Made by a program: the position numbers and the translations under genes. 64,000 bases of DNA from positions 1,240,001-1,304,000 of the forward strand of contig NZ_JAIQXE010000001.1 in the NCBI RefSeq assembly GCF_020076305.1. Reading direction: 5' to 3'. The stretch's first letter is position 1, and each line of letters opens with the position of its first letter. Shown here one piece after another: positions 1-64,000 of this stretch. Source of the stretch: Flavihumibacter profundi. GTDB lineage: Bacteria; Bacteroidota; Bacteroidia; Chitinophagales; Chitinophagaceae. The notes beneath the pieces are model-generated. The model had not been told where the DNA came from and searched no databases. It was given only the letters and a program-made list of their open reading frames with translations.

Positions 1-330
1 TGGTTCAATCGGTTCAATAAAACAATCTGCTGGTGCCTTAGTAAAAAAAGATGATTCAGCGTGTATAAAATGGCCTTCGGTAGACAATTGTAGGGTCACT
101 TCCTTTTTTCCTGAAAAGATATATTTACGAACAACGCCCCGAACAATAAAATTAAAGTACTCGTCAACTTCTCCTGGTTTAACCACCATTGTCTTTCTCT
201 TAAACTGGCGGATCAGGAAAAATCCGGATAAACTATTAAACCGCTCCCGGCTCATGCCAATATTGGAATGAATATAGGCATATAAGGCATCAAGAGCCTT
301 CTCGTATTGTTTAAACGCCTGTATAGGCAT
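1..330 (-). CDS. Crp/Fnr-like cyclic-nucleotide-binding-domain protein (partial, runs off the window)
   Basis: The minus strand is open from an ATG at 330 to base 1, giving 110 residues of the N-terminal part. The stretch with EVDEYFNFIVRGVVRKY and EVTLQL is the beta-roll of a Crp-type sensor domain, and it aligns closely with the same segment of the downstream-numbered neighbour (311-967), so the two are paralogues. The start overlaps the end of that neighbour by 20 bases, which suggests translational coupling; both are read leftwards. The C-terminal helix-turn-helix, if present, lies outside the window. The ligand is not predictable, since many Bacteroidota members of this family lack canonical cAMP contacts. 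Confidence 0.8.
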   Translation of the reverse strand, partial: MPIQAFKQYEKALDALYAYIHSNIGMSRERFNSLSGFFLIRQFKRKTMVVKPGEVDEYFNFIVRGVVRKYIFSGKKEVTLQLSTEGHFIHAESSFFTKAPADCFIEPIEP

Positions 331-967
331 CAGCTTCGGTTTCAAATGGCTCAATATGAAAATCAAATAATTTCTTATACCGGCTAAAGGTTTCTGGTTC
401 AATATTTAATAATGATGCCAAGTATTTCTGGGGTACCCGTGATAACAGTTGCGGTTTTTCCTTCAATAAAGCCAGATATCGCTCTTTCGGCGTATTAATC
501 ATTCTTGATGTATCCCTTCTTTCTTTATCCAGCATCCATTCCAGCAGGATCAGGCGGCCCATTTTTTCAAAATTATGGCTATAAGAATACAGGGTTTCGA
601 GCGATGATTTGGTAATAAATGCCAGCGTGGCTGGCTCTAAAGTTTCAATTACATAATCTGATAAAACGCCCGACAAAAAAGAAACATTTGAAGAAATCAG
701 ATCGCCTTCAAGGGCAAGTTGTACGGTCACTTCAAAATTATCACGGCAAAAATATTTCCGAACTATTCCCTTCTGGACAAAATAAACATGCTGTTCCAGT
801 TCACCAACACTTGTAAGCACCTGTTTTGGGAAACAGGTCATGATTTGCAAATGGCTCCCGAAAAGCGTTTTTTCTGCTTCAGAGAGTGTTACAAACCTTG
901 AAATATATGAAAAAGCATCACTCGACATCATCTGGCACATTGAAGTAAAATTACGACAATCTTGCAT
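311..967 (-). CDS. Crp/Fnr family transcriptional regulator
   Basis: A 218-residue protein with a Crp-type layout: an N-terminal cyclic-nucleotide-binding-like beta-roll (about residues 30-130, with VYFVQKGIVRKYF and VTVQLALEGDLI), a dimerisation helix, and a C-terminal region (about 165-205) where VPQKYLASLLNIEPETFSRY looks like the helix-turn-helix. Family length is about 190-230. The first ATG (967) is used here; ATGs at residues 11, 14 or 15 would also give a full domain. It is a DNA-binding regulator of unknown target. It precedes a paralogue (1-330) in the same direction and is divergent from icd. No redox cysteine cluster of the Fnr type is seen. Confidence 0.85.
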   Translation of the reverse strand: MQDCRNFTSMCQMMSSDAFSYISRFVTLSEAEKTLFGSHLQIMTCFPKQVLTSVGELEQHVYFVQKGIVRKYFCRDNFEVTVQLALEGDLISSNVSFLSGVLSDYVIETLEPATLAFITKSSLETLYSYSHNFEKMGRLILLEWMLDKERRDTSRMINTPKERYLALLKEKPQLLSRVPQKYLASLLNIEPETFSRYKKLFDFHIEPFETEADAYTGV

Positions 968-982
968 TTGACATTTTTACCA

Positions 983-1013
983 TTTGTTTTTTTATTCATT
1001 TCCCTTAGGTTTG
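983..1013 (+). promoter_or_regulatory. Bacteroidota-type promoter for icd
   Basis: TTTG at 983-986 and TAGGTTTG at 1006-1013 are separated by 19 bases, which fits the known Bacteroidota sigma-A consensus (TTTG, 19-21 bases, TAnnTTTG). The box ends 25 bases before the icd ATG at 1039. This is the only place in the window where I found both elements at correct spacing. Confidence 0.65.
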
Positions 1014-1038
1014 CAGACTTGCAATAAAACAGCTAAAT

Positions 1039-2274
1039 ATGAGTACAAAAATCAAGGTAACCAATCCTGTTGTTGAGCTTGATGGAGATGAGATGACAAG
1101 AATCATCTGGCAATTCATCAAAGATAAACTGATCTTACCCTATCTTGAACTGGACATTAAATATTATGACCTGGGCATAGAATATCGTGATGCCACTAAT
1201 GACCAGGTTACTGTGGATGCAGCCAATGCAATTAAAGAATATGGCGTAGGTATTAAATGTGCCACCATTACTCCCGACGAAGCCAGGGTTAAAGAATTCA
1301 ACCTCAAGCAGATGTGGAAAAGCCCGAATGGAACTATTCGCAATATCCTCGATGGTACGGTTTTCAGGGAACCTATTGTAATTAATAATATCCCAAGGCT
1401 TGTAACTAACTGGACCGCCCCCATAATTGTCGGCCGGCATGCTTTTGGTGACCAATATCGTGCTACAGATACTGTTATAAAGGGAAAGGGTAAACTGACC
1501 ATGACATTTACCCCGGAAGACGGTAGTGCTCCCCAAGTCTTTGAGGTGTTTAATTTCAAAGGAGATGGCGTAGCGATGTCTATGTATAATACCGATGAAA
1601 GTATTATTGGATTTGCCAGGAGTTGTTTCAATATGGCACTTAGCAAAAAATGGCCTTTATACCTGTCCACAAAGAACACCATACTAAAGAAGTATGATGG
1701 CAGGTTTAAGGACATATTCCAGGACATATACGAGAAAGAGTTTAAGGGAAAATTTGAGGCGGCAGGAATCGTTTACGAGCACCGTCTCATTGATGACATG
1801 GTAGCCAGTGCCTTAAAATGGAATGGTAATTTTGTTTGGGCCTGTAAGAATTATGATGGAGATGTTCAGAGTGATACGGTTGCCCAGGGATTTGGATCTC
1901 TCGGCTTAATGACTTCCGTGTTAATTACTCCCGATGGTAAAACAATGGAGTCTGAAGCTGCCCACGGAACAGTAACAAGGCACTACCGTGATCACCAAGC
2001 TGGCAAGCCAACTTCAACAAATCCGATTGCCTCTATTTTTGCCTGGACCAGGGGATTAGCTTTCCGCGGTAAATTAGATGGCAATCAACCTCTTGTTGAT
2101 TTCTGTAATGCGCTGGAAGCAGTTTGTATTGAAACTGTAGAAAGTGGAAAAATGACCAAGGATCTTGCTGTTTGTGTTCACGGAAATAAAGTGAGGCATG
2201 GCGAACATTTCCTGTACACACAGGAATTCCTTGATGCACTCGATGAAAACCTGAAAAAGAAAATGGGTTTATAA
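1039..2274 (+). CDS. icd: NADP-dependent isocitrate dehydrogenase
   Basis: A 411-residue protein of the homodimeric IDH type shared with eukaryotic IDH1/IDH2. It oxidatively decarboxylates isocitrate to 2-oxoglutarate in the TCA cycle, using NADP and a divalent metal. Diagnostic segments are the N-terminal [16 protein letters not shown], the substrate loop KSPNGTIRN (about 94-102) with conserved arginines at about 101 and 110, the metal-binding region around [10 protein letters not shown], and [11 protein letters not shown] in the cofactor region. Length is full. It is a single-gene unit with its own promoter (983-1013) and a strong terminator at 2282-2314. It is divergent from the Crp-like gene; no regulatory link is shown. 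Confidence 0.97.
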
Positions 2275-2281
2275 AAAATGG

Positions 2282-2314
2282 GGCCGCCTCAAACTTTTGA
2301 GGCGGCCGCTTTTT
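2282..2314. terminator. Bidirectional intrinsic terminator between icd and the secreted-protein operon
   Basis: A 12-base perfect inverted repeat (2282-2293 with 2296-2307, GGCCGCCTCAAA and its complement) is followed by a T run on the plus strand and preceded by an A run. It can therefore end icd and the convergent minus-strand operon. Confidence 0.85.
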
Positions 2315-2601
2315 TATTTATTAGAAACAACTGGTTGTAAGGTTCTTCTATTATCGATTGGTTGTGACTGAGGCACCTGGCTTTTTTCCTGCTCCGCCCT
2401 TTTCAACTGCATTTGTTGTTGGCGTGCCGCTGCCCGCATCGTTTCAATTTTGCGCTCCAAAATCCTTTTATCGGGCATTGGTCTGTTGCTGGGCAATTTA
2501 GCTTGTTCCGCGGTACGGATTGATTGTGCTTTCAAGCCGCCCGAAACAATTACAAGGAAGGTCGAGGCAATTAAAATCTTAGTATATTTTTTCATTTTCA
2601 A
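2314..2601 (-). CDS. Small secreted Gln-rich protein, unknown function
   Basis: A 95-residue protein with a clear signal peptide (a lysine-rich start, then about 17 hydrophobic residues, ending near GLKAQS). The rest is hydrophilic, rich in Q, R and K, and helical in appearance (RAAARQQQMQLKRAEQEK). I do not recognise a family. It is the last gene of a minus-strand group of four, 15 bases after the giant repeat protein, and its stop codon abuts the icd terminator. Position suggests export and a possible accessory role for the operon, but no function can be assigned. Confidence 0.7.
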   Translation of the reverse strand: MKMKKYTKILIASTFLVIVSGGLKAQSIRTAEQAKLPSNRPMPDKRILERKIETMRAAARQQQMQLKRAEQEKSQVPQSQPIDNRRTLQPVVSNK

Positions 2602-2616
2602 TGATTTTGGGATTAT

Positions 2617-5600
2617 TTATTTTACGCTAACCAACACATTAATTTTTCCAATTCCATTACCGGAAAAATCCTGCAAGGCCTTACCCAATACCTGTCCAAC
2701 CCTCACTTTATCCGGATCTGCTTTCATCGCAACTCCGGAAAGAGAAGAAGTAACCAACAAATCACCTCTCTTTATAGCACCACCTTCAAGGCAAACTTTA
2801 GTAGGGATAACACCTATTACACCCATTGGAACACCATTGTCCAGGGCACTATTTACTGCATCTTCTTCTGTAAGTAAGAGCCCGGGTTTGGTGGCATAAA
2901 CACCTGCAACAAGAGTCGAATATGGTCCGGAAGATTTTACAACCTGGCGATCAGCATCAGTTGAAATTTCCAATACATCACCTGGCTCATAACCAGCTAA
3001 AGCACCCTGTACGCCAAAGAATTCAGCAACATCAGCACCATTGTTCTGGGTACCGCCATTAAAAAATGCCTTTCCGGTCCTATCAATCCTTGCTACATTG
3101 GATAAGCCCACCTTAAAAATTGCGAGGTTACCAGTTCCGGCTGCCTCAAGTCTTGCTACAAAAGCAGTTCCTGTGGTACCGCCATCTGTATTTGATTCAG
3201 CAAGCACACCAATACCTGAAGGTGAATTACCACGTACCCCGGCATAATTCCCATAGTTCGTACCTGCAATCGCACCCGCAATATCACTGATGGTTTGACC
3301 GGTTACACCTTCCCCACCCCCTACATGAACACCATACAAACCTGCCCCTGAAATATCGTTTGCAACACCAAATACACCAGTTCCTTTTATGCTGGAAGCA
3401 CTTATAGCGTTATATTGTTCATTGGTTACCAATAAAGCATCACTTCCGTTTGCTGCATTGGTAATATCAAAGAATCCGGCAGTTCCACTGGTGCTTGAAC
3501 CATAAACCCCATAAACATTTTCACTGAAACCACTAATTCCATATCCATTCACAGAATAGCCTGACACACCCGGTCCATTAACAGAAGTACCATTTACTCC
3601 GGTTCCGGAACCATTGTGCTTTCCCCAAACACCATATCCATTGGCAGTTGCTGCATTAATAACACCATAAACACCAATTGCACTTGCAGCAGGAGCAGCA
3701 GCAGTAATTCTTCCTGCAACTCCGGTAGCGCCTGCACCAGGTGAGCTATTTGAGCCAGCAAGTGCGGTACCAAAATCAGTATTGGTCAATCCGAACATAT
3801 CACTGGTTGTTGCTATACTAGCGGTAAATGGAAAAGTGAGTCCGCCACCACCTGTATTATCAGCAGCTGGCGCCCATTGTGTACCATTGTATTTAAGAAC
3901 CTGTCCGCTTGCTGGAACAGTAGCACTTAATGCCACACCATTTAATTTACCGATAACGGGGTTGGGATATGTTCCACTTAGATCCCCTCCGGCTGCGCCA
4001 GAAGGAGAAAATATGGTAGGTATAACACCAGGGGCCAGTTTTGCAGCAGTAATAGAGGCATCTGCTACTTTAGTAGTAGTGATGGCATTTGCAGCAATCG
4101 TTGGGTTAGGGTAAGTTCCGGTCAGGTCACCACCAGCTGCACCGCTAGCAGGTAAGCTGGTTGGGATAACACCCGGGGCCAGTTTAACCGCAGTAATAGA
4201 GGCGTCGGCTACTTTAGTGGTAGTAACTGCATTATCTGCAATTTTAGCATTGGTTACTGCAAGCGCATTCAGTTTTATTGTAGTTATTGCATTATCGGCA
4301 ATTTTAGTCGTATTTACAGCATTTGCACCAATTGTCGGATTAGGGTAAGTCCCGGTCAGGTCACCACCTGCTGCACCGCTAGCCGGAAGACTGGTCGGAA
4401 TAACGCCAGGAGCCAGTTTAGCCGCAGTAATAGAGGCGTCGGCTACTTTAGTAGTAGTGATCGCATTTGCACCAATTGTTGGATTAGGATAGGTACCTGT
4501 TAGGTCACCACCAGCGGTACCGTTAATTGGTAAGCTGGTTGGAATAACACCAGGAGCAAGCTTTGCCGCAGTAATAGAGGCATCAGCCACTTTGGTAGTA
4601 GTGATAGCATTATCGGCCACTTTAGCATTTGTAACTGCGTTAGCACCAATCGTTGGGTTAGGGTAAGTTCCGGTCAGGTCACCACCTGCAGCACCGCTTG
4701 CAGGTAAACTGGTTGGGATAACGCCCGGAGCCAGTTTAACCGCAGTAATAGAGGCGTCGGCTACTTTAGTGGTAGTAACTGCATTATCTGCAATTTTAGC
4801 ATTGGTTACTGCAAGCGCATTCAGTTTTGTTGTAGTTATTGCATTATCGGCAATTTTAGTCGTATTTACAGCATTTGCACCAATCGACGGATTAGGGTAA
4901 GTCCCGGTCAGATCACCACCTGCTGCACCGCTAGCCGGAAGACTGGTCGGAATAACGCCAGGAGCCAGTTTAGCCGCAGTAATAGAGGCGTCGGCTACTT
5001 TGGTAGTAGTGATCGCATTTGCACTAATTGTTGGATTAGGATAGGTACCTGTTAGGTCACCACCTGCTGTTCCACTTACCGGAATAGAAGTTGGAATAAC
5101 CCCGGGAGCAAGCTTCGCAGCTGTTATAGATGCGTCAGCCACTTTAGTGGTAGTAATCGCATTATCTGCAACTTTGGCATTAGTAACAGCAAGCCCATTC
5201 AATTTCGTGGTAGTAATTGAATTATCAGCAATTTCAGCTGTACTAACAGCATTTGCAGCAATAGTTGGATTTGGATAGGTTCCGGTAAGATCACCACCTG
5301 CAGTACCGCTAACAGGTAAAGAAGTCGGGATAACACCTGGAGCAAGTTTTGCCGCTGTAATAGCCCCATCTGCTACTTTAGTAGTGGTAATAGCATTAAC
5401 CCCAATTGTCGGATTTGGAAATGTTCCGGTCAGGTCACCACCCGCTGTGCCACTAACCGGCAGACTGGTTGGGATAACACCAGGGGCTAATTTGGATGCA
5501 GTAATTGATCCATCAGCAATTTTTGCCGTAATAACTGCATTATCAGCCAGTTTTGAACTATTTACAGCATTTGCACCTATTGAGGGGTTTGGGTAGGTAC

Positions 5601-6363
5601 CAATTAAATCCCCTCCAGCTGTTCCACTAACAGGCAAACTGGTGGGAATAACACCCGGAGCTAATTTGGCTGCGGTAATTGATGCATCAGCTACTTTTGA
5701 AGTAGTCACAGCATTATCAGCTAGTTTAGTATTATTCACTGCATTGTCTGCAATTTTTGAAGTATTAATAGCATTTCCAGCAATAATTGGATTCGGGTAA
5801 GTTCCGGAAAGATCTCCACCTGCCGTACCACTAATTGGGATTGATGTTGGAATTACTCCTGGCGCCAGCTTTGAAGCTGTAATTGCCCCGTCTTTGATAG
5901 TTGGATTAGGGAAATTACCACTTAAATCGCCACCAGCTTGTCCTACTGGTGAAGCAGATTCGGCCCTAAATGCGAACGGAACGCTGGTTAATGGCGAAGC
6001 ACCTAAAAAACTGAATTGTGTGCCACCTTTAGGATCCATTTCAACTTCCAGGAACTTTGCAATTCCATTGGCCCAGTTTACCCCCGAAAGACTACCGGAA
6101 ACAGCAGTTGCCCCATCACTACCAATGGCAGTTGCAAAAAGCCCAAACTGATTGGTTTGAACACTACGGGTTTCCTGATACATTACGGTGCCGGATGCAC
6201 TGGACTCCCGTATTGTTAAACGAAGGGAGAGGGACTGATTGGCTAAAGCCGTCCCATAAGCGTTTCTGGCAATTCCCTGGTAATTAATTTGTTTTGGCAC
6301 CTGTGCCATGAGAGAACTGCATAAAAACAGGCCTACCACAAATGGCATAACTTGTTTTATCAT
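2617..6363 (-). CDS. Large secreted repeat protein with 12 AGGDL/YPNP units (tail-fibre-like or adhesin-like)
   Basis: A 1248-residue exported protein. Residues 1-20 form a signal peptide. Residues about 22-130 are a domain common at the N-terminus of Bacteroidota surface proteins (INYQGIARNAYG, NQFGLFATAIG, SVPFAFRAES). Residues about 141-800 hold 12 units beginning AGGDL, most followed by GTYPNP and 11 of them by KLAPGVIPT, with variable numbers of short (S/A)ITTTKVAD-type subunits between. Residues about 830-1080 are GVxG-rich and look like a beta-solenoid. The end (about 1110-1248, starting GADVAEFFGV) resembles the terminal domain of phage fibres and bacterial fibre-like proteins. Neighbours are T9SS-type secreted proteins in the same operon. 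A surface or adhesive role is inference. Internal DNA duplication is noted separately. Confidence 0.88.
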   Translation of the reverse strand: MIKQVMPFVVGLFLCSSLMAQVPKQINYQGIARNAYGTALANQSLSLRLTIRESSASGTVMYQETRSVQTNQFGLFATAIGSDGATAVSGSLSGVNWANGIAKFLEVEMDPKGGTQFSFLGASPLTSVPFAFRAESASPVGQAGGDLSGNFPNPTIKDGAITASKLAPGVIPTSIPISGTAGGDLSGTYPNPIIAGNAINTSKIADNAVNNTKLADNAVTTSKVADASITAAKLAPGVIPTSLPVSGTAGGDLIGTYPNPSIGANAVNSSKLADNAVITAKIADGSITASKLAPGVIPTSLPVSGTAGGDLTGTFPNPTIGVNAITTTKVADGAITAAKLAPGVIPTSLPVSGTAGGDLTGTYPNPTIAANAVSTAEIADNSITTTKLNGLAVTNAKVADNAITTTKVADASITAAKLAPGVIPTSIPVSGTAGGDLTGTYPNPTISANAITTTKVADASITAAKLAPGVIPTSLPASGAAGGDLTGTYPNPSIGANAVNTTKIADNAITTTKLNALAVTNAKIADNAVTTTKVADASITAVKLAPGVIPTSLPASGAAGGDLTGTYPNPTIGANAVTNAKVADNAITTTKVADASITAAKLAPGVIPTSLPINGTAGGDLTGTYPNPTIGANAITTTKVADASITAAKLAPGVIPTSLPASGAAGGDLTGTYPNPTIGANAVNTTKIADNAITTIKLNALAVTNAKIADNAVTTTKVADASITAVKLAPGVIPTSLPASGAAGGDLTGTYPNPTIAANAITTTKVADASITAAKLAPGVIPTIFSPSGAAGGDLSGTYPNPVIGKLNGVALSATVPASGQVLKYNGTQWAPAADNTGGGGLTFPFTASIATTSDMFGLTNTDFGTALAGSNSSPGAGATGVAGRITAAAPAASAIGVYGVINAATANGYGVWGKHNGSGTGVNGTSVNGPGVSGYSVNGYGISGFSENVYGVYGSSTSGTAGFFDITNAANGSDALLVTNEQYNAISASSIKGTGVFGVANDISGAGLYGVHVGGGEGVTGQTISDIAGAIAGTNYGNYAGVRGNSPSGIGVLAESNTDGGTTGTAFVARLEAAGTGNLAIFKVGLSNVARIDRTGKAFFNGGTQNNGADVAEFFGVQGALAGYEPGDVLEISTDADRQVVKSSGPYSTLVAGVYATKPGLLLTEEDAVNSALDNGVPMGVIGVIPTKVCLEGGAIKRGDLLVTSSLSGVAMKADPDKVRVGQVLGKALQDFSGNGIGKINVLVSVK
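4181..5062 (-). repeat. Recent 552-base tandem duplication inside the repeat-protein gene
   Basis: Bases 4181-4510 recur almost unchanged at 4733-5062, an offset of 552 bases (184 codons, in frame). Similarity fades outside this span. The other AGGDL units are more diverged, so this pair is the youngest duplication in the array. Confidence 0.8.
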
Positions 6364-6383
6364 TGGATTTGGATTTAAGCGGG

Positions 6384-6929
6384 TTAATCGATCTTTAATA
6401 TCTTGAATGAACCTTTTCTGACCACTGGCCCTTCTGTAGGCTCAAGCTCTACGTATAAAAAATATGTTCCAGTTGCTAATTTTGCCATATTGATAGACTG
6501 CGTGTAACCATATCCATAATAAGTAAAGCTGGTTTGGTAAAGGCGTTGCCCTTTTTCGCTGAACAACATGCACCTCACATAACCAACCTGACGGAGGGAC
6601 AGTTGTAATTGAAGGATAGATTTAACTGGATTGGGCAATATTTTAATTTCACCAGGCGTAAAAGCAGGATCAGCAACAAAAACAACCTGTCGGCCAAGGT
6701 CGGGTTGAAGGAGGCCCTGTGTAACCAAAAGGGAATTATTGGGAGACGCCTTTGTATCAATCCTTGATAATTCCCCAATGCTCCAGTCAACAATGAGTTT
6801 GTCATTACCGAAACTCCCGCCGGCTGCATTTATGGTCCCACTATGGCTATCCTGGGCAGAAACTGCGCCGAATACCAAACAGCAGAATTGCAGGCATACT
6901 AGTGGCTTTTTCATCGATAAGAATTTCAT
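6384..6929 (-). CDS. Secreted protein with probable T9SS type A sorting domain
   Basis: A 181-residue protein. An N-terminal signal peptide ends near VSAQD. The middle starts with AAGGSF and has WSIGELS, a pattern common in small Bacteroidota proteins carrying T9SS tails. The C-terminal 80 residues have the type A sorting layout: ILPNPVKSILQLQL, then LFSEKGQRL, then GTYFLYVELE, ending in a basic strand. This tail directs outer-membrane translocation and surface attachment or release by the type IX system. The ATG at 6929 is used; the second ATG five residues later (6914) gives a more standard signal peptide. It sits 14 bases after the preceding gene and 20 before the repeat protein. The effector role is unknown. 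Confidence 0.8.
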   Translation of the reverse strand: MKFLSMKKPLVCLQFCCLVFGAVSAQDSHSGTINAAGGSFGNDKLIVDWSIGELSRIDTKASPNNSLLVTQGLLQPDLGRQVVFVADPAFTPGEIKILPNPVKSILQLQLSLRQVGYVRCMLFSEKGQRLYQTSFTYYGYGYTQSINMAKLATGTYFLYVELEPTEGPVVRKGSFKILKID

Positions 6930-6943
6930 AGGCTGAGTTACAA

Positions 6944-8917
6944 TTATTTTTTAGGGGTAAGGACCATTTTTTGGGTAAATAATTTTTCACCCACCTGAAC
7001 CTGAACCGGATAGATACCGCTGCTCCAATTTCCAAAGTCCTGGAAGCTTATAATATTGTTTCCGGTAATTAAGGATACCCTTCTCATTTCCAATAACGAA
7101 CCAAGTGCATTAAAAATTTTAACAACACCTACCTGATTTTTTTCAGCCTGAATAATTATCTGCATTTTACTTGAAACAGGATTTGGGGAAATTATAAATC
7201 CTGTTAGTTGGGAAGAGGATCTATTAAGTAATAAAGGGGACGAATACCGGGTACTGCCATCTATCCTAACTATCTTAACCCGATAATATAACTGGTTCCC
7301 CTCCAATTGAGAAATATCATCATCTATTAAATAAGAGGAAAATCCTGAATTATTATTAGCATTCAATGTTTTAGAGATTTTATATGTTTTTCCATCTAAG
7401 CTCCTTTCAACGGTATAATACTTCACATTTTCATTGGAAGAAACCTCAAAATCAAGTTTTGCTACCTGCCCCTGGATATTGCCTTTCAAGTCAATCCTGT
7501 TTTGTGGTAATAATGCACAGGTAGGGTCTAGTTTAACCACCACCGTATCTGCCGCATATTGGTTGCATCCACTTAATAATTGTTGCCGGACAATATATGT
7601 ACCTGGCGTATCTACTGTTATCTGGTAACCAAATGTATCACCCAATATTTTTCCGTCGGGTGTTACCCATGAATATGTTGAAGTTGGTAATGGGTTGGTT
7701 ACGCTAATAGTACTGATCATATTATCCCCACAAATCATGGGAATGTCTGCTGCCGCATCTGCAGCTTTAAATTCAAAGAAATCGAAAGGCCCGACAAAAT
7801 CTTTTAATTCAGCGGTAAAAGCAGAGGATGACCTGGATTTAACCAGTATCCTGCGGAATGGTAAACCACAGGGATCACCACCTAAAAGGGAAATGGGGTC
7901 TAAACCCAGTGTACCCATATTCACAGAGAATTCCAAAAACTGGTTGGGATCGTATGTTGTTTGTACTGAATTATCTGCCCTAACCAGCTGGAATGGTCCA
8001 GACCAGGTGGCAGTACTATTTTGGAGACCAGTATAAAAGAATTGGTTTGTTTTAGGTACAATACTGGCGTAACCAAAAGTCGAACTGGAAGTAGCTCCAT
8101 CAAAAGTACCGGCCCAGTCAAAGTTTGGCGAATTAATTAATAAAGCACTTTTATTTACCCAGATTCTGGCCACGAGGTCTTGCAGACCGCTTCCCCCAAA
8201 ATTGGCGGAAAAAATAACATCACCGGGCTTTGTAACGGCACCAGTCACCGGGTCAAACTGCCAGCTTGTATGTCCTGCATCGGGACCATAACCTGTAAAA
8301 GAAAGTGTAGAACGGTTATAGAATATATCAGTTTGATATAATTCAAAATCAAAATAACGGTTTCCGGCAGTAGCATCCAGCGAAATTCCTCCTATAAACC
8401 ACAGGGAATCCTGAAGTCTCGGTAATGATCCTGCTCTCCTTACATGTACAAACATGTCGAGGAGGTCATTTTTATCAGGAACATTTTGGGATGCTGCGCC
8501 ACTCCAGCTCTGCGGACTGTCCCCATTTTTATTAGACATTGCAAAAGTTGTGGAGTCTATACCATGGTAATCCCTGATATAAACCGCATCAATGAGCATT
8601 CTTCCATCCAGTATTGTAAACGGATCATACTTTAAAACCCTGAAAAAAGGCAGTTTCCTGAAGTTAAGATCTGTAACATACCTGGCTGTAATGGCAGCTG
8701 CGCCTGTCGTATCTATCATAAAACGGGGGGGGCCGGAAATTGTATTGGCAAACCAATCATGGGAAGTTGCCGCGGGCTGGGGAAGCAGTCCAAGAAAACT
8801 AGCCCTTACTTCTCCGTCAACCCCAAAATTGGCTTTATTTGTTGGTGAAGTAATCTGGCTTATTGCATTTGGCAATCCAAATAAACTTAATATAATAATG
8901 ATTATAAGCTTCTTCAT
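6944..8917 (-). CDS. Large secreted protein with T9SS type A sorting domain
   Basis: A 657-residue protein with a signal peptide (KKLIIIIILSLFG, cleaved near NAISQ). The first 390 residues are beta-rich with no family I recognise. Residues about 395-470 look like an Ig/PKD-like domain (STYSWVTPDGK, PGTYIVRQ), about 480-570 like a fibronectin-type fold (YYTVERSLDGKTY, LYYRVKIV). The C-terminal 80 residues are a T9SS type A tail (FIISPNPVSSKMQI, IFNALGSLL, GIYPVQVQVGEKLFTQKMVL). It is the first gene of the four-gene secreted-protein operon. It probably ends up on the cell surface or outside the cell; its ligand or substrate is unknown. Confidence 0.82.
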   Translation of the reverse strand: MKKLIIIIILSLFGLPNAISQITSPTNKANFGVDGEVRASFLGLLPQPAATSHDWFANTISGPPRFMIDTTGAAAITARYVTDLNFRKLPFFRVLKYDPFTILDGRMLIDAVYIRDYHGIDSTTFAMSNKNGDSPQSWSGAASQNVPDKNDLLDMFVHVRRAGSLPRLQDSLWFIGGISLDATAGNRYFDFELYQTDIFYNRSTLSFTGYGPDAGHTSWQFDPVTGAVTKPGDVIFSANFGGSGLQDLVARIWVNKSALLINSPNFDWAGTFDGATSSSTFGYASIVPKTNQFFYTGLQNSTATWSGPFQLVRADNSVQTTYDPNQFLEFSVNMGTLGLDPISLLGGDPCGLPFRRILVKSRSSSAFTAELKDFVGPFDFFEFKAADAAADIPMICGDNMISTISVTNPLPTSTYSWVTPDGKILGDTFGYQITVDTPGTYIVRQQLLSGCNQYAADTVVVKLDPTCALLPQNRIDLKGNIQGQVAKLDFEVSSNENVKYYTVERSLDGKTYKISKTLNANNNSGFSSYLIDDDISQLEGNQLYYRVKIVRIDGSTRYSSPLLLNRSSSQLTGFIISPNPVSSKMQIIIQAEKNQVGVVKIFNALGSLLEMRRVSLITGNNIISFQDFGNWSSGIYPVQVQVGEKLFTQKMVLTPKK

Positions 8918-9239
8918 AAGGATTAATTAAAATTAAAAAACTACTAAATTGTCTTTAGTAATAAATCATTCTATTAACCACAATGAATTGACTTGTAATT
9001 GCTTAGAGAAGAGGTGGCAAATCGATTAAATAATTCGCCTGTAATAGGTATAAGTAAATCTGTTTTCATAAGGATTTATTTTGCGTTGGATCAGGATATC
9101 TTTAATAACAACGACTAAATAAGTGGAAATATTCTTTGAAAACTAATTATTTACCATGATTTTTTGAGGATTAGTATATTTTCAAAATAACCCTCGTAAA
9201 GCTTCGAATAAATTGCATAAATTACCCATATACCCTAAC
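8918..9239. other. AT-rich intergenic region upstream of the secreted-protein operon
   Basis: No open reading frame of note in this stretch. It must contain the promoter of the minus-strand operon starting at 8917, but I found no clean TAnnTTTG box on the minus strand. It is bounded on the right by a perfect palindrome at 9240-9277. Confidence 0.5.
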
Positions 9240-9277
9240 AAAAAAATAGTCGATACTTAAGTATCGACTATTTTTTT
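9240..9277. terminator. Perfect 38-base palindrome, intrinsic terminator
   Basis: The two 19-base arms (9240-9258 and 9259-9277) are perfectly complementary: A run, TAGTCGATACTT, then the mirror ending in a T run. It lies downstream of the minus-strand lipoprotein gene (9346-9555) and can terminate either strand. The lack of a loop means the inner pairs must open. Confidence 0.8.
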
Positions 9278-9291
9278 ACAAGCTGGTAGAA

Positions 9292-9317
9292 ATGCCATCC
9301 TGCGAACAGGACGGCAT
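9292..9317. terminator. Stable hairpin with CGAA loop after the small lipoprotein gene
   Basis: Arms ATGCCATCCTG (9292-9302) and CAGGACGGCAT (9307-9317) pair with one mismatch around a CGAA loop. There is no T run of its own; it could protect the mRNA 3' end or act with the palindrome at 9240-9277. Confidence 0.5.
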
Positions 9318-9345
9318 CTAACATTTGCTTGCCATATGAAAAATT

Positions 9346-9555
9346 TTACTTTTTCGGTGCTTCAACCTGGGCTTTTACAGTATCAACAGCAGCCTTTGCA
9401 GTTGAATCGATAGTTGCTTTTGCACTGTCAACAGTAGCAGTAACAGCAGAATCAACTGCAGCTACAGTAGAATCAGCAGTAGCTTCAGTAGTTTCAGCAG
9501 CATTGTTACAAGCTGCGAATGCGCCAATAACCAGAACAAAAAGGAGCTTTTTCAT
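9346..9555 (-). CDS. Small Ala-rich lipoprotein
   Basis: A 69-residue protein with a signal peptide and a lipobox (GAFAAC, lipidated Cys16). The mature part is a low-complexity run of A, T, V, D and K with recurring VDSA/VDT units and no aromatic residues, like a short amphipathic helix in the style of small envelope lipoproteins such as Lpp. It ends in a lysine-containing tail (APKK). It is a single-gene unit followed by two hairpins, which suggests an abundant, stable transcript. It is divergent from the sigma factor gene at 9694. The antisense frame over the same bases is a shadow. The function, perhaps envelope tethering, is inference. Confidence 0.8.
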   Translation of the reverse strand: MKKLLFVLVIGAFAACNNAAETTEATADSTVAAVDSAVTATVDSAKATIDSTAKAAVDTVKAQVEAPKK

Positions 9556-9693
9556 TTGATCTCTTTTAAATTTTTTGAATGAATGATTTGGTATTTATAC
9601 TATAATCAGAAAAAGGTAACCCTCACATTAATTTATTTTTTTGCCGGGCTTTCCGGGTTACTATTTGTTATTTTGGGTATTAAATAAAGCAGC

Positions 9694-10263
9694 GTGACGA
9701 CAGATCCATTTGAAAAAACATTGCTGAAAGGATTGGCAGAGAATGACCGGAGGGCAACTGAAACCATATACAAAGACAATTATCCTATGGTTCAATCGCT
9801 GATTATTAATAACAATGGAAGTGTAGATGACGCCAGAGATATTTTCCAGGAAGCGATGCTCGTTTTGTATGAAAAAGCAAAGTCAGAAAAATTCGAACTG
9901 AGCTGCCAAATAAAAACATATTTATATTCTGTATCCAGAAGACTGTGGCTCAAGCGTTTACAACAATTACAGAAGTATTCATCTGAAGTAGAGGGCTTTG
10001 CTGAAGTTGTTCCAGTTGAGGACGAACTGGAATTACATGAAATGAAAAATATGGAATTCCAGGTAATGGAAAAAGCAATGATGGGATTAGGTGAACCCTG
10101 CAGAAGTTTATTGGAAGCCTATTATTTGCAGAAAAGAAGCATGATTGAAATAGCTGGTAATTTTGGCTATACTAATGCAGATAATGCGAAGAACCAGAAG
10201 TATAAATGCCTGACCCGATTGAAAAAACTGTTTTTTGCTCAATATAAAAACCAGGTAATATGA
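9694..10263 (+). CDS. ECF-type RNA polymerase sigma factor
   Basis: A 189-residue sigma-70 family protein. The sigma-2 region is about residues 20-90 (DDARDIFQEAMLVLYEKA, then IKTYLYSVSRRLWLKRL). The sigma-4 region is about 120-180 (EPCRSLLEAYYLQKRSMIEIAGNFG, with a helix-turn-helix ending NAKNQKYKCLTRLKKLF). No sigma-3 domain is present, as in ECF factors. The start is GTG at 9694; no ATG upstream fits. It overlaps by 4 bases (ATGA) the next gene, a membrane protein with a putative anti-sigma-like N-terminus and a protease domain, so it is probably held inactive by that partner. Target promoters are unknown. Confidence 0.9.
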   Translation: MTTDPFEKTLLKGLAENDRRATETIYKDNYPMVQSLIINNNGSVDDARDIFQEAMLVLYEKAKSEKFELSCQIKTYLYSVSRRLWLKRLQQLQKYSSEVEGFAEVVPVEDELELHEMKNMEFQVMEKAMMGLGEPCRSLLEAYYLQKRSMIEIAGNFGYTNADNAKNQKYKCLTRLKKLFFAQYKNQVI

Positions 10264-11357
10264 ACGACGATGTACAAATTTTGGAAGCTGTGGAAAGATA
10301 TATCCTGGGTGAAATGAATATTCAGGAAAAGGAATATTTTGAGCAATTGCGCAGAACAAACCCGGAAATCGACCAACTTGTTGTTGAGCATGCTATTTTT
10401 TTACAGCAGCTAACGCATTTCGGCGAAAGGAAGTCTATTAAGGGTTTATTACACGAAACCCATAACCATCTTATAAATACTGGCGAGATCAAAGATGTAA
10501 TGCCTAAAATCCGGGTTTTACAACAGGTAAATAAGTATAAAAAGGTTTTTGCTATGGCAGCGTCAATTGCCGGACTAACTGCTTTGGCGATCAGTGGCCT
10601 TGTTGCTTTCCTGAGTCCGAAAAGCAGTCCTCATGAAATTGCTCTGCTTAAAAAAGAGATCAATGCAGTAAAAATATCCCAAAAACAAACCCAAAAGGAA
10701 ATTAGTTCGTTTAAATCAATACCTAGTAAGCCAGATGCACCTGGTAAATTTGGTGGAACCGGATTTTTAATTGACGGTAAAGGTTATCTCGTAACATCAG
10801 CCCATGTAATTTCAAAAGCCGATTCCATTTATATTATTAATAATAAAGGAGAATATTTTAAGGCAAAGACAATGCTTGTCAACGATAATACCGATATCGC
10901 CATACTCAAAATTGACGACAACCGCTTTGTTCCTGTTGACCATTTACCATACGGCATCCGTAATGGAAAGGCTGAACTGGGGGAGCAAATATTTACGCTT
11001 GGATTCCCTCGTACAGAAATTGTGTACAATGAAGGTTATCTTAGTGCTAAAACGGGATTTGATGGTGATACAATTACGTACCAGATTGCAATTTCAGCAA
11101 ATCCAGGTAACTCAGGTGGTCCAATCTTTAACCATGCAGGAGAAGTAATTGGTGTTTTAAGCGGAAAACAACTGACTGCAGAAGGCGTTGTATTCAGTAG
11201 CCAGAGTAAAAATATCTTCGCCGCCCTCGATTCTTTAAAAGTTGATAGTTCGCTATACAGCCTCAAAGTGCCTACCCGTTCCAGTGTAAAAGGCATTGAT
11301 CGTGTACAGCAAATTAAAAAGATTGAAGATTGTATTTACAACGTGATGACTTACTAA
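10260..11357 (+). CDS. Membrane-anchored trypsin-like protease with anti-sigma-like N-terminus
   Basis: A 365-residue protein. Residues 1-90 are cytoplasmic, helical and resemble the N-terminus of Bacteroidota anti-sigma factors (AVERYILGEMNIQEKEYFEQL); no zinc motif H-x3-C-x2-C is present. A single membrane helix lies at about 96-119, followed by a short coiled coil (125-150). Residues 163-330 are an HtrA/DegP-like trypsin domain with His182 (TSAHV), Asp212 (NDNTDIAIL) and Ser285 (NPGNSGGP), all three catalytic residues intact. No PDZ domain follows. The gene overlaps the ECF sigma gene by 4 bases. I infer that it holds the sigma factor at the membrane while its periplasmic part senses or cuts damaged protein; the anti-sigma activity itself is not shown. 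Confidence 0.85.
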   Translation: MNDDVQILEAVERYILGEMNIQEKEYFEQLRRTNPEIDQLVVEHAIFLQQLTHFGERKSIKGLLHETHNHLINTGEIKDVMPKIRVLQQVNKYKKVFAMAASIAGLTALAISGLVAFLSPKSSPHEIALLKKEINAVKISQKQTQKEISSFKSIPSKPDAPGKFGGTGFLIDGKGYLVTSAHVISKADSIYIINNKGEYFKAKTMLVNDNTDIAILKIDDNRFVPVDHLPYGIRNGKAELGEQIFTLGFPRTEIVYNEGYLSAKTGFDGDTITYQIAISANPGNSGGPIFNHAGEVIGVLSGKQLTAEGVVFSSQSKNIFAALDSLKVDSSLYSLKVPTRSSVKGIDRVQQIKKIEDCIYNVMTY

Positions 11358-11390
11358 GTATTAGGCAGCATTAAATACTGCCTAATACTT
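11356..11390. terminator. Inverted repeat between convergent genes
   Basis: A perfect 13-base inverted repeat (AAGTATTAGGCAG at 11356-11368, complement at 11378-11390, 9-base loop) starts within the stop codon of the protease gene. No long T run follows, so termination strength is uncertain. Confidence 0.55.
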
Positions 11391-11406
11391 AATGTTCATC
11401 ATTTTC

Positions 11407-12309
11407 CTATGAAACCCATAGGTTTTGTGGATACTCACCCTTTTCAACCAGTGCATCTAGGCTTGCCTGCACACTTGGAGCGTCTTCCTTATAAGTCACA
11501 CCAAACCAGTTTGATGATGTAGGTATAACCGGTATTACACCCAAGCCTGATTTAGTAAATTTGTCTGCGACAATCGGTATAAAAAACTCGGATTTGGGGT
11601 TATTTGCATTTTCCTTCAAAAAAGCATCAAACATTTCCTGGCTAACCGCAAAAACCGAAGGATGAAAACACCAGAAATTCATGGATACACTTGATTTTAA
11701 CGGCAATACCTTGGGCTCCAGGTTGTCATCGCACTGGATTTGTCCATCCTTTAATGAAATATTCAGCCTTTCTGCTATGGATTCAAGATTTCCTTTACTG
11801 TCCACCTGGCAAACCCCTCTGTTTACGGTTCCATGCTCAGAAAGTGTTTTTAATAATTCATATCCAATGATCGCATAGGTTTTTTCATTACAATCTCGAA
11901 CTAGGAACCTATAAGCCTGCTCAAAAGCATCCCGACCATAAAAATCGTCTGCATTGATTACGGCGAATGGTTCATTCACTGCAGTTTTTGCACAGAGTAC
12001 TGCATGGGCTGTTCCCCAGGGCTTAGTTCGGTCTGCAGGAACTGGGGCACCATTTAAGAATGCATTCAGGTCCTGAAACACATAATCAACCCTTACCCTG
12101 CCCTGCAATTTTTCCCCAAAAATTTCCCTGAAGTCCTGCTCAAATTCCTTTCTGATAATAAATACTACTTTTCCAAAGCCGGCACGGATAGCATCATAAA
12201 TTGAATATTCCATGATTGTTTCTCCACTCGGTCCAAATGATTGGATCTGCTTAAGACTCCCATACCGGGAAGCCATTCCCGCAGCCAGTATCACAAGTGT
12301 TGGTTGCAT
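11407..12309 (-). CDS. Sugar-phosphate nucleotidyltransferase family protein
   Basis: A 300-residue protein when started at the ATG at 12309; the open frame continues 25 codons further upstream but that extension has no domain. The N-terminal segment LVILAAGMASRYGSLKQIQSFGPSGE is split here as VILAAGMASRYG, then KQ, the nucleotide-binding signature of NTP-transferases. NADDFYG is the metal-binding acidic motif. Such enzymes join a nucleoside triphosphate to a sugar-1-phosphate. The sugar and nucleotide cannot be read from the sequence. It is divergent from the PLP enzyme at 12351 with 41 bases between them, and no glycan cluster is adjacent. Confidence 0.85.
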   Translation of the reverse strand: MQPTLVILAAGMASRYGSLKQIQSFGPSGETIMEYSIYDAIRAGFGKVVFIIRKEFEQDFREIFGEKLQGRVRVDYVFQDLNAFLNGAPVPADRTKPWGTAHAVLCAKTAVNEPFAVINADDFYGRDAFEQAYRFLVRDCNEKTYAIIGYELLKTLSEHGTVNRGVCQVDSKGNLESIAERLNISLKDGQIQCDDNLEPKVLPLKSSVSMNFWCFHPSVFAVSQEMFDAFLKENANNPKSEFFIPIVADKFTKSGLGVIPVIPTSSNWFGVTYKEDAPSVQASLDALVEKGEYPQNLWVS

Positions 12310-12314
12310 TCTTC

Positions 12315-12322
12315 TATTTTTG
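12315..12322 (+). promoter_or_regulatory. TAnnTTTG box before the PLP enzyme gene
   Basis: TATTTTTG, ending 28 bases before the ATG at 12351. No convincing upstream TTTG element. It overlaps the divergent gene boundary. Confidence 0.45.
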
Positions 12323-12350
12323 TTTAAAACACGAATATAAATATTCCGAT

Positions 12351-13253
12351 ATGAATTTACCGGTAACAAACAATATGGCAACAATGCAACCGGTTGAGTT
12401 TTTCCGGAAACAACGGATACAGGTTGATTTATTGCGGCTGGATAAAATCCATACGGTTATTTCCGGTAATAAATGGTATAAGCTAAAGGAATGGTTGAAA
12501 ATAGCTATAGAGCAAAGAAAAGAAGGGGTATTTACAGCAGGCGGAGCATATTCTAACCATATTGTTGCAACCGCATGTGCAGCCCAATACGCCGGATTGA
12601 AAAGTGCCGCGATAATCCGGGGAGAACAGGGAGAAAAACAAAGCAAAACTCTGGCTGATGCACGTTCTTATGGAATGGAATTGCACTTTTTCTCAAGGAA
12701 AGATTATGGCTTGTTGAAAACCGGTTTGGAAAATTCCGGACTTATACCTGCTAACTGGCTGGCAATCCCGGAAGGAGGACAAGGGCAGCCCGGCGTTTTG
12801 GGTGCTTCTTCAATTCTTGATATTGTGCCCTCATTGCATGACTACAGCCATATTATTTGTGCAGTTGGAACAGGCACAATGCTTGCTGGCCTTACAAATG
12901 CAGCATTTGGGCATCAAAAATTAATAGGCATCAGCAGTTTAAAAGGGGATGACAACCTCACTAGTGAAATTAAAAAATGGCAAAACGAAAATGCAGCCCC
13001 TTTTAGCCTGCTTTATGATTATCATTTTGGCGGTTACGCTAAACACCCCCCCTCCCTTCTCAATTTCATGAACGAACTGTACCGCATAACCGAAATACCC
13101 ACTGATATTGTTTATACCGGTAAAATGCTGTTCGGCCTTCAAGACCTGGTTAAAAAGGGCCATTTTCAGGATTCCGACAAAGTATTAGCCATTCATAGTG
13201 GTGGGCTTCAGGGTAACCGTTCGTTAAATTCCGGCCAATTGATTTTTTTATAA
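12351..13253 (+). CDS. D-cysteine desulfhydrase / ACC deaminase family PLP enzyme
   Basis: A 300-residue fold-type II PLP enzyme. SGNKWYKLKEWL (about 40-51) holds the PLP lysine, GGAYSNHIVATA is the phosphate/substrate loop with the conserved SNH, and GTGTMLAGL is the glycine-rich PLP-phosphate loop. The family includes D-cysteine desulfhydrase and 1-aminocyclopropane-1-carboxylate deaminase; which substrate is used here is not resolved, and D-cysteine is the more usual assignment in bacteria without plant contact. The ATG at 12351 is chosen over an earlier frame start because the extension overlaps the divergent gene. The start of the next gene lies about 34 bases downstream. Confidence 0.85.
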   Translation: MNLPVTNNMATMQPVEFFRKQRIQVDLLRLDKIHTVISGNKWYKLKEWLKIAIEQRKEGVFTAGGAYSNHIVATACAAQYAGLKSAAIIRGEQGEKQSKTLADARSYGMELHFFSRKDYGLLKTGLENSGLIPANWLAIPEGGQGQPGVLGASSILDIVPSLHDYSHIICAVGTGTMLAGLTNAAFGHQKLIGISSLKGDDNLTSEIKKWQNENAAPFSLLYDYHFGGYAKHPPSLLNFMNELYRITEIPTDIVYTGKMLFGLQDLVKKGHFQDSDKVLAIHSGGLQGNRSLNSGQLIFL

Positions 13254-13274
13254 GGGATTAAAATTGCCCTACCT

Positions 13275-13282
13275 TATATTTG
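13275..13282 (+). promoter_or_regulatory. TAnnTTTG box 5 bases before a start codon
   Basis: TATATTTG, ending 5 bases before the ATG at 13288. If this is the -7 element, the transcript would have almost no leader. It also supports 13288 rather than 13264 as the start. Confidence 0.5.
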
Positions 13283-13287
13283 CCGCG

Positions 13288-14217
13288 ATGGCAAGTATAA
13301 ACTGCAAAACTCGAATATTTGTAACTGTACTTATTGTATTATTCTTAGATTTCAATGCTCATGGACAGGATACTTTACCTTCTTTTTCAGCAGTAATCAG
13401 GTCGGGCAATAAAGTATTGATCAGCTGGACCAATCTTTTTGGCAATAAAACCAAACAATTAAGTATACAGCGTTCCCGGGATAGCCTGCGCCAGTTTAAA
13501 ACTATAGTTTCCATTCCGGATCCAACTGTTTTATTAAATGGATATGTTGATAATAAATCAACTGATAGCAATTATTACTACAGGTTGTATATTTTATTAG
13601 ATAGCGGACGATATTTATTTAGTCCATCGAGGAAACCTACAAAATACATACCTCCGACGCCCAAAAAACAAATTGACAACCCTGATCCTTCCAATAAAAA
13701 CAAATCAAATTATCCGGATGCGGGAGTCGTTCCACCACGTCCTGTGCTAACTGAAGTAGACCTTCCCAATAAAGCAAAGGGGCAAATGAAAGAACCTGAA
13801 AAAACTTACACTATCAAAAAGGGCAGCCTGATTGTTGACAATTTAAAGGAATCTGAACTTAAACGTTTCAGGGATTCTGTTTCCCTAAAAACCAAGGACA
13901 CGATTTCGAGCATTTCGAAGGATACAATATTTATTAAACCATTTATTCCCAAAGATGTATACAAATTATCTAAATATATCTTCCCCGATAAAACAGGTTT
14001 GCTGCATATAGAACTTCCTGATGCACAAAAAAGGAAATATCAAATCAGGTTTTTCGATGAAAACAAAACTTTCTTATTTGAGGTGAAAAACATCAGAGAC
14101 CCGGTATTATTGCTTGACAAAGCAAATTTTGAACATGCCGGCTGGTTTCTTTTTGAATTATATGATGACTATACGCTGATTGAAAAGAACCGTTTTTTTA
14201 TTGGCAAGGATTTCTAA
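13288..14217 (+). CDS. Exported protein of unknown function, Lys/Pro-rich linker
   Basis: A 309-residue protein from the ATG at 13288 (the frame is open to 13264, but a TAnnTTTG box lies between). A signal peptide ends near AHGQD. Residues about 30-115 are beta-rich with IRSGNKVLISWTN and YYYRLYILLDSG, resembling a fibronectin type III fold. A proline- and lysine-rich linker follows (KYIPPTPKK), then a second beta-rich C-terminal domain (about 210-309, GLLHIELPDAQKRKYQIRF). This last part resembles the T9SS-tail fold but lacks the usual PNP motif, so I do not call it. It lies in the same direction as the PLP enzyme and convergent with lipB. The function is unknown. Confidence 0.75.
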   Translation: MASINCKTRIFVTVLIVLFLDFNAHGQDTLPSFSAVIRSGNKVLISWTNLFGNKTKQLSIQRSRDSLRQFKTIVSIPDPTVLLNGYVDNKSTDSNYYYRLYILLDSGRYLFSPSRKPTKYIPPTPKKQIDNPDPSNKNKSNYPDAGVVPPRPVLTEVDLPNKAKGQMKEPEKTYTIKKGSLIVDNLKESELKRFRDSVSLKTKDTISSISKDTIFIKPFIPKDVYKLSKYIFPDKTGLLHIELPDAQKRKYQIRFFDENKTFLFEVKNIRDPVLLLDKANFEHAGWFLFELYDDYTLIEKNRFFIGKDF

Positions 14218-14225
14218 ACCTGGAC

Positions 14226-14924
14226 CTAAAGGTCTTGTACAAGTTTAACAGCGAAAACATCCTCGAAATTTTTTTTAACACTGTCTTTTACAAGGTTAAA
14301 AGGAATTAATCCGCCCAATTCTTTCTCCATTGAGGTAACCGATTTTTGTTGTATACCACAGGGTATTATATGGTCAAAAAAAGAAAGGTCCGTATTTACA
14401 TTCAGGGCAAAACCGTGCATGGTGACCCAACGGCTGCAACGTACGCCCATAGCGCATATCTTCCTTTCTTTACCTGGCAGGTTCGCATCAAGCCAAACCC
14501 CCGTTTCCCCTGGTGACCGTTCACCTTTTAAGCCAAAATCGTTTAGGGTCTGGATAATAACTTCCTCGAGGCTCCGCAGGTAACGGCCAATATCGGTATA
14601 GAATTTTTCCAGGTCCAGTATAGGGTAACCAACCAATTGTTGCGGCCCATGGAAAGTAATATCACCGCCCCGGTTTATTTTAAAAAATTCAATACCCCGC
14701 TGGATTCTAGTATCCTCATCAATCAGCACATGCTCCATCTTGCCACTTTTACCAAGCGTATACACAGGCAGGTGCTCTACAAAAAGCAAATGGTGGATAG
14801 TATCCTCGCCCGACTCCTGCCTTTCAGCCTTTTTTCTGAGGTTTTCCTGCAACAAGACCTCCTGAAGGTCCCAGGCCGATTGATAATTCATTATTCCCAG
14901 GTCATTGAACATTACTTGCTGCAT
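14226..14924 (-). CDS. lipB: Lipoyl(octanoyl) transferase
   Basis: A 232-residue LipB. It moves octanoate from acyl carrier protein to the lipoyl domains of 2-oxoacid dehydrogenases and the glycine cleavage H protein, the first step of lipoate synthesis. Motifs are RGGDITFHGPQQLVGYP (the lipoate-binding loop with conserved His), ICAMGVR with the catalytic-region lysine just before it, and FDHIIPCGI with the catalytic cysteine. The length matches the family. The ATG at 14924 agrees with the usual family N-terminus (M..VMFNDLG); a second ATG is at 14912. It is divergent from an RluD-type gene, with 60 bases between. Confidence 0.96.
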   Translation of the reverse strand: MQQVMFNDLGIMNYQSAWDLQEVLLQENLRKKAERQESGEDTIHHLLFVEHLPVYTLGKSGKMEHVLIDEDTRIQRGIEFFKINRGGDITFHGPQQLVGYPILDLEKFYTDIGRYLRSLEEVIIQTLNDFGLKGERSPGETGVWLDANLPGKERKICAMGVRCSRWVTMHGFALNVNTDLSFFDHIIPCGIQQKSVTSMEKELGGLIPFNLVKDSVKKNFEDVFAVKLVQDL

Positions 14925-14928
14925 CCGG

Positions 14929-14936
14929 CAAAATTA
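14929..14936 (-). promoter_or_regulatory. TAnnTTTG box 4 bases before lipB
   Basis: Read on the minus strand this is TAATTTTG, followed by CCGG and then the ATG at 14924. Such spacing predicts a leaderless or nearly leaderless lipB transcript. Confidence 0.5.
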
Positions 14937-14959
14937 GCGGAAGGCTGGCTACAGTTGCC

Positions 14960-14967
14960 TATTTTTG
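14960..14967 (+). promoter_or_regulatory. TAnnTTTG box before the RluD-type gene
   Basis: TATTTTTG, ending 17 bases before the ATG at 14985. No TTTG element at the expected upstream distance. Confidence 0.5.
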
Positions 14968-14984
14968 TCAAAATTTCTTAGCCC

Positions 14985-16055
14985 ATGCTCATTGATCCTG
15001 TTGCAGAAGAACTTGAAGACCAGGTAGATTCAACAGAAGAACTTTACGAACAGCATACCCTTACAATCGATGCAGGCCAGGAACCCATCCGTATTGATAA
15101 GTTCCTTGTTGCAAGAATTGAATATGCAACCAGGAATAAAGTACAGAAAGGCATTGAAGCAGGGAGGGTTACGGTAAATGGGAAACCGACCCAATCAAAT
15201 TACAAAATCAAGGCTGGAGATGAAATTGTTGTTTATTCACACCGCGAAAAGAAAGGGGAACATATTGTTCCTGAACAAATGCCCCTTAATATTCATTATG
15301 AGGATAATGATATCCTGATTATTAATAAACCAGCCGGACTTGTTGTGCACCCCGCATCGGGAAACCCCGGTGGGACGTTAATTAATGGCATAGCCTGGTA
15401 TCTTCAACAACAAAATAAAGAAATTACAGAAGAAAACCTGCCAAGGTTTGGGATGGTACACCGGATCGATAAAAATACAAGCGGTTTAATGGTACTGGCT
15501 AAAACTGACCGGGCAGTGACTTCCTTAGCCAGGCAGTTTTTTGACCATACTGTCTACCGGCGTTATATCGCCCTGGTTTGGGGTGACCTTGCGGAAGAGG
15601 AAGGAACGGTGATTGCCCATATTGGCCGCCATAAAAGATTTAGAAAACTTTTTGACGCCTATCCGGAAGGTGAATATGGTAAGGATGCAATTACCCATTA
15701 TAAGGTACTTGAGAGATTTGGATATGTAACCCTGGTTGAATGCCGTTTAGAAACCGGCCGCACCCACCAGATAAGGGTCCATATGCAACATATTGGCCAC
15801 CCTTTATTCAATGATGATTTTTATGGCGGGGACAGGATTGTAAAAGGCACTGTTTATACTAAATACAGGCAATTTATTGACAACTGCTTCAGTATTTGCC
15901 CAAGGCATGCATTACATGCAAAAAATATTGGTTTCAAACATCCGGGAACTGGGGAGCAGGTTTTTTTTGAGAGTGAATTGGCAAAAGATATGGAAGAGCT
16001 GATTGAAAAATGGCGGAATTATGTAAAGTTCAAAGGGAAAAATATGGAAGATTAA
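14985..16055 (+). CDS. RluA/RluD family 23S rRNA pseudouridine synthase
   Basis: A 356-residue protein with an N-terminal S4 RNA-binding domain (about 30-90, IRIDKFLVARI, VNGKPTQSNYKIKAGDEI) and a pseudouridine synthase domain (about 105-310). The catalytic motif is GMVHRIDKNTSGLMVLAKT with the conserved Asp in HRIDKNTSG; ETGRTHQIRVHM is the second RluA signature. This layout matches RluD, which modifies helix 69 of 23S rRNA, but RluC-type specificity cannot be excluded. It is single and divergent from lipB. The C-terminal 20 residues are charged and not conserved in general. Confidence 0.93.
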   Translation: MLIDPVAEELEDQVDSTEELYEQHTLTIDAGQEPIRIDKFLVARIEYATRNKVQKGIEAGRVTVNGKPTQSNYKIKAGDEIVVYSHREKKGEHIVPEQMPLNIHYEDNDILIINKPAGLVVHPASGNPGGTLINGIAWYLQQQNKEITEENLPRFGMVHRIDKNTSGLMVLAKTDRAVTSLARQFFDHTVYRRYIALVWGDLAEEEGTVIAHIGRHKRFRKLFDAYPEGEYGKDAITHYKVLERFGYVTLVECRLETGRTHQIRVHMQHIGHPLFNDDFYGGDRIVKGTVYTKYRQFIDNCFSICPRHALHAKNIGFKHPGTGEQVFFESELAKDMEELIEKWRNYVKFKGKNMED

Positions 16056-16076
16056 GTTTTACTGTTTTCTTCCCTT

Positions 16077-17012
16077 TTATTTTTTTGCATTAAAGATTGT
16101 AGCGGTAAATACCCCCCGCTCCCTTTTTTTAAATGCCAGTTTCCAGTTGCCCGTATACCGGATTAAAGAAGGCAGCCAGATATCTTCCAATGGGCTAATC
16201 TCCACTTCCATCTGAACATCAAAATCATAAACCGCGGCATCATAACTGAGGTCATACCTGCGTGCAACAATACTCATTTTTTGCTGGTCAAACCAGGTGG
16301 TTATGCTATTAAAAACAACTTTATCCTTCTCAAAACCTGAAAGGTCTTTTTTCGCTGAAATGGTAAATACATAGCAGTTTTGCCCGTGATATGGCTGGAT
16401 ATCTAATTCGAAGTCATAATATGAAGAATTGGGTTCTTCATATATATTGATTTTATCACCGATAAATGGTATACCCGGAATACGCCGCCCTGGATTAAAG
16501 AACATCATTTTTAGCTGCTCCTTGTGTTTTTCCAGTCCGTGCTTATCATGCAGACTCAATTCAGATGCTTTTACAGAAGTGTTTTCCCCGCAAACCTCCC
16601 CCTGGGTGAAAAATAAAGCGGCATACATTTCGGCGGTATAATAATTCCAATCGCCACCAGGTGTTTTTATATCACCACTGCTTTGTTCTTCCAATACAGC
16701 CATTCTGCGGCAGCCATTGCTAAAGTCCTGCTGTGTCTTACTTTGTAGGGATGCCTTTAATTCACCTTTCTTATCGAGCATCCTTACATCATTAAGTGCA
16801 GTATAACTTATTTCATGTAAATTTTTGAAAGCCCGGTAAAAACTGGTATCAAGCTGGATGCGGCGAATAAAGGAAGGAACGTCCATATTACTGCGTACTA
16901 CCACTTCCTTAAGTGTAATCACTTTCTGGTTTATAATTACCATTGAATCCTGCGCACTGATTTGCAGGGCAGCCAGGCAACATAAAAAAATGCTTATTGC
17001 AATAGTTTTCAC
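16077..17012 (-). CDS. Exported protein of unknown function
   Basis: A 311-residue protein with a signal peptide (cut near QISAQDS). ITLKEVVVRSN near residue 35 resembles the plug-entry or carboxypeptidase-regulatory segment of Bacteroidota outer-membrane proteins. The rest is beta-rich, with a single cysteine in NGCRRM and another in GEVCGENT, and FDVQMEVEISPLEDIWLPSLIRY near the C-terminus resembling periplasmic LolA-like or DUF-type lipid-binding folds. I cannot assign a family. Its start is adjacent to the stop of def with no gap, so the two are probably co-transcribed. Confidence 0.75.
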   Translation of the reverse strand: MKTIAISIFLCCLAALQISAQDSMVIINQKVITLKEVVVRSNMDVPSFIRRIQLDTSFYRAFKNLHEISYTALNDVRMLDKKGELKASLQSKTQQDFSNGCRRMAVLEEQSSGDIKTPGGDWNYYTAEMYAALFFTQGEVCGENTSVKASELSLHDKHGLEKHKEQLKMMFFNPGRRIPGIPFIGDKINIYEEPNSSYYDFELDIQPYHGQNCYVFTISAKKDLSGFEKDKVVFNSITTWFDQQKMSIVARRYDLSYDAAVYDFDVQMEVEISPLEDIWLPSLIRYTGNWKLAFKKRERGVFTATIFNAKK

Positions 17013-17591
17013 TTATTTGGCGAACATCATGCGGTAATCAACCCTTACTTTCCCTTTGGAAATATCATCAAGCTTGCCTTTAAGTAATTTTCGCTTTAAG
17101 GGCTTAATATGGTCAATAAAAAGCTTTCCTTCCAGGTGGTCATATTCATGCAGAATAACCCTTGCCGTTATTCCATTAAAAGTTCTAGACTGAGGCTGGA
17201 AATTTTCATCAAAATATTCAATAGTCACTTCCTCAGGCCGTAATACATCTTCCCTGATTTTGGGTATGCTAAGGCAGCCTTCATTGTAAGGCCAGTCTTC
17301 TCCAGTCAATTCTTTAATATGAGCATTTATAAAAACAGACTTAATGCCTTCGTCGTCAGGGTATTCTTTCTTTTCATCTGGTTCAAGGTTATCAAAAATC
17401 TGGGCACTATCCACGACAAAAAGCCTGATATCCCGGTTAACCTGGGGAGCTGCGAGCCCAACACCATTACTATAATACATTGTTTCCCACATATCCAGAA
17501 TGAGTTGGTCCAGGGCCGGGAATTCGGGGGTAATATCTTTAGCTACTGTTCTTAAAACCGGATGACCATATGCAACAATGGGTAAAATCAT
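17013..17591 (-). CDS. def: Peptide deformylase
   Basis: A 192-residue deformylase that removes the formyl group from the initiator methionine of new proteins. All three motifs are present: GVGLAAPQ (about 43-50), EGCLSIP with the metal-ligand cysteine, and HEYDHLEG with the two metal-ligand histidines and the catalytic glutamate. The ATG at 17591 is chosen; the frame extends to a TTG at 17609 but the family N-terminus (MILPIVAYG) begins here. It is followed without gap by an exported protein gene and preceded by ruvX on the same strand, 74 bases away. Confidence 0.96.
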   Translation of the reverse strand: MILPIVAYGHPVLRTVAKDITPEFPALDQLILDMWETMYYSNGVGLAAPQVNRDIRLFVVDSAQIFDNLEPDEKKEYPDDEGIKSVFINAHIKELTGEDWPYNEGCLSIPKIREDVLRPEEVTIEYFDENFQPQSRTFNGITARVILHEYDHLEGKLFIDHIKPLKRKLLKGKLDDISKGKVRVDYRMMFAK

Positions 17592-17665
17592 GCTTCTCTC
17601 ATTTTTCAAGGTGCGAAGGTAAGAAAAGAAGGAAGACAGTCCTTGGGTTGTGGCTTATAGATTGG

Positions 17666-18079
17666 TTAAAAGCTTCTGCCGAGGTATTCCTGCAGCATAA
17701 TTGTTGCAGCGATTTCGTCAACCAGTGCCTTGTTCCGGCGGTCTTTTTTTTTCATGCCGCTTTCCAGCATGCTTTGTTTGGCCATTTTAGAGGTATATCG
17801 TTCATCTACTTTAAGGATAGGCTTATCGGGGAAGTTCTTTTTAAGGCTTTTAATACAGGCTTCAACAAGCGGGGTAGCATGGGTATCTGAATCATCCCAG
17901 TTTTTGGGTTCACCGATGATGATAAGTTCTACAACTTCCTGCTGAAAATAGTTCTTCAGGAAAGCAATGAGTTCACCTGATGGTACCGTAGTAAGTCCGC
18001 TTGCGATAATCTGGAAGGGATCAGTAACTGCCAGTCCGGTCCTTTTACCACCATAATCAATTGCTAATATCCTGGCCAT
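17666..18079 (-). CDS. ruvX: Holliday junction resolvase-like YqgF/RuvX
   Basis: A 137-residue YqgF-family RNase H-fold protein. The first strand carries ILAIDYGGKRTGLAVTD with the first catalytic Asp; IIGEPKNWDD and VDERYTSK carry the Glu/Asp and ERxTS signature; VDEIAATIMLQEYL has the last acidic residue. It is probably involved in pre-16S rRNA maturation, its best-supported role, rather than recombination. The ATG at 18079 lies one base after the stop of the ubiA-type gene, so the two form an operon. A TTG four codons upstream is disfavoured. Confidence 0.93.
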   Translation of the reverse strand: MARILAIDYGGKRTGLAVTDPFQIIASGLTTVPSGELIAFLKNYFQQEVVELIIIGEPKNWDDSDTHATPLVEACIKSLKKNFPDKPILKVDERYTSKMAKQSMLESGMKKKDRRNKALVDEIAATIMLQEYLGRSF

Positions 18080-18080
18080 T

Positions 18081-18989
18081 TTAATGTACAATTAAATCAG
18101 TGATGACAAATCCTGCAAAAACAACGCTGGCTATACCATTGGCAGTCATGAAGGCAATGTTCACACGGCTCAGGTCATTGGGTTTTACAATGGAATGCTG
18201 GTACAGGAGCATTCCTGTAAAAATTAATACACCCAGCCAATACCACCAGCCAAATTGACCATAGATGCCTGCCAGGACAACAGCCGTGGCACTTAGCGAA
18301 TGCAGGAATTCTGACACCCGGAGGGCTTTTATCCGGCCAATTGCGGCCGGAATGGAGTGAAGTTCCTGGGACCGGTCAAATTCTTCATCCTGCAGCGCAT
18401 AAATGATATCAAAACCGCTTACCCAGAAAATTACAGCAAATGAAAAAAGAATGGGCAGCCAGTTAAATGTACCCGTTACCGCCAGGTAGGAACCTATTGG
18501 TGCAAGCGAAAGCCCCAATCCTAGTACAAGGTGGCAGAGCGCAGTGAATCTTTTTGTAAAGCTGTATCCGAGTATTACCAGCAAGGCAATTGGTGAAAGG
18601 AAAAAACAGAGCGGGTTTATCAACCAGCTGCAAACTACAAACAGAAGGCTACAAATAATGGTAAACAATAATGCGCGGTCTGCGGAAATTATACCTGCGG
18701 GAATTTCCCGGATAGCGGTTCTTGGGTTTTTCGCATCGAAATGCCTGTCCAGGTAACGGTTAAAAGCCATAGCTGCACTTCTGGCCATTACCATGCAGGC
18801 AATAACCAGTGCAAGCTTTTTAATAATTACCTGACCGGATAAGTGCGTACTCAAATCCATTGTTTCATTCAATGTCCCATATAAAGGGGGCTTGAAAACG
18901 GCCAGGAAAAAACCGATCATTGCAAAAGGCATAGCAAAAATGGTATGCGAAAATTTAATGAGGCTCAGGTAATTCTTGATCAGTGACAT
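18081..18989 (-). CDS. UbiA-family prenyltransferase (menaquinone pathway type)
   Basis: A 302-residue membrane protein with about eight or nine membrane helices. The first Asp-rich motif is NRYLDRHFDAKNPRT (N-x3-D-x3-D) and the second is YALQDEEFD; both bind prenyl diphosphate through Mg. The closest pattern is the group annotated as 4-hydroxybenzoate polyprenyltransferase-like, which in organisms using the futalosine route serves menaquinone synthesis (MqnP) rather than ubiquinone. Bacteroidota make menaquinone, so the menaquinone role is more likely; the aromatic substrate cannot be read directly. It is co-transcribed with ruvX. Confidence 0.88.
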   Translation of the reverse strand: MSLIKNYLSLIKFSHTIFAMPFAMIGFFLAVFKPPLYGTLNETMDLSTHLSGQVIIKKLALVIACMVMARSAAMAFNRYLDRHFDAKNPRTAIREIPAGIISADRALLFTIICSLLFVVCSWLINPLCFFLSPIALLVILGYSFTKRFTALCHLVLGLGLSLAPIGSYLAVTGTFNWLPILFSFAVIFWVSGFDIIYALQDEEFDRSQELHSIPAAIGRIKALRVSEFLHSLSATAVVLAGIYGQFGWWYWLGVLIFTGMLLYQHSIVKPNDLSRVNIAFMTANGIASVVFAGFVITDLIVH

Positions 18990-19019
18990 TTTAATTTCCC
19001 AATTAGTTAATCAATAAGC

Positions 19020-19547
19020 TTAGAGCCTTTCACGCATCAGTTCCCACATAACTATACCAGCCGCAACTGATATATTCAGGGAATGTTTCATGCCAAGCTG
19101 GGGTATTTCAATAGAGCCGTTGCATTGCTCTAAAACTGCGGCATCTACCCCAACCACTTCATTTCCAAAAACAATAGCCAGCTTTTCCTTTGGTTCAATA
19201 TCGAGCTGGTTCAATAAAAAACTACCGGTAACCTGTTCAATGGCATAAATCCCATATCCATCCTTTTTTAAATACTCCACTGCATTGAGTGTTTGGGGGA
19301 AATACTTCCAGGTTACAGTTTCTGTTGCGCCAAGGGCCGTTTTATGAATATCACGATGTGGTGGCACAGGTGTATATCCACAAAGTAAAACAGCTTCTAC
19401 CAGGAATGCATCTGCAGTGCGGAACACGCTGCCAACATTGTGCATACTGCGTACATTATCCAAAACAATTACAATAGGCGTTTTCTGGGAATTCCTGAAC
19501 TCTTCTACACTCTTACGATCGAGGTCATGCATGGACTTTTTCTGCAT
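19020..19547 (-). CDS. TrmH/SpoU-family RNA 2'-O-methyltransferase
   Basis: A 175-residue SPOUT methyltransferase. The three motifs are NVRSMHNVGSVFRTADAF (motif 1, with conserved Asn and Arg), IVFGNEVVGVD (motif 2, with Glu) and IPQLGMKHSLNISVAAGIVMWE (motif 3, given here in two parts: IPQLGMKHSLN and SVAAGIVMWE). No N-terminal RNA-binding extension is present, so this is the short form acting on rRNA or tRNA; the site is not predictable. The ATG at 19547 agrees with family N-termini; another is at 19532. A -7 box ends 4 bases before 19547. It is divergent from mutS, and lies 30 bases before the ubiA-type gene. Confidence 0.92.
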   Translation of the reverse strand: MQKKSMHDLDRKSVEEFRNSQKTPIVIVLDNVRSMHNVGSVFRTADAFLVEAVLLCGYTPVPPHRDIHKTALGATETVTWKYFPQTLNAVEYLKKDGYGIYAIEQVTGSFLLNQLDIEPKEKLAIVFGNEVVGVDAAVLEQCNGSIEIPQLGMKHSLNISVAAGIVMWELMRERL

Positions 19548-19551
19548 GCAG

Positions 19552-19559
19552 CAAAGATA
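19552..19559 (-). promoter_or_regulatory. TAnnTTTG box 4 bases before the SpoU gene
   Basis: Read on the minus strand this is TATCTTTG, then CTGC, then ATG at 19547, the same geometry as lipB. It suggests a leaderless transcript, or use of the internal ATG at 19532. Confidence 0.5.
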
Positions 19560-19595
19560 AGTGCTTAATAAACTGCATTAAGCGTCCCACTTCCT

Positions 19596-19603
19596 TAATT
19601 TTG
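19596..19603 (+). promoter_or_regulatory. TAnnTTTG box upstream of mutS
   Basis: TAATTTTG, ending 43 bases before the ATG at 19647. No matching TTTG element upstream. Confidence 0.4.
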
Positions 19604-19646
19604 CCCACTTTCCGGTGAATCCGGTGGAATTCCCTATTTTTCAGTT

Positions 19647-22244
19647 ATGTCGAAAAGCAGCGCCGATACCCCCCTAATGCAGCAGCACAAGGCTATCAAA
19701 CAAAGGTATCCTGATGCAGTGCTGTTGTTCAGGGTGGGTGATTTTTATGAAACCTTTGGACAAGATGCAATAATTGCTTCCCAGGTTCTGGGCATTACCT
19801 TAACCCGCCGTAATAATGGTGCTGCTTCATCTTCTGAACTGGCTGGTTTTCCTTACCATTCCCTGGATACCTACCTACACAAGCTGGTAAAAGCAGGTTA
19901 CCGCGTGGCTATTTGTGATCAGCTGGAAGACCCCAGGCAGGTAAAAGGAATTGTCAAAAGAGGTGTAACAGAAATGGTTACACCGGGTACAGCTACCAAT
20001 GAGAAATTGCTGGAGCACCATTCCAATAACTTCCTGGCCAGTTTATGTTTTGTGAGCGATGATAGTTACGGGATCGCTTTCCTGGATATTTCAACAGGTG
20101 AATTTTTCATTGCTGAAGGTGACCGCGAGTATGCCGATAAATTGCTGCAAAGCTTCCAGCCTGCGGAAGTGTTGTTCCAACGTCACCGGCAAAAGCAATT
20201 CAAGGAATATTTCGGCACCAAATTCTATACATACACCCTGGATGAATGGATATTCCAGGATAACTATGCAAAGGACATTCTGCTAAAACACTTCCAGACC
20301 CATTCGTTGAAAGGATTTGGCGTAGAGAGCCTTACTAACGGCCTGATTGCAGCTGGTGCCATTTTACATTACCTGAAAGACACAGAGCATCCCAACCTGC
20401 AGCATATCACATCCATGCAAAGGATTGACAAGGAGGATTTTTTATGGATGGACCGGTTCACGATCAGGAACCTGGAATTACTTGGGGTACCAAACAGTGA
20501 AGGACATACGTTATTGAAAGTGTTGGACCAAACAGTATCACCAATGGGTGCCCGTCTCTTGAAACGCTGGATCGTCTTCCCATTGAAAGATGCCGTACGG
20601 ATTAATGAGCGGCTCACCCTTGTGGAACACCTTATAGGTGCGGTTGATCTTCGCACCCACCTGGCACAAAATATTAAACAGTGTGGTGATGTGGAAAGGC
20701 TGGTGAGCAAGATTCCCCTGAAAAAAATTGGCCCGAGGGAAGTGCTGCAGTTGTCAAGGGGACTACAACAGGTTGCCGCCATTAAGGATTTGTGTGGCGG
20801 AAGCAGTAATGATTATTTGAGAAGGCTTTCTGACACACTGAATCCCTGCACTTTTATTGCCGGGAAGATTCAGGCCGAACTGGTAGAAAACCCACCACCC
20901 ACAACGTCAAAAGGAAGTTTTATCCGGCAGGGAATACATGGCGAACTGGATGAGCTCCGCCAGATAGCAAGTAATGGCAAAGAGTACCTGGTGCAAATGC
21001 AGCAACAGGAATCCATAAATACAGGAATACCTTCCCTTAAAATCGGGTTCAATAATGTATTTGGTTACTTCCTTGAAGTAACAAATACCCATAAAAACAA
21101 GGTACCCGCAAGCTGGACGCGTAAGCAAACCCTTACCAATGCAGAACGATATATTACCCCCGAGCTTAAGGAATATGAGGAAAAAATCACCGGGGCAGAA
21201 GATAAAATCTTCCAGATTGAACTTGCATTATTTGAAGCATTGCTAAATGAATTGCAGGATTACCTTTCGCCTATACAAACCAATGGTAATATCCTGGCCA
21301 TCCTGGATTGCCTGCTTTGCTTCGCGCAAAATGCCCTCCAGTTTAATTACAAGCGGCCACGAATACACGATGGCGAGGAATTAATAATAAAAGCTGGCAG
21401 GCACCCTGTAATAGAACGGTTTTTAAATGCAGGAGACCAATACGTTTCCAATGATATTGTACTAAACAAAACAGACCAGCAAGTTATAATCCTGACTGGT
21501 CCGAATATGAGCGGTAAAAGCGCTTTGTTACGACAGGTGGCAATAATTACCCTGATGGCCCATATGGGTTCCTTTGTTTCTGCTGACGATGCATTTCTGC
21601 CTGTAACTGATAAAATTTTTACAAGGGTAGGCGCTTCAGATAACCTTAGCGGGGGGGAATCTACATTCATGGTTGAAATGAATGAAACTGCCAGCATCCT
21701 GAACAATGTAACCAGCAGAAGCCTTATTTTGCTTGATGAAATTGGCCGTGGTACATCAACCTATGATGGAATTTCCATAGCATGGAGTATCGTGGAATAC
21801 CTCCATCAGGCAGCACAAATGCCATTGACTTTGTTTGCCACCCACTACCATGAACTGAATGAACTGGAGAACAAATGGCAAAGGGTAAAAAATTTCCATA
21901 TCACCAATAAGGAAATAGGCAATAAAATCATTTTTTTAAGGAAGCTGGCACCTGGAGGCAGTACACATAGCTTTGGTATACACGTGGCGAAAATGGCAGG
22001 TATGCCCGCACCCCTGATTACAAGGGCCAATGAAATTTTATTACAGTTGGAAGCAAAACAGGTAGGTGATGTAACCGAGAAAGTTAAGGACCTTGGCGGC
22101 CCACGAATGCAATTGTCGATTTTTGATGTACATACTCAAACATTCGACAATATCCGGAAAATGCTGGAAGGCCTCGACATTAACAGGCTTACCCCAGTAG
22201 AAGCACTACTTAAACTTCAGGAGATCAAAAATATGATCCATTAA
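19647..22244 (+). CDS. mutS: DNA mismatch repair protein MutS
   Basis: A full-length 865-residue MutS that recognises mismatches and starts methyl-independent repair with MutL. The N-terminal mismatch-binding domain has FRVGDFYETFGQDA (the Phe-x-Glu wedge). The connector and lever domains span about 130-560. The ATPase carries Walker A TGPNMSGKSALLRQ (about 620), the ST motif GGESTFMVEM, Walker B LILLDEIGRGTSTYDG and the H-loop ATHYHEL. The C-terminal tail is short but typical. The stop codon shares four bases (TTAA, 22241-22244) with the stop of the convergent cysteine desulfurase gene. Confidence 0.98.
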   Translation: MSKSSADTPLMQQHKAIKQRYPDAVLLFRVGDFYETFGQDAIIASQVLGITLTRRNNGAASSSELAGFPYHSLDTYLHKLVKAGYRVAICDQLEDPRQVKGIVKRGVTEMVTPGTATNEKLLEHHSNNFLASLCFVSDDSYGIAFLDISTGEFFIAEGDREYADKLLQSFQPAEVLFQRHRQKQFKEYFGTKFYTYTLDEWIFQDNYAKDILLKHFQTHSLKGFGVESLTNGLIAAGAILHYLKDTEHPNLQHITSMQRIDKEDFLWMDRFTIRNLELLGVPNSEGHTLLKVLDQTVSPMGARLLKRWIVFPLKDAVRINERLTLVEHLIGAVDLRTHLAQNIKQCGDVERLVSKIPLKKIGPREVLQLSRGLQQVAAIKDLCGGSSNDYLRRLSDTLNPCTFIAGKIQAELVENPPPTTSKGSFIRQGIHGELDELRQIASNGKEYLVQMQQQESINTGIPSLKIGFNNVFGYFLEVTNTHKNKVPASWTRKQTLTNAERYITPELKEYEEKITGAEDKIFQIELALFEALLNELQDYLSPIQTNGNILAILDCLLCFAQNALQFNYKRPRIHDGEELIIKAGRHPVIERFLNAGDQYVSNDIVLNKTDQQVIILTGPNMSGKSALLRQVAIITLMAHMGSFVSADDAFLPVTDKIFTRVGASDNLSGGESTFMVEMNETASILNNVTSRSLILLDEIGRGTSTYDGISIAWSIVEYLHQAAQMPLTLFATHYHELNELENKWQRVKNFHITNKEIGNKIIFLRKLAPGGSTHSFGIHVAKMAGMPAPLITRANEILLQLEAKQVGDVTEKVKDLGGPRMQLSIFDVHTQTFDNIRKMLEGLDINRLTPVEALLKLQEIKNMIH

Positions 22245-23368
22245 ATCATCCTCTTCAATTTTTCAACGACAAGGTCAATTTCTTCTTTTGTATTGTGCCG
22301 GCTAAAGGAGAACCTTACGGCAACAAGGTTGGGATTATTGTTAATATGCCTTATCACGTGCGAGCCCATATCCACGCCGCTGGTGCAGGCGCTTCCGCCG
22401 GAAGCACAAATCCCATTGATATCGAGGTTGAATAATATCATTTCAGACTTTTCTGTCTTAGGGAAGGAAACATTCAAAACAGCATACAGGCTATCACCAA
22501 AAACATCTCCGTTGAAATGAACGCCTTCAATATTTTGCTCCAATTGCTCTGCCATATATTTTTTCAATACGGTGATATACATCCGATCTTCATCGTAACT
22601 GTCCGTGGCCAATTCCAGGGCTTTCGCAAAACCCACAATTCCATAAAGGTTTTCTGTGCCGGCCCGCATATTCCTTTCCTGTGAACCCCCATGGATCATT
22701 GGCTTAATTTGCACATTCTCATTAATGTATAAAATCCCGACCCCCTTGGGACCATGAAATTTATGTCCGGCCCCGGTAATAAAATGAACAGGGGTATTCC
22801 TCAAATCAAAAGGATAATGGCCAACGGTTTGAACAGTATCGGAATGAAATATAGCGTTGTGTTTTTTACAAAGTTCACCAACTGAATGCATATCGAGCAG
22901 GTTGCCGATCTCATTATTGGCATGCATCAGGCTGACCAGGCATTTCTCAGTACTTTTTTTAAGTAATATTTCCAGGTGACTCAAATCTATATGCCCATCA
23001 GGTTTAATTTTTACATAACTCAAAGCTGCTTCACCATTGTGGGACAGGTATTCTACAGTATGTGTTGTTGCATGATGTTCAATAGGCGAACTTATAATAT
23101 GCCTGCAACCAAGATCCCGGACCGATGCACAAATAGCGGTATTGCTGCTTTCAGTTCCCCCTGATGTAAAAAAAATTTCTGCAGGATGTGCACCTAGGAT
23201 TTTTGCTACTGATTTACGGGCGTTTTCAATGGCGAGGCGGCTTTCCCTTCCATAGGAATAAATTGACGAGGGATTGCCGAATTTTTCCGTCAGGTATGGC
23301 ATCATGGCCTCTAAAACCCGGGGGTCGAGGGAGGTTGTTGCTGCGTTATCCAAATAAATCCTTGCCAC
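22241..23368 (-). CDS. Cysteine desulfurase (NifS/IscS type)
   Basis: A PLP enzyme of about 375 residues that releases sulfur from cysteine for Fe-S clusters and thiolated tRNA. IYLDNAATTSLDPRV is the N-terminal signature, TGAGHKFHGPKGVG carries the PLP lysine, MRAGTENLYG is a conserved substrate-binding segment and ASGGSACTSGV holds the active-site cysteine. The start is the GTG at 23368, because the alternative TTG at 23386 lies inside the T run of the glmM terminator. It may be IscS or NifS; no iscU or iscA is adjacent. It is in the same direction as glmM but separated from it by a terminator. Confidence 0.93.
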   Translation of the reverse strand: MARIYLDNAATTSLDPRVLEAMMPYLTEKFGNPSSIYSYGRESRLAIENARKSVAKILGAHPAEIFFTSGGTESSNTAICASVRDLGCRHIISSPIEHHATTHTVEYLSHNGEAALSYVKIKPDGHIDLSHLEILLKKSTEKCLVSLMHANNEIGNLLDMHSVGELCKKHNAIFHSDTVQTVGHYPFDLRNTPVHFITGAGHKFHGPKGVGILYINENVQIKPMIHGGSQERNMRAGTENLYGIVGFAKALELATDSYDEDRMYITVLKKYMAEQLEQNIEGVHFNGDVFGDSLYAVLNVSFPKTEKSEMILFNLDINGICASGGSACTSGVDMGSHVIRHINNNPNLVAVRFSFSRHNTKEEIDLVVEKLKRMI

Positions 23369-23383
23369 TTGTTGAATTTTATA

Positions 23384-23412
23384 CAAAAAAAGCTCCCCTA
23401 ATCCCGGGGAGC
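23384..23412 (-). terminator. Intrinsic terminator of glmM
   Basis: On the minus strand GCTCCCC pairs with GGGGAGC (arms 23406-23412 and 23392-23398), followed by seven Ts. It lies 29 bases after the glmM stop and just before the cysteine desulfurase start. Confidence 0.8.
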
Positions 23413-23440
23413 CGCAAATTTCCGTAAATATTTTGACTTA

Positions 23441-24820
23441 TCAGATGAACTCTTTTATATCCTGCATCAGCCTGAGGGCTATATTATTTGCAGTTGTCTC
23501 GAAATTACTTTCTGCATAAATGCGAATAATCGGCTCTGTATTTGAGGTGCGCAAATGCACCCAATCATTATCAAATTCGATTTTCAGTCCGTCTTCCGTA
23601 TTAATTGGCTGTTTTTTATACTTCTTTTTAATTTTATCAAATATATCAGCCACATTAATGTGTTTCTCCAGTTCAATTTTATTCTTTGAGATAAAATAGT
23701 CGGGGTACCTGGTCCTGAATGACTTAATCCCGTTTTTATGCTGGGCCAGTGCGCTCAGGAAAAGGCCGATACCAATCAGCGCATCCCTGCCGTAATGGAA
23801 GTCTGGGACGATAATACCGCCATTTCCTTCTCCACCTATTACCGCGTGTTTTTCCTTCATACGATTAACCACATTCACTTCACCTACCGCTGAGGGGAAA
23901 TATTCCCCGCCATGCTTAAGGGTTATTTCCTTAAGTGCTTTTGTGGAAGACATATTTGAAACACTATTTCCAGGCCTATGCGACAGCACATAATCTGCAA
24001 CTGCAACAAGGGTGAATTCTTCACCGAACATACTACCATCTTCGCAAACGAAGCAAAGCCGGTCTACATCGGGATCTACTGCTATGCCAAAAGATGCCCC
24101 GTTTTTTTTCACTTCAGCACTCAATTGCACCAGGTTTTCCGGCAAAGGCTCCGGATTATGGGCAAACCGGCCATTTACTTCTTCATTTAATACAATAACA
24201 TCATCTACACCAAGTGCTTTGAGCAAACCTGGGATAGCAAATGCCCCCGATGAATTGATCGCATCAACCACAACTTTAAAATGCCTGGACCTGATAGCCG
24301 CGGCATTTACCAAGGGATAATGCAAAACCGCATCAATATGCTTAACGAGGTAATCCTTATTGATAGCATAGCTGCCCAATTTATCAACGCTTATAAATTG
24401 AAACGCATCGCGTGCGGCGAGGTCAAGTACCTGCCTGCCTGCTTCTGCTGAAATAAATTCACCGTCTTTATTTAGAAGTTTCAAAGCGTTCCATTCTTTG
24501 GGGTTATGGCTGGCGGTAATAATAATACCACCATCTGCTTTTTCCCAGGTGACTGCCAATTCAACAGTTGGGGTCGTAGATAACCCAAGGTCAACGACAT
24601 GGATGCCTAGTCCAATTAATGTTTGTACAACCAGCTGGCTCACCATTTCACCAGATATCCGGCCATCACGGCCAATAACCACCTTTGGGGTTTTATTTTG
24701 GACAGCAAGCATAGTGCCGTATGCTGCTGTGAACCTGACGATATCAAGCGGCGTTAAATTTTCCGTAGGATGCCCACCAATGGTGCCACGAATGCCAGAA
24801 ATGCTTTTTATCAATGCCAC
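23441..24820 (-). CDS. glmM: Phosphoglucosamine mutase / phosphohexomutase
   Basis: A 459-residue alpha-D-phosphohexomutase. TASHNPKEWNALK holds the phosphorylated catalytic serine, DPDVDRLCF the Mg-binding aspartates, GEGNGGIIVPDFHYGRD the sugar-specificity loop, and RTSNTEPIIRIY near the end the phosphate-binding loop. In Bacteroidota such proteins are usually annotated GlmM, converting glucosamine-6-phosphate to glucosamine-1-phosphate for peptidoglycan and LPS; phosphoglucomutase or phosphomannomutase activity is not excluded. A TAnnTTTG box lies 22 bases before the start and a terminator follows, so it is a single-gene unit. Confidence 0.92.
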   Translation of the reverse strand: MALIKSISGIRGTIGGHPTENLTPLDIVRFTAAYGTMLAVQNKTPKVVIGRDGRISGEMVSQLVVQTLIGLGIHVVDLGLSTTPTVELAVTWEKADGGIIITASHNPKEWNALKLLNKDGEFISAEAGRQVLDLAARDAFQFISVDKLGSYAINKDYLVKHIDAVLHYPLVNAAAIRSRHFKVVVDAINSSGAFAIPGLLKALGVDDVIVLNEEVNGRFAHNPEPLPENLVQLSAEVKKNGASFGIAVDPDVDRLCFVCEDGSMFGEEFTLVAVADYVLSHRPGNSVSNMSSTKALKEITLKHGGEYFPSAVGEVNVVNRMKEKHAVIGGEGNGGIIVPDFHYGRDALIGIGLFLSALAQHKNGIKSFRTRYPDYFISKNKIELEKHINVADIFDKIKKKYKKQPINTEDGLKIEFDNDWVHLRTSNTEPIIRIYAESNFETTANNIALRLMQDIKEFI

Positions 24821-24842
24821 AGTTTCAGAGGTTTAATTGTAT

Positions 24843-24850
24843 CAAAAATA
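24843..24850 (-). promoter_or_regulatory. TAnnTTTG box for glmM
   Basis: Minus strand TATTTTTG, ending 22 bases before the ATG at 24820. It faces a second box for the divergent methyltransferase gene. Confidence 0.5.
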
Positions 24851-24916
24851 AGCGATTCCTTGGAGTGTCGAACAGATTTGGATATTAAGATTTCCGATAA
24901 TTTGCCCCCGCCACAT

Positions 24917-24924
24917 TACTTTTG
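24917..24924 (+). promoter_or_regulatory. TAnnTTTG box for the methyltransferase gene
   Basis: TACTTTTG, ending 16 bases before the ATG at 24941. The -33 element is not evident. Confidence 0.5.
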
Positions 24925-24940
24925 GTGAAAATTTAGGTAC

Positions 24941-25687
24941 ATGTCGACCGGCAGTTGGTTCCAGGATTGGTTTAGCTCTCCATATTATCACCAGCTTTAC
25001 TTCAAACGTGATGAGGCAGAAGCCGATAAATTTATCAATAAGCTGATTAAACACCTGAAACCCGCACCGGGAGCAACTATGCTGGATGTTGCCTGTGGCA
25101 GGGGCCGGCATGCAAGGAGCCTGGCAGCCATGGGCTTTGATGTTACCGGCATTGATATTTCTAAAGATAGTATTGCTGAAGCATTACTTGCAGAAAATGA
25201 AAACCTCCACTTTTACAAACACGACATGCGCCTTCCTTTTAGGGTGAATTACTTTCAATATGCGTTTAATTTCTTCACCAGTTTCGGATATTTCAGAACT
25301 GAAAGGGAACACTATAATGCCATACGCACCATTGCCCAATCTTTAAGTGCCGGCGGGACTTTTGTAATGGATTACCTGAATGTGCATTATGCTGAAGACC
25401 ACCTTGTTTTTAAACAGGACGAGCAAATTGACGGGGTGAACTATTATATCACAAAATGGCACGATGAAACCCATTTCTATAAAAAAATAATCGTGGAAGA
25501 TGAAGCACTCGGCGCACCATTGGAATTCATGGAGAAAGTCGCCAAATTTTCGCTTGGCGACTTCAACGATATGTTTTCCTTCCACCATTTGCAGATCCAG
25601 GAGGTTTTTGGCGATTATGATTTTGGTAATTACGACGTAAAAAAATCACCCCGGCTAATTATGATTGCCCGGAAACAGGCCACCTGA
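24941..25687 (+). CDS. Class I SAM-dependent methyltransferase
   Basis: A 248-residue protein with a Rossmann methyltransferase fold. Motif I is MLDVACGRGRHARSLA (about 47-62), followed by GFDVTGIDIS with the ribose-binding acidic residue; motif IV is around FNFFTSFGYF. The C-terminal half has a beta-rich insertion that could cover the substrate. The family is large and the substrate, a small molecule or lipid, is not predictable. It is a single gene between the divergent glmM and the convergent sulfatase-type gene, with no pathway neighbours to help. Confidence 0.88.
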   Translation: MSTGSWFQDWFSSPYYHQLYFKRDEAEADKFINKLIKHLKPAPGATMLDVACGRGRHARSLAAMGFDVTGIDISKDSIAEALLAENENLHFYKHDMRLPFRVNYFQYAFNFFTSFGYFRTEREHYNAIRTIAQSLSAGGTFVMDYLNVHYAEDHLVFKQDEQIDGVNYYITKWHDETHFYKKIIVEDEALGAPLEFMEKVAKFSLGDFNDMFSFHHLQIQEVFGDYDFGNYDVKKSPRLIMIARKQAT

Positions 25688-25693
25688 TCTCCC

Positions 25694-27682
25694 CTATTTT
25701 TTATTGTGCAGCAACATATACCGGGCTGTTTGGAAATATGCCTGCGACCACCATTCATAATCTGTGGTTGCAGGAATTGTTCCCTCCGGCCGACGGTTAA
25801 AATCAGCCCATACCATGGCACTGGCCTTCCCCTCCATTTTTTTTGTATAATAATATGGTTCCTGGATAACGCCAAGGCTTTTATTGTTGTAATCCAGAAT
25901 AAATGCCTTGTTGTGGAGGCCATTATCCAACTGATGAGACACCAAAAGGTCGCGCCCGAGGCTGGTATTCCGGTAAGGAATATTAGCAATACCTGCTATG
26001 GTAGGCAAAACATCTACCTGGGAGGCAAGGTCATGTAACCGGGCTGCTTTGATTTTACCCGGAGCATAAAACAAGAGGGGAATATGATGGGCTGACAAAT
26101 GGTTTTCTGTCCAGGACTTTGGAAACAAGGGGCCTGCATTGCCGGCAATGCCATGGTCACCTACAAATACAAAAATGGTATTTTCGAAATAGGGTGATTT
26201 CCTGGCCGCTTCCATAAACTGTTTGAAACAATAATCGGTATACCTGAAAGCATTCAGTTCGTCATTCGATTCAAAGCCGTATTTGTGCAGGCTGTCAGTA
26301 GGGAAATTGATCAGTCCCACTCCTGCCCTGTCTTCCTCCGGTATAGTATACGGCCTGTGGTTATCAGCAGTTTGAATTACTGCGAAGAATGGCTTGTCTT
26401 CCTTTTGTAATACTTTATCTGCTTCCAGGAAAAGATTTTTATCACTGATTCCCCAAACATCAACTTTTGGCACATCATAACTTCCCTCCTCATATATATT
26501 TAACCCATGTATATTATTAGTCAATATACCCCGGATATTTGCCCAGCTGGTACTTCCACCCAGGAAATAATACTTCTTATGCTGATCGAAATTATTAATG
26601 ATAGTATGCTGATCAACCATCATTGGATTTCGGCTGGCGGTTTTTACGAGTTCAACATCAGGAATGCCGGTAAGTGTAGCCCAAACGCCTTTTGCTGTAC
26701 CGATAAGCGGACTGAAACAATTGTCAAAAAACAGCCCATTTTTGCAGAGTTCTGCGAAATAGGGTGTAGTATTCAGGGGGCTGCCCCACATTGAGCTCTT
26801 ATAACCACTAAAACTTTCACAGATTACCAGGATAATATTCGGTTTGCCTTGCCCCTGCCAGTTTGCAATGGTATCAGGCTGAACCTGCCTTTCGAAAGTA
26901 AACTTCGTGCTATCGGGATGTTCAACGCCAAGATAGGCGGCCATTGCCGGGTATACCTGTTTAAGTTTCGCAGCATCATAGGAAGAAGACCGAAAACTAA
27001 ATGAACTGAAAAAGGATTGAACGGGATTGAGTGCAATATTGGCCTTAAAATCATTGCCCAGGTTAAAAGCATCGCTCCACCTGAGGGGATATTGGCCAAC
27101 ACGCCCAAAAATACAAACCGCAAAAAACAAACCGCAAATAATGCTGGAACTGATACCCATCCACCTGGCTTTAACCAAAGTGCCATTTGCAATTGACCGG
27201 AATAAGCTTTTAACAAAGCGATAAAACAGCCAGGTGGCAATAATAACGACCAGGAATATTCGAAGTACCGGGTAGGTCTGCCAAACCATACCAGCAGAGA
27301 TGGAAGTATCTTCCAGGTAAGTAAGGGCACTTGCATTCAAGCGCTGGTTCAGATAGCGAAAATGTAAAAAATCAACTACATAAAACAAGGTCAGGGTGAG
27401 GCAAATGATGACAAAAAACCAGTTCCATCCCCTGATTGCACGGGGATTCCGAAAAGGGTTAAGCACTGGAAAACTGCATAATAATAGTATAAACAGGCCT
27501 ATTGCTGCTGCCACCCTGGCATCGTAGCGAAGTCCCAGCCAAAAGGTGGGCCCAATCCCCCCGCTTTCAACTACAGGTATACGAAAAACATACCAGGCAA
27601 AAATCCGAGCAGCAGTCATTGCCAAAAGCAATATGCCGAAAATCGTAAGGGTCCATCTAACGGGACGGGGCACTTTATTCAT
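25694..27682 (-). CDS. Membrane sulfatase-family (LTA synthase-like) phosphoglycerol transferase
   Basis: A 662-residue protein. The first 220 residues contain five membrane helices. The periplasmic C-terminal domain is an alkaline-phosphatase-fold sulfatase: VICESFSGYKSSMWG (metal-binding Glu before the site), LIGTAKGVWATLTG with the catalytic Thr region, and FVFVGDHGIAG and SAHHIPLLFYAPG carrying the Asp-His metal ligands. This is the LtaS/OpgB/MdoB architecture, but Gram-negative cells lack lipoteichoic acid, so it probably transfers phosphoglycerol or phosphoethanolamine to a glycan or lipid. The ATG at 27682 is used; the frame reaches a TTG at 27691. It is convergent with the methyltransferase. 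Confidence 0.88.
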   Translation of the reverse strand: MNKVPRPVRWTLTIFGILLLAMTAARIFAWYVFRIPVVESGGIGPTFWLGLRYDARVAAAIGLFILLLCSFPVLNPFRNPRAIRGWNWFFVIICLTLTLFYVVDFLHFRYLNQRLNASALTYLEDTSISAGMVWQTYPVLRIFLVVIIATWLFYRFVKSLFRSIANGTLVKARWMGISSSIICGLFFAVCIFGRVGQYPLRWSDAFNLGNDFKANIALNPVQSFFSSFSFRSSSYDAAKLKQVYPAMAAYLGVEHPDSTKFTFERQVQPDTIANWQGQGKPNIILVICESFSGYKSSMWGSPLNTTPYFAELCKNGLFFDNCFSPLIGTAKGVWATLTGIPDVELVKTASRNPMMVDQHTIINNFDQHKKYYFLGGSTSWANIRGILTNNIHGLNIYEEGSYDVPKVDVWGISDKNLFLEADKVLQKEDKPFFAVIQTADNHRPYTIPEEDRAGVGLINFPTDSLHKYGFESNDELNAFRYTDYCFKQFMEAARKSPYFENTIFVFVGDHGIAGNAGPLFPKSWTENHLSAHHIPLLFYAPGKIKAARLHDLASQVDVLPTIAGIANIPYRNTSLGRDLLVSHQLDNGLHNKAFILDYNNKSLGVIQEPYYYTKKMEGKASAMVWADFNRRPEGTIPATTDYEWWSQAYFQTARYMLLHNKK

Positions 27683-27735
27683 AGTATGCAAAAGTCGGAA
27701 TTATTTAAACTTCTTCGCTGTTCCTTACAACTACT

Positions 27736-27743
27736 TATTTTTG
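27736..27743 (+). promoter_or_regulatory. TAnnTTTG box before the PAP2 gene
   Basis: TATTTTTG, ending 18 bases before the ATG at 27762. It supports that start over longer open-frame starts upstream. Confidence 0.5.
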
Positions 27744-27761
27744 TTAACGTTACAATACTCC

Positions 27762-28349
27762 ATGGACCTGATCGACCGGCTAATTGAATTTGACAAGGCA
27801 CTGATGATTCGTATCAACAGTGAATGGAATAATCCCTTATTGGATACCATATTTCAGCATATACGGGAAACCGATTTCTGGATCCCCCTTTACCTCTTTT
27901 TCATAGTACTGGCTGCCCTGAATTTTGGCAAAAAGGGATGGTTATGGATCCTGGGCGGTGTACTAACCGTTACCATTACAGACCAGGTAAGCAGTAACCT
28001 AATAAAGAGCTTTATTTTCAGGCTGCGGCCTTGCCGTGACCCATCAATTGCGGACCACATACGTTTTTTTGTGCGTTATTGCCCGGTTAGCAGCAGTTTT
28101 ACCTCTTCGCATGCTACCAATCATTTCGGATTTGCCTTCTTTGTAATATTTACAATGAGGCATTTCACGGGGAAATGGGTGTATGCACTGCTGGTGATGG
28201 CCTTAGCCGTTTCGTATGCACAGGTCTATGTCGGGGTGCATTACCCGCTGGATGTGTTCTTTGGCGGACTAACAGGATCCTTTATCGGTTACGGAATGAG
28301 TGTTATCTTCAATAAAAAAATAGGCCTGCCGTCTTTAGGGTCAGGATGA
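27762..28349 (+). CDS. PAP2-family membrane phosphatase
   Basis: A 195-residue membrane protein with about five or six helices and the three PAP2 motifs: KSFIFRLRPCR (K-x6-RP), SSFTSSHATNHFG (the SGH motif with the catalytic His), and AQVYVGVHYPLDV (x5-H-x3-D, though the first Arg is replaced by Ala-Gln). Substrates in the family include undecaprenyl diphosphate, phosphatidic acid and lipid A 1-phosphate; none can be chosen here. The open frame extends upstream to 27546, but the first 72 codons overlap the divergent sulfatase gene and are ruled out. The CorC-type gene follows 13 bases later, so an operon is likely. Confidence 0.9.
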   Translation: MDLIDRLIEFDKALMIRINSEWNNPLLDTIFQHIRETDFWIPLYLFFIVLAALNFGKKGWLWILGGVLTVTITDQVSSNLIKSFIFRLRPCRDPSIADHIRFFVRYCPVSSSFTSSHATNHFGFAFFVIFTMRHFTGKWVYALLVMALAVSYAQVYVGVHYPLDVFFGGLTGSFIGYGMSVIFNKKIGLPSLGSG

Positions 28350-28362
28350 ACAATACTGTATA

Positions 28363-29664
28363 ATGACTGAAATTCTTATCATACTTGGGTTAATATTACT
28401 GAACGGATTATTTTCCATGGCAGAAATCGCTTTGGTTTCCGCCCGGAAAGCCCGACTGGAAGGCCAGGCTACCAAAGGGGATGCCAGGGCTAAAGAAGCC
28501 CTGGACCTGGCCAATCATCCTGACACATTTTTATCGACAGTTCAAATAGGAATTACCCTGATTGGCATCCTTACAGGTATATTTTCGGGTGAAACTTTAA
28601 CCCATAATGTTGAGGCATTTTTAGCAGGTATCCCTGTATTAGCAAAGTATAGCAGTGGACTGGCAACTGCTGTTATAGTAATCATCATTACCTATTTCAG
28701 CCTCGTGCTGGGTGAATTGTTACCTAAAAGAATTGGCTTGTCCAATCCTGAAAAAATCGCCAAACTGGTAGCAGGCCCCATGAAAATATTGAGCCGGATC
28801 ACGCATCCGTTTATCTGGCTGTTGAGTAAGTCGACCCACGTTTTGTCAAAACTGCTGAATGTTCAGCGCAATGATACCCAGGTAACAGAAGAAGAGATCA
28901 AAGCCATTATAAGCGAAGGAACAGAGCAGGGAACTATAGATGAGGCCGAACAGGAAATCATTGAAAGGGTTTTTCACCTGGGCGATAGAAACATCACCTC
29001 ATTAATGACCCACCGCAGTGATATTGTGTGGTTTGACATGAATGATAATGAAGTATCTATTAAAGAAAAGATCGTGAAGGAACCACATTCCATATACCCA
29101 ATTTGCGATGGTAACATTGACAATATCAAAGGCGTGGTATCTATTAAAGATCTATACATAACCAATGACCTGACGCTGTTTAAACATATTATGAAACCCG
29201 CCATGTTTGTACCGGAAAACAATTCCGCCTACCGTGTGCTGGAGCGATTTAAAGAAGGGAAGCTACACTCTTGCTTTATTGTTGACGAATATGGCAGCGT
29301 TCAGGGAATGATTACACTGAATGATATCCTGGAAGCGATTGTTGGGGATTTGCCACAACCTGATATTGAAGATTATGAAATCGTAAAAAGAGAAGACGGC
29401 AGTTACCTTGTGGATGCACAAATACCCTTCTACGATTTCCTGTCGCGTTTTGAAATGACGGACTGGATGAACGAAGGTGAACATGAATTCAATACCCTGG
29501 CCGGCTTTATACTGCACAAACTGGAACGTATACCGCATACCGGCGACCTGCTCGAATGGAAAGGGTTCAAATTTGAAATTGTAGATATGGATTCACTGCG
29601 TATCGATAAGATACTGGTCACTATTTCGGCAGGCATCCGTGAAGGAATGGATGAGGGAGACTAA
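28363..29664 (+). CDS. CNNM/CorC-type membrane protein (hemolysin family)
   Basis: A 433-residue protein with an N-terminal DUF21 membrane domain (about 1-190, LILLNGLFSMAEIALVSARKARLE at its start, cited here as SMAEIALVSARKARLE), a CBS pair (about 205-330, TSLMTHRSDIVWFD and KLHSCFIVDEYGSVQGM) and a C-terminal CorC/HlyC domain (about 350-430). Family members are linked to magnesium or cobalt transport and tolerance; the name hemolysin is historical. It follows the PAP2 gene by 13 bases. The stop codon shares four bases (CTAA) with the stop of the convergent DUF6702-like gene. Confidence 0.9.
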   Translation: MTEILIILGLILLNGLFSMAEIALVSARKARLEGQATKGDARAKEALDLANHPDTFLSTVQIGITLIGILTGIFSGETLTHNVEAFLAGIPVLAKYSSGLATAVIVIIITYFSLVLGELLPKRIGLSNPEKIAKLVAGPMKILSRITHPFIWLLSKSTHVLSKLLNVQRNDTQVTEEEIKAIISEGTEQGTIDEAEQEIIERVFHLGDRNITSLMTHRSDIVWFDMNDNEVSIKEKIVKEPHSIYPICDGNIDNIKGVVSIKDLYITNDLTLFKHIMKPAMFVPENNSAYRVLERFKEGKLHSCFIVDEYGSVQGMITLNDILEAIVGDLPQPDIEDYEIVKREDGSYLVDAQIPFYDFLSRFEMTDWMNEGEHEFNTLAGFILHKLERIPHTGDLLEWKGFKFEIVDMDSLRIDKILVTISAGIREGMDEGD

Positions 29665-30149
29665 AAGACAAACTCAGTATGCTGGTCGGGGTATGCCAGT
29701 TTGGTACTTTTCCTTTCACCATTTACAATAACATGCATCAGGTTTATCTGCTGGTCGAAGGCATCATACAACAGCGTATTATCGATTTCGATTTTCTGGA
29801 CCGATGGCACATTGTTAACCTGTAAAAAACACCAGGCTGCTTCACGTTCTTTTTCAAACCCAATAAATACCATTTGTACAGGTTTCCCATTTAATTTCAG
29901 CAAAAGGTGTTTCTGGAGGTAACTGGCCACAAACTGGTTGGTCCTTACACTGTCTTTAGGCTGGGTAAGGTCAACAGGAACATTATTGATTTTTGCAAGG
30001 GCTTTTTCAAAATCATCGGCAAAAAGTTTGACGCTGATTTCAAGTGTATGGTCTTTTGAATTATGCTGAATTTCAGTAACGCCTACAAAAAACGGGTGCA
30101 TTAAGGCAAGAATTGCAGTAGATAACCATTTATAATATACAGGAGCCAT
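29661..30149 (-). CDS. Exported DUF6702-like protein
   Basis: A 162-residue protein with an N-terminal hydrophobic segment, and the core motif HPFFVGVTEIQHN, then LEISVKLFADDFEKAL. This resembles the DUF6702 proteins often next to HupE/UreJ-like genes in Bacteroidota. The rest forms a compact beta fold with no enzyme motif. The gene is divergent from the HupE-like gene at 30208 and its stop overlaps that of the CorC-type gene. The pairing suggests a metal- or envelope-related function for the HupE-like partner, but this is inference. Confidence 0.7.
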   Translation of the reverse strand: MAPVYYKWLSTAILALMHPFFVGVTEIQHNSKDHTLEISVKLFADDFEKALAKINNVPVDLTQPKDSVRTNQFVASYLQKHLLLKLNGKPVQMVFIGFEKEREAAWCFLQVNNVPSVQKIEIDNTLLYDAFDQQINLMHVIVNGERKSTKLAYPDQHTEFVF

Positions 30150-30207
30150 TGAACATTAAAATTTTTTCAGCACAAAACTCTGGTTTATTTTGACAGCTTC
30201 ATAAACT

Positions 30208-30819
30208 ATGCAAGAATTTAACCTTTACTTCGGGCTGGGCATAGATCATATATTAACCTGGTCTGCCCTGGATCACATATTATTTGTTTCTGCACTATGT
30301 CTACGGTACCGGTATGCCGACTGGCGAAAAGTCGCCATAATGGTTACTGCGTTTACCATTGGCCATAGTTTAACACTGGCATTAAGCGTTTTCGGTCTAA
30401 TTAGGGTGCCTGTTGCCTGGATTGAATTTCTGATACCCCTTACAATTGCAGGAACTGCTTTAAACAATTTGCTTGCAAAGCCCGGGCAGGAAACCAGGAA
30501 GCTGCCTATCATTTACTTTTTTGCCCTGTTTTTTGGCATGATCCATGGAATGGCCTATGCCAACCTGTTGCTTGACCTTGAAGGGACAGAGCAGCTCCCC
30601 GGACATTTACTTGCTTTTAACCTGGGCATTGAAGTGGCCCAATTGGTGGTAGTTGCGGTTGTTTTAACACTATCCTTTATCTTCGTAGATAGATTAAAAC
30701 TTGCCCAGATATGGTGGCTACGGGTTATATCTGTACTTATCCTTTTATTTTCAATAAAACTGGCAGTCGAAAGAATTCCTGAACTATACACACATACACA
30801 AACAGCAATAACAAAATGA
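30208..30819 (+). CDS. HupE/UreJ-like membrane protein
   Basis: A 203-residue protein with six or seven membrane helices. The first helix has GIDHILTWSALDHILF with two conserved histidines, and VTAFTIGHSLTLALS and GMIHGMAYANLL carry more; such His-rich helices are typical of HupE/UreJ-type nickel or cobalt permeases. Metal and role are not proven. It overlaps the M1 peptidase gene by 4 bases (ATGA), so the two are translated together. It is divergent from the DUF6702-like gene, a conserved Bacteroidota arrangement. A TATTTTG near-match to the promoter box ends 15 bases before the start. Confidence 0.82.
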   Translation: MQEFNLYFGLGIDHILTWSALDHILFVSALCLRYRYADWRKVAIMVTAFTIGHSLTLALSVFGLIRVPVAWIEFLIPLTIAGTALNNLLAKPGQETRKLPIIYFFALFFGMIHGMAYANLLLDLEGTEQLPGHLLAFNLGIEVAQLVVVAVVLTLSFIFVDRLKLAQIWWLRVISVLILLFSIKLAVERIPELYTHTQTAITK

Positions 30820-33194
30820 GAAGACTAATCTTTGCATGTATGGGTTTATTTGCCGGCACGGCATTTGCCCAGAACATCCAGAACAATCCAGGGTCAAACC
30901 ATGGCAACAAGTTTGAACAATTGGGCACCACACTTCCGACCCCCAACGAATACCGTACAGCAAGCGGTGCGCCTGGTCCGAAGTATTGGCAACAGCGTGC
31001 AGATTATGATATTAAGTGTGAATTGGACGAAGAAAAACTGCGCCTGACAGGTAGTGAAACAGTGACCTACTTCAACAATTCGCCGGATGTGCTTACATAC
31101 CTTTGGTTGCAACTCGATGAAAATGAGCATGCCAACGACCGCAAGGCCAACTACCAGGATGGCAGCACAATTGGCAAACAAACTTCAGACAGGATGCTCG
31201 AAACCCTGGAAACACATGATAATGATTATGGTGTAAACATCACCAAAATTACCGATGCAACAGGCAAGCCACTGAACTATACCGTGAACAAAACCATGAT
31301 GCGCCTTGAAATGCCAACACCGTTGAAACCAGGGCAGAAATATATATTTAAAGTAGATTGGAATTACCATATTTCTGATCGTATGAGCGTTGGCGGAAGA
31401 GGCGGTTATGAATATTTTGCAGAAGATGGCAACTATCTTTTCACAATTACCCAATGGTATCCAAGACTTTGCGTGTACAGTGATTTCCAGGGATGGCAAA
31501 ACCACCAATTCACCGGAAGGGGGGAATTTGCACTTACATTCGGCAATTTCAAAGTACAGATGACTGTACCAGCCGACCACATGGTTGGTTCAACTGGCGA
31601 ATGCCAAAACTACCAGCAGGTGCTTACCCCAACACAATATGCACGCTGGCAAAAAGCACAAACTGCTAAAGATGTAACAGAGATCGTTACCTTAAATGAA
31701 GCTAAAGCTGCTGAAAAGACAAAAAGCAAAGCAAAGAAAACCTGGATATATAAAGCCGATAATGTCCGTGATTTTGCCTGGACTTCTTCACGCAGGTTTA
31801 TATGGGATGCGCTTCCTGCCAATGTTGAAGGCAAGAAAGTAATGTGTATGAGTTTTTACGGAAAAGAGGCCTATGGCCTATATCGCCCTTTCTCTTCAAA
31901 AGTGGTTGCACATACTATCAAAACATATTCAAAGTTTTCTATCCCCTACCCTTACCCGGTAGCACAGAGTATTGAAGCAGCTAACGGCATGGAATACCCG
32001 ATGATCTGTTTTAATTACGGTCGTACTGCACCTGATGGCACATACAGTGAGGCTACCAAATACGGTATGCTGGGGGTTGTGATACATGAAGTAGGCCATA
32101 ACTTCTTCCCAATGATTGTTAATAGCGATGAACGCCAGTGGAGCTGGATGGATGAAGGCCTGAATACATTCGTTGAATACCTGACTGAGGAATTATGGGA
32201 CAATAAATTCCCAACCCGCCGTGGTCCGGCTGCATATATAACAGATTATATGAAACTGCCAAAAGACCAGCTGGAGCCAATTATGACCAATAGCGAAAAT
32301 ATTATCCAGTTTGGTCCAAATGCCTATTCCAAACCGGCAACCGGACTGAATATTCTCCGTGAAACCATCATGGGCCGCCAGTTGTTCGACTATTCCTTCA
32401 AGGAATATGCACGCCGCTGGGCATTCAAACATCCGACTCCGGCTGACCTGTTCCGGACACTGGAAGATGCGAGTGGTGAAGACCTTGACTGGTTCTGGAG
32501 AGGTTGGTTTTACAGCACCGATGCCACTGATATCGCCATTGACACAGTACGGCACCTGCAACCGGAATTCGGCGAGCCAACAAGTTCTGCATCAGCCGGT
32601 GGAGTAAACAAAGTGAAATTGGCTAAACCCATGGTAAATACATTTGAAGACGTTTCCAAGATCCGTAACCGCGAAGACAAGAACATTGTATTTGCAACGG
32701 ATGCCGATACCAGCCTTCGTGATTTCTACTGGCGCTATGCCCGTGGAATTGAGCCGGTTGACACAAATACCTATGAAGTGCCTGCGCAATCAAATATGGT
32801 AAAAGCTGATGAAGAAGTACAGAAAAAATATGCAGGAAAACACCTGTATGAGTGCACCTTCTCCAACAAAGGCGGACTGGTAATGCCTATCATAGTAGAG
32901 TTCACTTATGCCGATGGCACCAAAGAAGTTGACCGCATTCCTGCACAGGTATGGCGCAAGAATGAGAATAAGGTAACCAAGGTGTATTTAAAAGATAAGG
33001 AAGTAACCTCCATTAAGCTGGATCCCATGAAAGAAACAGCGGACATCAATGAAGATAACAATACCTGGGGAGCTGTCCCTGAAGCCAGCAAATTCCAGTT
33101 GTACAAGATGAAGATGGGCGCCCGTGGACAAAGTACTGGTATCACACCAATGCAGAAAGCAGAAGAAAAGAAAAAAGAGAAGAAGGCTTTTTAA
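30816..33194 (+). CDS. M1-family zinc metallopeptidase
   Basis: A 792-residue exported protein with a signal peptide (cut near AFAQN). The M1 catalytic site is HEVGHNF (about residue 424) with the downstream Glu in DEGLNTFVE, which gives the HExxH-x18-E zinc ligands. The usual GxMEN exopeptidase loop is replaced by NGMEYP, so N-terminal amine recognition may differ. A long beta-rich C-terminal domain follows, with DWFWRGWFYST and a late Lys/Glu-rich tail. Substrates are unknown. It overlaps the HupE-like gene by 4 bases, and a terminator follows. Confidence 0.9.
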   Translation: MRRLIFACMGLFAGTAFAQNIQNNPGSNHGNKFEQLGTTLPTPNEYRTASGAPGPKYWQQRADYDIKCELDEEKLRLTGSETVTYFNNSPDVLTYLWLQLDENEHANDRKANYQDGSTIGKQTSDRMLETLETHDNDYGVNITKITDATGKPLNYTVNKTMMRLEMPTPLKPGQKYIFKVDWNYHISDRMSVGGRGGYEYFAEDGNYLFTITQWYPRLCVYSDFQGWQNHQFTGRGEFALTFGNFKVQMTVPADHMVGSTGECQNYQQVLTPTQYARWQKAQTAKDVTEIVTLNEAKAAEKTKSKAKKTWIYKADNVRDFAWTSSRRFIWDALPANVEGKKVMCMSFYGKEAYGLYRPFSSKVVAHTIKTYSKFSIPYPYPVAQSIEAANGMEYPMICFNYGRTAPDGTYSEATKYGMLGVVIHEVGHNFFPMIVNSDERQWSWMDEGLNTFVEYLTEELWDNKFPTRRGPAAYITDYMKLPKDQLEPIMTNSENIIQFGPNAYSKPATGLNILRETIMGRQLFDYSFKEYARRWAFKHPTPADLFRTLEDASGEDLDWFWRGWFYSTDATDIAIDTVRHLQPEFGEPTSSASAGGVNKVKLAKPMVNTFEDVSKIRNREDKNIVFATDADTSLRDFYWRYARGIEPVDTNTYEVPAQSNMVKADEEVQKKYAGKHLYECTFSNKGGLVMPIIVEFTYADGTKEVDRIPAQVWRKNENKVTKVYLKDKEVTSIKLDPMKETADINEDNNTWGAVPEASKFQLYKMKMGARGQSTGITPMQKAEEKKKEKKAF

Positions 33195-33230
33195 GCCGTA
33201 AGAAGTAAATTCTACAAAAATTTATAAATA

Positions 33231-33266
33231 GATAGCCCCCCATAAAATATGGGGGGCTATCTATTT
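33231..33266 (+). terminator. Terminator after the M1 peptidase gene
   Basis: A 14-base perfect inverted repeat (33231-33244 with 33248-33261, containing six Cs and six Gs) with a 3-base loop, followed by a short T-rich stretch. Confidence 0.75.
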
Positions 33267-33353
33267 TACCCACAGAAACCTAATATTACATGAACAATAT
33301 CTGCTTCACTCCTGTTTATTGGAATACATTTTGGCAGGTAAATTTTGTTTATT

Positions 33354-34166
33354 ATGAATAAAAAGCTCCTTCTTTCCTTGCTGTTTTTTGCTGCTATCTC
33401 AGCGCATGCGGCAACTGTTGACACTATTAACATATTTAGCGCTGCCATGAAACGCAATATAAAAGCTATTGTTATCCAGCCTTCAAATACACCAGAAAGA
33501 AAAGCATTCCCGGTTTTTTACCTGCTTCACGGGTTTGGCGGAAAGTACTCCTTATGGATAAATAAAGTGCCGCAATTGCAGCAGTTATCCGATAAATACG
33601 GCTGTATAATCGTTTGTCCGGATGGCGGCTATACAACTTTGTATTTCGACAATCCACTTGACAGCAGTTCAAAGTTCGAATCACATTTTATCGGCGAATT
33701 GATGCCATATATTGAAAAACATTATCCAACACTTAACGACCGCAAATTCAGGGCCATAAGCGGCAATAGCATGGGTGGGTTTGGTGCATATTACCTGGCC
33801 AGCAGGCACCTCGACCTGTTTTATGCAGCAGGAAGTATGAGTGGAGTTCTGGACCTGAACCCATTTTCCCCAAATAGCCCGATAAGTAAAAAAGTAACCG
33901 ACACCACTTGTTGCAAAGTAAACTGGGATAAATTCACGGCATTTAATATAGCGGACAGTTTAAAGCCCGGACAAATTCGCCTCATTATGGATTGCGGGTT
34001 AGACGATTACCTGTTACAGGTAAACCGAAATGTACACAAGAAATTGATGGATCGCAGAATTGCACACGATTATATAGAAAGACCCGGACGGCATGAATGG
34101 GATTACTGGAAAAACGCCGTTGAATTCCAGTTACTATTTTTCCGGAAAGCCTGGGATGAAAAATAA
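33354..34166 (+). CDS. Exported alpha/beta-hydrolase esterase (esterase D-like)
   Basis: A 270-residue protein with a signal peptide (cut near ISAHA). FYLLHGFGGKYSLW is the oxyanion-hole region, SGNSMGGFGAYYLA carries the nucleophile Ser (G-x-S-x-G, about residue 139), and the C-terminal GRHEWDYWKN supplies the His of the triad; the Asp is probably in MDCGLDDYL. This is the esterase D / tributyrin esterase fold, used for acyl esters such as S-formylglutathione or feruloyl esters; here it acts in the periplasm. The ATG at 33354 follows a TTG at 33345 in the same frame; the signal peptide favours the ATG. Confidence 0.87.
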   Translation: MNKKLLLSLLFFAAISAHAATVDTINIFSAAMKRNIKAIVIQPSNTPERKAFPVFYLLHGFGGKYSLWINKVPQLQQLSDKYGCIIVCPDGGYTTLYFDNPLDSSSKFESHFIGELMPYIEKHYPTLNDRKFRAISGNSMGGFGAYYLASRHLDLFYAAGSMSGVLDLNPFSPNSPISKKVTDTTCCKVNWDKFTAFNIADSLKPGQIRLIMDCGLDDYLLQVNRNVHKKLMDRRIAHDYIERPGRHEWDYWKNAVEFQLLFFRKAWDEK

Positions 34167-34167
34167 C

Positions 34168-34833
34168 CTAGTTATTGAAATTCACTGATCCGTCCCGCAC
34201 CTTTATTTTTTTCTTGCCTGAATTCTTTTTTTCATATTCTATCACTTCCTTGGGTTTTTCCATTTTTTTGGTGACAGATAAAGTATCACTTGCCAATGAT
34301 GGCGGGGCAGCGGATCCTTGTTCCAGTTTTCCAAGGTGGTAAAACTCTGTTTTGCTTACAAAACCAGCATCATAATATTTCCAGGTGCCGTGTTTTAAGG
34401 AAGATCCCTCGTTTTTTATGATAACATCATTATAATTTCCGGGGTTGCTAACATCTTCAACGGCAAGGGTATCATACAGTTTATCCGGATTAAATGCCCG
34501 CCAGCTTTCTTCCCGTATGAGGTTTCCCGAAATACTAAAGTACTGGCTTATACCATCCTGGAAACCCCATTGATAATTTTCAATTGCAAGAAGATCGCCC
34601 ATCAGGTTAAATTTTCGCCAGGTGCCTTCCTTGCGGTCATTGGTATATTCCCCTTCTTCTTCATAACCGGGTTCACCCCTTAAGGATTCAATATGGTTGA
34701 TCCAGGGGCCCTGCTTTTTGCCCTTGAGATCAATTTTATTCAGGGTGTCCCCTTTCACACTAATAATATAACTCTTCCATTGGCCGAAACTGCTCCCTGA
34801 AATCAATAAGGACAAAATTAAAATCCAACGCAT
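34168..34833 (-). CDS. Exported MORN-repeat-like protein
   Basis: A 221-residue protein with a signal peptide (cut near SSFGQW). It has MORN-like units of the YwqK type: DLKGKKQGPWINH, YTNDRKEGTWRKFN, GDLLAIENYQWGFQDG and LKHGTWKYYDAGF. Such units are often found in proteins predicted as antitoxins of the YwqK family, but no toxin gene is adjacent and the protein is exported, so that role is unsupported here. The C-terminal 55 residues are lysine-rich. Its start is 45 bases from the divergent VPS10-type gene. Confidence 0.72.
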   Translation of the reverse strand: MRWILILSLLISGSSFGQWKSYIISVKGDTLNKIDLKGKKQGPWINHIESLRGEPGYEEEGEYTNDRKEGTWRKFNLMGDLLAIENYQWGFQDGISQYFSISGNLIREESWRAFNPDKLYDTLAVEDVSNPGNYNDVIIKNEGSSLKHGTWKYYDAGFVSKTEFYHLGKLEQGSAAPPSLASDTLSVTKKMEKPKEVIEYEKKNSGKKKIKVRDGSVNFNN

Positions 34834-34839
34834 TGTTAG

Positions 34840-34847
34840 TATGTTTG
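34840..34847 (+). promoter_or_regulatory. TAnnTTTG box before the VPS10-type gene
   Basis: TATGTTTG, ending 31 bases before the ATG at 34879. Confidence 0.4.
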
Positions 34848-34878
34848 ATAATACAGTATAAACGAAACGAAAAGCAAT

Positions 34879-37401
34879 ATGTTATCTGATTCCACCACAA
34901 TACACTTCAATAAATATGCCCTAATTATTGCTTTTCTGATTACAATACAAAGCTATGCACAAATCCAGCCTACAAGCGCGGCAGACCGTCTTAAAGGATT
35001 GCAAAAGCGTGAGTTGCTGGCCAGGCGGAGCAATATCCCTGATTTGGGCTTCCGGAATATCGGGCCTTCCATTATGAGCGGCAGGGTTGTAGATATAGAA
35101 GCAAATCCTGCTGATCCTACGGAATTCTACCTGGCATATGCCACTGGAGGATTATGGTATACCCAAAATAACGGGCAATCCTTTAAACCGATTTTTGACA
35201 GTGAGCAGGTAATTGGTATTGGGGATATAGCTATTAACTGGAATGCAGCGCAGCGGGTAATATGGGTGGGAACCGGCGAGGTGAACAGCAGCAGGTCATC
35301 TTATGCAGGCATTGGTGTGTACAAAAGTACCGACAACGGCCAGACCTGGGTATATACGGGTTTACCGGAATCACACCATATCGGTAAAATTCAATTACAC
35401 CCATCAGATCCAAACATAGCATGGGTAGCAGTTCTGGGACATTTATATTCTTCCAGTAAAGAACGCGGTGTTTATAAAACCACAGATGGCGGGAAGACCT
35501 GGCTACAAACTTTATTCGTAGACGGGAATACAGGTATTGTTGACCTCGATATCAATCCTGGAAACCCTCAGGAATTATTTGCAGCTGCCTGGTACAGGAC
35601 GCGCCAGGCCTGGAATTTCGAGGAAAGCGGCAGCAGCAGCGGTATATATAAGTCTGCGGATGGGGGTAACCATTGGCAGCTGGTAAGTGGTGCAGGATCG
35701 GGTTTTATTCAAGGCAAAGGAACAGGCAGGATAGGATTAGCAGTTAGTGCCAAAAATCCCCATACCGTTTATGCAGTCGTAGATAACCAGTTCCCTTTGC
35801 CCGATACCGGGAAGGTTTTCGCGGATACAATGTACCAGTTGAAAGAATTAAAGGGGCTGGACAAAGCAGCTTTTGCCAGGCTGGATAACGATAGGCTGAA
35901 CCGGTTTCTAAAAGCAAATCAGCTACCTGAACAATATACTGCGGAATCCCTGAAGGAAATGGTGCAGAAAGACCAGGTTAAACCAACTGCATTATATGAC
36001 TACCTTTTTGTAGACGATGGTTTTCAGAATAAATCAATTACCGGCTGTGAAGTATATCGCAGCGATGATGGCGGAAGTACCTGGAAAAAGACCCACATCA
36101 AACCAATTGGCATATTTTCTTCTTATGGTTATTACTTCGCCAGGATTTACGTATCACCTGTAAATACTGATAAAATTTTTATCCTTGGATTTAATGCGCA
36201 GCTATCTGAAGATGGCGGAAAATCATTTCGAACAATTGATAAGGGCAATGTCCATGCAGACCATCATGCTTTGTGGATAGACCCAAACAAAGACAGCCAT
36301 ATTATTGATGGAAATGACGGAGGCTGCAATATCAGTTACGACAATGGAGATAACTGGTTTAAAGCCAATACACCACCTGTTGCACAATATTATGCCATCG
36401 CTGTAGATAGCGCTAAACCCTATAATGTTTATGGAGGCCTGCAGGACAATGGAAGCTGGTTTGGTCCTTCTACCCATGAAGAAGATGCCGGCTGGATTGA
36501 TAGTGGTGAATATGGATTTAAAAGACTAAATGGCGGGGATGGCATGCAGGTGCAGGTGGATACCCGTGATAACAATACGGTATACAGTGGATTCCAGTTT
36601 GGCAATTATTACCGCATTAACCTTCAAACCAGGACTTCCCAATATTTTAAGCCAAAGCATGAAATGGGTGAACTCCCTTTACGCTTTAACTGGCAGACCC
36701 CCATTTTGCTCAGCATGCACAATCCTGATATTTTATATATCGGTTCGAACCGGTTTCACCGGTCCATGGATAAGGGTGAACGACTGCAAACAATCAGTGC
36801 AGACCTCAGTAATGGCGGGCATCCGGGAGATGTGCCTTTTGGGACCATTACTACCATCAGTGAATCTCCGTTCCGTTTTGGCCTTCTATTTATTGGCACT
36901 GATGACGGGAATATACAGGTAAGCAGGGATGGCGGCTACAACTGGACGGTCATTGGCAAACCAACAAAAAAAGAAGCGGGGCTACCACAGGGACTTTATG
37001 TTTCAAGGGTTATTGCGAGCAGTTGGAAAGAAAGCCGCGTTTATGTAACCCTGAATGGCTACCGGAATGATCAGTTCGATGCTTATTTATTTGTTAGTGA
37101 AGATTATGGCAATACCTGGAAAAGACTGGGAAATGACCTGCCAATGGAACCAATAAATGTAATCAGGGAAGATCCGCAGTCCGAGCGAATTATTTATGTG
37201 GGTACTGATGGAGGACTTTATGCCAGTATTGATAGCGGGTTAAGCTTTATGTTATTAAATAAAGGGCTGCCAAAATCAATACCGGTACATGACCTGGCCA
37301 TCCAAAAAACTGCCAATGAAATTGTTGTGGGAACGCACGGCAGAAGTTTATATATCGGAAAGCTGGATGCACTCCAGAAGCTAGCCACAGGGGTTCATTA
37401 A
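34879..37401 (+). CDS. Exported VPS10/BNR-repeat beta-propeller protein
   Basis: An 840-residue protein with a signal peptide (cut near SYAQI). The sequence is built of Asp-box (BNR) repeats with the S-x-D-x-G-x-T-W pattern: STDNGQTWV, TTDGGKTWLQ, SADGGNHWQ, SDDGGSTWKK, SRDGGYNWT and SEDYGNTWKRL are visible. This matches Bacteroidota VPS10/sortilin-like exported proteins, often annotated glycosyl hydrolase without catalytic evidence; I do not claim enzyme activity. It is likely a periplasmic or surface ligand-binding propeller. The stop shares four bases (TTAA) with that of the convergent aroQ. Confidence 0.85.
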   Translation: MLSDSTTIHFNKYALIIAFLITIQSYAQIQPTSAADRLKGLQKRELLARRSNIPDLGFRNIGPSIMSGRVVDIEANPADPTEFYLAYATGGLWYTQNNGQSFKPIFDSEQVIGIGDIAINWNAAQRVIWVGTGEVNSSRSSYAGIGVYKSTDNGQTWVYTGLPESHHIGKIQLHPSDPNIAWVAVLGHLYSSSKERGVYKTTDGGKTWLQTLFVDGNTGIVDLDINPGNPQELFAAAWYRTRQAWNFEESGSSSGIYKSADGGNHWQLVSGAGSGFIQGKGTGRIGLAVSAKNPHTVYAVVDNQFPLPDTGKVFADTMYQLKELKGLDKAAFARLDNDRLNRFLKANQLPEQYTAESLKEMVQKDQVKPTALYDYLFVDDGFQNKSITGCEVYRSDDGGSTWKKTHIKPIGIFSSYGYYFARIYVSPVNTDKIFILGFNAQLSEDGGKSFRTIDKGNVHADHHALWIDPNKDSHIIDGNDGGCNISYDNGDNWFKANTPPVAQYYAIAVDSAKPYNVYGGLQDNGSWFGPSTHEEDAGWIDSGEYGFKRLNGGDGMQVQVDTRDNNTVYSGFQFGNYYRINLQTRTSQYFKPKHEMGELPLRFNWQTPILLSMHNPDILYIGSNRFHRSMDKGERLQTISADLSNGGHPGDVPFGTITTISESPFRFGLLFIGTDDGNIQVSRDGGYNWTVIGKPTKKEAGLPQGLYVSRVIASSWKESRVYVTLNGYRNDQFDAYLFVSEDYGNTWKRLGNDLPMEPINVIREDPQSERIIYVGTDGGLYASIDSGLSFMLLNKGLPKSIPVHDLAIQKTANEIVVGTHGRSLYIGKLDALQKLATGVH

Positions 37402-37817
37402 AGACCTGATAAAAACCGGATTGCCAGTTCATAACCTTTTAATCCAAGGCCACATATGGTTCCGGCTGCTTTGGCAGAAACATGGGAAATATGGCGGAAC
37501 TCCTCCCTTGCATGTACATTGCTTATATGCACTTCAACAACCGGGGCTTGTATGGCTGCGATGGCATCCCCTATAGCAACAGATGTATGTGTATAACCTG
37601 CAGGATTTAAAACGATGCCTTTTACGGAAAAGCCCACCCGCTGGATTTCATTAATCAATTCCCCTTCCACATTGGATTGAAAATAACTGAATTCCACTTC
37701 AGGAAAACTTATACGGAGGGCTTCAAGGTATGACCCGAAATCCTGTGACCCATAAACCCCGGGTTCCCTTTTTCCCAGGAGGTTCAGATTTGGTCCATTT
37801 ATGATAGCAATTTTCAT
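37398..37817 (-). CDS. aroQ: Type II 3-dehydroquinate dehydratase
   Basis: A 139-residue protein of the shikimate pathway, turning 3-dehydroquinate into 3-dehydroshikimate. INGPNLNLLGKREPGVYG is the N-terminal signature with the catalytic Arg and Tyr, NPAGYTHTSVAI and VEVHISNVHAREEFRH contain the conserved Asn, His and Arg. The length matches type II enzymes. The ATG at 37817 is used; another lies at 37823. It is convergent with the VPS10-type gene. Confidence 0.96.
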   Translation of the reverse strand: MKIAIINGPNLNLLGKREPGVYGSQDFGSYLEALRISFPEVEFSYFQSNVEGELINEIQRVGFSVKGIVLNPAGYTHTSVAIGDAIAAIQAPVVEVHISNVHAREEFRHISHVSAKAAGTICGLGLKGYELAIRFLSGL

Positions 37818-37907
37818 CTCCATAAAAATAAACAAACAGGCCTAATAATAAATAAATTTAAATATCAAGCCTGTTAATTTAGAAGGTCCAACCTAAAACC
37901 TGCTATG

Positions 37908-39020
37908 TTACGGACGTTTATAGTAATCAATTAAAACAATCCTTTTAAAATCGCTCAAAAATCCTTCATCAACAAATTCAACGTCTCCCCCACTTGCCAA
38001 TACTTTTTCAATAATATCATCTATAGCATCCTTAATATAGAAAGCATTGTTGGTTGCAGGATCATAACCAGAAAATTTTCCATCACCAGAAACAAGCTTA
38101 GCAGGAAACATATAGTTTTTTTCCACAATTAATAACCTTCCTTTCTTTTGAGTTGCATCTTTCCAGACATCCCTTATGCCAATAGCCACCTTACCTGCAC
38201 CCATAGCATCATCAATCTGCTTCATCAGGTTATGCTGCAACAATTTTTTCCAGTCAGTTACATAGGGATCCATTATTGCTTTCAGTTCCACTTCGGACTT
38301 GTCTTCGAAATTGCCGTGGATATATTCAATAACATGCTTCGTATTATGTGATATGCTTTTGAAATGGCCAACTGTCTTCTCAGTTCCCATTACAAAAAGC
38401 GGCAATTTATACGCCTGCAAAACATGGCTGAGGCCATTATCCGTATGCCGTAAAAACTTATCGAGTAATAATTCCTTTCTTGCATTCGCGTCAGAGAAGT
38501 TGGCTACTTTTTCAGGAATCTCATTAATATATGCGGAAATATGATTTGGCACATTCAGCACTACGGGGAAGAAATGGATAGTGTTACCCAGGAATATTTT
38601 AGTGGCCTTATTGCTTAATACAACAAGCAGGTATTTATGGATTTCCTTCTTACTGTAAATCAGGTCACGGATTTCAAAAGAGTCGTCAATTACAATTTTT
38701 TCTTCGAGTGGAATATCGAGGTAATATACTTTCTCAAAAACAGGTGATATAAAAATTGCAATACTCTTTTTATGGGTATTATAATCCAGTGACTTAAGCA
38801 AAAATCTCAGGCTCTTCATAACACATTCAACCCTTTCTTCGGTATATAAACCTTTTAGTTTTCGCTCAATTCTGTCAGCTGCATTATCAAGCTTATAGGA
38901 AAGCTCAGTTTCCAGGCACATTTTAGGTTCAAATGGCATGATCAGTGAAATACAAGGAAGGTACTCAGGTGCTGTTAAAACTTCTTTGTATTCTTCAGTT
39001 AGGCTAAGTGGCATAATCAT
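37908..39020 (-). CDS. baeRF-like (archaeo-eukaryotic release factor related) protein
   Basis: A 370-residue cytoplasmic protein. LPCISLIMPFEP near residue 21, KSIAIFISPVFEKVYYLD near 84 and YLLVVLSNKATKIFLG near 130 follow the pattern of bacterial proteins related to eukaryotic release factor 1 and Vms1 (the baeRF families). The C-terminal part has the L7Ae-like ending typical of the group (GDVEFVDEG, then a terminal FKRIVLIDYYKRP). No GGQ is seen, so peptidyl-tRNA release cannot be assumed. Such proteins are thought to act on stalled ribosomes or RNA under stress. It heads the stress-type cluster. Starts at 39020 and 39014 are both possible. Confidence 0.68.
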   Translation of the reverse strand: MIMPLSLTEEYKEVLTAPEYLPCISLIMPFEPKMCLETELSYKLDNAADRIERKLKGLYTEERVECVMKSLRFLLKSLDYNTHKKSIAIFISPVFEKVYYLDIPLEEKIVIDDSFEIRDLIYSKKEIHKYLLVVLSNKATKIFLGNTIHFFPVVLNVPNHISAYINEIPEKVANFSDANARKELLLDKFLRHTDNGLSHVLQAYKLPLFVMGTEKTVGHFKSISHNTKHVIEYIHGNFEDKSEVELKAIMDPYVTDWKKLLQHNLMKQIDDAMGAGKVAIGIRDVWKDATQKKGRLLIVEKNYMFPAKLVSGDGKFSGYDPATNNAFYIKDAIDDIIEKVLASGGDVEFVDEGFLSDFKRIVLIDYYKRP

Positions 39021-39138
39021 TGAATTTTACACTACAAAATTATTCTACCATGCCAACCCAGCCTATGATATCCATCACCCTTGTGCGTGATTGGCCTCAT
39101 ACGCCATCTATTTCATGAACCATGCATAGGTAACACTT

Positions 39139-39324
39139 TCATGGACCTTCACCAGGAGGAGGCAATTCAGTTGGTGGTGTTTCAAAAGGATTATCGTCTG
39201 GAATGTAATCAGGATCCTCTTCCGGCAAAGGTTCAGTTTCAGGAGCATCTTCAGGATTCAATTCAGGAGACCGGATGGGTGGTTCAACTTCTGCCGGGTT
39301 TTTAGGTAATTTTTTCTTTGGCAT
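39139..39324 (-). CDS. Small Pro/Glu-rich acidic protein
   Basis: A 61-residue protein, lysine-rich at the start (MPKKKLPKNP) and then almost only P, E, D, T and L, with no hydrophobic core. It looks disordered. Coding status rests on the compositional bias and the absence of a better frame. It could be a surface or nucleoid-associated linker protein; no family is recognised. It lies between the baeRF-like gene and the DUF892 gene. Confidence 0.5.
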   Translation of the reverse strand: MPKKKLPKNPAEVEPPIRSPELNPEDAPETEPLPEEDPDYIPDDNPFETPPTELPPPGEGP

Positions 39325-39469
39325 AAATTAATATTCTTTAGTAAATAATTAACGATACAGATTCAATGTATAAACAACAGCCAAAGCAAATTAAATTCAA
39401 TTGGAAAATCAATGAGGACAGTTATTTTGTTTCCTGATATATGTCATTAATGGCTTAATGTCTGTCCCT

Positions 39470-39477
39470 TATATTTG
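39470..39477 (+). promoter_or_regulatory. TAnnTTTG box before the DUF892 gene
   Basis: TATATTTG, ending 21 bases before the ATG at 39499. Confidence 0.5.
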
Positions 39478-39498
39478 AAAATATAAAACCAAAAAACT

Positions 39499-40020
39499 AT
39501 GGCAAACAATAGCTCTACCATCACAAACCTGCACAATTTGCTGGATTATGACGCGCAATCATTTATTGCTGCTGAAGTTGCCTTAAAAAATTCATTGCCT
39601 GAATGGATAAACTGGGCTGGTTCGTTACAGCTTAAAGCGGTACTGCAGAAATATCTTGGTTTTGTTGAACAGCATATTGTAAAAATGCAGGATTTTTTTG
39701 ATGAGGAAGAAATCTCGACGCTAAGCCTGAAAAACAAGATTATGCAGGCATTTATTGAGGAAACAGGGGAGAAAATTTCCCTTTGCGCTGATATTGAAGT
39801 TAAAGATGCCTGCCTTTTAGCCTGTATACAGGCAATAAACCATTTCAAAATCAGCACCTATGGCACGGCAGCAGCATTTGCCAGGGCACTTGGAAAAGAA
39901 AAATCAGCCAGTATATTCCATGAAATTGAGGTCAATGAAAAACAAATTGATGACCGGTTATCACAGCTAGCTGAATTTGAAATCAATACTAAAGCAAAGT
40001 CACCCATTTACCTGCCTTAA
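39499..40020 (+). CDS. DUF892 (YciE/YciF-like) ferritin-like protein
   Basis: A 173-residue four-helix protein of the DUF892 group, related to E. coli YciE and YciF. Helix I has LHNLLDYDAQSFIAAE (cited for its Asp and Glu), and later helices have KYLGFVEQHIVKMQDFF and IFHEIEVNEKQID with Glu and His spaced like diiron ligands. Family genes respond to osmotic, stationary-phase or oxidative stress; iron binding has been suggested for the group. It is a single gene with a promoter box. Next to it lie DsrE-like and BON-domain genes. Confidence 0.8.
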   Translation: MANNSSTITNLHNLLDYDAQSFIAAEVALKNSLPEWINWAGSLQLKAVLQKYLGFVEQHIVKMQDFFDEEEISTLSLKNKIMQAFIEETGEKISLCADIEVKDACLLACIQAINHFKISTYGTAAAFARALGKEKSASIFHEIEVNEKQIDDRLSQLAEFEINTKAKSPIYLP

Positions 40021-40143
40021 GCCGACCCAATAATATAAACTATTATTTACATAGGATAAGTTTCGCTGAATGCAGATCTTACAAGCAGGCTTGTTTATTT
40101 TGGTGAAATATCCATAATTTGTACCCATTGCCAAAATAACAAA

Positions 40144-40554
40144 ATGAAAAAAATAATTATTTCCTGCGCAGTCCTTTTTATTTGCTCTTTATCTGTTTGT
40201 GCACAGCAGAAACAGCACAAAATTGTTTGGGATCTTGAAAGTGCGGATACCGCAGATTACAGGGGTATAATCCGCCAGATAAATAATGTATTAAAAGTTG
40301 CACCGGACGCAAGGATAGAAGTAGTATGCCACGGTCCGGCAGTTTATGCCCTGATAGACGGAAAAACAAATATTAAAGATAAGATTGATGAATTAAAGGC
40401 ATCCAAAAATGTCGTATTTGCAGCCTGTGCCAATTCCCTGAAGCGGTTAAACCTGACACCGGAGCAGGTAATACCTTCGGCAATTGTAGTGCCTGTATCC
40501 ATATTGGAAATGGCCGGGAAACAGGAAGAAGGCTGGAGCTACATTAAATACTGA
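40144..40554 (+). CDS. Exported DsrE-like protein
   Basis: A 136-residue protein with a signal peptide (cut near SVCAQQ). The mature part follows the DsrE/TusD-like fold: IVWDLESADTADYRGIIR, then ARIEVVCHGPAVYAL with one Cys and FAACANSLKRL with another, in the place where DsrE-type sulfur carriers have their reactive Cys. Periplasmic DsrE-like proteins are common in Bacteroidota, and the role is not established. Neighbouring DUF892 and BON genes suggest stress-related expression. Confidence 0.78.
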   Translation: MKKIIISCAVLFICSLSVCAQQKQHKIVWDLESADTADYRGIIRQINNVLKVAPDARIEVVCHGPAVYALIDGKTNIKDKIDELKASKNVVFAACANSLKRLNLTPEQVIPSAIVVPVSILEMAGKQEEGWSYIKY

Positions 40555-40676
40555 TACTTCGAATTTTTATAGTCAGGCTTCCCTAACCAGAGTCAGGAAA
40601 ATTGGTGATTGTCCTCATTGAACGGAATTTTAAAGAATTGTTCTTTTGCGTAGAATTCAAATATTTTGATCATCCT

Positions 40677-40684
40677 TAAATTTG
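40677..40684 (+). promoter_or_regulatory. TAnnTTTG box 7 bases before the BON-protein gene
   Basis: TAAATTTG, followed by 7 bases and the ATG at 40692. Short spacing again; an alternative TATTTTG lies at about 40662-40668. Confidence 0.35.
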
Positions 40685-40691
40685 AAATTTT

Positions 40692-41366
40692 ATGAAAAGC
40701 GATATAGAAATTCAAAGAAATGTGATGGAACAATTAAGGTGGGAACCTTTTTTAAATGCTTCAGAAATTGGGGTAGCTGTTAAGAACGGGATTGTTACAT
40801 TATCGGGCCATGTTGATTCATACTCCAAAAAAATCCATGCGGAGAAGGCAGCAAAAAAGGTATCGGGAGTAAAGGCAATTGCAGAAGAAATCCAGGTAGG
40901 CTTATTCCCAAGCTTCAGGAAAACTGATAGTGAAATTGCTGAGGCGGCAATTACTGCCTTGAAATGGCATACAATGATACCTGAAGATAAAATCAAGATA
41001 AGTGTTGAAAATGGGATTGTAACCCTTGAAGGTGAAGTGGAGTGGGAATACCAGCGGACACAGGCGAAAATGTCTATTGAAAACCTTAAAGGCGTATGGT
41101 CTGTTACGAACCTGATTACTATTAAACCCAAAATTACACCTGGTGATATTAAGGTAAAAATCAATTCCGTTTTTCAAAGAAGCGCAACATTAGATGCTTC
41201 GAAAATATCTGCTGAAGTCATTGGCAACAAGATTATACTGCAGGGAAAAGTAAGGTCATTTGCGGAAAAAGAAGATGCAGAGTGTGCCGCCTGGTCAGCA
41301 CCCGGAGTTACAGCTGTCGAAAACAGGCTTTTGATAGAGGAACCGGAATATTCTTTTGAAGATTAA
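40692..41366 (+). CDS. Triple-BON-domain protein
   Basis: A 224-residue protein with three BON domains (about 1-75, 78-150 and 153-222). Each has the pattern of a short helix, then V-x-V-x-NG-x-VTLSG/EG and a conserved Gly: VAVKNGIVTLSGHVD, SVENGIVTLEGEVEW and EVIGNKIILQGKVRS. BON domains bind membranes or phospholipids; OsmY is the best-known example. No signal peptide is present, so this one is probably cytoplasmic, as in many Bacteroidota multi-BON proteins linked to osmotic or general stress. It is convergent with glucokinase. Confidence 0.87.
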   Translation: MKSDIEIQRNVMEQLRWEPFLNASEIGVAVKNGIVTLSGHVDSYSKKIHAEKAAKKVSGVKAIAEEIQVGLFPSFRKTDSEIAEAAITALKWHTMIPEDKIKISVENGIVTLEGEVEWEYQRTQAKMSIENLKGVWSVTNLITIKPKITPGDIKVKINSVFQRSATLDASKISAEVIGNKIILQGKVRSFAEKEDAECAAWSAPGVTAVENRLLIEEPEYSFED

Positions 41367-41367
41367 T

Positions 41368-42393
41368 TTATAATTGCTGGTGCATTACAAAATATGCCGC
41401 ACCTAACAAAGGTGCCTCGGTATTCTTAATGACTTTAACCGGAACATTTTTTAATACATAATTAAGCCTGCCGCTTTGGCAAAAGGAATTATTAAACCGA
41501 AACACTTCAAATAATTCAAGTATTTGCGGGGCAATCCCTCCACCAATAAACAAGCCTCCTATAGCTTTTAATTTCAGGACAAGGTTTGCTGATTCATATG
41601 CCAGGTAACGAATAAAATATTCCATGGTTTTATAACAAAGTTCACTTGCTTTTACATTGCTGCTGATAACAGCAGGAAGATCAGCCTTTTCCAATAATCC
41701 GTTCAACCAGTCAGGTTCGTTTATACTTTTTACATCCCTGAAAAACTTGTAAATATTGAATATACCAGGACCACAGATCAGGCGCTCCCAGCTTACATGG
41801 CCAAATTGTTCCTGCAAATGATTGAGCAACTCAATATCCAGTTTTGTCCTCGGCGCAAAATCACAATGACCGCCTTCTGTTGCAAAAGGGTGATAAACAC
41901 TTCCGTCATTATAAAGTCCTGCTTCCCCGAGCCCGGTTCCAGGGGCAATTATTGCTGCATTGCCTGCCTGGCCTGGAATCCCCTTTTGAACAACCACACA
42001 ATCAGTTTCAGGCAACAAAGCCAATCCATAAGCCATTGCCTCCAGGTCATTTACCAGGCAGGGATTATTTAGCCCGATTTCTTTGGCCAATAATTGCTCA
42101 TCTATTTCCCAGTTCAAATTGGTAAGCATGGCTTTCCCGTTTATTACCGGACCCGGCACGCCAATACAAACCCGATCTGGCTTTGACCAACCCTTTAAAA
42201 CCTCTTTTAGCATCATGGCTGGCTCCGGAAATTGCCGTGTAATGAATTTCATTTTACTTATTTCCATTAACTGCTTATTTACAACCCGGTATAGTGCCAG
42301 GTTTGTTTTCGTTGCTCCAATATCGCCCGCAAGAATTGTAAGGCCGTTTGCCCTCCCTAAATCCCCGGAAGTATATTTTAGTGGCAGTAGCAT
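41368..42393 (-). CDS. glk: Glucokinase (Glk family)
   Basis: A 341-residue kinase of the hexokinase/actin fold. LAGDIGATKTNLALYRV is the first phosphate loop, CLVNDLEAMAYGLALL has the catalytic Asp, and IIAPGTGLGEAGL the second phosphate loop; the C-terminal GGLFIGGGIAPQIL binds adenosine. This is the Glk rather than ROK type. It phosphorylates glucose to glucose-6-phosphate. The ATG at 42393 gives 16 residues before the loop, a little longer than usual. It is on the minus strand with the Nudix gene 39 bases upstream. Confidence 0.93.
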   Translation of the reverse strand: MLLPLKYTSGDLGRANGLTILAGDIGATKTNLALYRVVNKQLMEISKMKFITRQFPEPAMMLKEVLKGWSKPDRVCIGVPGPVINGKAMLTNLNWEIDEQLLAKEIGLNNPCLVNDLEAMAYGLALLPETDCVVVQKGIPGQAGNAAIIAPGTGLGEAGLYNDGSVYHPFATEGGHCDFAPRTKLDIELLNHLQEQFGHVSWERLICGPGIFNIYKFFRDVKSINEPDWLNGLLEKADLPAVISSNVKASELCYKTMEYFIRYLAYESANLVLKLKAIGGLFIGGGIAPQILELFEVFRFNNSFCQSGRLNYVLKNVPVKVIKNTEAPLLGAAYFVMHQQL

Positions 42394-42432
42394 AAGCTTA
42401 ACTTTTAAAGAGGCAGGTACGGATGATAAATA

Positions 42433-42912
42433 TCACGACCGCTTTTTGATTTTTTTAATCGCTTCATCAATAAGTAAAACCTGACCCTTAATAATTTTAT
42501 TCCGGGCTTCCGCAACACCAAACCATGCGGCGCGGTCAATTTCTGGAATGGTAATTATTTTACCGGATTGCGGGGGCCATTCTAATTCAATACTGTTGCT
42601 GATGATTTTTCCAGGGTCTATATCCTGTAACACTAACCATGCATACACTATTTTCCCGCTACTTTGTTTTACAGGAGTTAATGAAATGCCGACAGAGGCA
42701 ATATCTATACCCAGTTCTTCTTTTACTTCCCTTAATGCAGCTTCAAAAAGGTTTTCACCTTCTTCCAGTTCACCTTTGGGTATAGACCATACATGTTCAT
42801 TCTTATTTGCCCAGAATGGCCCACCGGGATGAACCAGGAAAAATTCCAGTTCATTATTCAGAAACCGGTAAAATAATATACCCGCACTTCTTTTTGGCAT
42901 CAGATTCCGCAT
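42433..42912 (-). CDS. Nudix hydrolase
   Basis: A 159-residue protein with a complete Nudix box: GELEEGENLFEAALREV, then KEELGI, matching G-x5-E-x7-REU-x-EE-x-GU. The N-terminal KRSAGILFYRFLNNELEFFLVHPGG and WSIPKGE suggest the bis(5'-nucleosyl)-tetraphosphatase or general NTP-cleaning group. The substrate is not determined. It precedes glk on the same strand. Confidence 0.92.
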   Translation of the reverse strand: MRNLMPKRSAGILFYRFLNNELEFFLVHPGGPFWANKNEHVWSIPKGELEEGENLFEAALREVKEELGIDIASVGISLTPVKQSSGKIVYAWLVLQDIDPGKIISNSIELEWPPQSGKIITIPEIDRAAWFGVAEARNKIIKGQVLLIDEAIKKIKKRS

Positions 42913-43062
42913 TATTTAAACCACTAATCAAACTACCCTAATGCTACACAAAAGAACAAAAAGTCATAACCGGACTTATTAATAACCGGCAAACCAAACA
43001 GCACATTCCCATATTAAAGTAAGCAAAAAATATATGGTTAGTTTATGTAATTTTAGTAACCT

Positions 43063-46000
43063 ATGACCCCATCGTCCAAAAAACCAGTCTCCTCCCTACA
43101 TATAGCAGCCATTGGTGCCTCTGCCGGCGGATTTGATGCATTGGAGAAACTGTTCTGTAATTTGCCTGCCGATATTTCAAATATTGCTTTTATAATAGTG
43201 CAGCATTTGAGCCCAAATAATAAAAGCATGCTGGTTCAATCACTCAGCAGCCATACTAAACTAAAGGTTGCGGAAATCAAAAATACCACAACGGTAAAAA
43301 ACCGAACTATATATATAAAATCGCCCGATTATGAGATTGCAATAAAAAAGGGAAAGTTGTATCTCTCGAAAGCTTTATCCAAAAAAGCGCACAGGCCTTC
43401 TATCGATGCATTATTTAATTCCCTGGCAATTGACCAGAAAGAAAATGCTATTGGAATAATACTATCAGGAACTGGCAAAGATGGAGCCAAGGGTATTAAA
43501 GCGATAAAAAAAGCCGGGGGTGCAGTACTTGTCCAGGAACCGGAGACTGCCAGGTACAATGGCATGGCGTTGGCGGCAATTGAAACGGGGTTGATTGATC
43601 AAATATTACCTCCGGAAAAGATAGGCCAGCAATTAATCAGAATAACATCAGGGGAGAAAAATAAAATAAAACCAATCCAAAACAATCAAGGAGAATTAAA
43701 AAGGATTAAGGAATTAGAGCAAAAATTAAAATCAGCCAATGAAAAAATAGAACAACAAACAGAGATGCTCAGGATAGCTGGCGCAAATGTTACGGCTATG
43801 CTTGGGAATAATATGCAGGCGATTATTTTAACAGACAAAAACTGTAAAATCATTGCATTTAATATTATTAGTACAGATATCTTGAAAAAAATCTGTGGAT
43901 CAACAATTTCCGTCGGCAATAATTTAATGGACCAGTTATTGAAGTGCAAAGCAGATAGTTTAGTAACTGCATTTAAAACCGCCATAAAAGGAACTGAAAC
44001 AACAGGGAACTACGAATTCCCTCTTAAAAATGGAAAATCAAAGACATACCTATTCAATTTCAGCCCGGCTCTGGACTTGAATAAGGAAACTGTAAGCGTC
44101 TCTTTCAGCCTGCTTGATGTAACTGAATTACAAAAAACAAAAACAGAATTAACCAAATCCGGTATTTTAATTGATGCTGTATTTCACACCGCAGATATTG
44201 GCTTTGCAGTACTGGATGAAAAAGCCCATTTTGTAAAAGTAAATGACGGACTCTGCAAATTATTAGGATACACGCCAAATGAATTAATTCAAAAACCATT
44301 TTTACAAATAATACCGGGTTCAGAAAAAAAGGAAGCATTAGCGCAACACAAACAATTCCTGACCGGAAGTGTCAACAATATTGAAAGAACCCTGCTAAGC
44401 AAAGTTGGCAATACGTTAAACTGTTTCCTAACAATTAATTTGTTTGTGGATAACGATGGAAATAAATTCATTATAAAGACGATCCGGGATATTTCTGAAA
44501 GCAAAAAATTTAAAGACTTATTACAGGCGGCAGAAAGTGCTGTTCATATGGGTGGCTATGAGTATGACCTCCCCGCAGACAGGATGATTTGGACAAAAGA
44601 AATGTATAACATTTTCGAAGTGCCGGAAAGCTTTGGACCAACAATAGAAAAAACAATAAAGCTGTTCCCAAAAGAATCCAGGGGTCAAATTTCCAGTTTA
44701 TATGCAGAAAGTTTCAGGACTGGAAAAAACTTCGACACCGAGCTTATTTTGGATCCCAGGGTAAAACCTGAGAAATGGGTTCGGGTAACCGGAACGGTAA
44801 AAAAATCAAAATCAAAAATCAGTAAACTAATTGGAACAGTACAGGATATAACAAGCAGAAAACGGGACGAATACCAATTAAAACAATTATCCTTAGTAGC
44901 AAGTAAAACAAATAATGCAGTAGTCATTACAGATGCTGCAGGAAAAACCGATTGGGTTAATGACAGTTTTACCAAAATAACAGGATATACTTTTGATGAA
45001 TTGATTGGAAAAACACCTGGGGAAATGCTGCAGGGGCCTGAAACAGACAAATCGGCAATTGAAAGAATCAGTAATGCCCTGAAGAAGAAATTACCCATTA
45101 CTGAGGTTATAAGAAATTATCGAAAAGATGGCACCCCAATCTGGCTGAATATGGATATAGCCCCGGTTATCCAGGACGGTAAGCTATTCGGATTCATTGG
45201 CATAGGCATTGATATAACAGAATTAATAGAAGCAAAAGAAGTCCAGAAGACAAAAGAAACCCTTGAGCGGCAACAAAGCCTTTTCAGTTCTATTGCAAAA
45301 AACTTTCCCGATGGCATCATTGGTGTTTTAGATAAAAATTTCAGGTACATTTTTGCAGGTGGCACGGAAATAAAAAAACTTGGATTAACCCCGGAACACC
45401 TTATAGGGGAGCATATTTTTGATTCACTTTCCAGGAAATTAAACAGGCATTCAGAGACTTTTTTCAGGAGAGCCCTTGAAGGCCAGAATGTGGTATTTGA
45501 GGAAACCCTTCAGGGTTCCGATTATTTAATTAATGCAGTACCGCTTTCCTATAAAGAAAGCAGTCCTGAACAGATATTGGTTGTTTTATATAATATAACA
45601 AAAAGGAAAAAAGCAGAGAGCGAACTTTGGCAGGCTTTAACCAGGCAAAAAGAGTTAAATGACCTGAAATCCAAATTTGTCGCCATTGCTTCACACGAAT
45701 TCCGGACCCCATTGAGCGGAATACTTTCCTCAGCTTACCTCATTTCAAAATACAGTGCATTAAACGAAGATGAAAAAATCCAAAAACATATAGAAAAAAT
45801 CACTTCTTCTGTACATTCCTTAACCGATATATTAAATGATTTTTTATCGATTGGTAAAATAGAGGACGGTAAAATGAAAAATCATCCTGAAGAATTTGAT
45901 ATTGTTGAGTTTTGTGAAAATCTCACAGATGAGATCAGGCTTTCAGCTAAACACGGACAAACTATTATATACCAACAAACCGGAGATACCAGGAAATTCC

Positions 46001-46350
46001 TTTTAGATAAGCAACATTTAAAACACGTATTAACCAACCTGCTTTCAAATGCCATAAAATACTCCGGGGAAGGAAAAAATATCTGGCTCAGCTCAAACTG
46101 TGCCGAGGGAAATTTGCAATTCGTGGTTAAGGACGAAGGCATTGGAATCCCCCAGGAAGACCAGTCCCACCTTTTCGAAACATTCTTCAGGGCAAACAAT
46201 GTTTCCAACCTGCAGGGAACAGGAATGGGGCTTCATATTGTAAAAAAATACCTCGAAATAATGGGCGGTTCAATACAATTCAGCAGTAAAACAGATCAAG
46301 GGAGCACTTTCACCATTCAATTTCCGGCTCGGGCAACCGCTGTCATTTAA
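43063..46350 (+). CDS. CheB methylesterase-PAS-histidine kinase fusion
   Basis: A 1095-residue sensor protein. Residues about 12-195 form a CheB-like methylesterase domain with the Ser (GASAGG), His (QHLSPN) and Asp (SGTGKDG) of its triad. A coiled coil follows (about 210-245), then about five PAS domains to about 850 (for example FHTADIGFAVLDEKAHFVKVN and TNNAVVITDAAGKTDWVN, each cited in part: TADIGFAVLDEKA, NNAVVITDAAG). Then a HisKA domain with the phosphorylated His (about 879, ASHEFRTPLSG) and a HATPase (NLLSNAIKYSG, DEGIGIP, GTGMGLHIVKKYL). The usual CheR domain is absent, and no receiver or output domain is fused. It is soluble, with no membrane helix. Ligands of the PAS domains are unknown; no cognate regulator is adjacent. 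Confidence 0.9.
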   Translation: MTPSSKKPVSSLHIAAIGASAGGFDALEKLFCNLPADISNIAFIIVQHLSPNNKSMLVQSLSSHTKLKVAEIKNTTTVKNRTIYIKSPDYEIAIKKGKLYLSKALSKKAHRPSIDALFNSLAIDQKENAIGIILSGTGKDGAKGIKAIKKAGGAVLVQEPETARYNGMALAAIETGLIDQILPPEKIGQQLIRITSGEKNKIKPIQNNQGELKRIKELEQKLKSANEKIEQQTEMLRIAGANVTAMLGNNMQAIILTDKNCKIIAFNIISTDILKKICGSTISVGNNLMDQLLKCKADSLVTAFKTAIKGTETTGNYEFPLKNGKSKTYLFNFSPALDLNKETVSVSFSLLDVTELQKTKTELTKSGILIDAVFHTADIGFAVLDEKAHFVKVNDGLCKLLGYTPNELIQKPFLQIIPGSEKKEALAQHKQFLTGSVNNIERTLLSKVGNTLNCFLTINLFVDNDGNKFIIKTIRDISESKKFKDLLQAAESAVHMGGYEYDLPADRMIWTKEMYNIFEVPESFGPTIEKTIKLFPKESRGQISSLYAESFRTGKNFDTELILDPRVKPEKWVRVTGTVKKSKSKISKLIGTVQDITSRKRDEYQLKQLSLVASKTNNAVVITDAAGKTDWVNDSFTKITGYTFDELIGKTPGEMLQGPETDKSAIERISNALKKKLPITEVIRNYRKDGTPIWLNMDIAPVIQDGKLFGFIGIGIDITELIEAKEVQKTKETLERQQSLFSSIAKNFPDGIIGVLDKNFRYIFAGGTEIKKLGLTPEHLIGEHIFDSLSRKLNRHSETFFRRALEGQNVVFEETLQGSDYLINAVPLSYKESSPEQILVVLYNITKRKKAESELWQALTRQKELNDLKSKFVAIASHEFRTPLSGILSSAYLISKYSALNEDEKIQKHIEKITSSVHSLTDILNDFLSIGKIEDGKMKNHPEEFDIVEFCENLTDEIRLSAKHGQTIIYQQTGDTRKFLLDKQHLKHVLTNLLSNAIKYSGEGKNIWLSSNCAEGNLQFVVKDEGIGIPQEDQSHLFETFFRANNVSNLQGTGMGLHIVKKYLEIMGGSIQFSSKTDQGSTFTIQFPARATAVI

Positions 46351-46354
46351 TCTT

Positions 46355-47836
46355 TTACAGACCAAATCCATAGTAAAAAGAACCTTGAACTCCGGGATAA
46401 ATACCTTCTAACAATACACCACCTTTCTTGTTTTTCAGTTCCTGAAGAAACTCGCTCGTATTATTGACCGGCTTACTATTAATTTTTGTGATCACAAACC
46501 CTTCCTGCATATTGGTTTGCCTGGAAATAGATCCTTTTGAGATTTTTGAAACCAAAACCCCACCACTTATTTTCAAACTCTTTAATTCTTCAGGGGATAG
46601 ATTTTCAATTTCTATACCCAGGGTTTTTAAAATCTCCGCACCATATTCCTGTTGAACCTGGGTTTCCTGCGCCGGCTTTAAAGTGACTGTAATTGCCTTT
46701 TGCACCCCACCCCTTATGATAGTAAGTACCAGCTTTTCACCAGGTTTTTGCCTTGCAATATATTCCCTGAATTGCGGTACAGTTTCAATATTATAGGCAT
46801 TCACTTTAATGATAACATCTTTTGGCAGTATTCCGGCTTCCATTGCTGCACTACCCTTCTGAATGCTATCCACTAATACACCGGCAGAAGCAGTTATACC
46901 AAGCTCTTTTGCTTTATCCCCATTCATATCACTAATAATAACACCAAGGTAACCACGGGATACTTTTCCATAGCGCAGGATATCATCAATTACTTTCTTG
47001 ACCATTTCAACGGGAATGGCAAAGGAATACCCTGCATAAGCACCTGTCGGAGTTGCAATGGCAGAATTAATCCCGATCAGCTTACCTTCTATATCAACGA
47101 GGGCGCCCCCACTATTTCCCTGGTTAACTGCAGCATCCGTCTGGATATATGATTCAACAGCATATCTTTCAGTAAGCAGGTTAATATTCCTAGCTTTTGC
47201 GCTAACTATACCCGCTGTAACAGTGGATGCCAGGTTAAAAGGGTTCCCTACCGCCAGTACCATATCGCCCACCTCAACTGAATCTGAATTACCAAATTGG
47301 ATAAACGCCAGCCTTTCTGCATCAATTTTGACCAGTGCCAGATCAGTTGCAGGGTCTTTACCCACAAGTTTTGCAATGTAGCTTCGGCCATCATGTAAAA
47401 CAACTTCTATTTTTTGGGCTTCATTGACGACATGGTTGTTTGTAACAATATAACCGTCATCACTGACAATAACACCAGATGCGCTGCCATACATTACTTT
47501 AGGGGCATTCCCTTCCGGGAGCGATATCCTGCCAAAAAAATCATCATTAAAGAAATCATCAAAATAATCGGGGAGTCCATTCCTTTCAACAGCAGGATAA
47601 ACAGACTTAATATGCACAACCCCAGGTGTAGCTTTCCTTGCGGCATACCGAAAATTAAAACCGGGTTTCTCAGCAGCAACCCCTTCATTTTGGGTTGTAC
47701 CCAATGCTATTTTTTGCTTTTCCTCAAAAGTGGTTTTCTTTTCCACCACAACAGGTACCGGGCTCCTCTTCTCCTGTCCGCGGCACCCCGGAAAAAGCAG
47801 TATGGAAAGCCCAATAAGTACAATATATTGTTTCAT
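46355..47836 (-). CDS. DegP/HtrA-type serine protease, lipoprotein
   Basis: A 493-residue periplasmic protease. The signal peptide ends in a lipobox (LLFPGC, Cys18), which is unusual because most HtrA proteins are soluble or anchored by a helix. The trypsin-like domain has His135 (VTNNHVV), Asp165 (ATDLALVK) and Ser242 (QGNSGG), all intact. PDZ1 (about 270-375) begins GYLGVIISDMNG; PDZ2 (about 390-490) is degenerate but present. It degrades or refolds damaged envelope proteins. It lies convergent with the CheB-kinase gene and faces hsp20 upstream; a shared stress control is possible but not shown. Confidence 0.93.
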   Translation of the reverse strand: MKQYIVLIGLSILLFPGCRGQEKRSPVPVVVEKKTTFEEKQKIALGTTQNEGVAAEKPGFNFRYAARKATPGVVHIKSVYPAVERNGLPDYFDDFFNDDFFGRISLPEGNAPKVMYGSASGVIVSDDGYIVTNNHVVNEAQKIEVVLHDGRSYIAKLVGKDPATDLALVKIDAERLAFIQFGNSDSVEVGDMVLAVGNPFNLASTVTAGIVSAKARNINLLTERYAVESYIQTDAAVNQGNSGGALVDIEGKLIGINSAIATPTGAYAGYSFAIPVEMVKKVIDDILRYGKVSRGYLGVIISDMNGDKAKELGITASAGVLVDSIQKGSAAMEAGILPKDVIIKVNAYNIETVPQFREYIARQKPGEKLVLTIIRGGVQKAITVTLKPAQETQVQQEYGAEILKTLGIEIENLSPEELKSLKISGGVLVSKISKGSISRQTNMQEGFVITKINSKPVNNTSEFLQELKNKKGGVLLEGIYPGVQGSFYYGFGL

Positions 47837-48062
47837 ATCACCCTACCTCCAGTTGACAGCTTGATTAACAATTAAATAGCATCTGCAATAATCAACGATC
47901 TGTTATCAAAGCTAGTTCCTGAAATGTATCACAGACAATGAAACAGGTCATGGTTTTTTATGATACTCATCATTTTCAATTGGATTTAATTGCCCGGAAA
48001 AACACTGACCATAATCAACCAAAAAACAAATAAGAATCATTAAATAAGGATTTCATTGTATA

Positions 48063-48070
48063 TAGATTTG
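48063..48070 (+). promoter_or_regulatory. TAnnTTTG box before hsp20
   Basis: TAGATTTG, ending 20 bases before the ATG at 48091. Confidence 0.5.
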
Positions 48071-48090
48071 TATTATAAAAGGGTAAGCTT

Positions 48091-48537
48091 ATGAAAAACA
48101 CAATTCTATATGAATCAGCATGTTCCATTTACCCGGGGGAATACACACCTTTATTAAATGAGGAAGAAGTATTAACCGAACTGAACCAATTACAAAGCAA
48201 CAATGTCATTTTACCCCCTGTAAATATTTCAGATGAATCAGATATTTTTAAAATAGAGTTAGCTATACCCGGCGTAAAAAGGGAAGACTTCCTCGTATAC
48301 GCCAATGAAAACGTGCTGTCAGTAAGTGCAATCCATAAAGTTGCTGAGTCTGCAACACTGAATGAAATGAAAATGCATGAATTTGATAACCAATATTTTG
48401 ACCGGCATGTTATTTTACCATCAAATGTTGATCCTGAATTTTCCATAGCGGAATACATTTCCGGCATACTTTATATATTTATTTCTAAATCAAATGCGCT
48501 GGTAAATACTCTCCGGACCAGGATACCGGTGTATTAA
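48091..48537 (+). CDS. Hsp20/alpha-crystallin family small heat-shock protein
   Basis: A 148-residue chaperone-like protein. The alpha-crystallin domain spans about residues 50-148: NISDESDIFKIELAIPGVKREDFLVYANENVLSV (cited in parts: FKIELAIPGVKREDF, ANENVLSV) and FDRHVILPSNVD are the typical strands. The C-terminus ends in RTRIPVY, where the sHSP I-x-I anchor appears as I-P-V. It binds unfolding proteins without ATP. A terminator follows at 48627-48661. Confidence 0.85.
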   Translation: MKNTILYESACSIYPGEYTPLLNEEEVLTELNQLQSNNVILPPVNISDESDIFKIELAIPGVKREDFLVYANENVLSVSAIHKVAESATLNEMKMHEFDNQYFDRHVILPSNVDPEFSIAEYISGILYIFISKSNALVNTLRTRIPVY

Positions 48538-48626
48538 ACTTTAACAACCCTGACTACCATCACTTAATTGAATATTGTACTTAGTATAATTTTACTTTGG
48601 TTTTTCATAGGATATTGGATAATTAT

Positions 48627-48661
48627 TAGGGCCGGATTTCTATCTGGCCCTATTTTTTTTA
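48627..48661 (+). terminator. Intrinsic terminator after hsp20
   Basis: A 10-base stem (48627-48636 with 48643-48652, one G-U pair, 6-base loop) followed by about eight Ts. The rest of the 48538-48833 gap holds no other structure I can support. Confidence 0.8.
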
Positions 48662-48833
48662 TAATGGAAGCATGGCTGACTACAATCAGAAAAAACTGTG
48701 AGTCCCATCATTTATTAAAATAAATAGCCGAATTATCTTGGAGCTGAATTGAAAGGGAAATGAATTTTCCCTGACTGGTAAATAATCCGCTACGAAATGT
48801 ATTCGTTTAATTGTTTTTTTTAAATGTACCCAT

Positions 48834-49268
48834 ATGAAACTCGATTTTGAGAAATATGCAGCAGAAGGAAATGAACTCATCAACCTGATTGCTGAGGAAA
48901 TGCAGGTCCCAAAAGATAAAGCAGGGCGTTTAATACAATTGGTATTGCATGCCTTACGAAACAGGATAAGTATCGGGGAATCCATTCAACTTGTTTCTCA
49001 CCTGCCTATGCCTTTGAAAGGGGTTTATGTTGATGGCTGGAAAATCCGTGATAATTATAAACGTATCAAACACCTAAGGGATTTTATTGATGAAATGAAT
49101 AAAGAAAGCAGTAAAATGCAGGCTTTTGATCTTATCAATGAAGAAGAAACCGTTGAAGCCTTAAAAGCTGTATTCCGAACCATTAACAACTTCAATAATG
49201 AAACGAAGGCGAATGAAGTAAACAATATTCTTCCCGAAGAATTACAACAATTTATTTTAGAGAATTAG
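48834..49268 (+). CDS. DUF2267 protein
   Basis: A 144-residue all-helical protein. LIQLVLHALRNRISIGES, then QLVSHLPMPLKGVYVDGW is the DUF2267 signature (here with LPMPLKGVY). The family is found in bacterial stress loci, with no known biochemistry. The gene is followed 15 bases later by a coiled-coil protein gene, so the two are likely co-transcribed. No motif suggests catalysis. Confidence 0.8.
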   Translation: MKLDFEKYAAEGNELINLIAEEMQVPKDKAGRLIQLVLHALRNRISIGESIQLVSHLPMPLKGVYVDGWKIRDNYKRIKHLRDFIDEMNKESSKMQAFDLINEEETVEALKAVFRTINNFNNETKANEVNNILPEELQQFILEN

Positions 49269-49282
49269 GAAAAATAAAATTT

Positions 49283-49684
49283 ATGTCCAGCCCATTATAC
49301 ATGGAAGAGCCGCTGCACAGTCATTTCCAGTCAGAAAATGGAAGCTTAAGACGAATATTGGATTTTATTACCGAGGAAAACTTAAACCTTAAACACAGGC
49401 TTGCCGATGTTATAAAAAACCTGGCAAAAAACGACCTGGGCATACTTGAAGAGATAGAATATTTCAATAACCAGTTTGCTGAAGAAGACGAATCCATTAA
49501 GTCAATGGCAAGAAAAATATCTGACCATGAAAAATTACTGATCCGCGAAATTTATGGTCACGGTATTGGAATTTCAGAAATTAAAAGAAAGCAGGATATA
49601 CTGCGGGATGAAATGGAAAAAACAGAAATCCATTTCAATAAATTAAAATATGCTTTCAATTTTTATGTAACAGGAATTATGTGA
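49283..49684 (+). CDS. Coiled-coil protein of unknown function
   Basis: A 133-residue protein, helical and charged, with heptad-like runs (about 20-60 and 85-120). No signal peptide or membrane helix. I recognise no family. It follows the DUF2267 gene by 15 bases, which suggests a shared role. The next gene is convergent, with a weak hairpin between. Confidence 0.65.
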   Translation: MSSPLYMEEPLHSHFQSENGSLRRILDFITEENLNLKHRLADVIKNLAKNDLGILEEIEYFNNQFAEEDESIKSMARKISDHEKLLIREIYGHGIGISEIKRKQDILRDEMEKTEIHFNKLKYAFNFYVTGIM

Positions 49685-49695
49685 AAGAAAATAGT

Positions 49696-49713
49696 GCCGA
49701 ATTAATTTTCGGC
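49696..49713. terminator. Weak hairpin between convergent genes
   Basis: GCCGAA (49696-49701) pairs with TTCGGC (49708-49713), with AT-rich flanks. A weak bidirectional terminator at best. Confidence 0.35.
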
Positions 49714-49717
49714 CATT

Positions 49718-50776
49718 TTAATTCAGGAAACTGTTGAGTTTTTTCTCATTCAAAATGGTTATTGCACCATCCTTAATTTCAATCAGCTTTTCATTCTTAA
49801 AATCACTTAAAGTCCGGATTAGCGATTCAGTAGCAGTTCCTGCGATCGTAGCCAGGTTTTCCCGGCTGATATCTATAGAATAAGTCCCATTGTGGGCATT
49901 ATTATACTTATTGTAAATAGCCATAAGTGCATCGGCCACTTTTTTCCGGAGAGAATTGTACGCAAGTTTCAGCAGGTGCTCCTCTTTCTCTGAAACATTC
50001 CTGGCAAGGAGTTGAATGAATTTCCTGCTTACCTCGCGATTTGAATTGATTAATTCTTCAAATTCCTCCTTGGGTATTACTGTTAACTCAGCGTCTTCCA
50101 TAGCCTCTGCTGTTTCTTTGTAATTGGTATTTTCCAGCAGGGCGATGTATCCAAGGAAATCACCTTCATTGTATAAATCAACAACCAGTTCCTTGCCATC
50201 ATCATTTGTTTTATACAATTTCACTTTCCCTTTTTTCAAATAAAACAGGCAGGTTGGCCGGTTCCCTCTTGAAAAAATAATTTGTTTCTTTTTATACTTG
50301 TTAGTGTTTCGATCGTTAATGAGTTCCTGTAGCTTATCAGTTTCACCGGCAGCATCAATTAATTGTTGCAAACCATTCATTTCCCCTTTTAATTCCTTTT
50401 TCAGGAGGTCAACTTTATTCAACCTGCTTTCAACAGCAGTTAATAATTCAGTACCGCTGAATGGTTTGGTGATATAATCATCGGCACCGAGCTCCATGCC
50501 TTTCCGGAAATCCGTTCTTTCAGATTTAGCAGTTAAAAAAATGAACGGGGTATTTTGTGTAGATGGGTTCTTATGTAACATATGCAGCACACCAAAGCCA
50601 TCCAGCACGGGCATCATAATATCGCAGATAATAAGATCAGGTTTTTCTTTTAAAGCTATTTCAACGCCTAGCTTGCCATCTTCTGCTGTAAGCACTTTAT
50701 AATTGGCCAACTCCAGGATTTCAGCGGTATTAGACCGGATATTTTCATTATCCTCAATTAATAGAATTTTTTTCAT
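49718..50776 (-). CDS. Receiver-Crp fusion regulator (REC, cNMP-binding, HTH)
   Basis: A 352-residue protein with three parts: a receiver domain (1-118, phosphorylated Asp in LIICDIMMPVLDG, Thr in FIFLTAK, Lys in DYITKPFSG), a linker helix, a cyclic-nucleotide-binding-like domain (about 165-270, IFSRGNRPTCLFYLKKGKVKL, cited in part as FSRGNRPTCLFYLKKG, and LYNEGDFLGYIALLE), and a Crp-type helix-turn-helix (about 305-345, ISRENLATIAGTATESLIRTL). It thus responds to a kinase and perhaps a ligand and binds DNA. It is the only response regulator in the window; the CheB-PAS kinase at 43063 is a possible partner. A bulged palindrome lies 19-37 bases upstream of the start. Confidence 0.9.
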   Translation of the reverse strand: MKKILLIEDNENIRSNTAEILELANYKVLTAEDGKLGVEIALKEKPDLIICDIMMPVLDGFGVLHMLHKNPSTQNTPFIFLTAKSERTDFRKGMELGADDYITKPFSGTELLTAVESRLNKVDLLKKELKGEMNGLQQLIDAAGETDKLQELINDRNTNKYKKKQIIFSRGNRPTCLFYLKKGKVKLYKTNDDGKELVVDLYNEGDFLGYIALLENTNYKETAEAMEDAELTVIPKEEFEELINSNREVSRKFIQLLARNVSEKEEHLLKLAYNSLRKKVADALMAIYNKYNNAHNGTYSIDISRENLATIAGTATESLIRTLSDFKNEKLIEIKDGAITILNEKKLNSFLN

Positions 50777-50794
50777 GACAGGCTTTTAGGTAAA

Positions 50795-50813
50795 TCTGGT
50801 ATCGATACCCAGA
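50795..50813. promoter_or_regulatory. Palindrome upstream of the REC-Crp gene, possible operator
   Basis: TCTGGTATC (50795-50803) is mirrored by GATACC(C)AGA (50804-50813) with one bulged base. It lies 19-37 bases before the start at 50776, where a Crp-type autoregulatory site would fit. Confidence 0.4.
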
Positions 50814-50904
50814 CTATCATCTGGTAATTACTAAAATACTGAATTTATACCTGAAAATCACAGAAAATCACCACTGCCGCAATGTTTTTAAATAAGGGAT
50901 GCAC

Positions 50905-50940
50905 AAAAAAAACGGCACTTGTAAGGTGCCGCTTTTTTTT
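50905..50940. terminator. Bidirectional terminator after carA
   Basis: CGGCACTT (50913-50920) pairs with AGGTGCCG (50924-50931), one G-U pair, with an A run before and a T run after. It ends carA on the minus strand. Confidence 0.85.
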
Positions 50941-52048
50941 AATTTTTTGCAGATTTAATCATTCCGATAAATTCATCGAAGAGATACCTGCTATCGTGCG
51001 GTCCGGGTGTACTTTCCGGGTGGTATTGCACTGAAAATGCTGGTTTACCCTTTACCCTTATGCCCTCAATGGAGTGGTCGTTCAGGTTCACATGGGTTAT
51101 TTCAATATGGTCGGCTTTCCTGACTGCTTCGGGGTCAACACCAAAGCCATGGTTCTGCGTTGTTATCTCACATTTCCCCGTTATCAGGTTCTTAACAGGG
51201 TGGTTAAGTCCACGGTGGCCATGGTGCATTTTAAAAGTTGGGATACCATTTGCCAGGGCAAGCAACTGATGGCCAAGGCAGATACCAAAAGTGGGTTTAT
51301 TTTCCGCAATAACATCTTTTACTGTCTGTATAGCGTAAGGCATAGCAGACGGGTCGCCGGGACCATTGGAGATGAAATAGCCATCGGGGTTAAAGGCTTT
51401 CAGGTCGGCCAGGGTTGCTGCAGCCGGGTAAACCCTTACATAGGCGCCCCGATCAACCATACAATGCAGTATATGCTGTTTAACGCCATAATCAAGTACG
51501 GCTATACGTATAGCACTACCGGGATCTCCCATTTCATATGGCGCATCTGTAGTTACTTTACTGGCAAGTTCCAGTCCGCCCATGGAAGGCACATCTTTAA
51601 GCAGTGCTTTCAATTCATCTACATTTTGAATAGCAGAAGATATGATACAATTCATAGCACCCTTTGTGCGCACTTTAGCAGTAAGGGCACGGGTATCAAC
51701 TCCTTCGATGGCAACAATATGGTTGGCTTTAAGGTAATTGTCGAGTGACCCCTGCGCCAGGCGCCTGCTGAACTGTTCTTCAAGGTTCCGGGCGATGATG
51801 CCCCGCACCTTTACAGAGGAGGATTCAATATCCTCATCCTTCACACCATAATTGCCAATATGTACACTATTCATGATAATAACCTGCCCGAAATAACTTG
51901 GGTCGGTAAATACTTCCTGGTAGCCCGTCATACCGGTATTAAAGCAAAGTTCACCGGTAGTTGTACCAATGCTTCCAAAGGCTTTACCATAGTGAACTGA
52001 ACCATCTTCGAGTACGAGGATTGCTTTTTGTTGTGGAGCGTTCGACAT
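50939..52048 (-). CDS. carA: Carbamoyl-phosphate synthase small (glutaminase) subunit
   Basis: A 369-residue protein that takes ammonia from glutamine for carbamoyl phosphate, used in arginine and pyrimidine synthesis. The N-terminal domain (about 8-150) is the CPSase small-chain domain, and the C-terminal class I glutamine amidotransferase domain has the catalytic Cys in FGICLGHQLLAL, the His in FSVQYHPEST, and the Glu just after it. The ATG at 52048 is used; the frame extends 19 codons upstream without homology. carB is not adjacent. The gene follows rplQ, a conserved neighbourhood in Bacteroidota, but with a terminator between. Confidence 0.96.
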   Translation of the reverse strand: MSNAPQQKAILVLEDGSVHYGKAFGSIGTTTGELCFNTGMTGYQEVFTDPSYFGQVIIMNSVHIGNYGVKDEDIESSSVKVRGIIARNLEEQFSRRLAQGSLDNYLKANHIVAIEGVDTRALTAKVRTKGAMNCIISSAIQNVDELKALLKDVPSMGGLELASKVTTDAPYEMGDPGSAIRIAVLDYGVKQHILHCMVDRGAYVRVYPAAATLADLKAFNPDGYFISNGPGDPSAMPYAIQTVKDVIAENKPTFGICLGHQLLALANGIPTFKMHHGHRGLNHPVKNLITGKCEITTQNHGFGVDPEAVRKADHIEITHVNLNDHSIEGIRVKGKPAFSVQYHPESTPGPHDSRYLFDEFIGMIKSAKN

Positions 52049-52079
52049 TTTAATAAATGGAAATTTTGCAAATATCACG

Positions 52080-52111
52080 AAAAAAAAGGCAGAATGGAAA
52101 ACCATTCTGCC
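52080..52111 (-). terminator. Terminator after rplQ
   Basis: A perfect 10-base inverted repeat (GGCAGAATGG at 52088-52097 with its complement at 52102-52111) followed on the minus strand by eight Ts. It ends the ribosomal operon. Confidence 0.85.
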
Positions 52112-52138
52112 CTTATTGAAAAATCAATCATTCATCCT

Positions 52139-52624
52139 TTATTCTGCTGCTTTGTCTTCAGTGGATGGGGCAGGTGCTGCCGGAGTTTCGGTAGCGGCTT
52201 TTTTACCACCACGACGGGTTCTCTTAGCAGGTTCAGCTTTAGTTTCAGCTGTTTTGCCATACACTTCGTTGAAGTCAACCAGTTCAATCAGGGCCTGTTC
52301 TGCATTGTCACCAACGCGTGCGCCGAGTTTGATAATACGGGTATAACCACCGGGACGGCCAGCTATTTTCTCTGCAATTGGTCCGAAGAGTTCTGCAACG
52401 GCTTCTTTGTTTTGAAGGTAACTGAATACTACCCTGCGGTTGTGTGTATCATTTAATTTTGCCTTTGTGATCAGGGGCTCAGCAAACACACGCAATGCTT
52501 TGGCTTTAGCCAGGGTGGTAACAATACGCTTGTGTTCGATCAGGTTGATAGTAAGGTTGGCCAAGAGGGCCTCGCGGTGGGCTTTCTTACGGCCCAGGTT
52601 GTTTTGTTTGTCTCCGTGACGCAT
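52139..52624 (-). CDS. rplQ: Ribosomal protein L17
   Basis: A 161-residue L17. The core ([20 protein letters not shown], cited here as [13 protein letters not shown], and [25 protein letters not shown]) is complete and ends at about 120; the remaining 40 residues are an Ala/Lys/Glu/Pro-rich tail typical of Bacteroidota. The ATG at 52624 is used because the frame's earlier start adds eight non-conserved codons. It is the last gene of the alpha operon. Confidence 0.97.
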
Positions 52625-52682
52625 GACTTTAAGTTTTACCGGCTGCACCGGGTCAGGAATTGCAGCCTACATTATAAAAAAA

Positions 52683-52749
52683 GGTGAACGGTAAGCGGTA
52701 AACGGTGAACGGTTGACTTCCGTTCACCGTTCACCGTTCACTGTTTACC
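52683..52749. repeat. Heptad array with inverted half (GGTRARC type) between rpoA and rplQ
   Basis: Five forward heptads (GGTGAAC, GGTAAGC, GGTAAAC, GGTGAAC, GGTTGAC; 52683-52717) are followed by four bases and four reverse-complement heptads (52722-52749). The two halves can fold into an imperfect hairpin within the ribosomal operon transcript. Confidence 0.8.
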
Positions 52750-52753
52750 CGTA

Positions 52754-53752
52754 TTAATCTTCCTTATCAATACCCATTTTCGCGAGGTCCATGCCGAAGC
52801 TCAGACCACGCTCGTGCAATACCTGCTCAATTTCAGCAAGGGATTTCTGACCGAAGTTGCGGAACTTCATCAGGTCTTCCTGCTCGTACTGAACCAGTTC
52901 GCTGAGTGAGTTGATCTTGGCAGCTTTAAGGCAGTTAAAGGCACGCACAGAAAGATCCAGGTCTTCCAGTGGGGTCTTCAGCACTTTACGCAGCTGCAGG
53001 GTTTGTTCGTCTACCAGGTCTTCTTTCTTTTCTTCCTTATTATCGAAAGTGATGTTCTCATCAGTGATGATCATCAGGTGCTGGATCAGGATACGGGAAG
53101 CCTGTTTAACAGCTTCTTCCGGATGGATAGTACCATCGGTTGCCACGTCCATGATCAGTTTTTCGAAATCTGTCCTTTGCTCCACACGTGTATTTTCAAT
53201 GCTATACTTCACATTTTTAATGGGCGTATAGATAGAATCGATAGGAATAAAGCCCAGCGGGGCATCTTTCAGTTTATTGTCTTCAGCCGGAACATAACCG
53301 CGGCCTTTGCCAATGGTCAGTTCAATTTCCAGCTTTGCAGAAGGATCCATGGTGCAGATCAGCTGCCCGGGGTTCATGATCTGGAAGCTTTGGGTGCCTT
53401 CCTGGATCATACCGGCAGTGAACTCGCTCTTGCCTTTAATATGCAGAACGATCTTCTCATTGGTAACTTCTGTATCAATAGTTTTTTTGAAACGAACCTG
53501 CTTCAGGTTAAGGATGATATCAGTTAAATCTTCTGTAACGCCCTTAATGGTGGCAAATTCATGGTCAGCCCCTTCAATCCTGATACCCACGATAGCGAAT
53601 CCTTCCAATGAACTCAGCAATACCCTGCGGAGTGCATTACCAATGGTTACACCGTAACCAGGTTCCAATGGACGAAATTCAAATTGTGCTTCAAAATCAT
53701 TTGCTTTTTGCAATACGATTTTGTCGGGTTTCTGAAAGTTTAAAATGGCCAT
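52754..53752 (-). CDS. rpoA: RNA polymerase alpha subunit
   Basis: A 332-residue RpoA. The N-terminal dimerisation domain (about 1-230) has [20 protein letters not shown] and the C-terminal domain (about 265-325) has [18 protein letters not shown] and [18 protein letters not shown], the promoter- and activator-contact part. It lies 57 bases after rpsD and is followed by the heptad array and rplQ. Confidence 0.98.
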
Positions 53753-53808
53753 TTGTATGTACGATTTACGTTTTGTAAGTTCCGAAATTGGTTAATGATT
53801 ATCCACTA

Positions 53809-54414
53809 TTACTTAGAGTACAGTTCGACGATCAGTTGCTCCTTGATATTCTCAGGAACACTTTCCCTTTCAGGGTACGCGATGAATGTACCGGTCATGG
53901 TGGTTTCATTCCAATCGATCCAGTTAAACTTAGGGTTTTTTCCACGCACTGCGCTGGTCAAACCTGTTTTCTCTGTAGCAGTTGGTTTAAATGTAATGAT
54001 ATCACCTGCTTTCAACTGGTAAGATGGAACATTCACTACATCGCCATTCACCATGATATGCTTATGGCTCACCAGCTGGCGTGCAGCCGGACGAGAAGGG
54101 GCAATTCCCATACGATAAATAGTGTTATCCAGGCGGGCTTCCAGCAGTTTGATCAGGTTCTCACCGGTAACGCCTTTACGACGTGCGGCTTCTTCAAATG
54201 TCCTGCGGAACTGGCGCTCTAATACACCATAAGTGTATTTGGCTTTTTGCTTTTCACGGAGCTGCAGGGCGTATTCACCCAGGCTCTTGCGCTTGCGGGC
54301 AGCACCATGCTGTCCGGGAGGGTTGCTGTTTTTGTTCAGCCACTTACCATTTCCCAGGATGGGCTCACCGAAGATTCTTGAAATTTTGGTCTTTGGACCA
54401 GTGTAACGTGCCAT
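53809..54414 (-). CDS. rpsD: Ribosomal protein S4
   Basis: A 201-residue S4 with the N-terminal domain (MARYTGPKTKISRIFGEPI) and the S4 RNA-binding domain (LEARLDNTIYRMGIAPSRPAARQLV, cited in part as RLDNTIYRMGIA). It nucleates 30S assembly and may autoregulate its operon, as in E. coli. No zinc-binding cysteines are present in the N-terminal region. It is part of the infA-to-rplQ operon. Confidence 0.98.
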   Translation of the reverse strand: MARYTGPKTKISRIFGEPILGNGKWLNKNSNPPGQHGAARKRKSLGEYALQLREKQKAKYTYGVLERQFRRTFEEAARRKGVTGENLIKLLEARLDNTIYRMGIAPSRPAARQLVSHKHIMVNGDVVNVPSYQLKAGDIITFKPTATEKTGLTSAVRGKNPKFNWIDWNETTMTGTFIAYPERESVPENIKEQLIVELYSK

Positions 54415-54547
54415 ATCAACTTGATTTTTTAGTTACGGCGCACAATCGGTAAAAATCGTAAAATAAATTGTGCACCCAGTGTTTAAAAATAGAAATCCAA
54501 AACCCAAAGCCGGTTTTTGGCCTTGGGTTTTGGTATATCAAAAAGAA

Positions 54548-54964
54548 TTATACGCGGCGTTTTTTCGGCGGACGGCAACCGTTATGCGGTAACGGTGTAA
54601 CGTCTTTGATCATCACCACTTCGATACCGGATTGTGATAGGGAGCGGATAGCACCTTCACGACCAGAACCAGGTCCTTTTACAAAAACGTCTACTCTTTT
54701 CAAACCAGCATCCAGTGCGGTTTTAGCAGCGTCTGATGCAGCCATCTGGGCGGCATATGGAGTGTTCTTTTTAGAACCCTTAAAACCCATTTTACCGGCA
54801 GAAGACCAGGAAATAACCTGACCATTTTTATTGGTCAAGCTGATGATGATGTTGTTAAAAGTAGCAGAGATATGGGCATCGCCATAATGGTCTACTTTAA
54901 CGATTCTCTTTTTGGCGGCAGCTTTCGCTCCACCAGCCTTAGCACTTTGTTGTTGTTTTGCCAT
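54548..54964 (-). CDS. rpsK: Ribosomal protein S11
   Basis: A 138-residue S11 with a slightly long lysine- and alanine-rich N-terminus. The core has [37 protein letters not shown] and the C-terminal [18 protein letters not shown]. It sits on the platform of the 30S subunit. It lies between rpsM and rpsD. Confidence 0.98.
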
Positions 54965-55073
54965 GACAGATAATGAGGTAATCTTTTCTTTACTAATTAT
55001 TCCTGTTACACATGCAGCAGGATTGTGACGCTCCTCCCCCTCCTAAGTTTGGATCCGGTAGCGGCACTATGTC

Positions 55074-55454
55074 TTATTTCTTAGGAGCCTTTTTCTTACC
55101 AGCAACAGTCTTGCGCTTTCCTTTACGGGTACGGCTGTTCGTTTTGGTACGCTGACCACGAACAGGCAACCCTTTACGGTGACGCAAACCACGGTAGCAG
55201 GCGATATCAAGCAAACGCTTGATGCTCATCTGTACCTCAGAGCGAAGCTGACCTTCCACCTTAAACTCATCGTTTATGGTGTTACGGATAGCGGCCAATT
55301 CATCATCGTTCCACTCATTTACTTTCTTCTCAAAACTGATATTTGATTTGCTAAGAATGTACTGGGCAGTAGAACGGCCAATACCGAAGATGTAGGTCAG
55401 GCCTATTTCCCCTCTTTTGTTTTTTGGTAAATCAACACCGGCAATACGAGCCAT
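55074..55454 (-). CDS. rpsM: Ribosomal protein S13
   Basis: A 126-residue S13. [19 protein letters not shown] and [20 protein letters not shown] are the signatures, followed by a basic tail. It contacts the 30S head and P-site tRNA. Confidence 0.98.
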
Positions 55455-55505
55455 AATCTGATTCTATTTTCAATTTACTAATGACTGATTCAGGACAAGC
55501 AAGGA

Positions 55506-55622
55506 TTACCCTTGTCTCTGCTTGTAACGTGGATTTTTTTTGTTAATCACGTACAGCTTGCCTTTTCTTCTCACGATCTTGCAATCAACGCTGCGTTTTT
55601 TGATCGATGCACGAACTTTCAT
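55506..55622 (-). CDS. rpmJ: Ribosomal protein L36 (zinc-free form)
   Basis: A 38-residue L36 read from the ATG at 55622. [19 protein letters not shown], then [19 protein letters not shown] matches L36, but only one of the three zinc-ligand Cys (in SVDC) remains and the His is replaced by Tyr, so this is the C-minus type that does not bind zinc. It lies 9 bases after infA and 51 before rpsM. Confidence 0.95.
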
Positions 55623-55631
55623 GATGCTATA

Positions 55632-55850
55632 TTATTTATATCTGAAAATAATCCTACCCCTTGTCAAATCATATGGACTCATCTCAACCCCTACCTTGTC
55701 GCCAGGCAGGATCCTGATGTAGTGCATCCTCATTTTTCCTGAAATGGTGGCCAGTATTTCGTGGTCATTTTGCAGCTTAACTTTGAACATTGCGTTCGAA
55801 AGTGCTTCAACAATAATTCCATCCTGTTTAATGAGTGCTTGTTTTGCCAT
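55632..55850 (-). CDS. infA: Translation initiation factor IF-1
   Basis: A 72-residue IF-1, an OB-fold protein that blocks the A site during initiation. [18 protein letters not shown] and [20 protein letters not shown] are diagnostic. It is the first gene of the operon here; in most Bacteroidota it follows secY and map, which are absent upstream. A TAnnTTTG box ends 16 bases before its start. Confidence 0.97.
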
Positions 55851-55866
55851 ACAGATTTTGGGAGCG

Positions 55867-55874
55867 CAAAGATA
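55867..55874 (-). promoter_or_regulatory. TAnnTTTG box before infA
   Basis: Minus strand TATCTTTG, ending 16 bases before the ATG at 55850. It gives the alpha-operon fragment its own promoter. The nearest TTTG on the same strand is only 13 bases upstream, so the -33 element is not ideal. Confidence 0.5.
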
Positions 55875-56010
55875 GGATTATTTACTACAAATCAGAAAAA
55901 AAGGGCAGATTTTCCCTTTTTTCTAATGAAAATGTAGCAATTAGTTATCAAATATAACTTAAATCAGGGCTTTCAGGGCAATCAGTCACGTTGCCAGCCC
56001 GATTGGCAGG

Positions 56011-56409
56011 CTAATTTCTACCCAGTTCCACCTTGGTCATTGCATAATAATGATTCTGCAATTCATGAACATTAATTGGATGCTTAATGTGGCGTCGGTC
56101 TTCCCGGTACCATATCTCGAAATCATCAAATGCCCCTTCTGACGGCAATTGAATCCGGAATGGGCCTTTTTTATATTTAACGCCGCCCTGGCCCATCACC
56201 TCCTTTTCAAAATTCAGCTTAACCAACTGGTCTTCACTAAGGGGTATCGGTTTCAGGTCTTCGGGCTTGAACCAGAAGTCCTGCACTTCAGTCTGCACGC
56301 AAACTTCCTTATCCTCGGCATTTAATTCGTTTACAATTCCCTCCCACAGTTCTCCTTCATATTGGGCATATACATAATCGCCCGGCTTCAATTCGTTGAA
56401 TTTGATCAT
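56011..56409 (-). CDS. Conserved-looking cytoplasmic protein, unknown function
   Basis: A 132-residue protein. The first 55 residues (FNELKPGDYVYAQYEGELW, then EGIVNELNAEDKEVCVQT) look like a small beta-barrel of the SH3/Tudor kind. The rest has WFKPEDLKPIPLSEDQL and ends with HELQNHYYAMTKVEL. No catalytic motif is seen and I do not recognise a named family. It is a single gene on the minus strand, and a heptad-repeat array starts 35 bases upstream of its start codon. Confidence 0.7.
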   Translation of the reverse strand: MIKFNELKPGDYVYAQYEGELWEGIVNELNAEDKEVCVQTEVQDFWFKPEDLKPIPLSEDQLVKLNFEKEVMGQGGVKYKKGPFRIQLPSEGAFDDFEIWYREDRRHIKHPINVHELQNHYYAMTKVELGRN

Positions 56410-56443
56410 ATGGCAAAAAGTTTCACCTAATATAGGAAGAAAT

Positions 56444-56499
56444 GGTGAATAGTAAGCGGTGAACGGTAAACGGTGAGCGGTGAGCGGTGAGCGGTAAAA
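56444..56499. repeat. Heptad array (GGTRARC type), eight units
   Basis: Eight head-to-tail heptads, all in the same orientation: GGTGAAT, AGTAAGC, GGTGAAC, GGTAAAC, three GGTGAGC, and GGTAAAA. No inverted half here. It lies upstream of the gene at 56011-56409. Confidence 0.85.
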
Positions 56500-56631
56500 A
56501 GATTACTGATAGGATGTATCAATATTGGCAGGGGTAAACCGGATTATTTACGCTAAAGTATTGATAATCAGATTATATCGATTTTTCATATTGCTCGGAT
56601 ATGGGTTTTTTAACCCTGATTCATGTGTAAA

Positions 56632-56743
56632 CCATGTGCCAACCATGTGCCATCCTGCGTAAAATGGCCTGTTTTAGCATGGTTGGCACATGGATGGCAC
56701 ATGGATGGCACATGGATGGCACATGGTTGGGACATGGTTGGGA
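56632..56743. repeat. 11-base tandem repeats (CATGGWTGGSA) with inverted copies
   Basis: Six units of 11 bases (56678-56743) follow the pattern CATGGWTGGSA; a degenerate seventh follows. Two inverted units lie at 56632-56657. The inverted segment 56632-56655 pairs with 56714-56737 with one mismatch over 24 bases. The period is close to one DNA turn. Short open frames on both strands across it are repeat artefacts. Confidence 0.8.
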
Positions 56744-57207
56744 CATAGTCCGGATGGTCCTGAAACAGCCATACAGGTTAATAAATAAATCCTGGAAATA
56801 TCCCTTCAGCATTCCCTTCTTCATAATAATTTGTTAACGAACTGTATGCAATAAGTTCACAATGCACAGGTAATATTGCGCCACAATTCAAGGGTACCCC
56901 TGAAAAAATATTGAGCCTTAAACCAAAACCGGAAGGTCTTTTTTACAGGGACTTATTACGCAATCGATTGATATGTATATAAATAATAAAAAATAGAGGT
57001 CTCCTGAAGGTGATTTGTTTAGTATTTATAAATTATTTTAAAATTTCTTACAAAAAAAGCCTTAACAATTATTTAATATACTAAATTCAAAAATCGTTCA
57101 TAATAAGTGTCCTTATCAAAATGAATGATTAAACGATCTGATGTATTAACCAAACACAGATCAGGCAACTAACTGATGATTTTTTTAATAAACCAAAACT
57201 CACACTA
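56744..57207. other. AT-rich region upstream of susC
   Basis: No gene or clear structure. It must hold the promoter for the SusC/SusD genes, but I found no good pair of TTTG and TAnnTTTG elements. Confidence 0.5.
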
Positions 57208-60200
57208 ATGAAACAATTTCATCGATTTGTTCAAGCAGTCTCATTAAGTATGCTGGCCATACTTTTGGGATTTAATGTGGCGCTTGCACAAGCTGAAATC
57301 AAGGGAAGAGTTACTGATGAAACAGGCCAGCCGATGGCCGGGGGATCAGTAATTATCAAGGGTACCAGCAGAGGTACCAGTACAGATGCGAATGGTAATT
57401 TTTCCATTTCTGCAAAAAAGGGCGAAGTCCTTGTTTTCTCTTTTATTGGTTATGCCAAACAAGAGGTAAAACTGGGCGACAATACTACCCTTTCAATTAA
57501 CATGGCTAAAGAAGAAGGCCAGGTAAGTGAAGTAGTGGTAACAGCCCTGGGTATCAAGAAAGAATCTAAAAGACTGGGTTATTCAGTACAGGAGGTTAAG
57601 GGCAATGACTTATTAAAAGCCCGTGAGTCGAACCCTGTAAACGGCCTGGTAGGTAAAGTAGCCGGCCTGAACGTGGGTATCAACCAGGAACTGCTGGCTT
57701 CACCAACAGTTTTGCTGCGCGGTTCACCCCTCAATTTCTATGTAGTTGATGGTATCCCCATCAACTCCGATACCTGGAACCTTAGTCCGGATGATATCGA
57801 AACATACACTGTTCTGAAAGGACCAACTGCCGCTGCCATTTATGGAAACAGGGGTATCAATGGTGCCATCCTCATTACAACAAAAAGAGCTAAAAAGAAC
57901 AAAAAAGGTTTTACTGTTGAAGTAAACAGCAGTACCCAGTTTAACAAAGGATTTATTGCCAACCCCAAAGTGCAGAATGAATATGGTGGTGGTGATAACC
58001 AGAAATATGCTTTTGGCGATTACCTAAGTAATGGTACCGGCTCCGGAGTTAACGATAAGGACTATGATGTATGGGGACCCCGCCTGGATGCAGGTTTGTT
58101 GTTACCCCAGTACGATGGTAAATATGACCCAAACAAAACTTATACAACGACCTTTTTAAACGGCGACAAATTTTACGGAAATATTGAGCCTACACCATGG
58201 GTATCCCGTGGAAAAAACAACCTGGATAACTTTTTACAAACAGGTATACTAAACACCAACAACATTAACTTCTCTACTGCTTCTGACCGCGCCAGCCTGC
58301 GCATGTCAGTATCAAATACACACCAAACCGGTATTACCCCTAATACCAAACTGGATGCAGTGAATTTTAACATGTTGGGCAGCTACGATATCACTGATAA
58401 ATTCAAGGTAGAAGGTAGCATGAACTACAACAGGCAGATGACCCCAAATATACCTGACGCCGTTTATGGTCCAAACAGTATGATTTACAGCATTGATATA
58501 TGGACAGGTGCAGACTGGAATGTAAAGGACCCGAATATTGTCAATTACTGGCAGCCGGGTAAGGAAGGTATCCAATCTAATTTTGTGGAGTACAAGCGTT
58601 ATACCAACCCTTATTTCAGCAGCTATGAGTGGCTCAGGGGGCATTACAAGAATGACCTGTATAGCTGGGCAGCTTTTACTTACCGGTTTAATAAGAATTT
58701 TGATGTGATGTTACGTTCAAATGTCACTACCTATAATTTGACCCGCACTGAAAAGCTCCCCTGGTCAGCCAAGCCTTATGGTGATGAACATGGCAAAGGT
58801 AACTATCGCGAAGACCGTCGGGACCTTTGGGAAAACAATACAGACTTCATTGCAAAGTACAGCAATGAAAACCTGGCCAATTCAGGTTTTTCCCTGAATG
58901 CATTCGTAGGTGGAACTGCCAGGAACATGAAGTATAATTCAAGTTATGTGAGCACAGACCAGTTGATCATCCCGGAAGTATATGCTTTCTCCAATTCGCT
59001 TAAACCCACCAGGTCTTATTCCTATGGTTCAAACCTGCTGATGTTAAGTGCTTATTACTCAGTTGACCTTACTTACAAAAAGTACTTTACGGTTTCAACA
59101 ACCGGTCGTGTGGATAAGACTTCAGCACTTGATCCTGCACACAATACAGGCTTTTATCCATCAGTTTCCCTGAGTTCGGCAATATCTGATTATGTGAAAC
59201 TGCCTGATTTTATATCATTCCTCAAAGTAAGGGGTAGCTACGCCAACGTGAAAGGTGGTGGTACCAGCCCTTATGTAGGAACAGCTTTCCAGAGCCTCGG
59301 TACTAACAGTCCTATCGGATATGGTAATAATTATTTTACACCATATGATGGACCTACTTATCAGACCATCACCCCAATCCCTTATAATACCTACCAGGGG
59401 TATAATAACCAAACGGAAGCCAATGCACGCAATTACACCATAGATCCTAATATCAAACCTTCTTCCCGGAGCAATTATGAAGCAGGATTTGATATTCGTT
59501 TCCTGAAGAACCGTTTGGGATTAGCCGCCACGTATTTCGTATATGAGGATGGCCCGAACATTTCTAACCAGTACATTTCTGAAACCAGTGGATTGGACTA
59601 CTTCTTAACCAATGGTGGTAAAACCAAAAGAACCGGTGGGGAAATTTCTATTACCGGCAACCCTGTCCAGGCAGCCAGTGGATTCCGCTGGGATGTGATG
59701 CTGAACCTGGCATCTTATAAGGAAGTATATGCTGGCTTCGCTGGCGGTGCCACTGAACAGTATAACAATAATAACCCGGGACATCCTTACAAAATCGGAG
59801 ACAGGGTAGACCAGTTGTGGGGCAGTTATGAAGCTTTAACTGCAGATGGTAAAGTAATCCATGATGAAAGCGGATACCCGATCTATTTGCCGAAGGCACA
59901 ATACCTGGGACATGCAGACCCGGATTGGTCATGGGCAATTCACAACAAATTCACGTATAAGTCATTTGCTTTATCCTTCCAGTTTGACGGTATGGTGGGT
60001 GGAAGAATCCAGGACCGCGTTCTGCGCAAACTTACAGAAGGTGGCCGTGGCGCAAATACTGTTGAAGGTGTAATCGGTGAAGCCCGTTTGTATGAGTCAC
60101 AACATTGGGGTGATGCAGGTTATGCAGGCGCTGTGCGTGCTGATGGCACCCCCATCCTCGGTGGTGATGGTGTACAGGTAGTGGGGGGATCAAGCAATAT

Positions 60201-60588
60201 TGAGTATGATCCGGCAACTGGTGTTATTACCAATTTGAAAGACCTGAGTTTTACACCTAATAAAACTGCAACCGGATGGATCCAGGATTATGTAAGCAGT
60301 TTCTATAATGATCCGCAGCATACTATGGTAAGTAAAACTTATGCAAAGCTTCGCGAACTGGTGTTCACTTATACATTACCTGGCAAGTATCTTAACAAAA
60401 CATCCATTTCTAATGTCACTGTTTCCCTCGTAGGCAGGAACTTATTGTATTTCTTCCCAAGTGCCTTCAAGGACATGGATGTTGACCAGTATCCCGGACG
60501 TAACATATTTGGAGGTTTCAGCAGGGAATATGACTTGCAAACACCAACTACCAGAAGTTATGGTTTTAACGTAAACATTGTTTTCTAA
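57208..60588 (+). CDS. SusC/RagA-family TonB-linked outer-membrane transporter
   Basis: A 1126-residue TonB-dependent transporter. The signal peptide ends near ALAQA. Residues about 28-110 are a carboxypeptidase-regulatory-like domain (IKGRVTDETGQPMAGGSVII). SEVVVTALGIKKESKRLGY is the SusC signature before the plug (about 120-230). The rest is the barrel, ending with an aromatic last residue (GFNVNIVF). It imports a large substrate with the SusD-type lipoprotein coded 44 bases downstream; the substrate is unknown because no hydrolase, sigma or anti-sigma gene is adjacent. Confidence 0.95.
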   Translation: MKQFHRFVQAVSLSMLAILLGFNVALAQAEIKGRVTDETGQPMAGGSVIIKGTSRGTSTDANGNFSISAKKGEVLVFSFIGYAKQEVKLGDNTTLSINMAKEEGQVSEVVVTALGIKKESKRLGYSVQEVKGNDLLKARESNPVNGLVGKVAGLNVGINQELLASPTVLLRGSPLNFYVVDGIPINSDTWNLSPDDIETYTVLKGPTAAAIYGNRGINGAILITTKRAKKNKKGFTVEVNSSTQFNKGFIANPKVQNEYGGGDNQKYAFGDYLSNGTGSGVNDKDYDVWGPRLDAGLLLPQYDGKYDPNKTYTTTFLNGDKFYGNIEPTPWVSRGKNNLDNFLQTGILNTNNINFSTASDRASLRMSVSNTHQTGITPNTKLDAVNFNMLGSYDITDKFKVEGSMNYNRQMTPNIPDAVYGPNSMIYSIDIWTGADWNVKDPNIVNYWQPGKEGIQSNFVEYKRYTNPYFSSYEWLRGHYKNDLYSWAAFTYRFNKNFDVMLRSNVTTYNLTRTEKLPWSAKPYGDEHGKGNYREDRRDLWENNTDFIAKYSNENLANSGFSLNAFVGGTARNMKYNSSYVSTDQLIIPEVYAFSNSLKPTRSYSYGSNLLMLSAYYSVDLTYKKYFTVSTTGRVDKTSALDPAHNTGFYPSVSLSSAISDYVKLPDFISFLKVRGSYANVKGGGTSPYVGTAFQSLGTNSPIGYGNNYFTPYDGPTYQTITPIPYNTYQGYNNQTEANARNYTIDPNIKPSSRSNYEAGFDIRFLKNRLGLAATYFVYEDGPNISNQYISETSGLDYFLTNGGKTKRTGGEISITGNPVQAASGFRWDVMLNLASYKEVYAGFAGGATEQYNNNNPGHPYKIGDRVDQLWGSYEALTADGKVIHDESGYPIYLPKAQYLGHADPDWSWAIHNKFTYKSFALSFQFDGMVGGRIQDRVLRKLTEGGRGANTVEGVIGEARLYESQHWGDAGYAGAVRADGTPILGGDGVQVVGGSSNIEYDPATGVITNLKDLSFTPNKTATGWIQDYVSSFYNDPQHTMVSKTYAKLRELVFTYTLPGKYLNKTSISNVTVSLVGRNLLYFFPSAFKDMDVDQYPGRNIFGGFSREYDLQTPTTRSYGFNVNIVF

Positions 60589-60632
60589 CCTGTTTAGCGT
60601 TTAAGTAACTATAATAAATAAAGAAATCTTAT

Positions 60633-62195
60633 ATGAAAGCAAATAAATTCCTGATCATACTTTCTCTTACAGCCATTGTATTAGGTACCGGCTGTTCGAA
60701 ACAGTTTGAGGATAACTCCAAAAATAATAACCTGCCAACGCAGGTGCCACCAAACCGTATTCTGCCCGCCGTTTTAAACAGTATGATTGTTTTCCCGGGT
60801 GGTGACTATGATAAGTACAGCCAGTTTATTGTGTCGAATTACACCTACTATGGTTTAAACCAATACTGGAGCGGCAGTGCCGGCCTTAACTATGGTGTAC
60901 TTAGAAATGTGCTCGCCATGGAAAAGGAAGCTAACCGCCTGGCAGGTTCAGACAATAACCCATACCATGCACTGGGATTACTTTTCCGTTCTTTCTTCTT
61001 CGTGGATATGTCGCAGAAAGTTGGCGACGTTCCAATGAATGAAGCTTTGCAGGGCATTGAAAATCCTGCCCCGAAATATGATTCCCAGAAAGATGTTTTC
61101 AAGCAATCCTTACTTTGGCTGGATACGGCTAATACCATGTTAGCTGACTTTATCAGCAATGGTTACCTGGAATTTTCCGGTGATATCTACTATTCCGGTA
61201 GCAGCCTGGATCAGCTGAAGCATTGGCAGAAAGTTGTTAACAGTTATAAACTGCGTGTACTCATTGAACTGAGCCACCATGCAGATGATGCAGACCTGAA
61301 TGTAAAATCAGAATTTGCAAAAATTGTAAGTAACCCAACCCAGTACCCGATTTTCACCAGCAACCTGGATAACCTGCAGTATACTTACAACAGCACGTAC
61401 AATTATTATCCGGATAATAAGGACAACTATGGTAACAATGCCGGCCGTCTGAACCTTGCTGCTACGCTCCTGGATAACTTAAGCGCGTTACATGACCTGC
61501 GTGCAATGATATTCGCAGAGCCAGCTCGCGGACTTGGATACCCAGATACTGATTTCAGGTCTTTCGCAGGTGGAAAATCGGGCGATGATATGAGTTCACT
61601 GGCTACACAGTCTGGTAATAAGAAAATTTCCCTGTATAATTACAACCATTATTATAAAGGGTATACTGCTGAACCAACCCTTATATTAAGCTACGGAGAA
61701 GTAAACTTTTGCATTGCAGAAGCTATCAACCGGAAATGGATAACCGGAGATGCCAAAGCTTATTATGAAGAAGGCATAAAAGCTATGTTCCGTTTTTATG
61801 GTATTAACAATGGTGACAACCAGGTTGTATTCCGCAACAATGATGGCAGCGCGGATGTAACTTATACCATTCCTTTCAGTTTTGACGATTACCTGAACCA
61901 GTCTTTGGTTCAATACAAAGGCGATAATGGAGATGGTTTAAACCAGATCTTACTGCAGAAATACCTGGGCTATGCCCGGAACTCAGGACTGCAGGGTTAT
62001 TTACAATGGCGCAGAACCGGTGTTCCTACATTTGATGTAGGATCAGGATCAGGAAATGGTGGTGTAATACCCATGCGTTTCCAGTATCCGGGTAATGAGT
62101 CAACTGCCAATGCCGATAACCTTAATGCTGCTCTTACGAGCCAGTATAGTGGAGCTGATGACATCCATTCAAAAATGTGGCTGATTAAAGATTAA
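60633..62195 (+). CDS. SusD/RagB-family outer-membrane lipoprotein
   Basis: A 520-residue lipoprotein with a lipobox (LGTGC, Cys21). The sequence is helical with tetratricopeptide-like units (YHALGLLFRSFFFVDMSQKVGDVPMNEAL, cited in part as FFVDMSQKVGDVPMNEAL, near 110). It belongs to the SusD-like group often annotated SusD/RagB nutrient-binding (the SusD_2 branch). It caps the SusC transporter and helps capture the substrate at the cell surface. A terminator follows. Confidence 0.92.
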   Translation: MKANKFLIILSLTAIVLGTGCSKQFEDNSKNNNLPTQVPPNRILPAVLNSMIVFPGGDYDKYSQFIVSNYTYYGLNQYWSGSAGLNYGVLRNVLAMEKEANRLAGSDNNPYHALGLLFRSFFFVDMSQKVGDVPMNEALQGIENPAPKYDSQKDVFKQSLLWLDTANTMLADFISNGYLEFSGDIYYSGSSLDQLKHWQKVVNSYKLRVLIELSHHADDADLNVKSEFAKIVSNPTQYPIFTSNLDNLQYTYNSTYNYYPDNKDNYGNNAGRLNLAATLLDNLSALHDLRAMIFAEPARGLGYPDTDFRSFAGGKSGDDMSSLATQSGNKKISLYNYNHYYKGYTAEPTLILSYGEVNFCIAEAINRKWITGDAKAYYEEGIKAMFRFYGINNGDNQVVFRNNDGSADVTYTIPFSFDDYLNQSLVQYKGDNGDGLNQILLQKYLGYARNSGLQGYLQWRRTGVPTFDVGSGSGNGGVIPMRFQYPGNESTANADNLNAALTSQYSGADDIHSKMWLIKD

Positions 62196-62220
62196 TTAAA
62201 TCCGATCACATTGACCTCAT

Positions 62221-62254
62221 AAAAAAAGAGAGCCCCTAATGGGGCTCTTTTTTG
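62221..62254. terminator. Bidirectional terminator between susD and hmgA
   Basis: AGAGCCCC (62229-62236) pairs with GGGGCTCT (62241-62248), loop TAAT, with an A run before and a T run after. Confidence 0.88.
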
Positions 62255-62263
62255 TGGGATTAA

Positions 62264-63421
62264 TTATTCGGCCCAACTCATCGTATAGCCCTTATTTTCA
62301 ATACCGAGGGCTTCTTTGGTTAATTGAAGCGGATGAAAAGTATCAACCATAACCGCCAATTCGCCGGTCTCCTTTTTTCCAATACTTTTTTGCACAGCAC
62401 CTGGGTGTGGCCCATGTGGTATCCCTGCCGGGTGAAGGGTAATCATGCCCCGGGTCACATTTTTGCGGCTCATGAAATCACCATCTACATAATACAACAG
62501 TTCATCACTATCGATATTACTGTGGTTATAAGGAGCCGGAATAGCTTCGGGATGGTAATCATACAACCGTGGCACGAATGAACAAACCACGAAATTATTA
62601 GCCTCGAATGTCTGGTGCACCGGCGGTGGCTGGTGTATCCTGCCGGTAATGGGCTCAAAATCATGGATACTGAAGGCAAAGGGATAACAGCATCCATCCC
62701 ACCCTATTACATCAAATGGATGGTGACCGTAATGTAACCCGTATAAGCGGCCCTGCTTTTTTGTTTTGATGATAAAATCGCCAGTCTTGTCAATAGTCTG
62801 CAATTGTTCCGGTGCCCGGATATCGCGTTCGCAAAACGGGGAGTGTTCCAGTAATTGACCGTATTTGCTCTGGTAACGTTTGGGATAACGGATGGGACTA
62901 AACGATTCAACAATAAAGAGCCGGTTATTGGGGTTATCAAAATGAAGCTGGTAAATTGTGCCCCGCGGAATAACCAGGTAATCGCCATATGCGAAATGCA
63001 GGGATCCATACATGGTATTCAATACCCCGCTGCCTTCGTGAACGAAAATCATTTCATCGGCATCGGCATTTTTGTAGAAATAGCTGGCCATGCTTTGTTG
63101 CGGTGCGGCAAGTACTATATGGCAATCACTGTTCACAAGAACCGGTTTCCGGCTTTGCAGGAAATCCGCTTCCGGCCCGATATTGAAACCTTCGAAACAC
63201 CTGTGCTGCAGCATTTTTTCTTCTGCCACTACCGGCAATACATCAATGGCCGGATCTGTTGCAATAATTTCAGTGGGCGGGTGGCAATGATACAAAAGGG
63301 AATAATCGTTGGAGAAACCTTCAGTACTGAACAATTGTTCCGAATAAAGTGAACCATCGGGTTTGCGAAACTGGGTATGCCGTTTATGCGGAATACTGCC
63401 CAGGCTATGGTAATGTGGCAT
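62264..63421 (-). CDS. hmgA: Homogentisate 1,2-dioxygenase
   Basis: A 385-residue dioxygenase of tyrosine and phenylalanine breakdown that opens the ring of homogentisate. The iron-binding cupin region near the C-terminus has DELLYYVDGDF and HPAGIPHGPHPGA with the ligand His and Glu residues. The N-terminal half is a matching bicupin partner (DEMIFVHEGSG, GDYLVIPRGTIYQ). The length fits the shorter bacterial form. No other homogentisate-pathway gene is adjacent. It is convergent with susD. Confidence 0.9.
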   Translation of the reverse strand: MPHYHSLGSIPHKRHTQFRKPDGSLYSEQLFSTEGFSNDYSLLYHCHPPTEIIATDPAIDVLPVVAEEKMLQHRCFEGFNIGPEADFLQSRKPVLVNSDCHIVLAAPQQSMASYFYKNADADEMIFVHEGSGVLNTMYGSLHFAYGDYLVIPRGTIYQLHFDNPNNRLFIVESFSPIRYPKRYQSKYGQLLEHSPFCERDIRAPEQLQTIDKTGDFIIKTKKQGRLYGLHYGHHPFDVIGWDGCCYPFAFSIHDFEPITGRIHQPPPVHQTFEANNFVVCSFVPRLYDYHPEAIPAPYNHSNIDSDELLYYVDGDFMSRKNVTRGMITLHPAGIPHGPHPGAVQKSIGKKETGELAVMVDTFHPLQLTKEALGIENKGYTMSWAE

Positions 63422-63477
63422 AAAATAATCGTTACATGAAAGTACAAAATCCTATTTTGCCAAACTGAAAAACAGAT

Positions 63478-63987
63478 ATGACCAAAATTGGCTTGTTATC
63501 AGATACACATGGCTGGCTTGATGAAAATATCTTCAGGCACCTGGGGCATTGTGATGAAATCTGGCATGCCGGTGATTTTGGCACTATCGCCATTGCCCAC
63601 CAGCTGGAAGAAAGAACGGGGCACAAAATCAAGGGCGTTTATGGCAATATTGACGGTTATGATGTGCGCAGTGTTTATCCCGAAGAACTTGTTTTCACCT
63701 GTGAACAGGTGAAGGTTTTCATAAAACATATCGGCGGCTACCCCGGTCGATATGCACCAGGGGTCAGGGCCAGGCTGGTGACTGAAAAAGCCGGCCTCTT
63801 TATTTCGGGGCATTCCCATATCCTGAAGGTCCAGTTTGATCCGGCCTTGCAGTGCCTGCATATGAATCCGGGTGCTGCCGGCAAACAGGGCTGGCATAAG
63901 GTGCGCACCCTGATCCGTTTTGTTATTGATGGTACAGAAATGAAGGACTGTGAAGTGGTGGAGCTGGGGGGAAGGGGTGAGCAGTAA
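63478..63987 (+). CDS. YfcE-family metallophosphoesterase
   Basis: A 169-residue phosphodiesterase. Metal-binding motifs are in order: LLSDTHGW (D-x-H), HAGDFG (GD), GVYGNIDG (GN-x-D) and FISGHSHI (GHSH). This is the YfcE/MJ0936 type that hydrolyses small phosphodiesters; the substrate is not known. A TATTTTG near-match to the promoter box lies 22 bases before the ATG at 63478. The last two codons and the stop lie inside a heptad array, so the C-terminus is set by the repeat. Confidence 0.92.
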   Translation: MTKIGLLSDTHGWLDENIFRHLGHCDEIWHAGDFGTIAIAHQLEERTGHKIKGVYGNIDGYDVRSVYPEELVFTCEQVKVFIKHIGGYPGRYAPGVRARLVTEKAGLFISGHSHILKVQFDPALQCLHMNPGAAGKQGWHKVRTLIRFVIDGTEMKDCEVVELGGRGEQ

Positions 63988-64000
63988 GCGGTAAGCAGTA
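63976..64000. repeat. Heptad array (GGTRARC type), continues past the window
   Basis: GGTGAGC, AGTAAGC, GGTAAGC and a partial AGTA are in tandem. The first two units encode the last codons and the TAA stop of the phosphodiesterase gene. Confidence 0.75.

Follow-up and report, generated by a model that had tools for sequence, protein, structure and literature searches.

An ECF sigma factor gene paired with the gene of a putative membrane anti-sigma factor carrying an HtrA-like protease domain in Chitinophagaceae

In the genomic region of Flavihumibacter profundi analyzed here (64,000 nts, hereafter called the window), two overlapping genes were found that probably form an autoregulated module of an ECF sigma factor and its anti-sigma factor; the latter would be a membrane protein whose N-terminus lies inside the cell and whose ectodomain is an HtrA-like protease. 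We assign a probability of roughly 70% to this reading. As a whole, the system is real and conserved, the anti-sigma function of its second member is likely, and the pair can most likely be placed among the variants of proteolysis-controlled ECF systems. Judging from the genomes compared, the sigma factor, the protease-bearing brake, a tiny lipoprotein and a shared promoter region appear to stay together across the family and in relatives beyond it.

The first gene of the pair (9694..10263, + strand) begins with a GTG codon and encodes a product of 189 aa. It was matched by the Pfam family Sigma70_r2 (PF04542) with 31.7 bits at a cut-off of 24 and by the full-length ECF-type profile TIGR02937 with 65.4 bits at a cut-off of 42.9, and its product is classified as an ECF sigma factor by both profiles. 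The solved chains nearest to it, searched with a profile of 7 sequences, include SigW, SigH, SigL and SigE. The second gene (10260..11357, + strand, ATG start) encodes a protein of 365 aa and overlaps the sigma gene by 4 bp (ATGA), just as a preliminary description of this DNA had reported with correct coordinates and overlap. Because the gene 3' of it (11407-12384) is convergent, the operon consists of these two genes.

The same description had given the 365-aa protein a helical N-terminus, a single membrane helix and a trypsin-like domain with no PDZ, and Pfam, hydropathy and AlphaFold2 agree on this architecture. The putative anti-sigma domain (residues 1-75; 10260..10484, + strand) is predicted to consist of four helices (2-16, 21-33, 35-55 and 58-74) and has no zinc motif. 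It is followed by the single membrane helix (residues 96-120 by hydropathy, 94-118 in the model; 10545..10619, + strand) and by a predicted stalk helix between the membrane and the protease domain (residues 124-149; 10629..10706, + strand), the latter being variable among homologues (mean pairwise identity of 0.216 over columns 119-160). In the AlphaFold2 model of the window protein alone (22 sequences, mean pLDDT 76, pTM 0.55), the remainder is a beta-rich protease domain with a C-terminal strand at 359-364. Exactly one hydrophobic stretch was observed in all 103 nonredundant homologues, and in 101 of them lysine and arginine are more numerous before than after the membrane segment, which places the N-terminus inside the cell.

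The trypsin/HtrA-like domain (residues 166-365; 10755..11354, + strand) was matched by Trypsin_2 (E 3.2e-22, residues 166-299) and also by Trypsin in Pfam. His182, Asp212 and Ser285, described earlier as intact, occur in the window protein and are shared by all 121 homologues aligned, and the solved relatives nearest to the domain, among the best 60 of 133, are the catalytic domains of DegP-like MucD, HtrA1, HhoA, DegS and DegP. By these features it is assigned as an S1C-like catalytic domain with a His-Asp-Ser triad, as in HtrA and DegS. A PDZ domain gave no Pfam match at E up to 1, and the same test was positive for another HtrA in the window; for lack of a C-terminal PDZ domain, the protein is not classed as DegS. 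The profile of the MarP family (NCBIfam NF033740) covers residues 85-325 with 62.9 bits, below its cut-off of 250. The PADLOC hits (RT-Protease, PDC-M35A and HamA) fall on the trypsin domain, and we read them as resemblance of this one domain and nothing more. Strong conservation continues past the catalytic domain into the last 19 residues of the protein (11298-11354, DRVQQIKKIEDCIYNVMTY), which close with a predicted strand; Gln351 is present in 117 and Val or Ile at position 362 in 120 of the 121 homologues. Two further proteins of the window may be mentioned here: the separate HtrA-like protease (46355-47836), which has 493 aa, a lipobox-like N-terminus and PDZ domains, and a 1248-aa protein of degenerate repeats (2617-6363, VADASITAAKLAPGVIPTSLPVSGTAGGDLTGTYPNPTI) with DNA periods of 144 and 174 bp.

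Conservation of the gene pair in related genomes was one of two points on which the preliminary description had staked its idea, and the pair was found to be kept. Among 39 relatives, the whole-length protein is present in 23 genomes (one copy is interrupted by a run of N), and the sigma gene lies immediately upstream on the same strand in 23/23, at a gap of -4 to +49 bp. A profile survey of the family revealed matches at E 1e-30 or better in 186 of 195 Chitinophagaceae genomes, including 163/167 good-quality genomes and 99/101 genera. All but two of the matches listed in this survey begin at profile position 1-3, the exceptions among them being G181 (from position 70) and G155 (from position 73). 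The 137 loci retrieved contain 129 full-length copies, of which 128 have the sigma gene directly upstream and the lone exception (L129) starts at a contig end; once redundancy was removed, 103 pairs remained, in which the gap ranges from -8 to +49 bp.

When the search was widened to 149 genomes of the class, 29 matches were obtained at E 1e-40 or better. Twenty-one of these extend into the N-terminal part (17 genomes from seven other families and 4 from the own family), and eight cover the protease part alone. The sigma gene is directly upstream in all 19 newly added full-length loci (17 from other families and 2 from the own family). At loci L223-L226 the match is confined to the protease region, and no sigma gene was found within the stretch examined; in 15 genomes that belong to the same order but to other families, no full-length copy was detected with a single-sequence query. 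The pair is thus almost ubiquitous in Chitinophagaceae and scattered across the class, and such conservation places it beyond chance. The hosts of the system are soil and water Bacteroidota.

Upstream of the sigma gene lies a putative autopromoter of the operon, GGGTTAC-N15-GTATTAA (9655..9683, + strand), and a divergent copy, GGGTTAC-N15-GTATAAA, is located at 9594..9622 on the - strand. The motif occurs twice in the window, with 0.03 occurrences expected. In autoregulated ECF operons, the sigma gene is preceded by a -35/-10-like pair with ECF spacing. Allowing at most one mismatch, the autopromoter was found in 102 of the 103 loci (88 without mismatch), with a spacer of 15 in 81 loci and of 16 in 21; the sigma frame of the 103rd locus (L052) is broken, with an exact site farther upstream, which brings the count to 103/103. 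None of 515 shuffled upstream regions (spacer 15 only) contained a site with fewer than three mismatches. In the class survey, 17 of 19 loci carry the autopromoter with at most one mismatch. It is very probable, as far as promoter recognition can be read from such patterns, that the sigma factor drives GGGTTAC/GTATTAA promoters. This near-invariant ECF-type autopromoter with a spacer of N15/16, together with its divergent copy in front of a lipoprotein gene, is new in this analysis.

In 99/103 loci, the end of the -10-like box lies 9-17 nt ahead of the start codon, and the sigma start codon is GTG in 93, TTG in 8 and ATG in 1 of the 103. Since the start usually lies about 10 nt after the box, an almost leaderless sigma mRNA is to be expected. 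If starts of this kind are weak, they could hold the sigma factor below its inhibitor. In some loci the box ends merely 2-3 nt before the assigned sigma start.

The divergent copy precedes a gene for a small Ala/Thr/Asp/Ser-rich lipoprotein of 69 aa (9346..9555, - strand) with a lipobox-like FAACN and a C-terminal KK. With at most one mismatch, the divergent site is present in 98 of the 103 loci, and in 94 of these 98 it is followed within 60 nt by the start of a complete ATG frame with 40 codons or more. Each of the 94 frames has a lipobox-like motif and is A/T/D/K/S-rich, with 52-93 residues; the C-terminal residue is lysine in 77 and histidine in 9. In the class survey, 15 of 19 loci have a small lipoprotein-like frame behind a divergent site with two mismatches or fewer, and the lipoproteins end in lysine in 5/15, histidine in 5/15 and other residues in 5/15, so that a C-terminal lysine is not a general feature. 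The divergent promoter pair and the lipoprotein, which the preliminary description had missed, are the strongest sign that we are dealing with one regulatory module. The short lysine-ended lipoprotein of the family recalls Braun's lipoprotein, and by analogy it is possible that it serves as a tether made on demand, a reading that is weakened beyond the family by the differing ends in the class survey.

Further candidate targets were predicted from the motif. In 15 genomes of the genus, 30 exact sites were detected in 14 genomes (reversed pattern, 0), preceding the sigma gene (14 sites), the lipoprotein (6), an AMPK-type glycogen-binding-like/helix-hairpin-helix protein (9) and a small secreted protein (1). 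In the AMPK-like/helix-hairpin-helix protein (L138:826-1452), HHH_5 scores above and AMPK1_CBM below the Pfam cut-off; it stands behind the motif in nine Flavihumibacter genomes (L138 and eight homologues). The 60 family genomes contain 86 exact sites in 51 genomes versus 12 for the reversed pattern; part of the 86 were assigned to a gene, and some, such as L183 and L194, may be due to chance. Outside the genus, the long protein is replaced by a 96-aa AMPK1_CBM protein (above the cut-off in three of four scanned), which is present in 13 of the 60 genomes and has the motif with at most one mismatch within 400 nt on the same strand in 8 of these 13 (opposite reading, 0).

The small secreted-looking protein (L143:976-1419, 147 aa) had no Pfam match. 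It has a one-mismatch site in the window's genome, and in three genomes exact sites lie before its relatives at L175, L177 and L200 (BLAST E 7e-39, 1e-4 and 4e-6 against the own-genome copy); a search of 40 genomes revealed a site at only two of six homologues. When the spacer was left free between 14 and 18, the own genome had 5 exact sites versus 1 for the reversed pattern, and those with spacers 14 and 18 (L140 and L139, respectively) stand in unlikely places and were dismissed as chance. With one mismatch allowed, the reversed control gave about as many sites in the own genome as the motif itself (10 against 9), and one-mismatch sites were therefore trusted only if common to homologous genes. 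Taken together, these counts predict a small regulon.

The central question is whether the N-terminus acts on the sigma factor. We consider it highly probable that it is an anti-sigma domain, and its binding to the sigma factor is well supported, not proven. The preliminary description had proposed this function, which is now favored by the conservation of the pair, a fused structural model, co-divergence with the sigma factor and a likeness to zf-HC2, although proof is not thereby given; gene order and the overlap with the sigma gene are a further line. The divergence of the N-terminus tracks the sigma factor more closely than it tracks the protease domain of its own chain. In distance matrices of 121 pairs, r is 0.897 for N-terminus and sigma factor, 0.865 for sigma factor and protease domain, and 0.822 for N-terminus and its own protease domain. 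The partial correlations are 0.65 for N-terminus and sigma factor given the protease, 0.51 for sigma factor and protease given the N-terminus, and 0.21 for N-terminus and protease given the sigma factor, and the value of 0.65 exceeded that of 0.51 in 98% of 300 half-samples. This comparison was used in place of mean-field DCA, which was too shallow to interpret (121 pairs, ~90 effective sequences): z over 3 was reached by 1.5% of sigma-N-terminus, 0.9% of sigma-protease and 1.4% of N-terminus-protease pairs, and the top hits mix all three kinds.

A model of the sigma factor together with the N-terminus was obtained from a read-through of the in-frame neighbor genes of L117, one stop codon being read as glycine, with an alignment of 56 rows (L117 and 55 others). 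It reached a mean pLDDT of 89.9 (88.5-89.9 over the five models) and a pTM of 0.84. Block means of the N-terminus are 93-98 (residues 8-77) with the sigma factor versus 61-88 (residues 1-80) in the window protein without it, a comparison in which both the alignment rows (56 vs 22) and the query proteins differ and which covers the cognate pair only. The contact put forward in the preliminary description thus gains a confident fused model carrying no interface score, and this model supports the contact, short of proof.

Comparisons of sequence families point in the same direction with less force. Six of 23 homologous N-termini match zf-HC2 (best E 0.00039) and six of 23 match the unrelated helical family Hemerythrin (best E 0.005), so that the zf-HC2 score taken alone is weak, and the window protein itself has no match to an anti-sigma family in Pfam. 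When nine Flavihumibacter genomes were scanned for zf-HC2 at E 0.01, four proteins were matched: the G003 homologue of the 365-aa protein, a membrane protein of 187 aa, a FecR and a zf-HC2/HEAT protein. The gene of each (4/4) directly follows a sigma gene; Pfam served to assign sigma, FecR and HEAT. The genus homologue is borderline: against the zf-HC2 cut-off of 22.2, L013 scores 22.2 as an open frame, 20.9 with hmmscan and 18.1 as a whole protein. Comparison of the N-terminal profile with two anti-sigma proteins of the genus gave weak similarities, with E 0.00074 and a probability of 26% for the HEAT protein and E 0.024 and 2% for the FecR (sigma profile control, E 0.34). The HxxxCxxC zinc motif was found in 0/103 homologues, which does not exclude class I membership because ~44% of the members lack it according to the available part of PMC7406223. 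By sequence, the N-terminal profile found no solved anti-sigma structure in the PDB; the matches obtained (a designed coiled coil at E 0.0063, another at 0.026, PPAR chains at 0.07 or worse) look like chance helices. No paralogue of the N-terminus was found in the window's genome, where the profile retrieved itself and one match at E 0.10; the latter was rejected, as no sigma gene is among the listed frames around it.

Two other roles of the N-terminus have to be weighed against these data. The protein may have no anti-sigma function at all, the sigma factor being coupled to a membrane quality-control protease that it induces and the N-terminus being an anchor or dimerization domain. The protease, in the same operon behind the autopromoter, would indeed be an obvious target of the sigma factor, and the N-terminus yields weak similarity at most by sequence. 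However, there is no reason for a mere anchor to follow the sigma factor more closely than its own chain, nor to gain model confidence in the presence of the sigma factor; moreover, the zf-HC2-like matches of the genus are all in sigma-adjacent proteins, and the operon, bounded by a convergent gene, has no other candidate inhibitor. We therefore regard this explanation as improbable. FecR proteins are common sigma regulators in Bacteroidota, and the N-terminus could, as in some FecR proteins, both hold and activate the sigma factor in the manner of pro-sigma control, proteolysis then freeing a fragment needed for activity. The weak zf-HC2-like N-terminal motif common to the protein and the FecR of the genus would fit such control, but the ectodomain has no FecR domain in Pfam and, by eye, no neighboring listed frame resembles a TonB receptor, which makes this the least probable of the readings considered here.

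According to the anti-sigma reading, the following mechanism can be proposed. In unstressed cells, the N-terminal four-helix domain would tether the sigma factor to the membrane. Under envelope stress, the trypsin-like domain would be engaged and activated, probably by misfolded or misrouted envelope proteins, and would cut the stalk in its own chain or in a neighboring one. An RseP-like M50 protease would then cut in the membrane and free the sigma factor, and the latter would transcribe its own operon, the divergent small lipoprotein gene and a few others, such as the AMPK-type glycogen-binding protein and perhaps the small secreted protein. Envelope stress is suggested as the signal by the place of the protease and of the lipoprotein. 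An M50 homologue is present in the genome (PF02163, E 2.9e-53, 455-codon frame); its support is weak because 14/14 control genomes have one too.

Who makes the first cut is the least certain step. As the triad in the ectodomain of this putative anti-sigma factor never varies, self-cleavage is the simplest reading, and we infer a compact envelope-stress device with the site-1 protease in the same chain; in our view, there is a little less than an even chance that site-1 cleavage is carried out by the protease domain on its own kind. The domain might instead be a sensor only, in which binding of a substrate or ligand shifts the conformation or exposes the stalk to another site-1 protease and catalysis serves quality control. 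The catalytic domain is homologous to those of DegP, DegS and HtrA, the accessible part of PMC12203970 presents the S1C-like domain of RsgI9 (Clostridium thermocellum) as a binding module, and the separate PDZ-bearing HtrA at 46355-47836 could cut in trans and may make the first cut instead. A triad invariant in 121/121 homologues would be needless for a pure sensor, yet catalysis for quality control would keep it too, and we hold the sensor reading to be possible but rather doubtful. Equally doubtful is the most far-reaching form of the self-cleavage reading, in which three genes would form a self-contained device doing the work of RpoE-RseA-DegS in Chitinophagaceae and several other families. 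Here, one self-cutting chain would be anti-sigma factor, sensor and site-1 protease, and the lipoprotein would be either the main envelope product (perhaps an Lpp-like tether) or a feedback signal on the protease. Its odds were slightly lowered because only 5/15 lipoproteins of the class survey end in lysine.

Class I anti-sigma domains (ASDI) have been classified in PMC7406223, which, in the part available, places them near only 6% of Bacteroidetes ECFs. For one of the others, a single operon now offers a conserved partner together with a proposed mechanism, a promoter motif that is defined and a predicted regulon of small size. The promoter motif permits candidate targets to be listed in many genomes. 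If the site-1 protease indeed acts on its own chain, the first step of regulated proteolysis and the brake would be merged into one protein, and the activation of an HtrA domain could be studied in an exceptionally simple setting.

Among the matches listed in a literature search (titles and abstract starts), there was no Bacteroidota ECF anti-sigma factor with a trypsin-like ectodomain and no GGGTTAC/GTATTAA promoter; the main ECF re-classification (NAR 2021) may list the group. The word trypsin is absent from the main text of PMC7406223 and from PMC8999054 and PMC8103513, in the portions accessible. Variants of regulated intramembrane proteolysis are described in PMC10202637, as far as that text was available.

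With regard to known families, the protein resembles MarP in being a membrane-anchored trypsin-like protease without being a member by score. MarP proteases are not known to have an anti-sigma domain or a sigma partner. Like the ASDI group, as characterized in the available text, it has a short N-terminal domain, predicted to be helical, encoded beside an ECF sigma factor and further domains conserved within the group; it differs in lacking the zinc motif and in scoring at or below the Pfam cut-off. One of the two closest precedents is RpoE/RseA/DegS/RseP of E. coli, which also comprises an ECF sigma factor, a membrane-anchored cytoplasmic anti-sigma domain (putative in the present case) and a periplasmic HtrA-type protease, with an RseP homologue of the M50 family in the genome. 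The E. coli RpoE operon likewise stands behind its own promoter. In contrast to that system, the putative anti-sigma domain and the protease are here in one chain with no PDZ, and the two-gene operon has no third regulator and follows the promoter-like GGGTTAC/GTATTAA pair. The preliminary statement that classical systems keep the anti-sigma factor and the site-1 protease separate is fair, but self-cleaving anti-sigma factors have been published: according to the available part of PMC12203970, RsgI anti-sigma factors cleave themselves, and RsgI9 has an S1C peptidase-like ectodomain able to bind cellulose. Like SigI/RsgI in that account, the other of the two closest precedents, the present system would have a membrane anti-sigma factor that supplies its own first cleavage, with RseP providing the second. 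RsgI9 differs in belonging to a SigI-type sigma factor of Clostridium and in that its autocleavage is carried out by a separate periplasmic domain, whereas here a protease with an invariant triad is the only predicted ectodomain besides the stalk.
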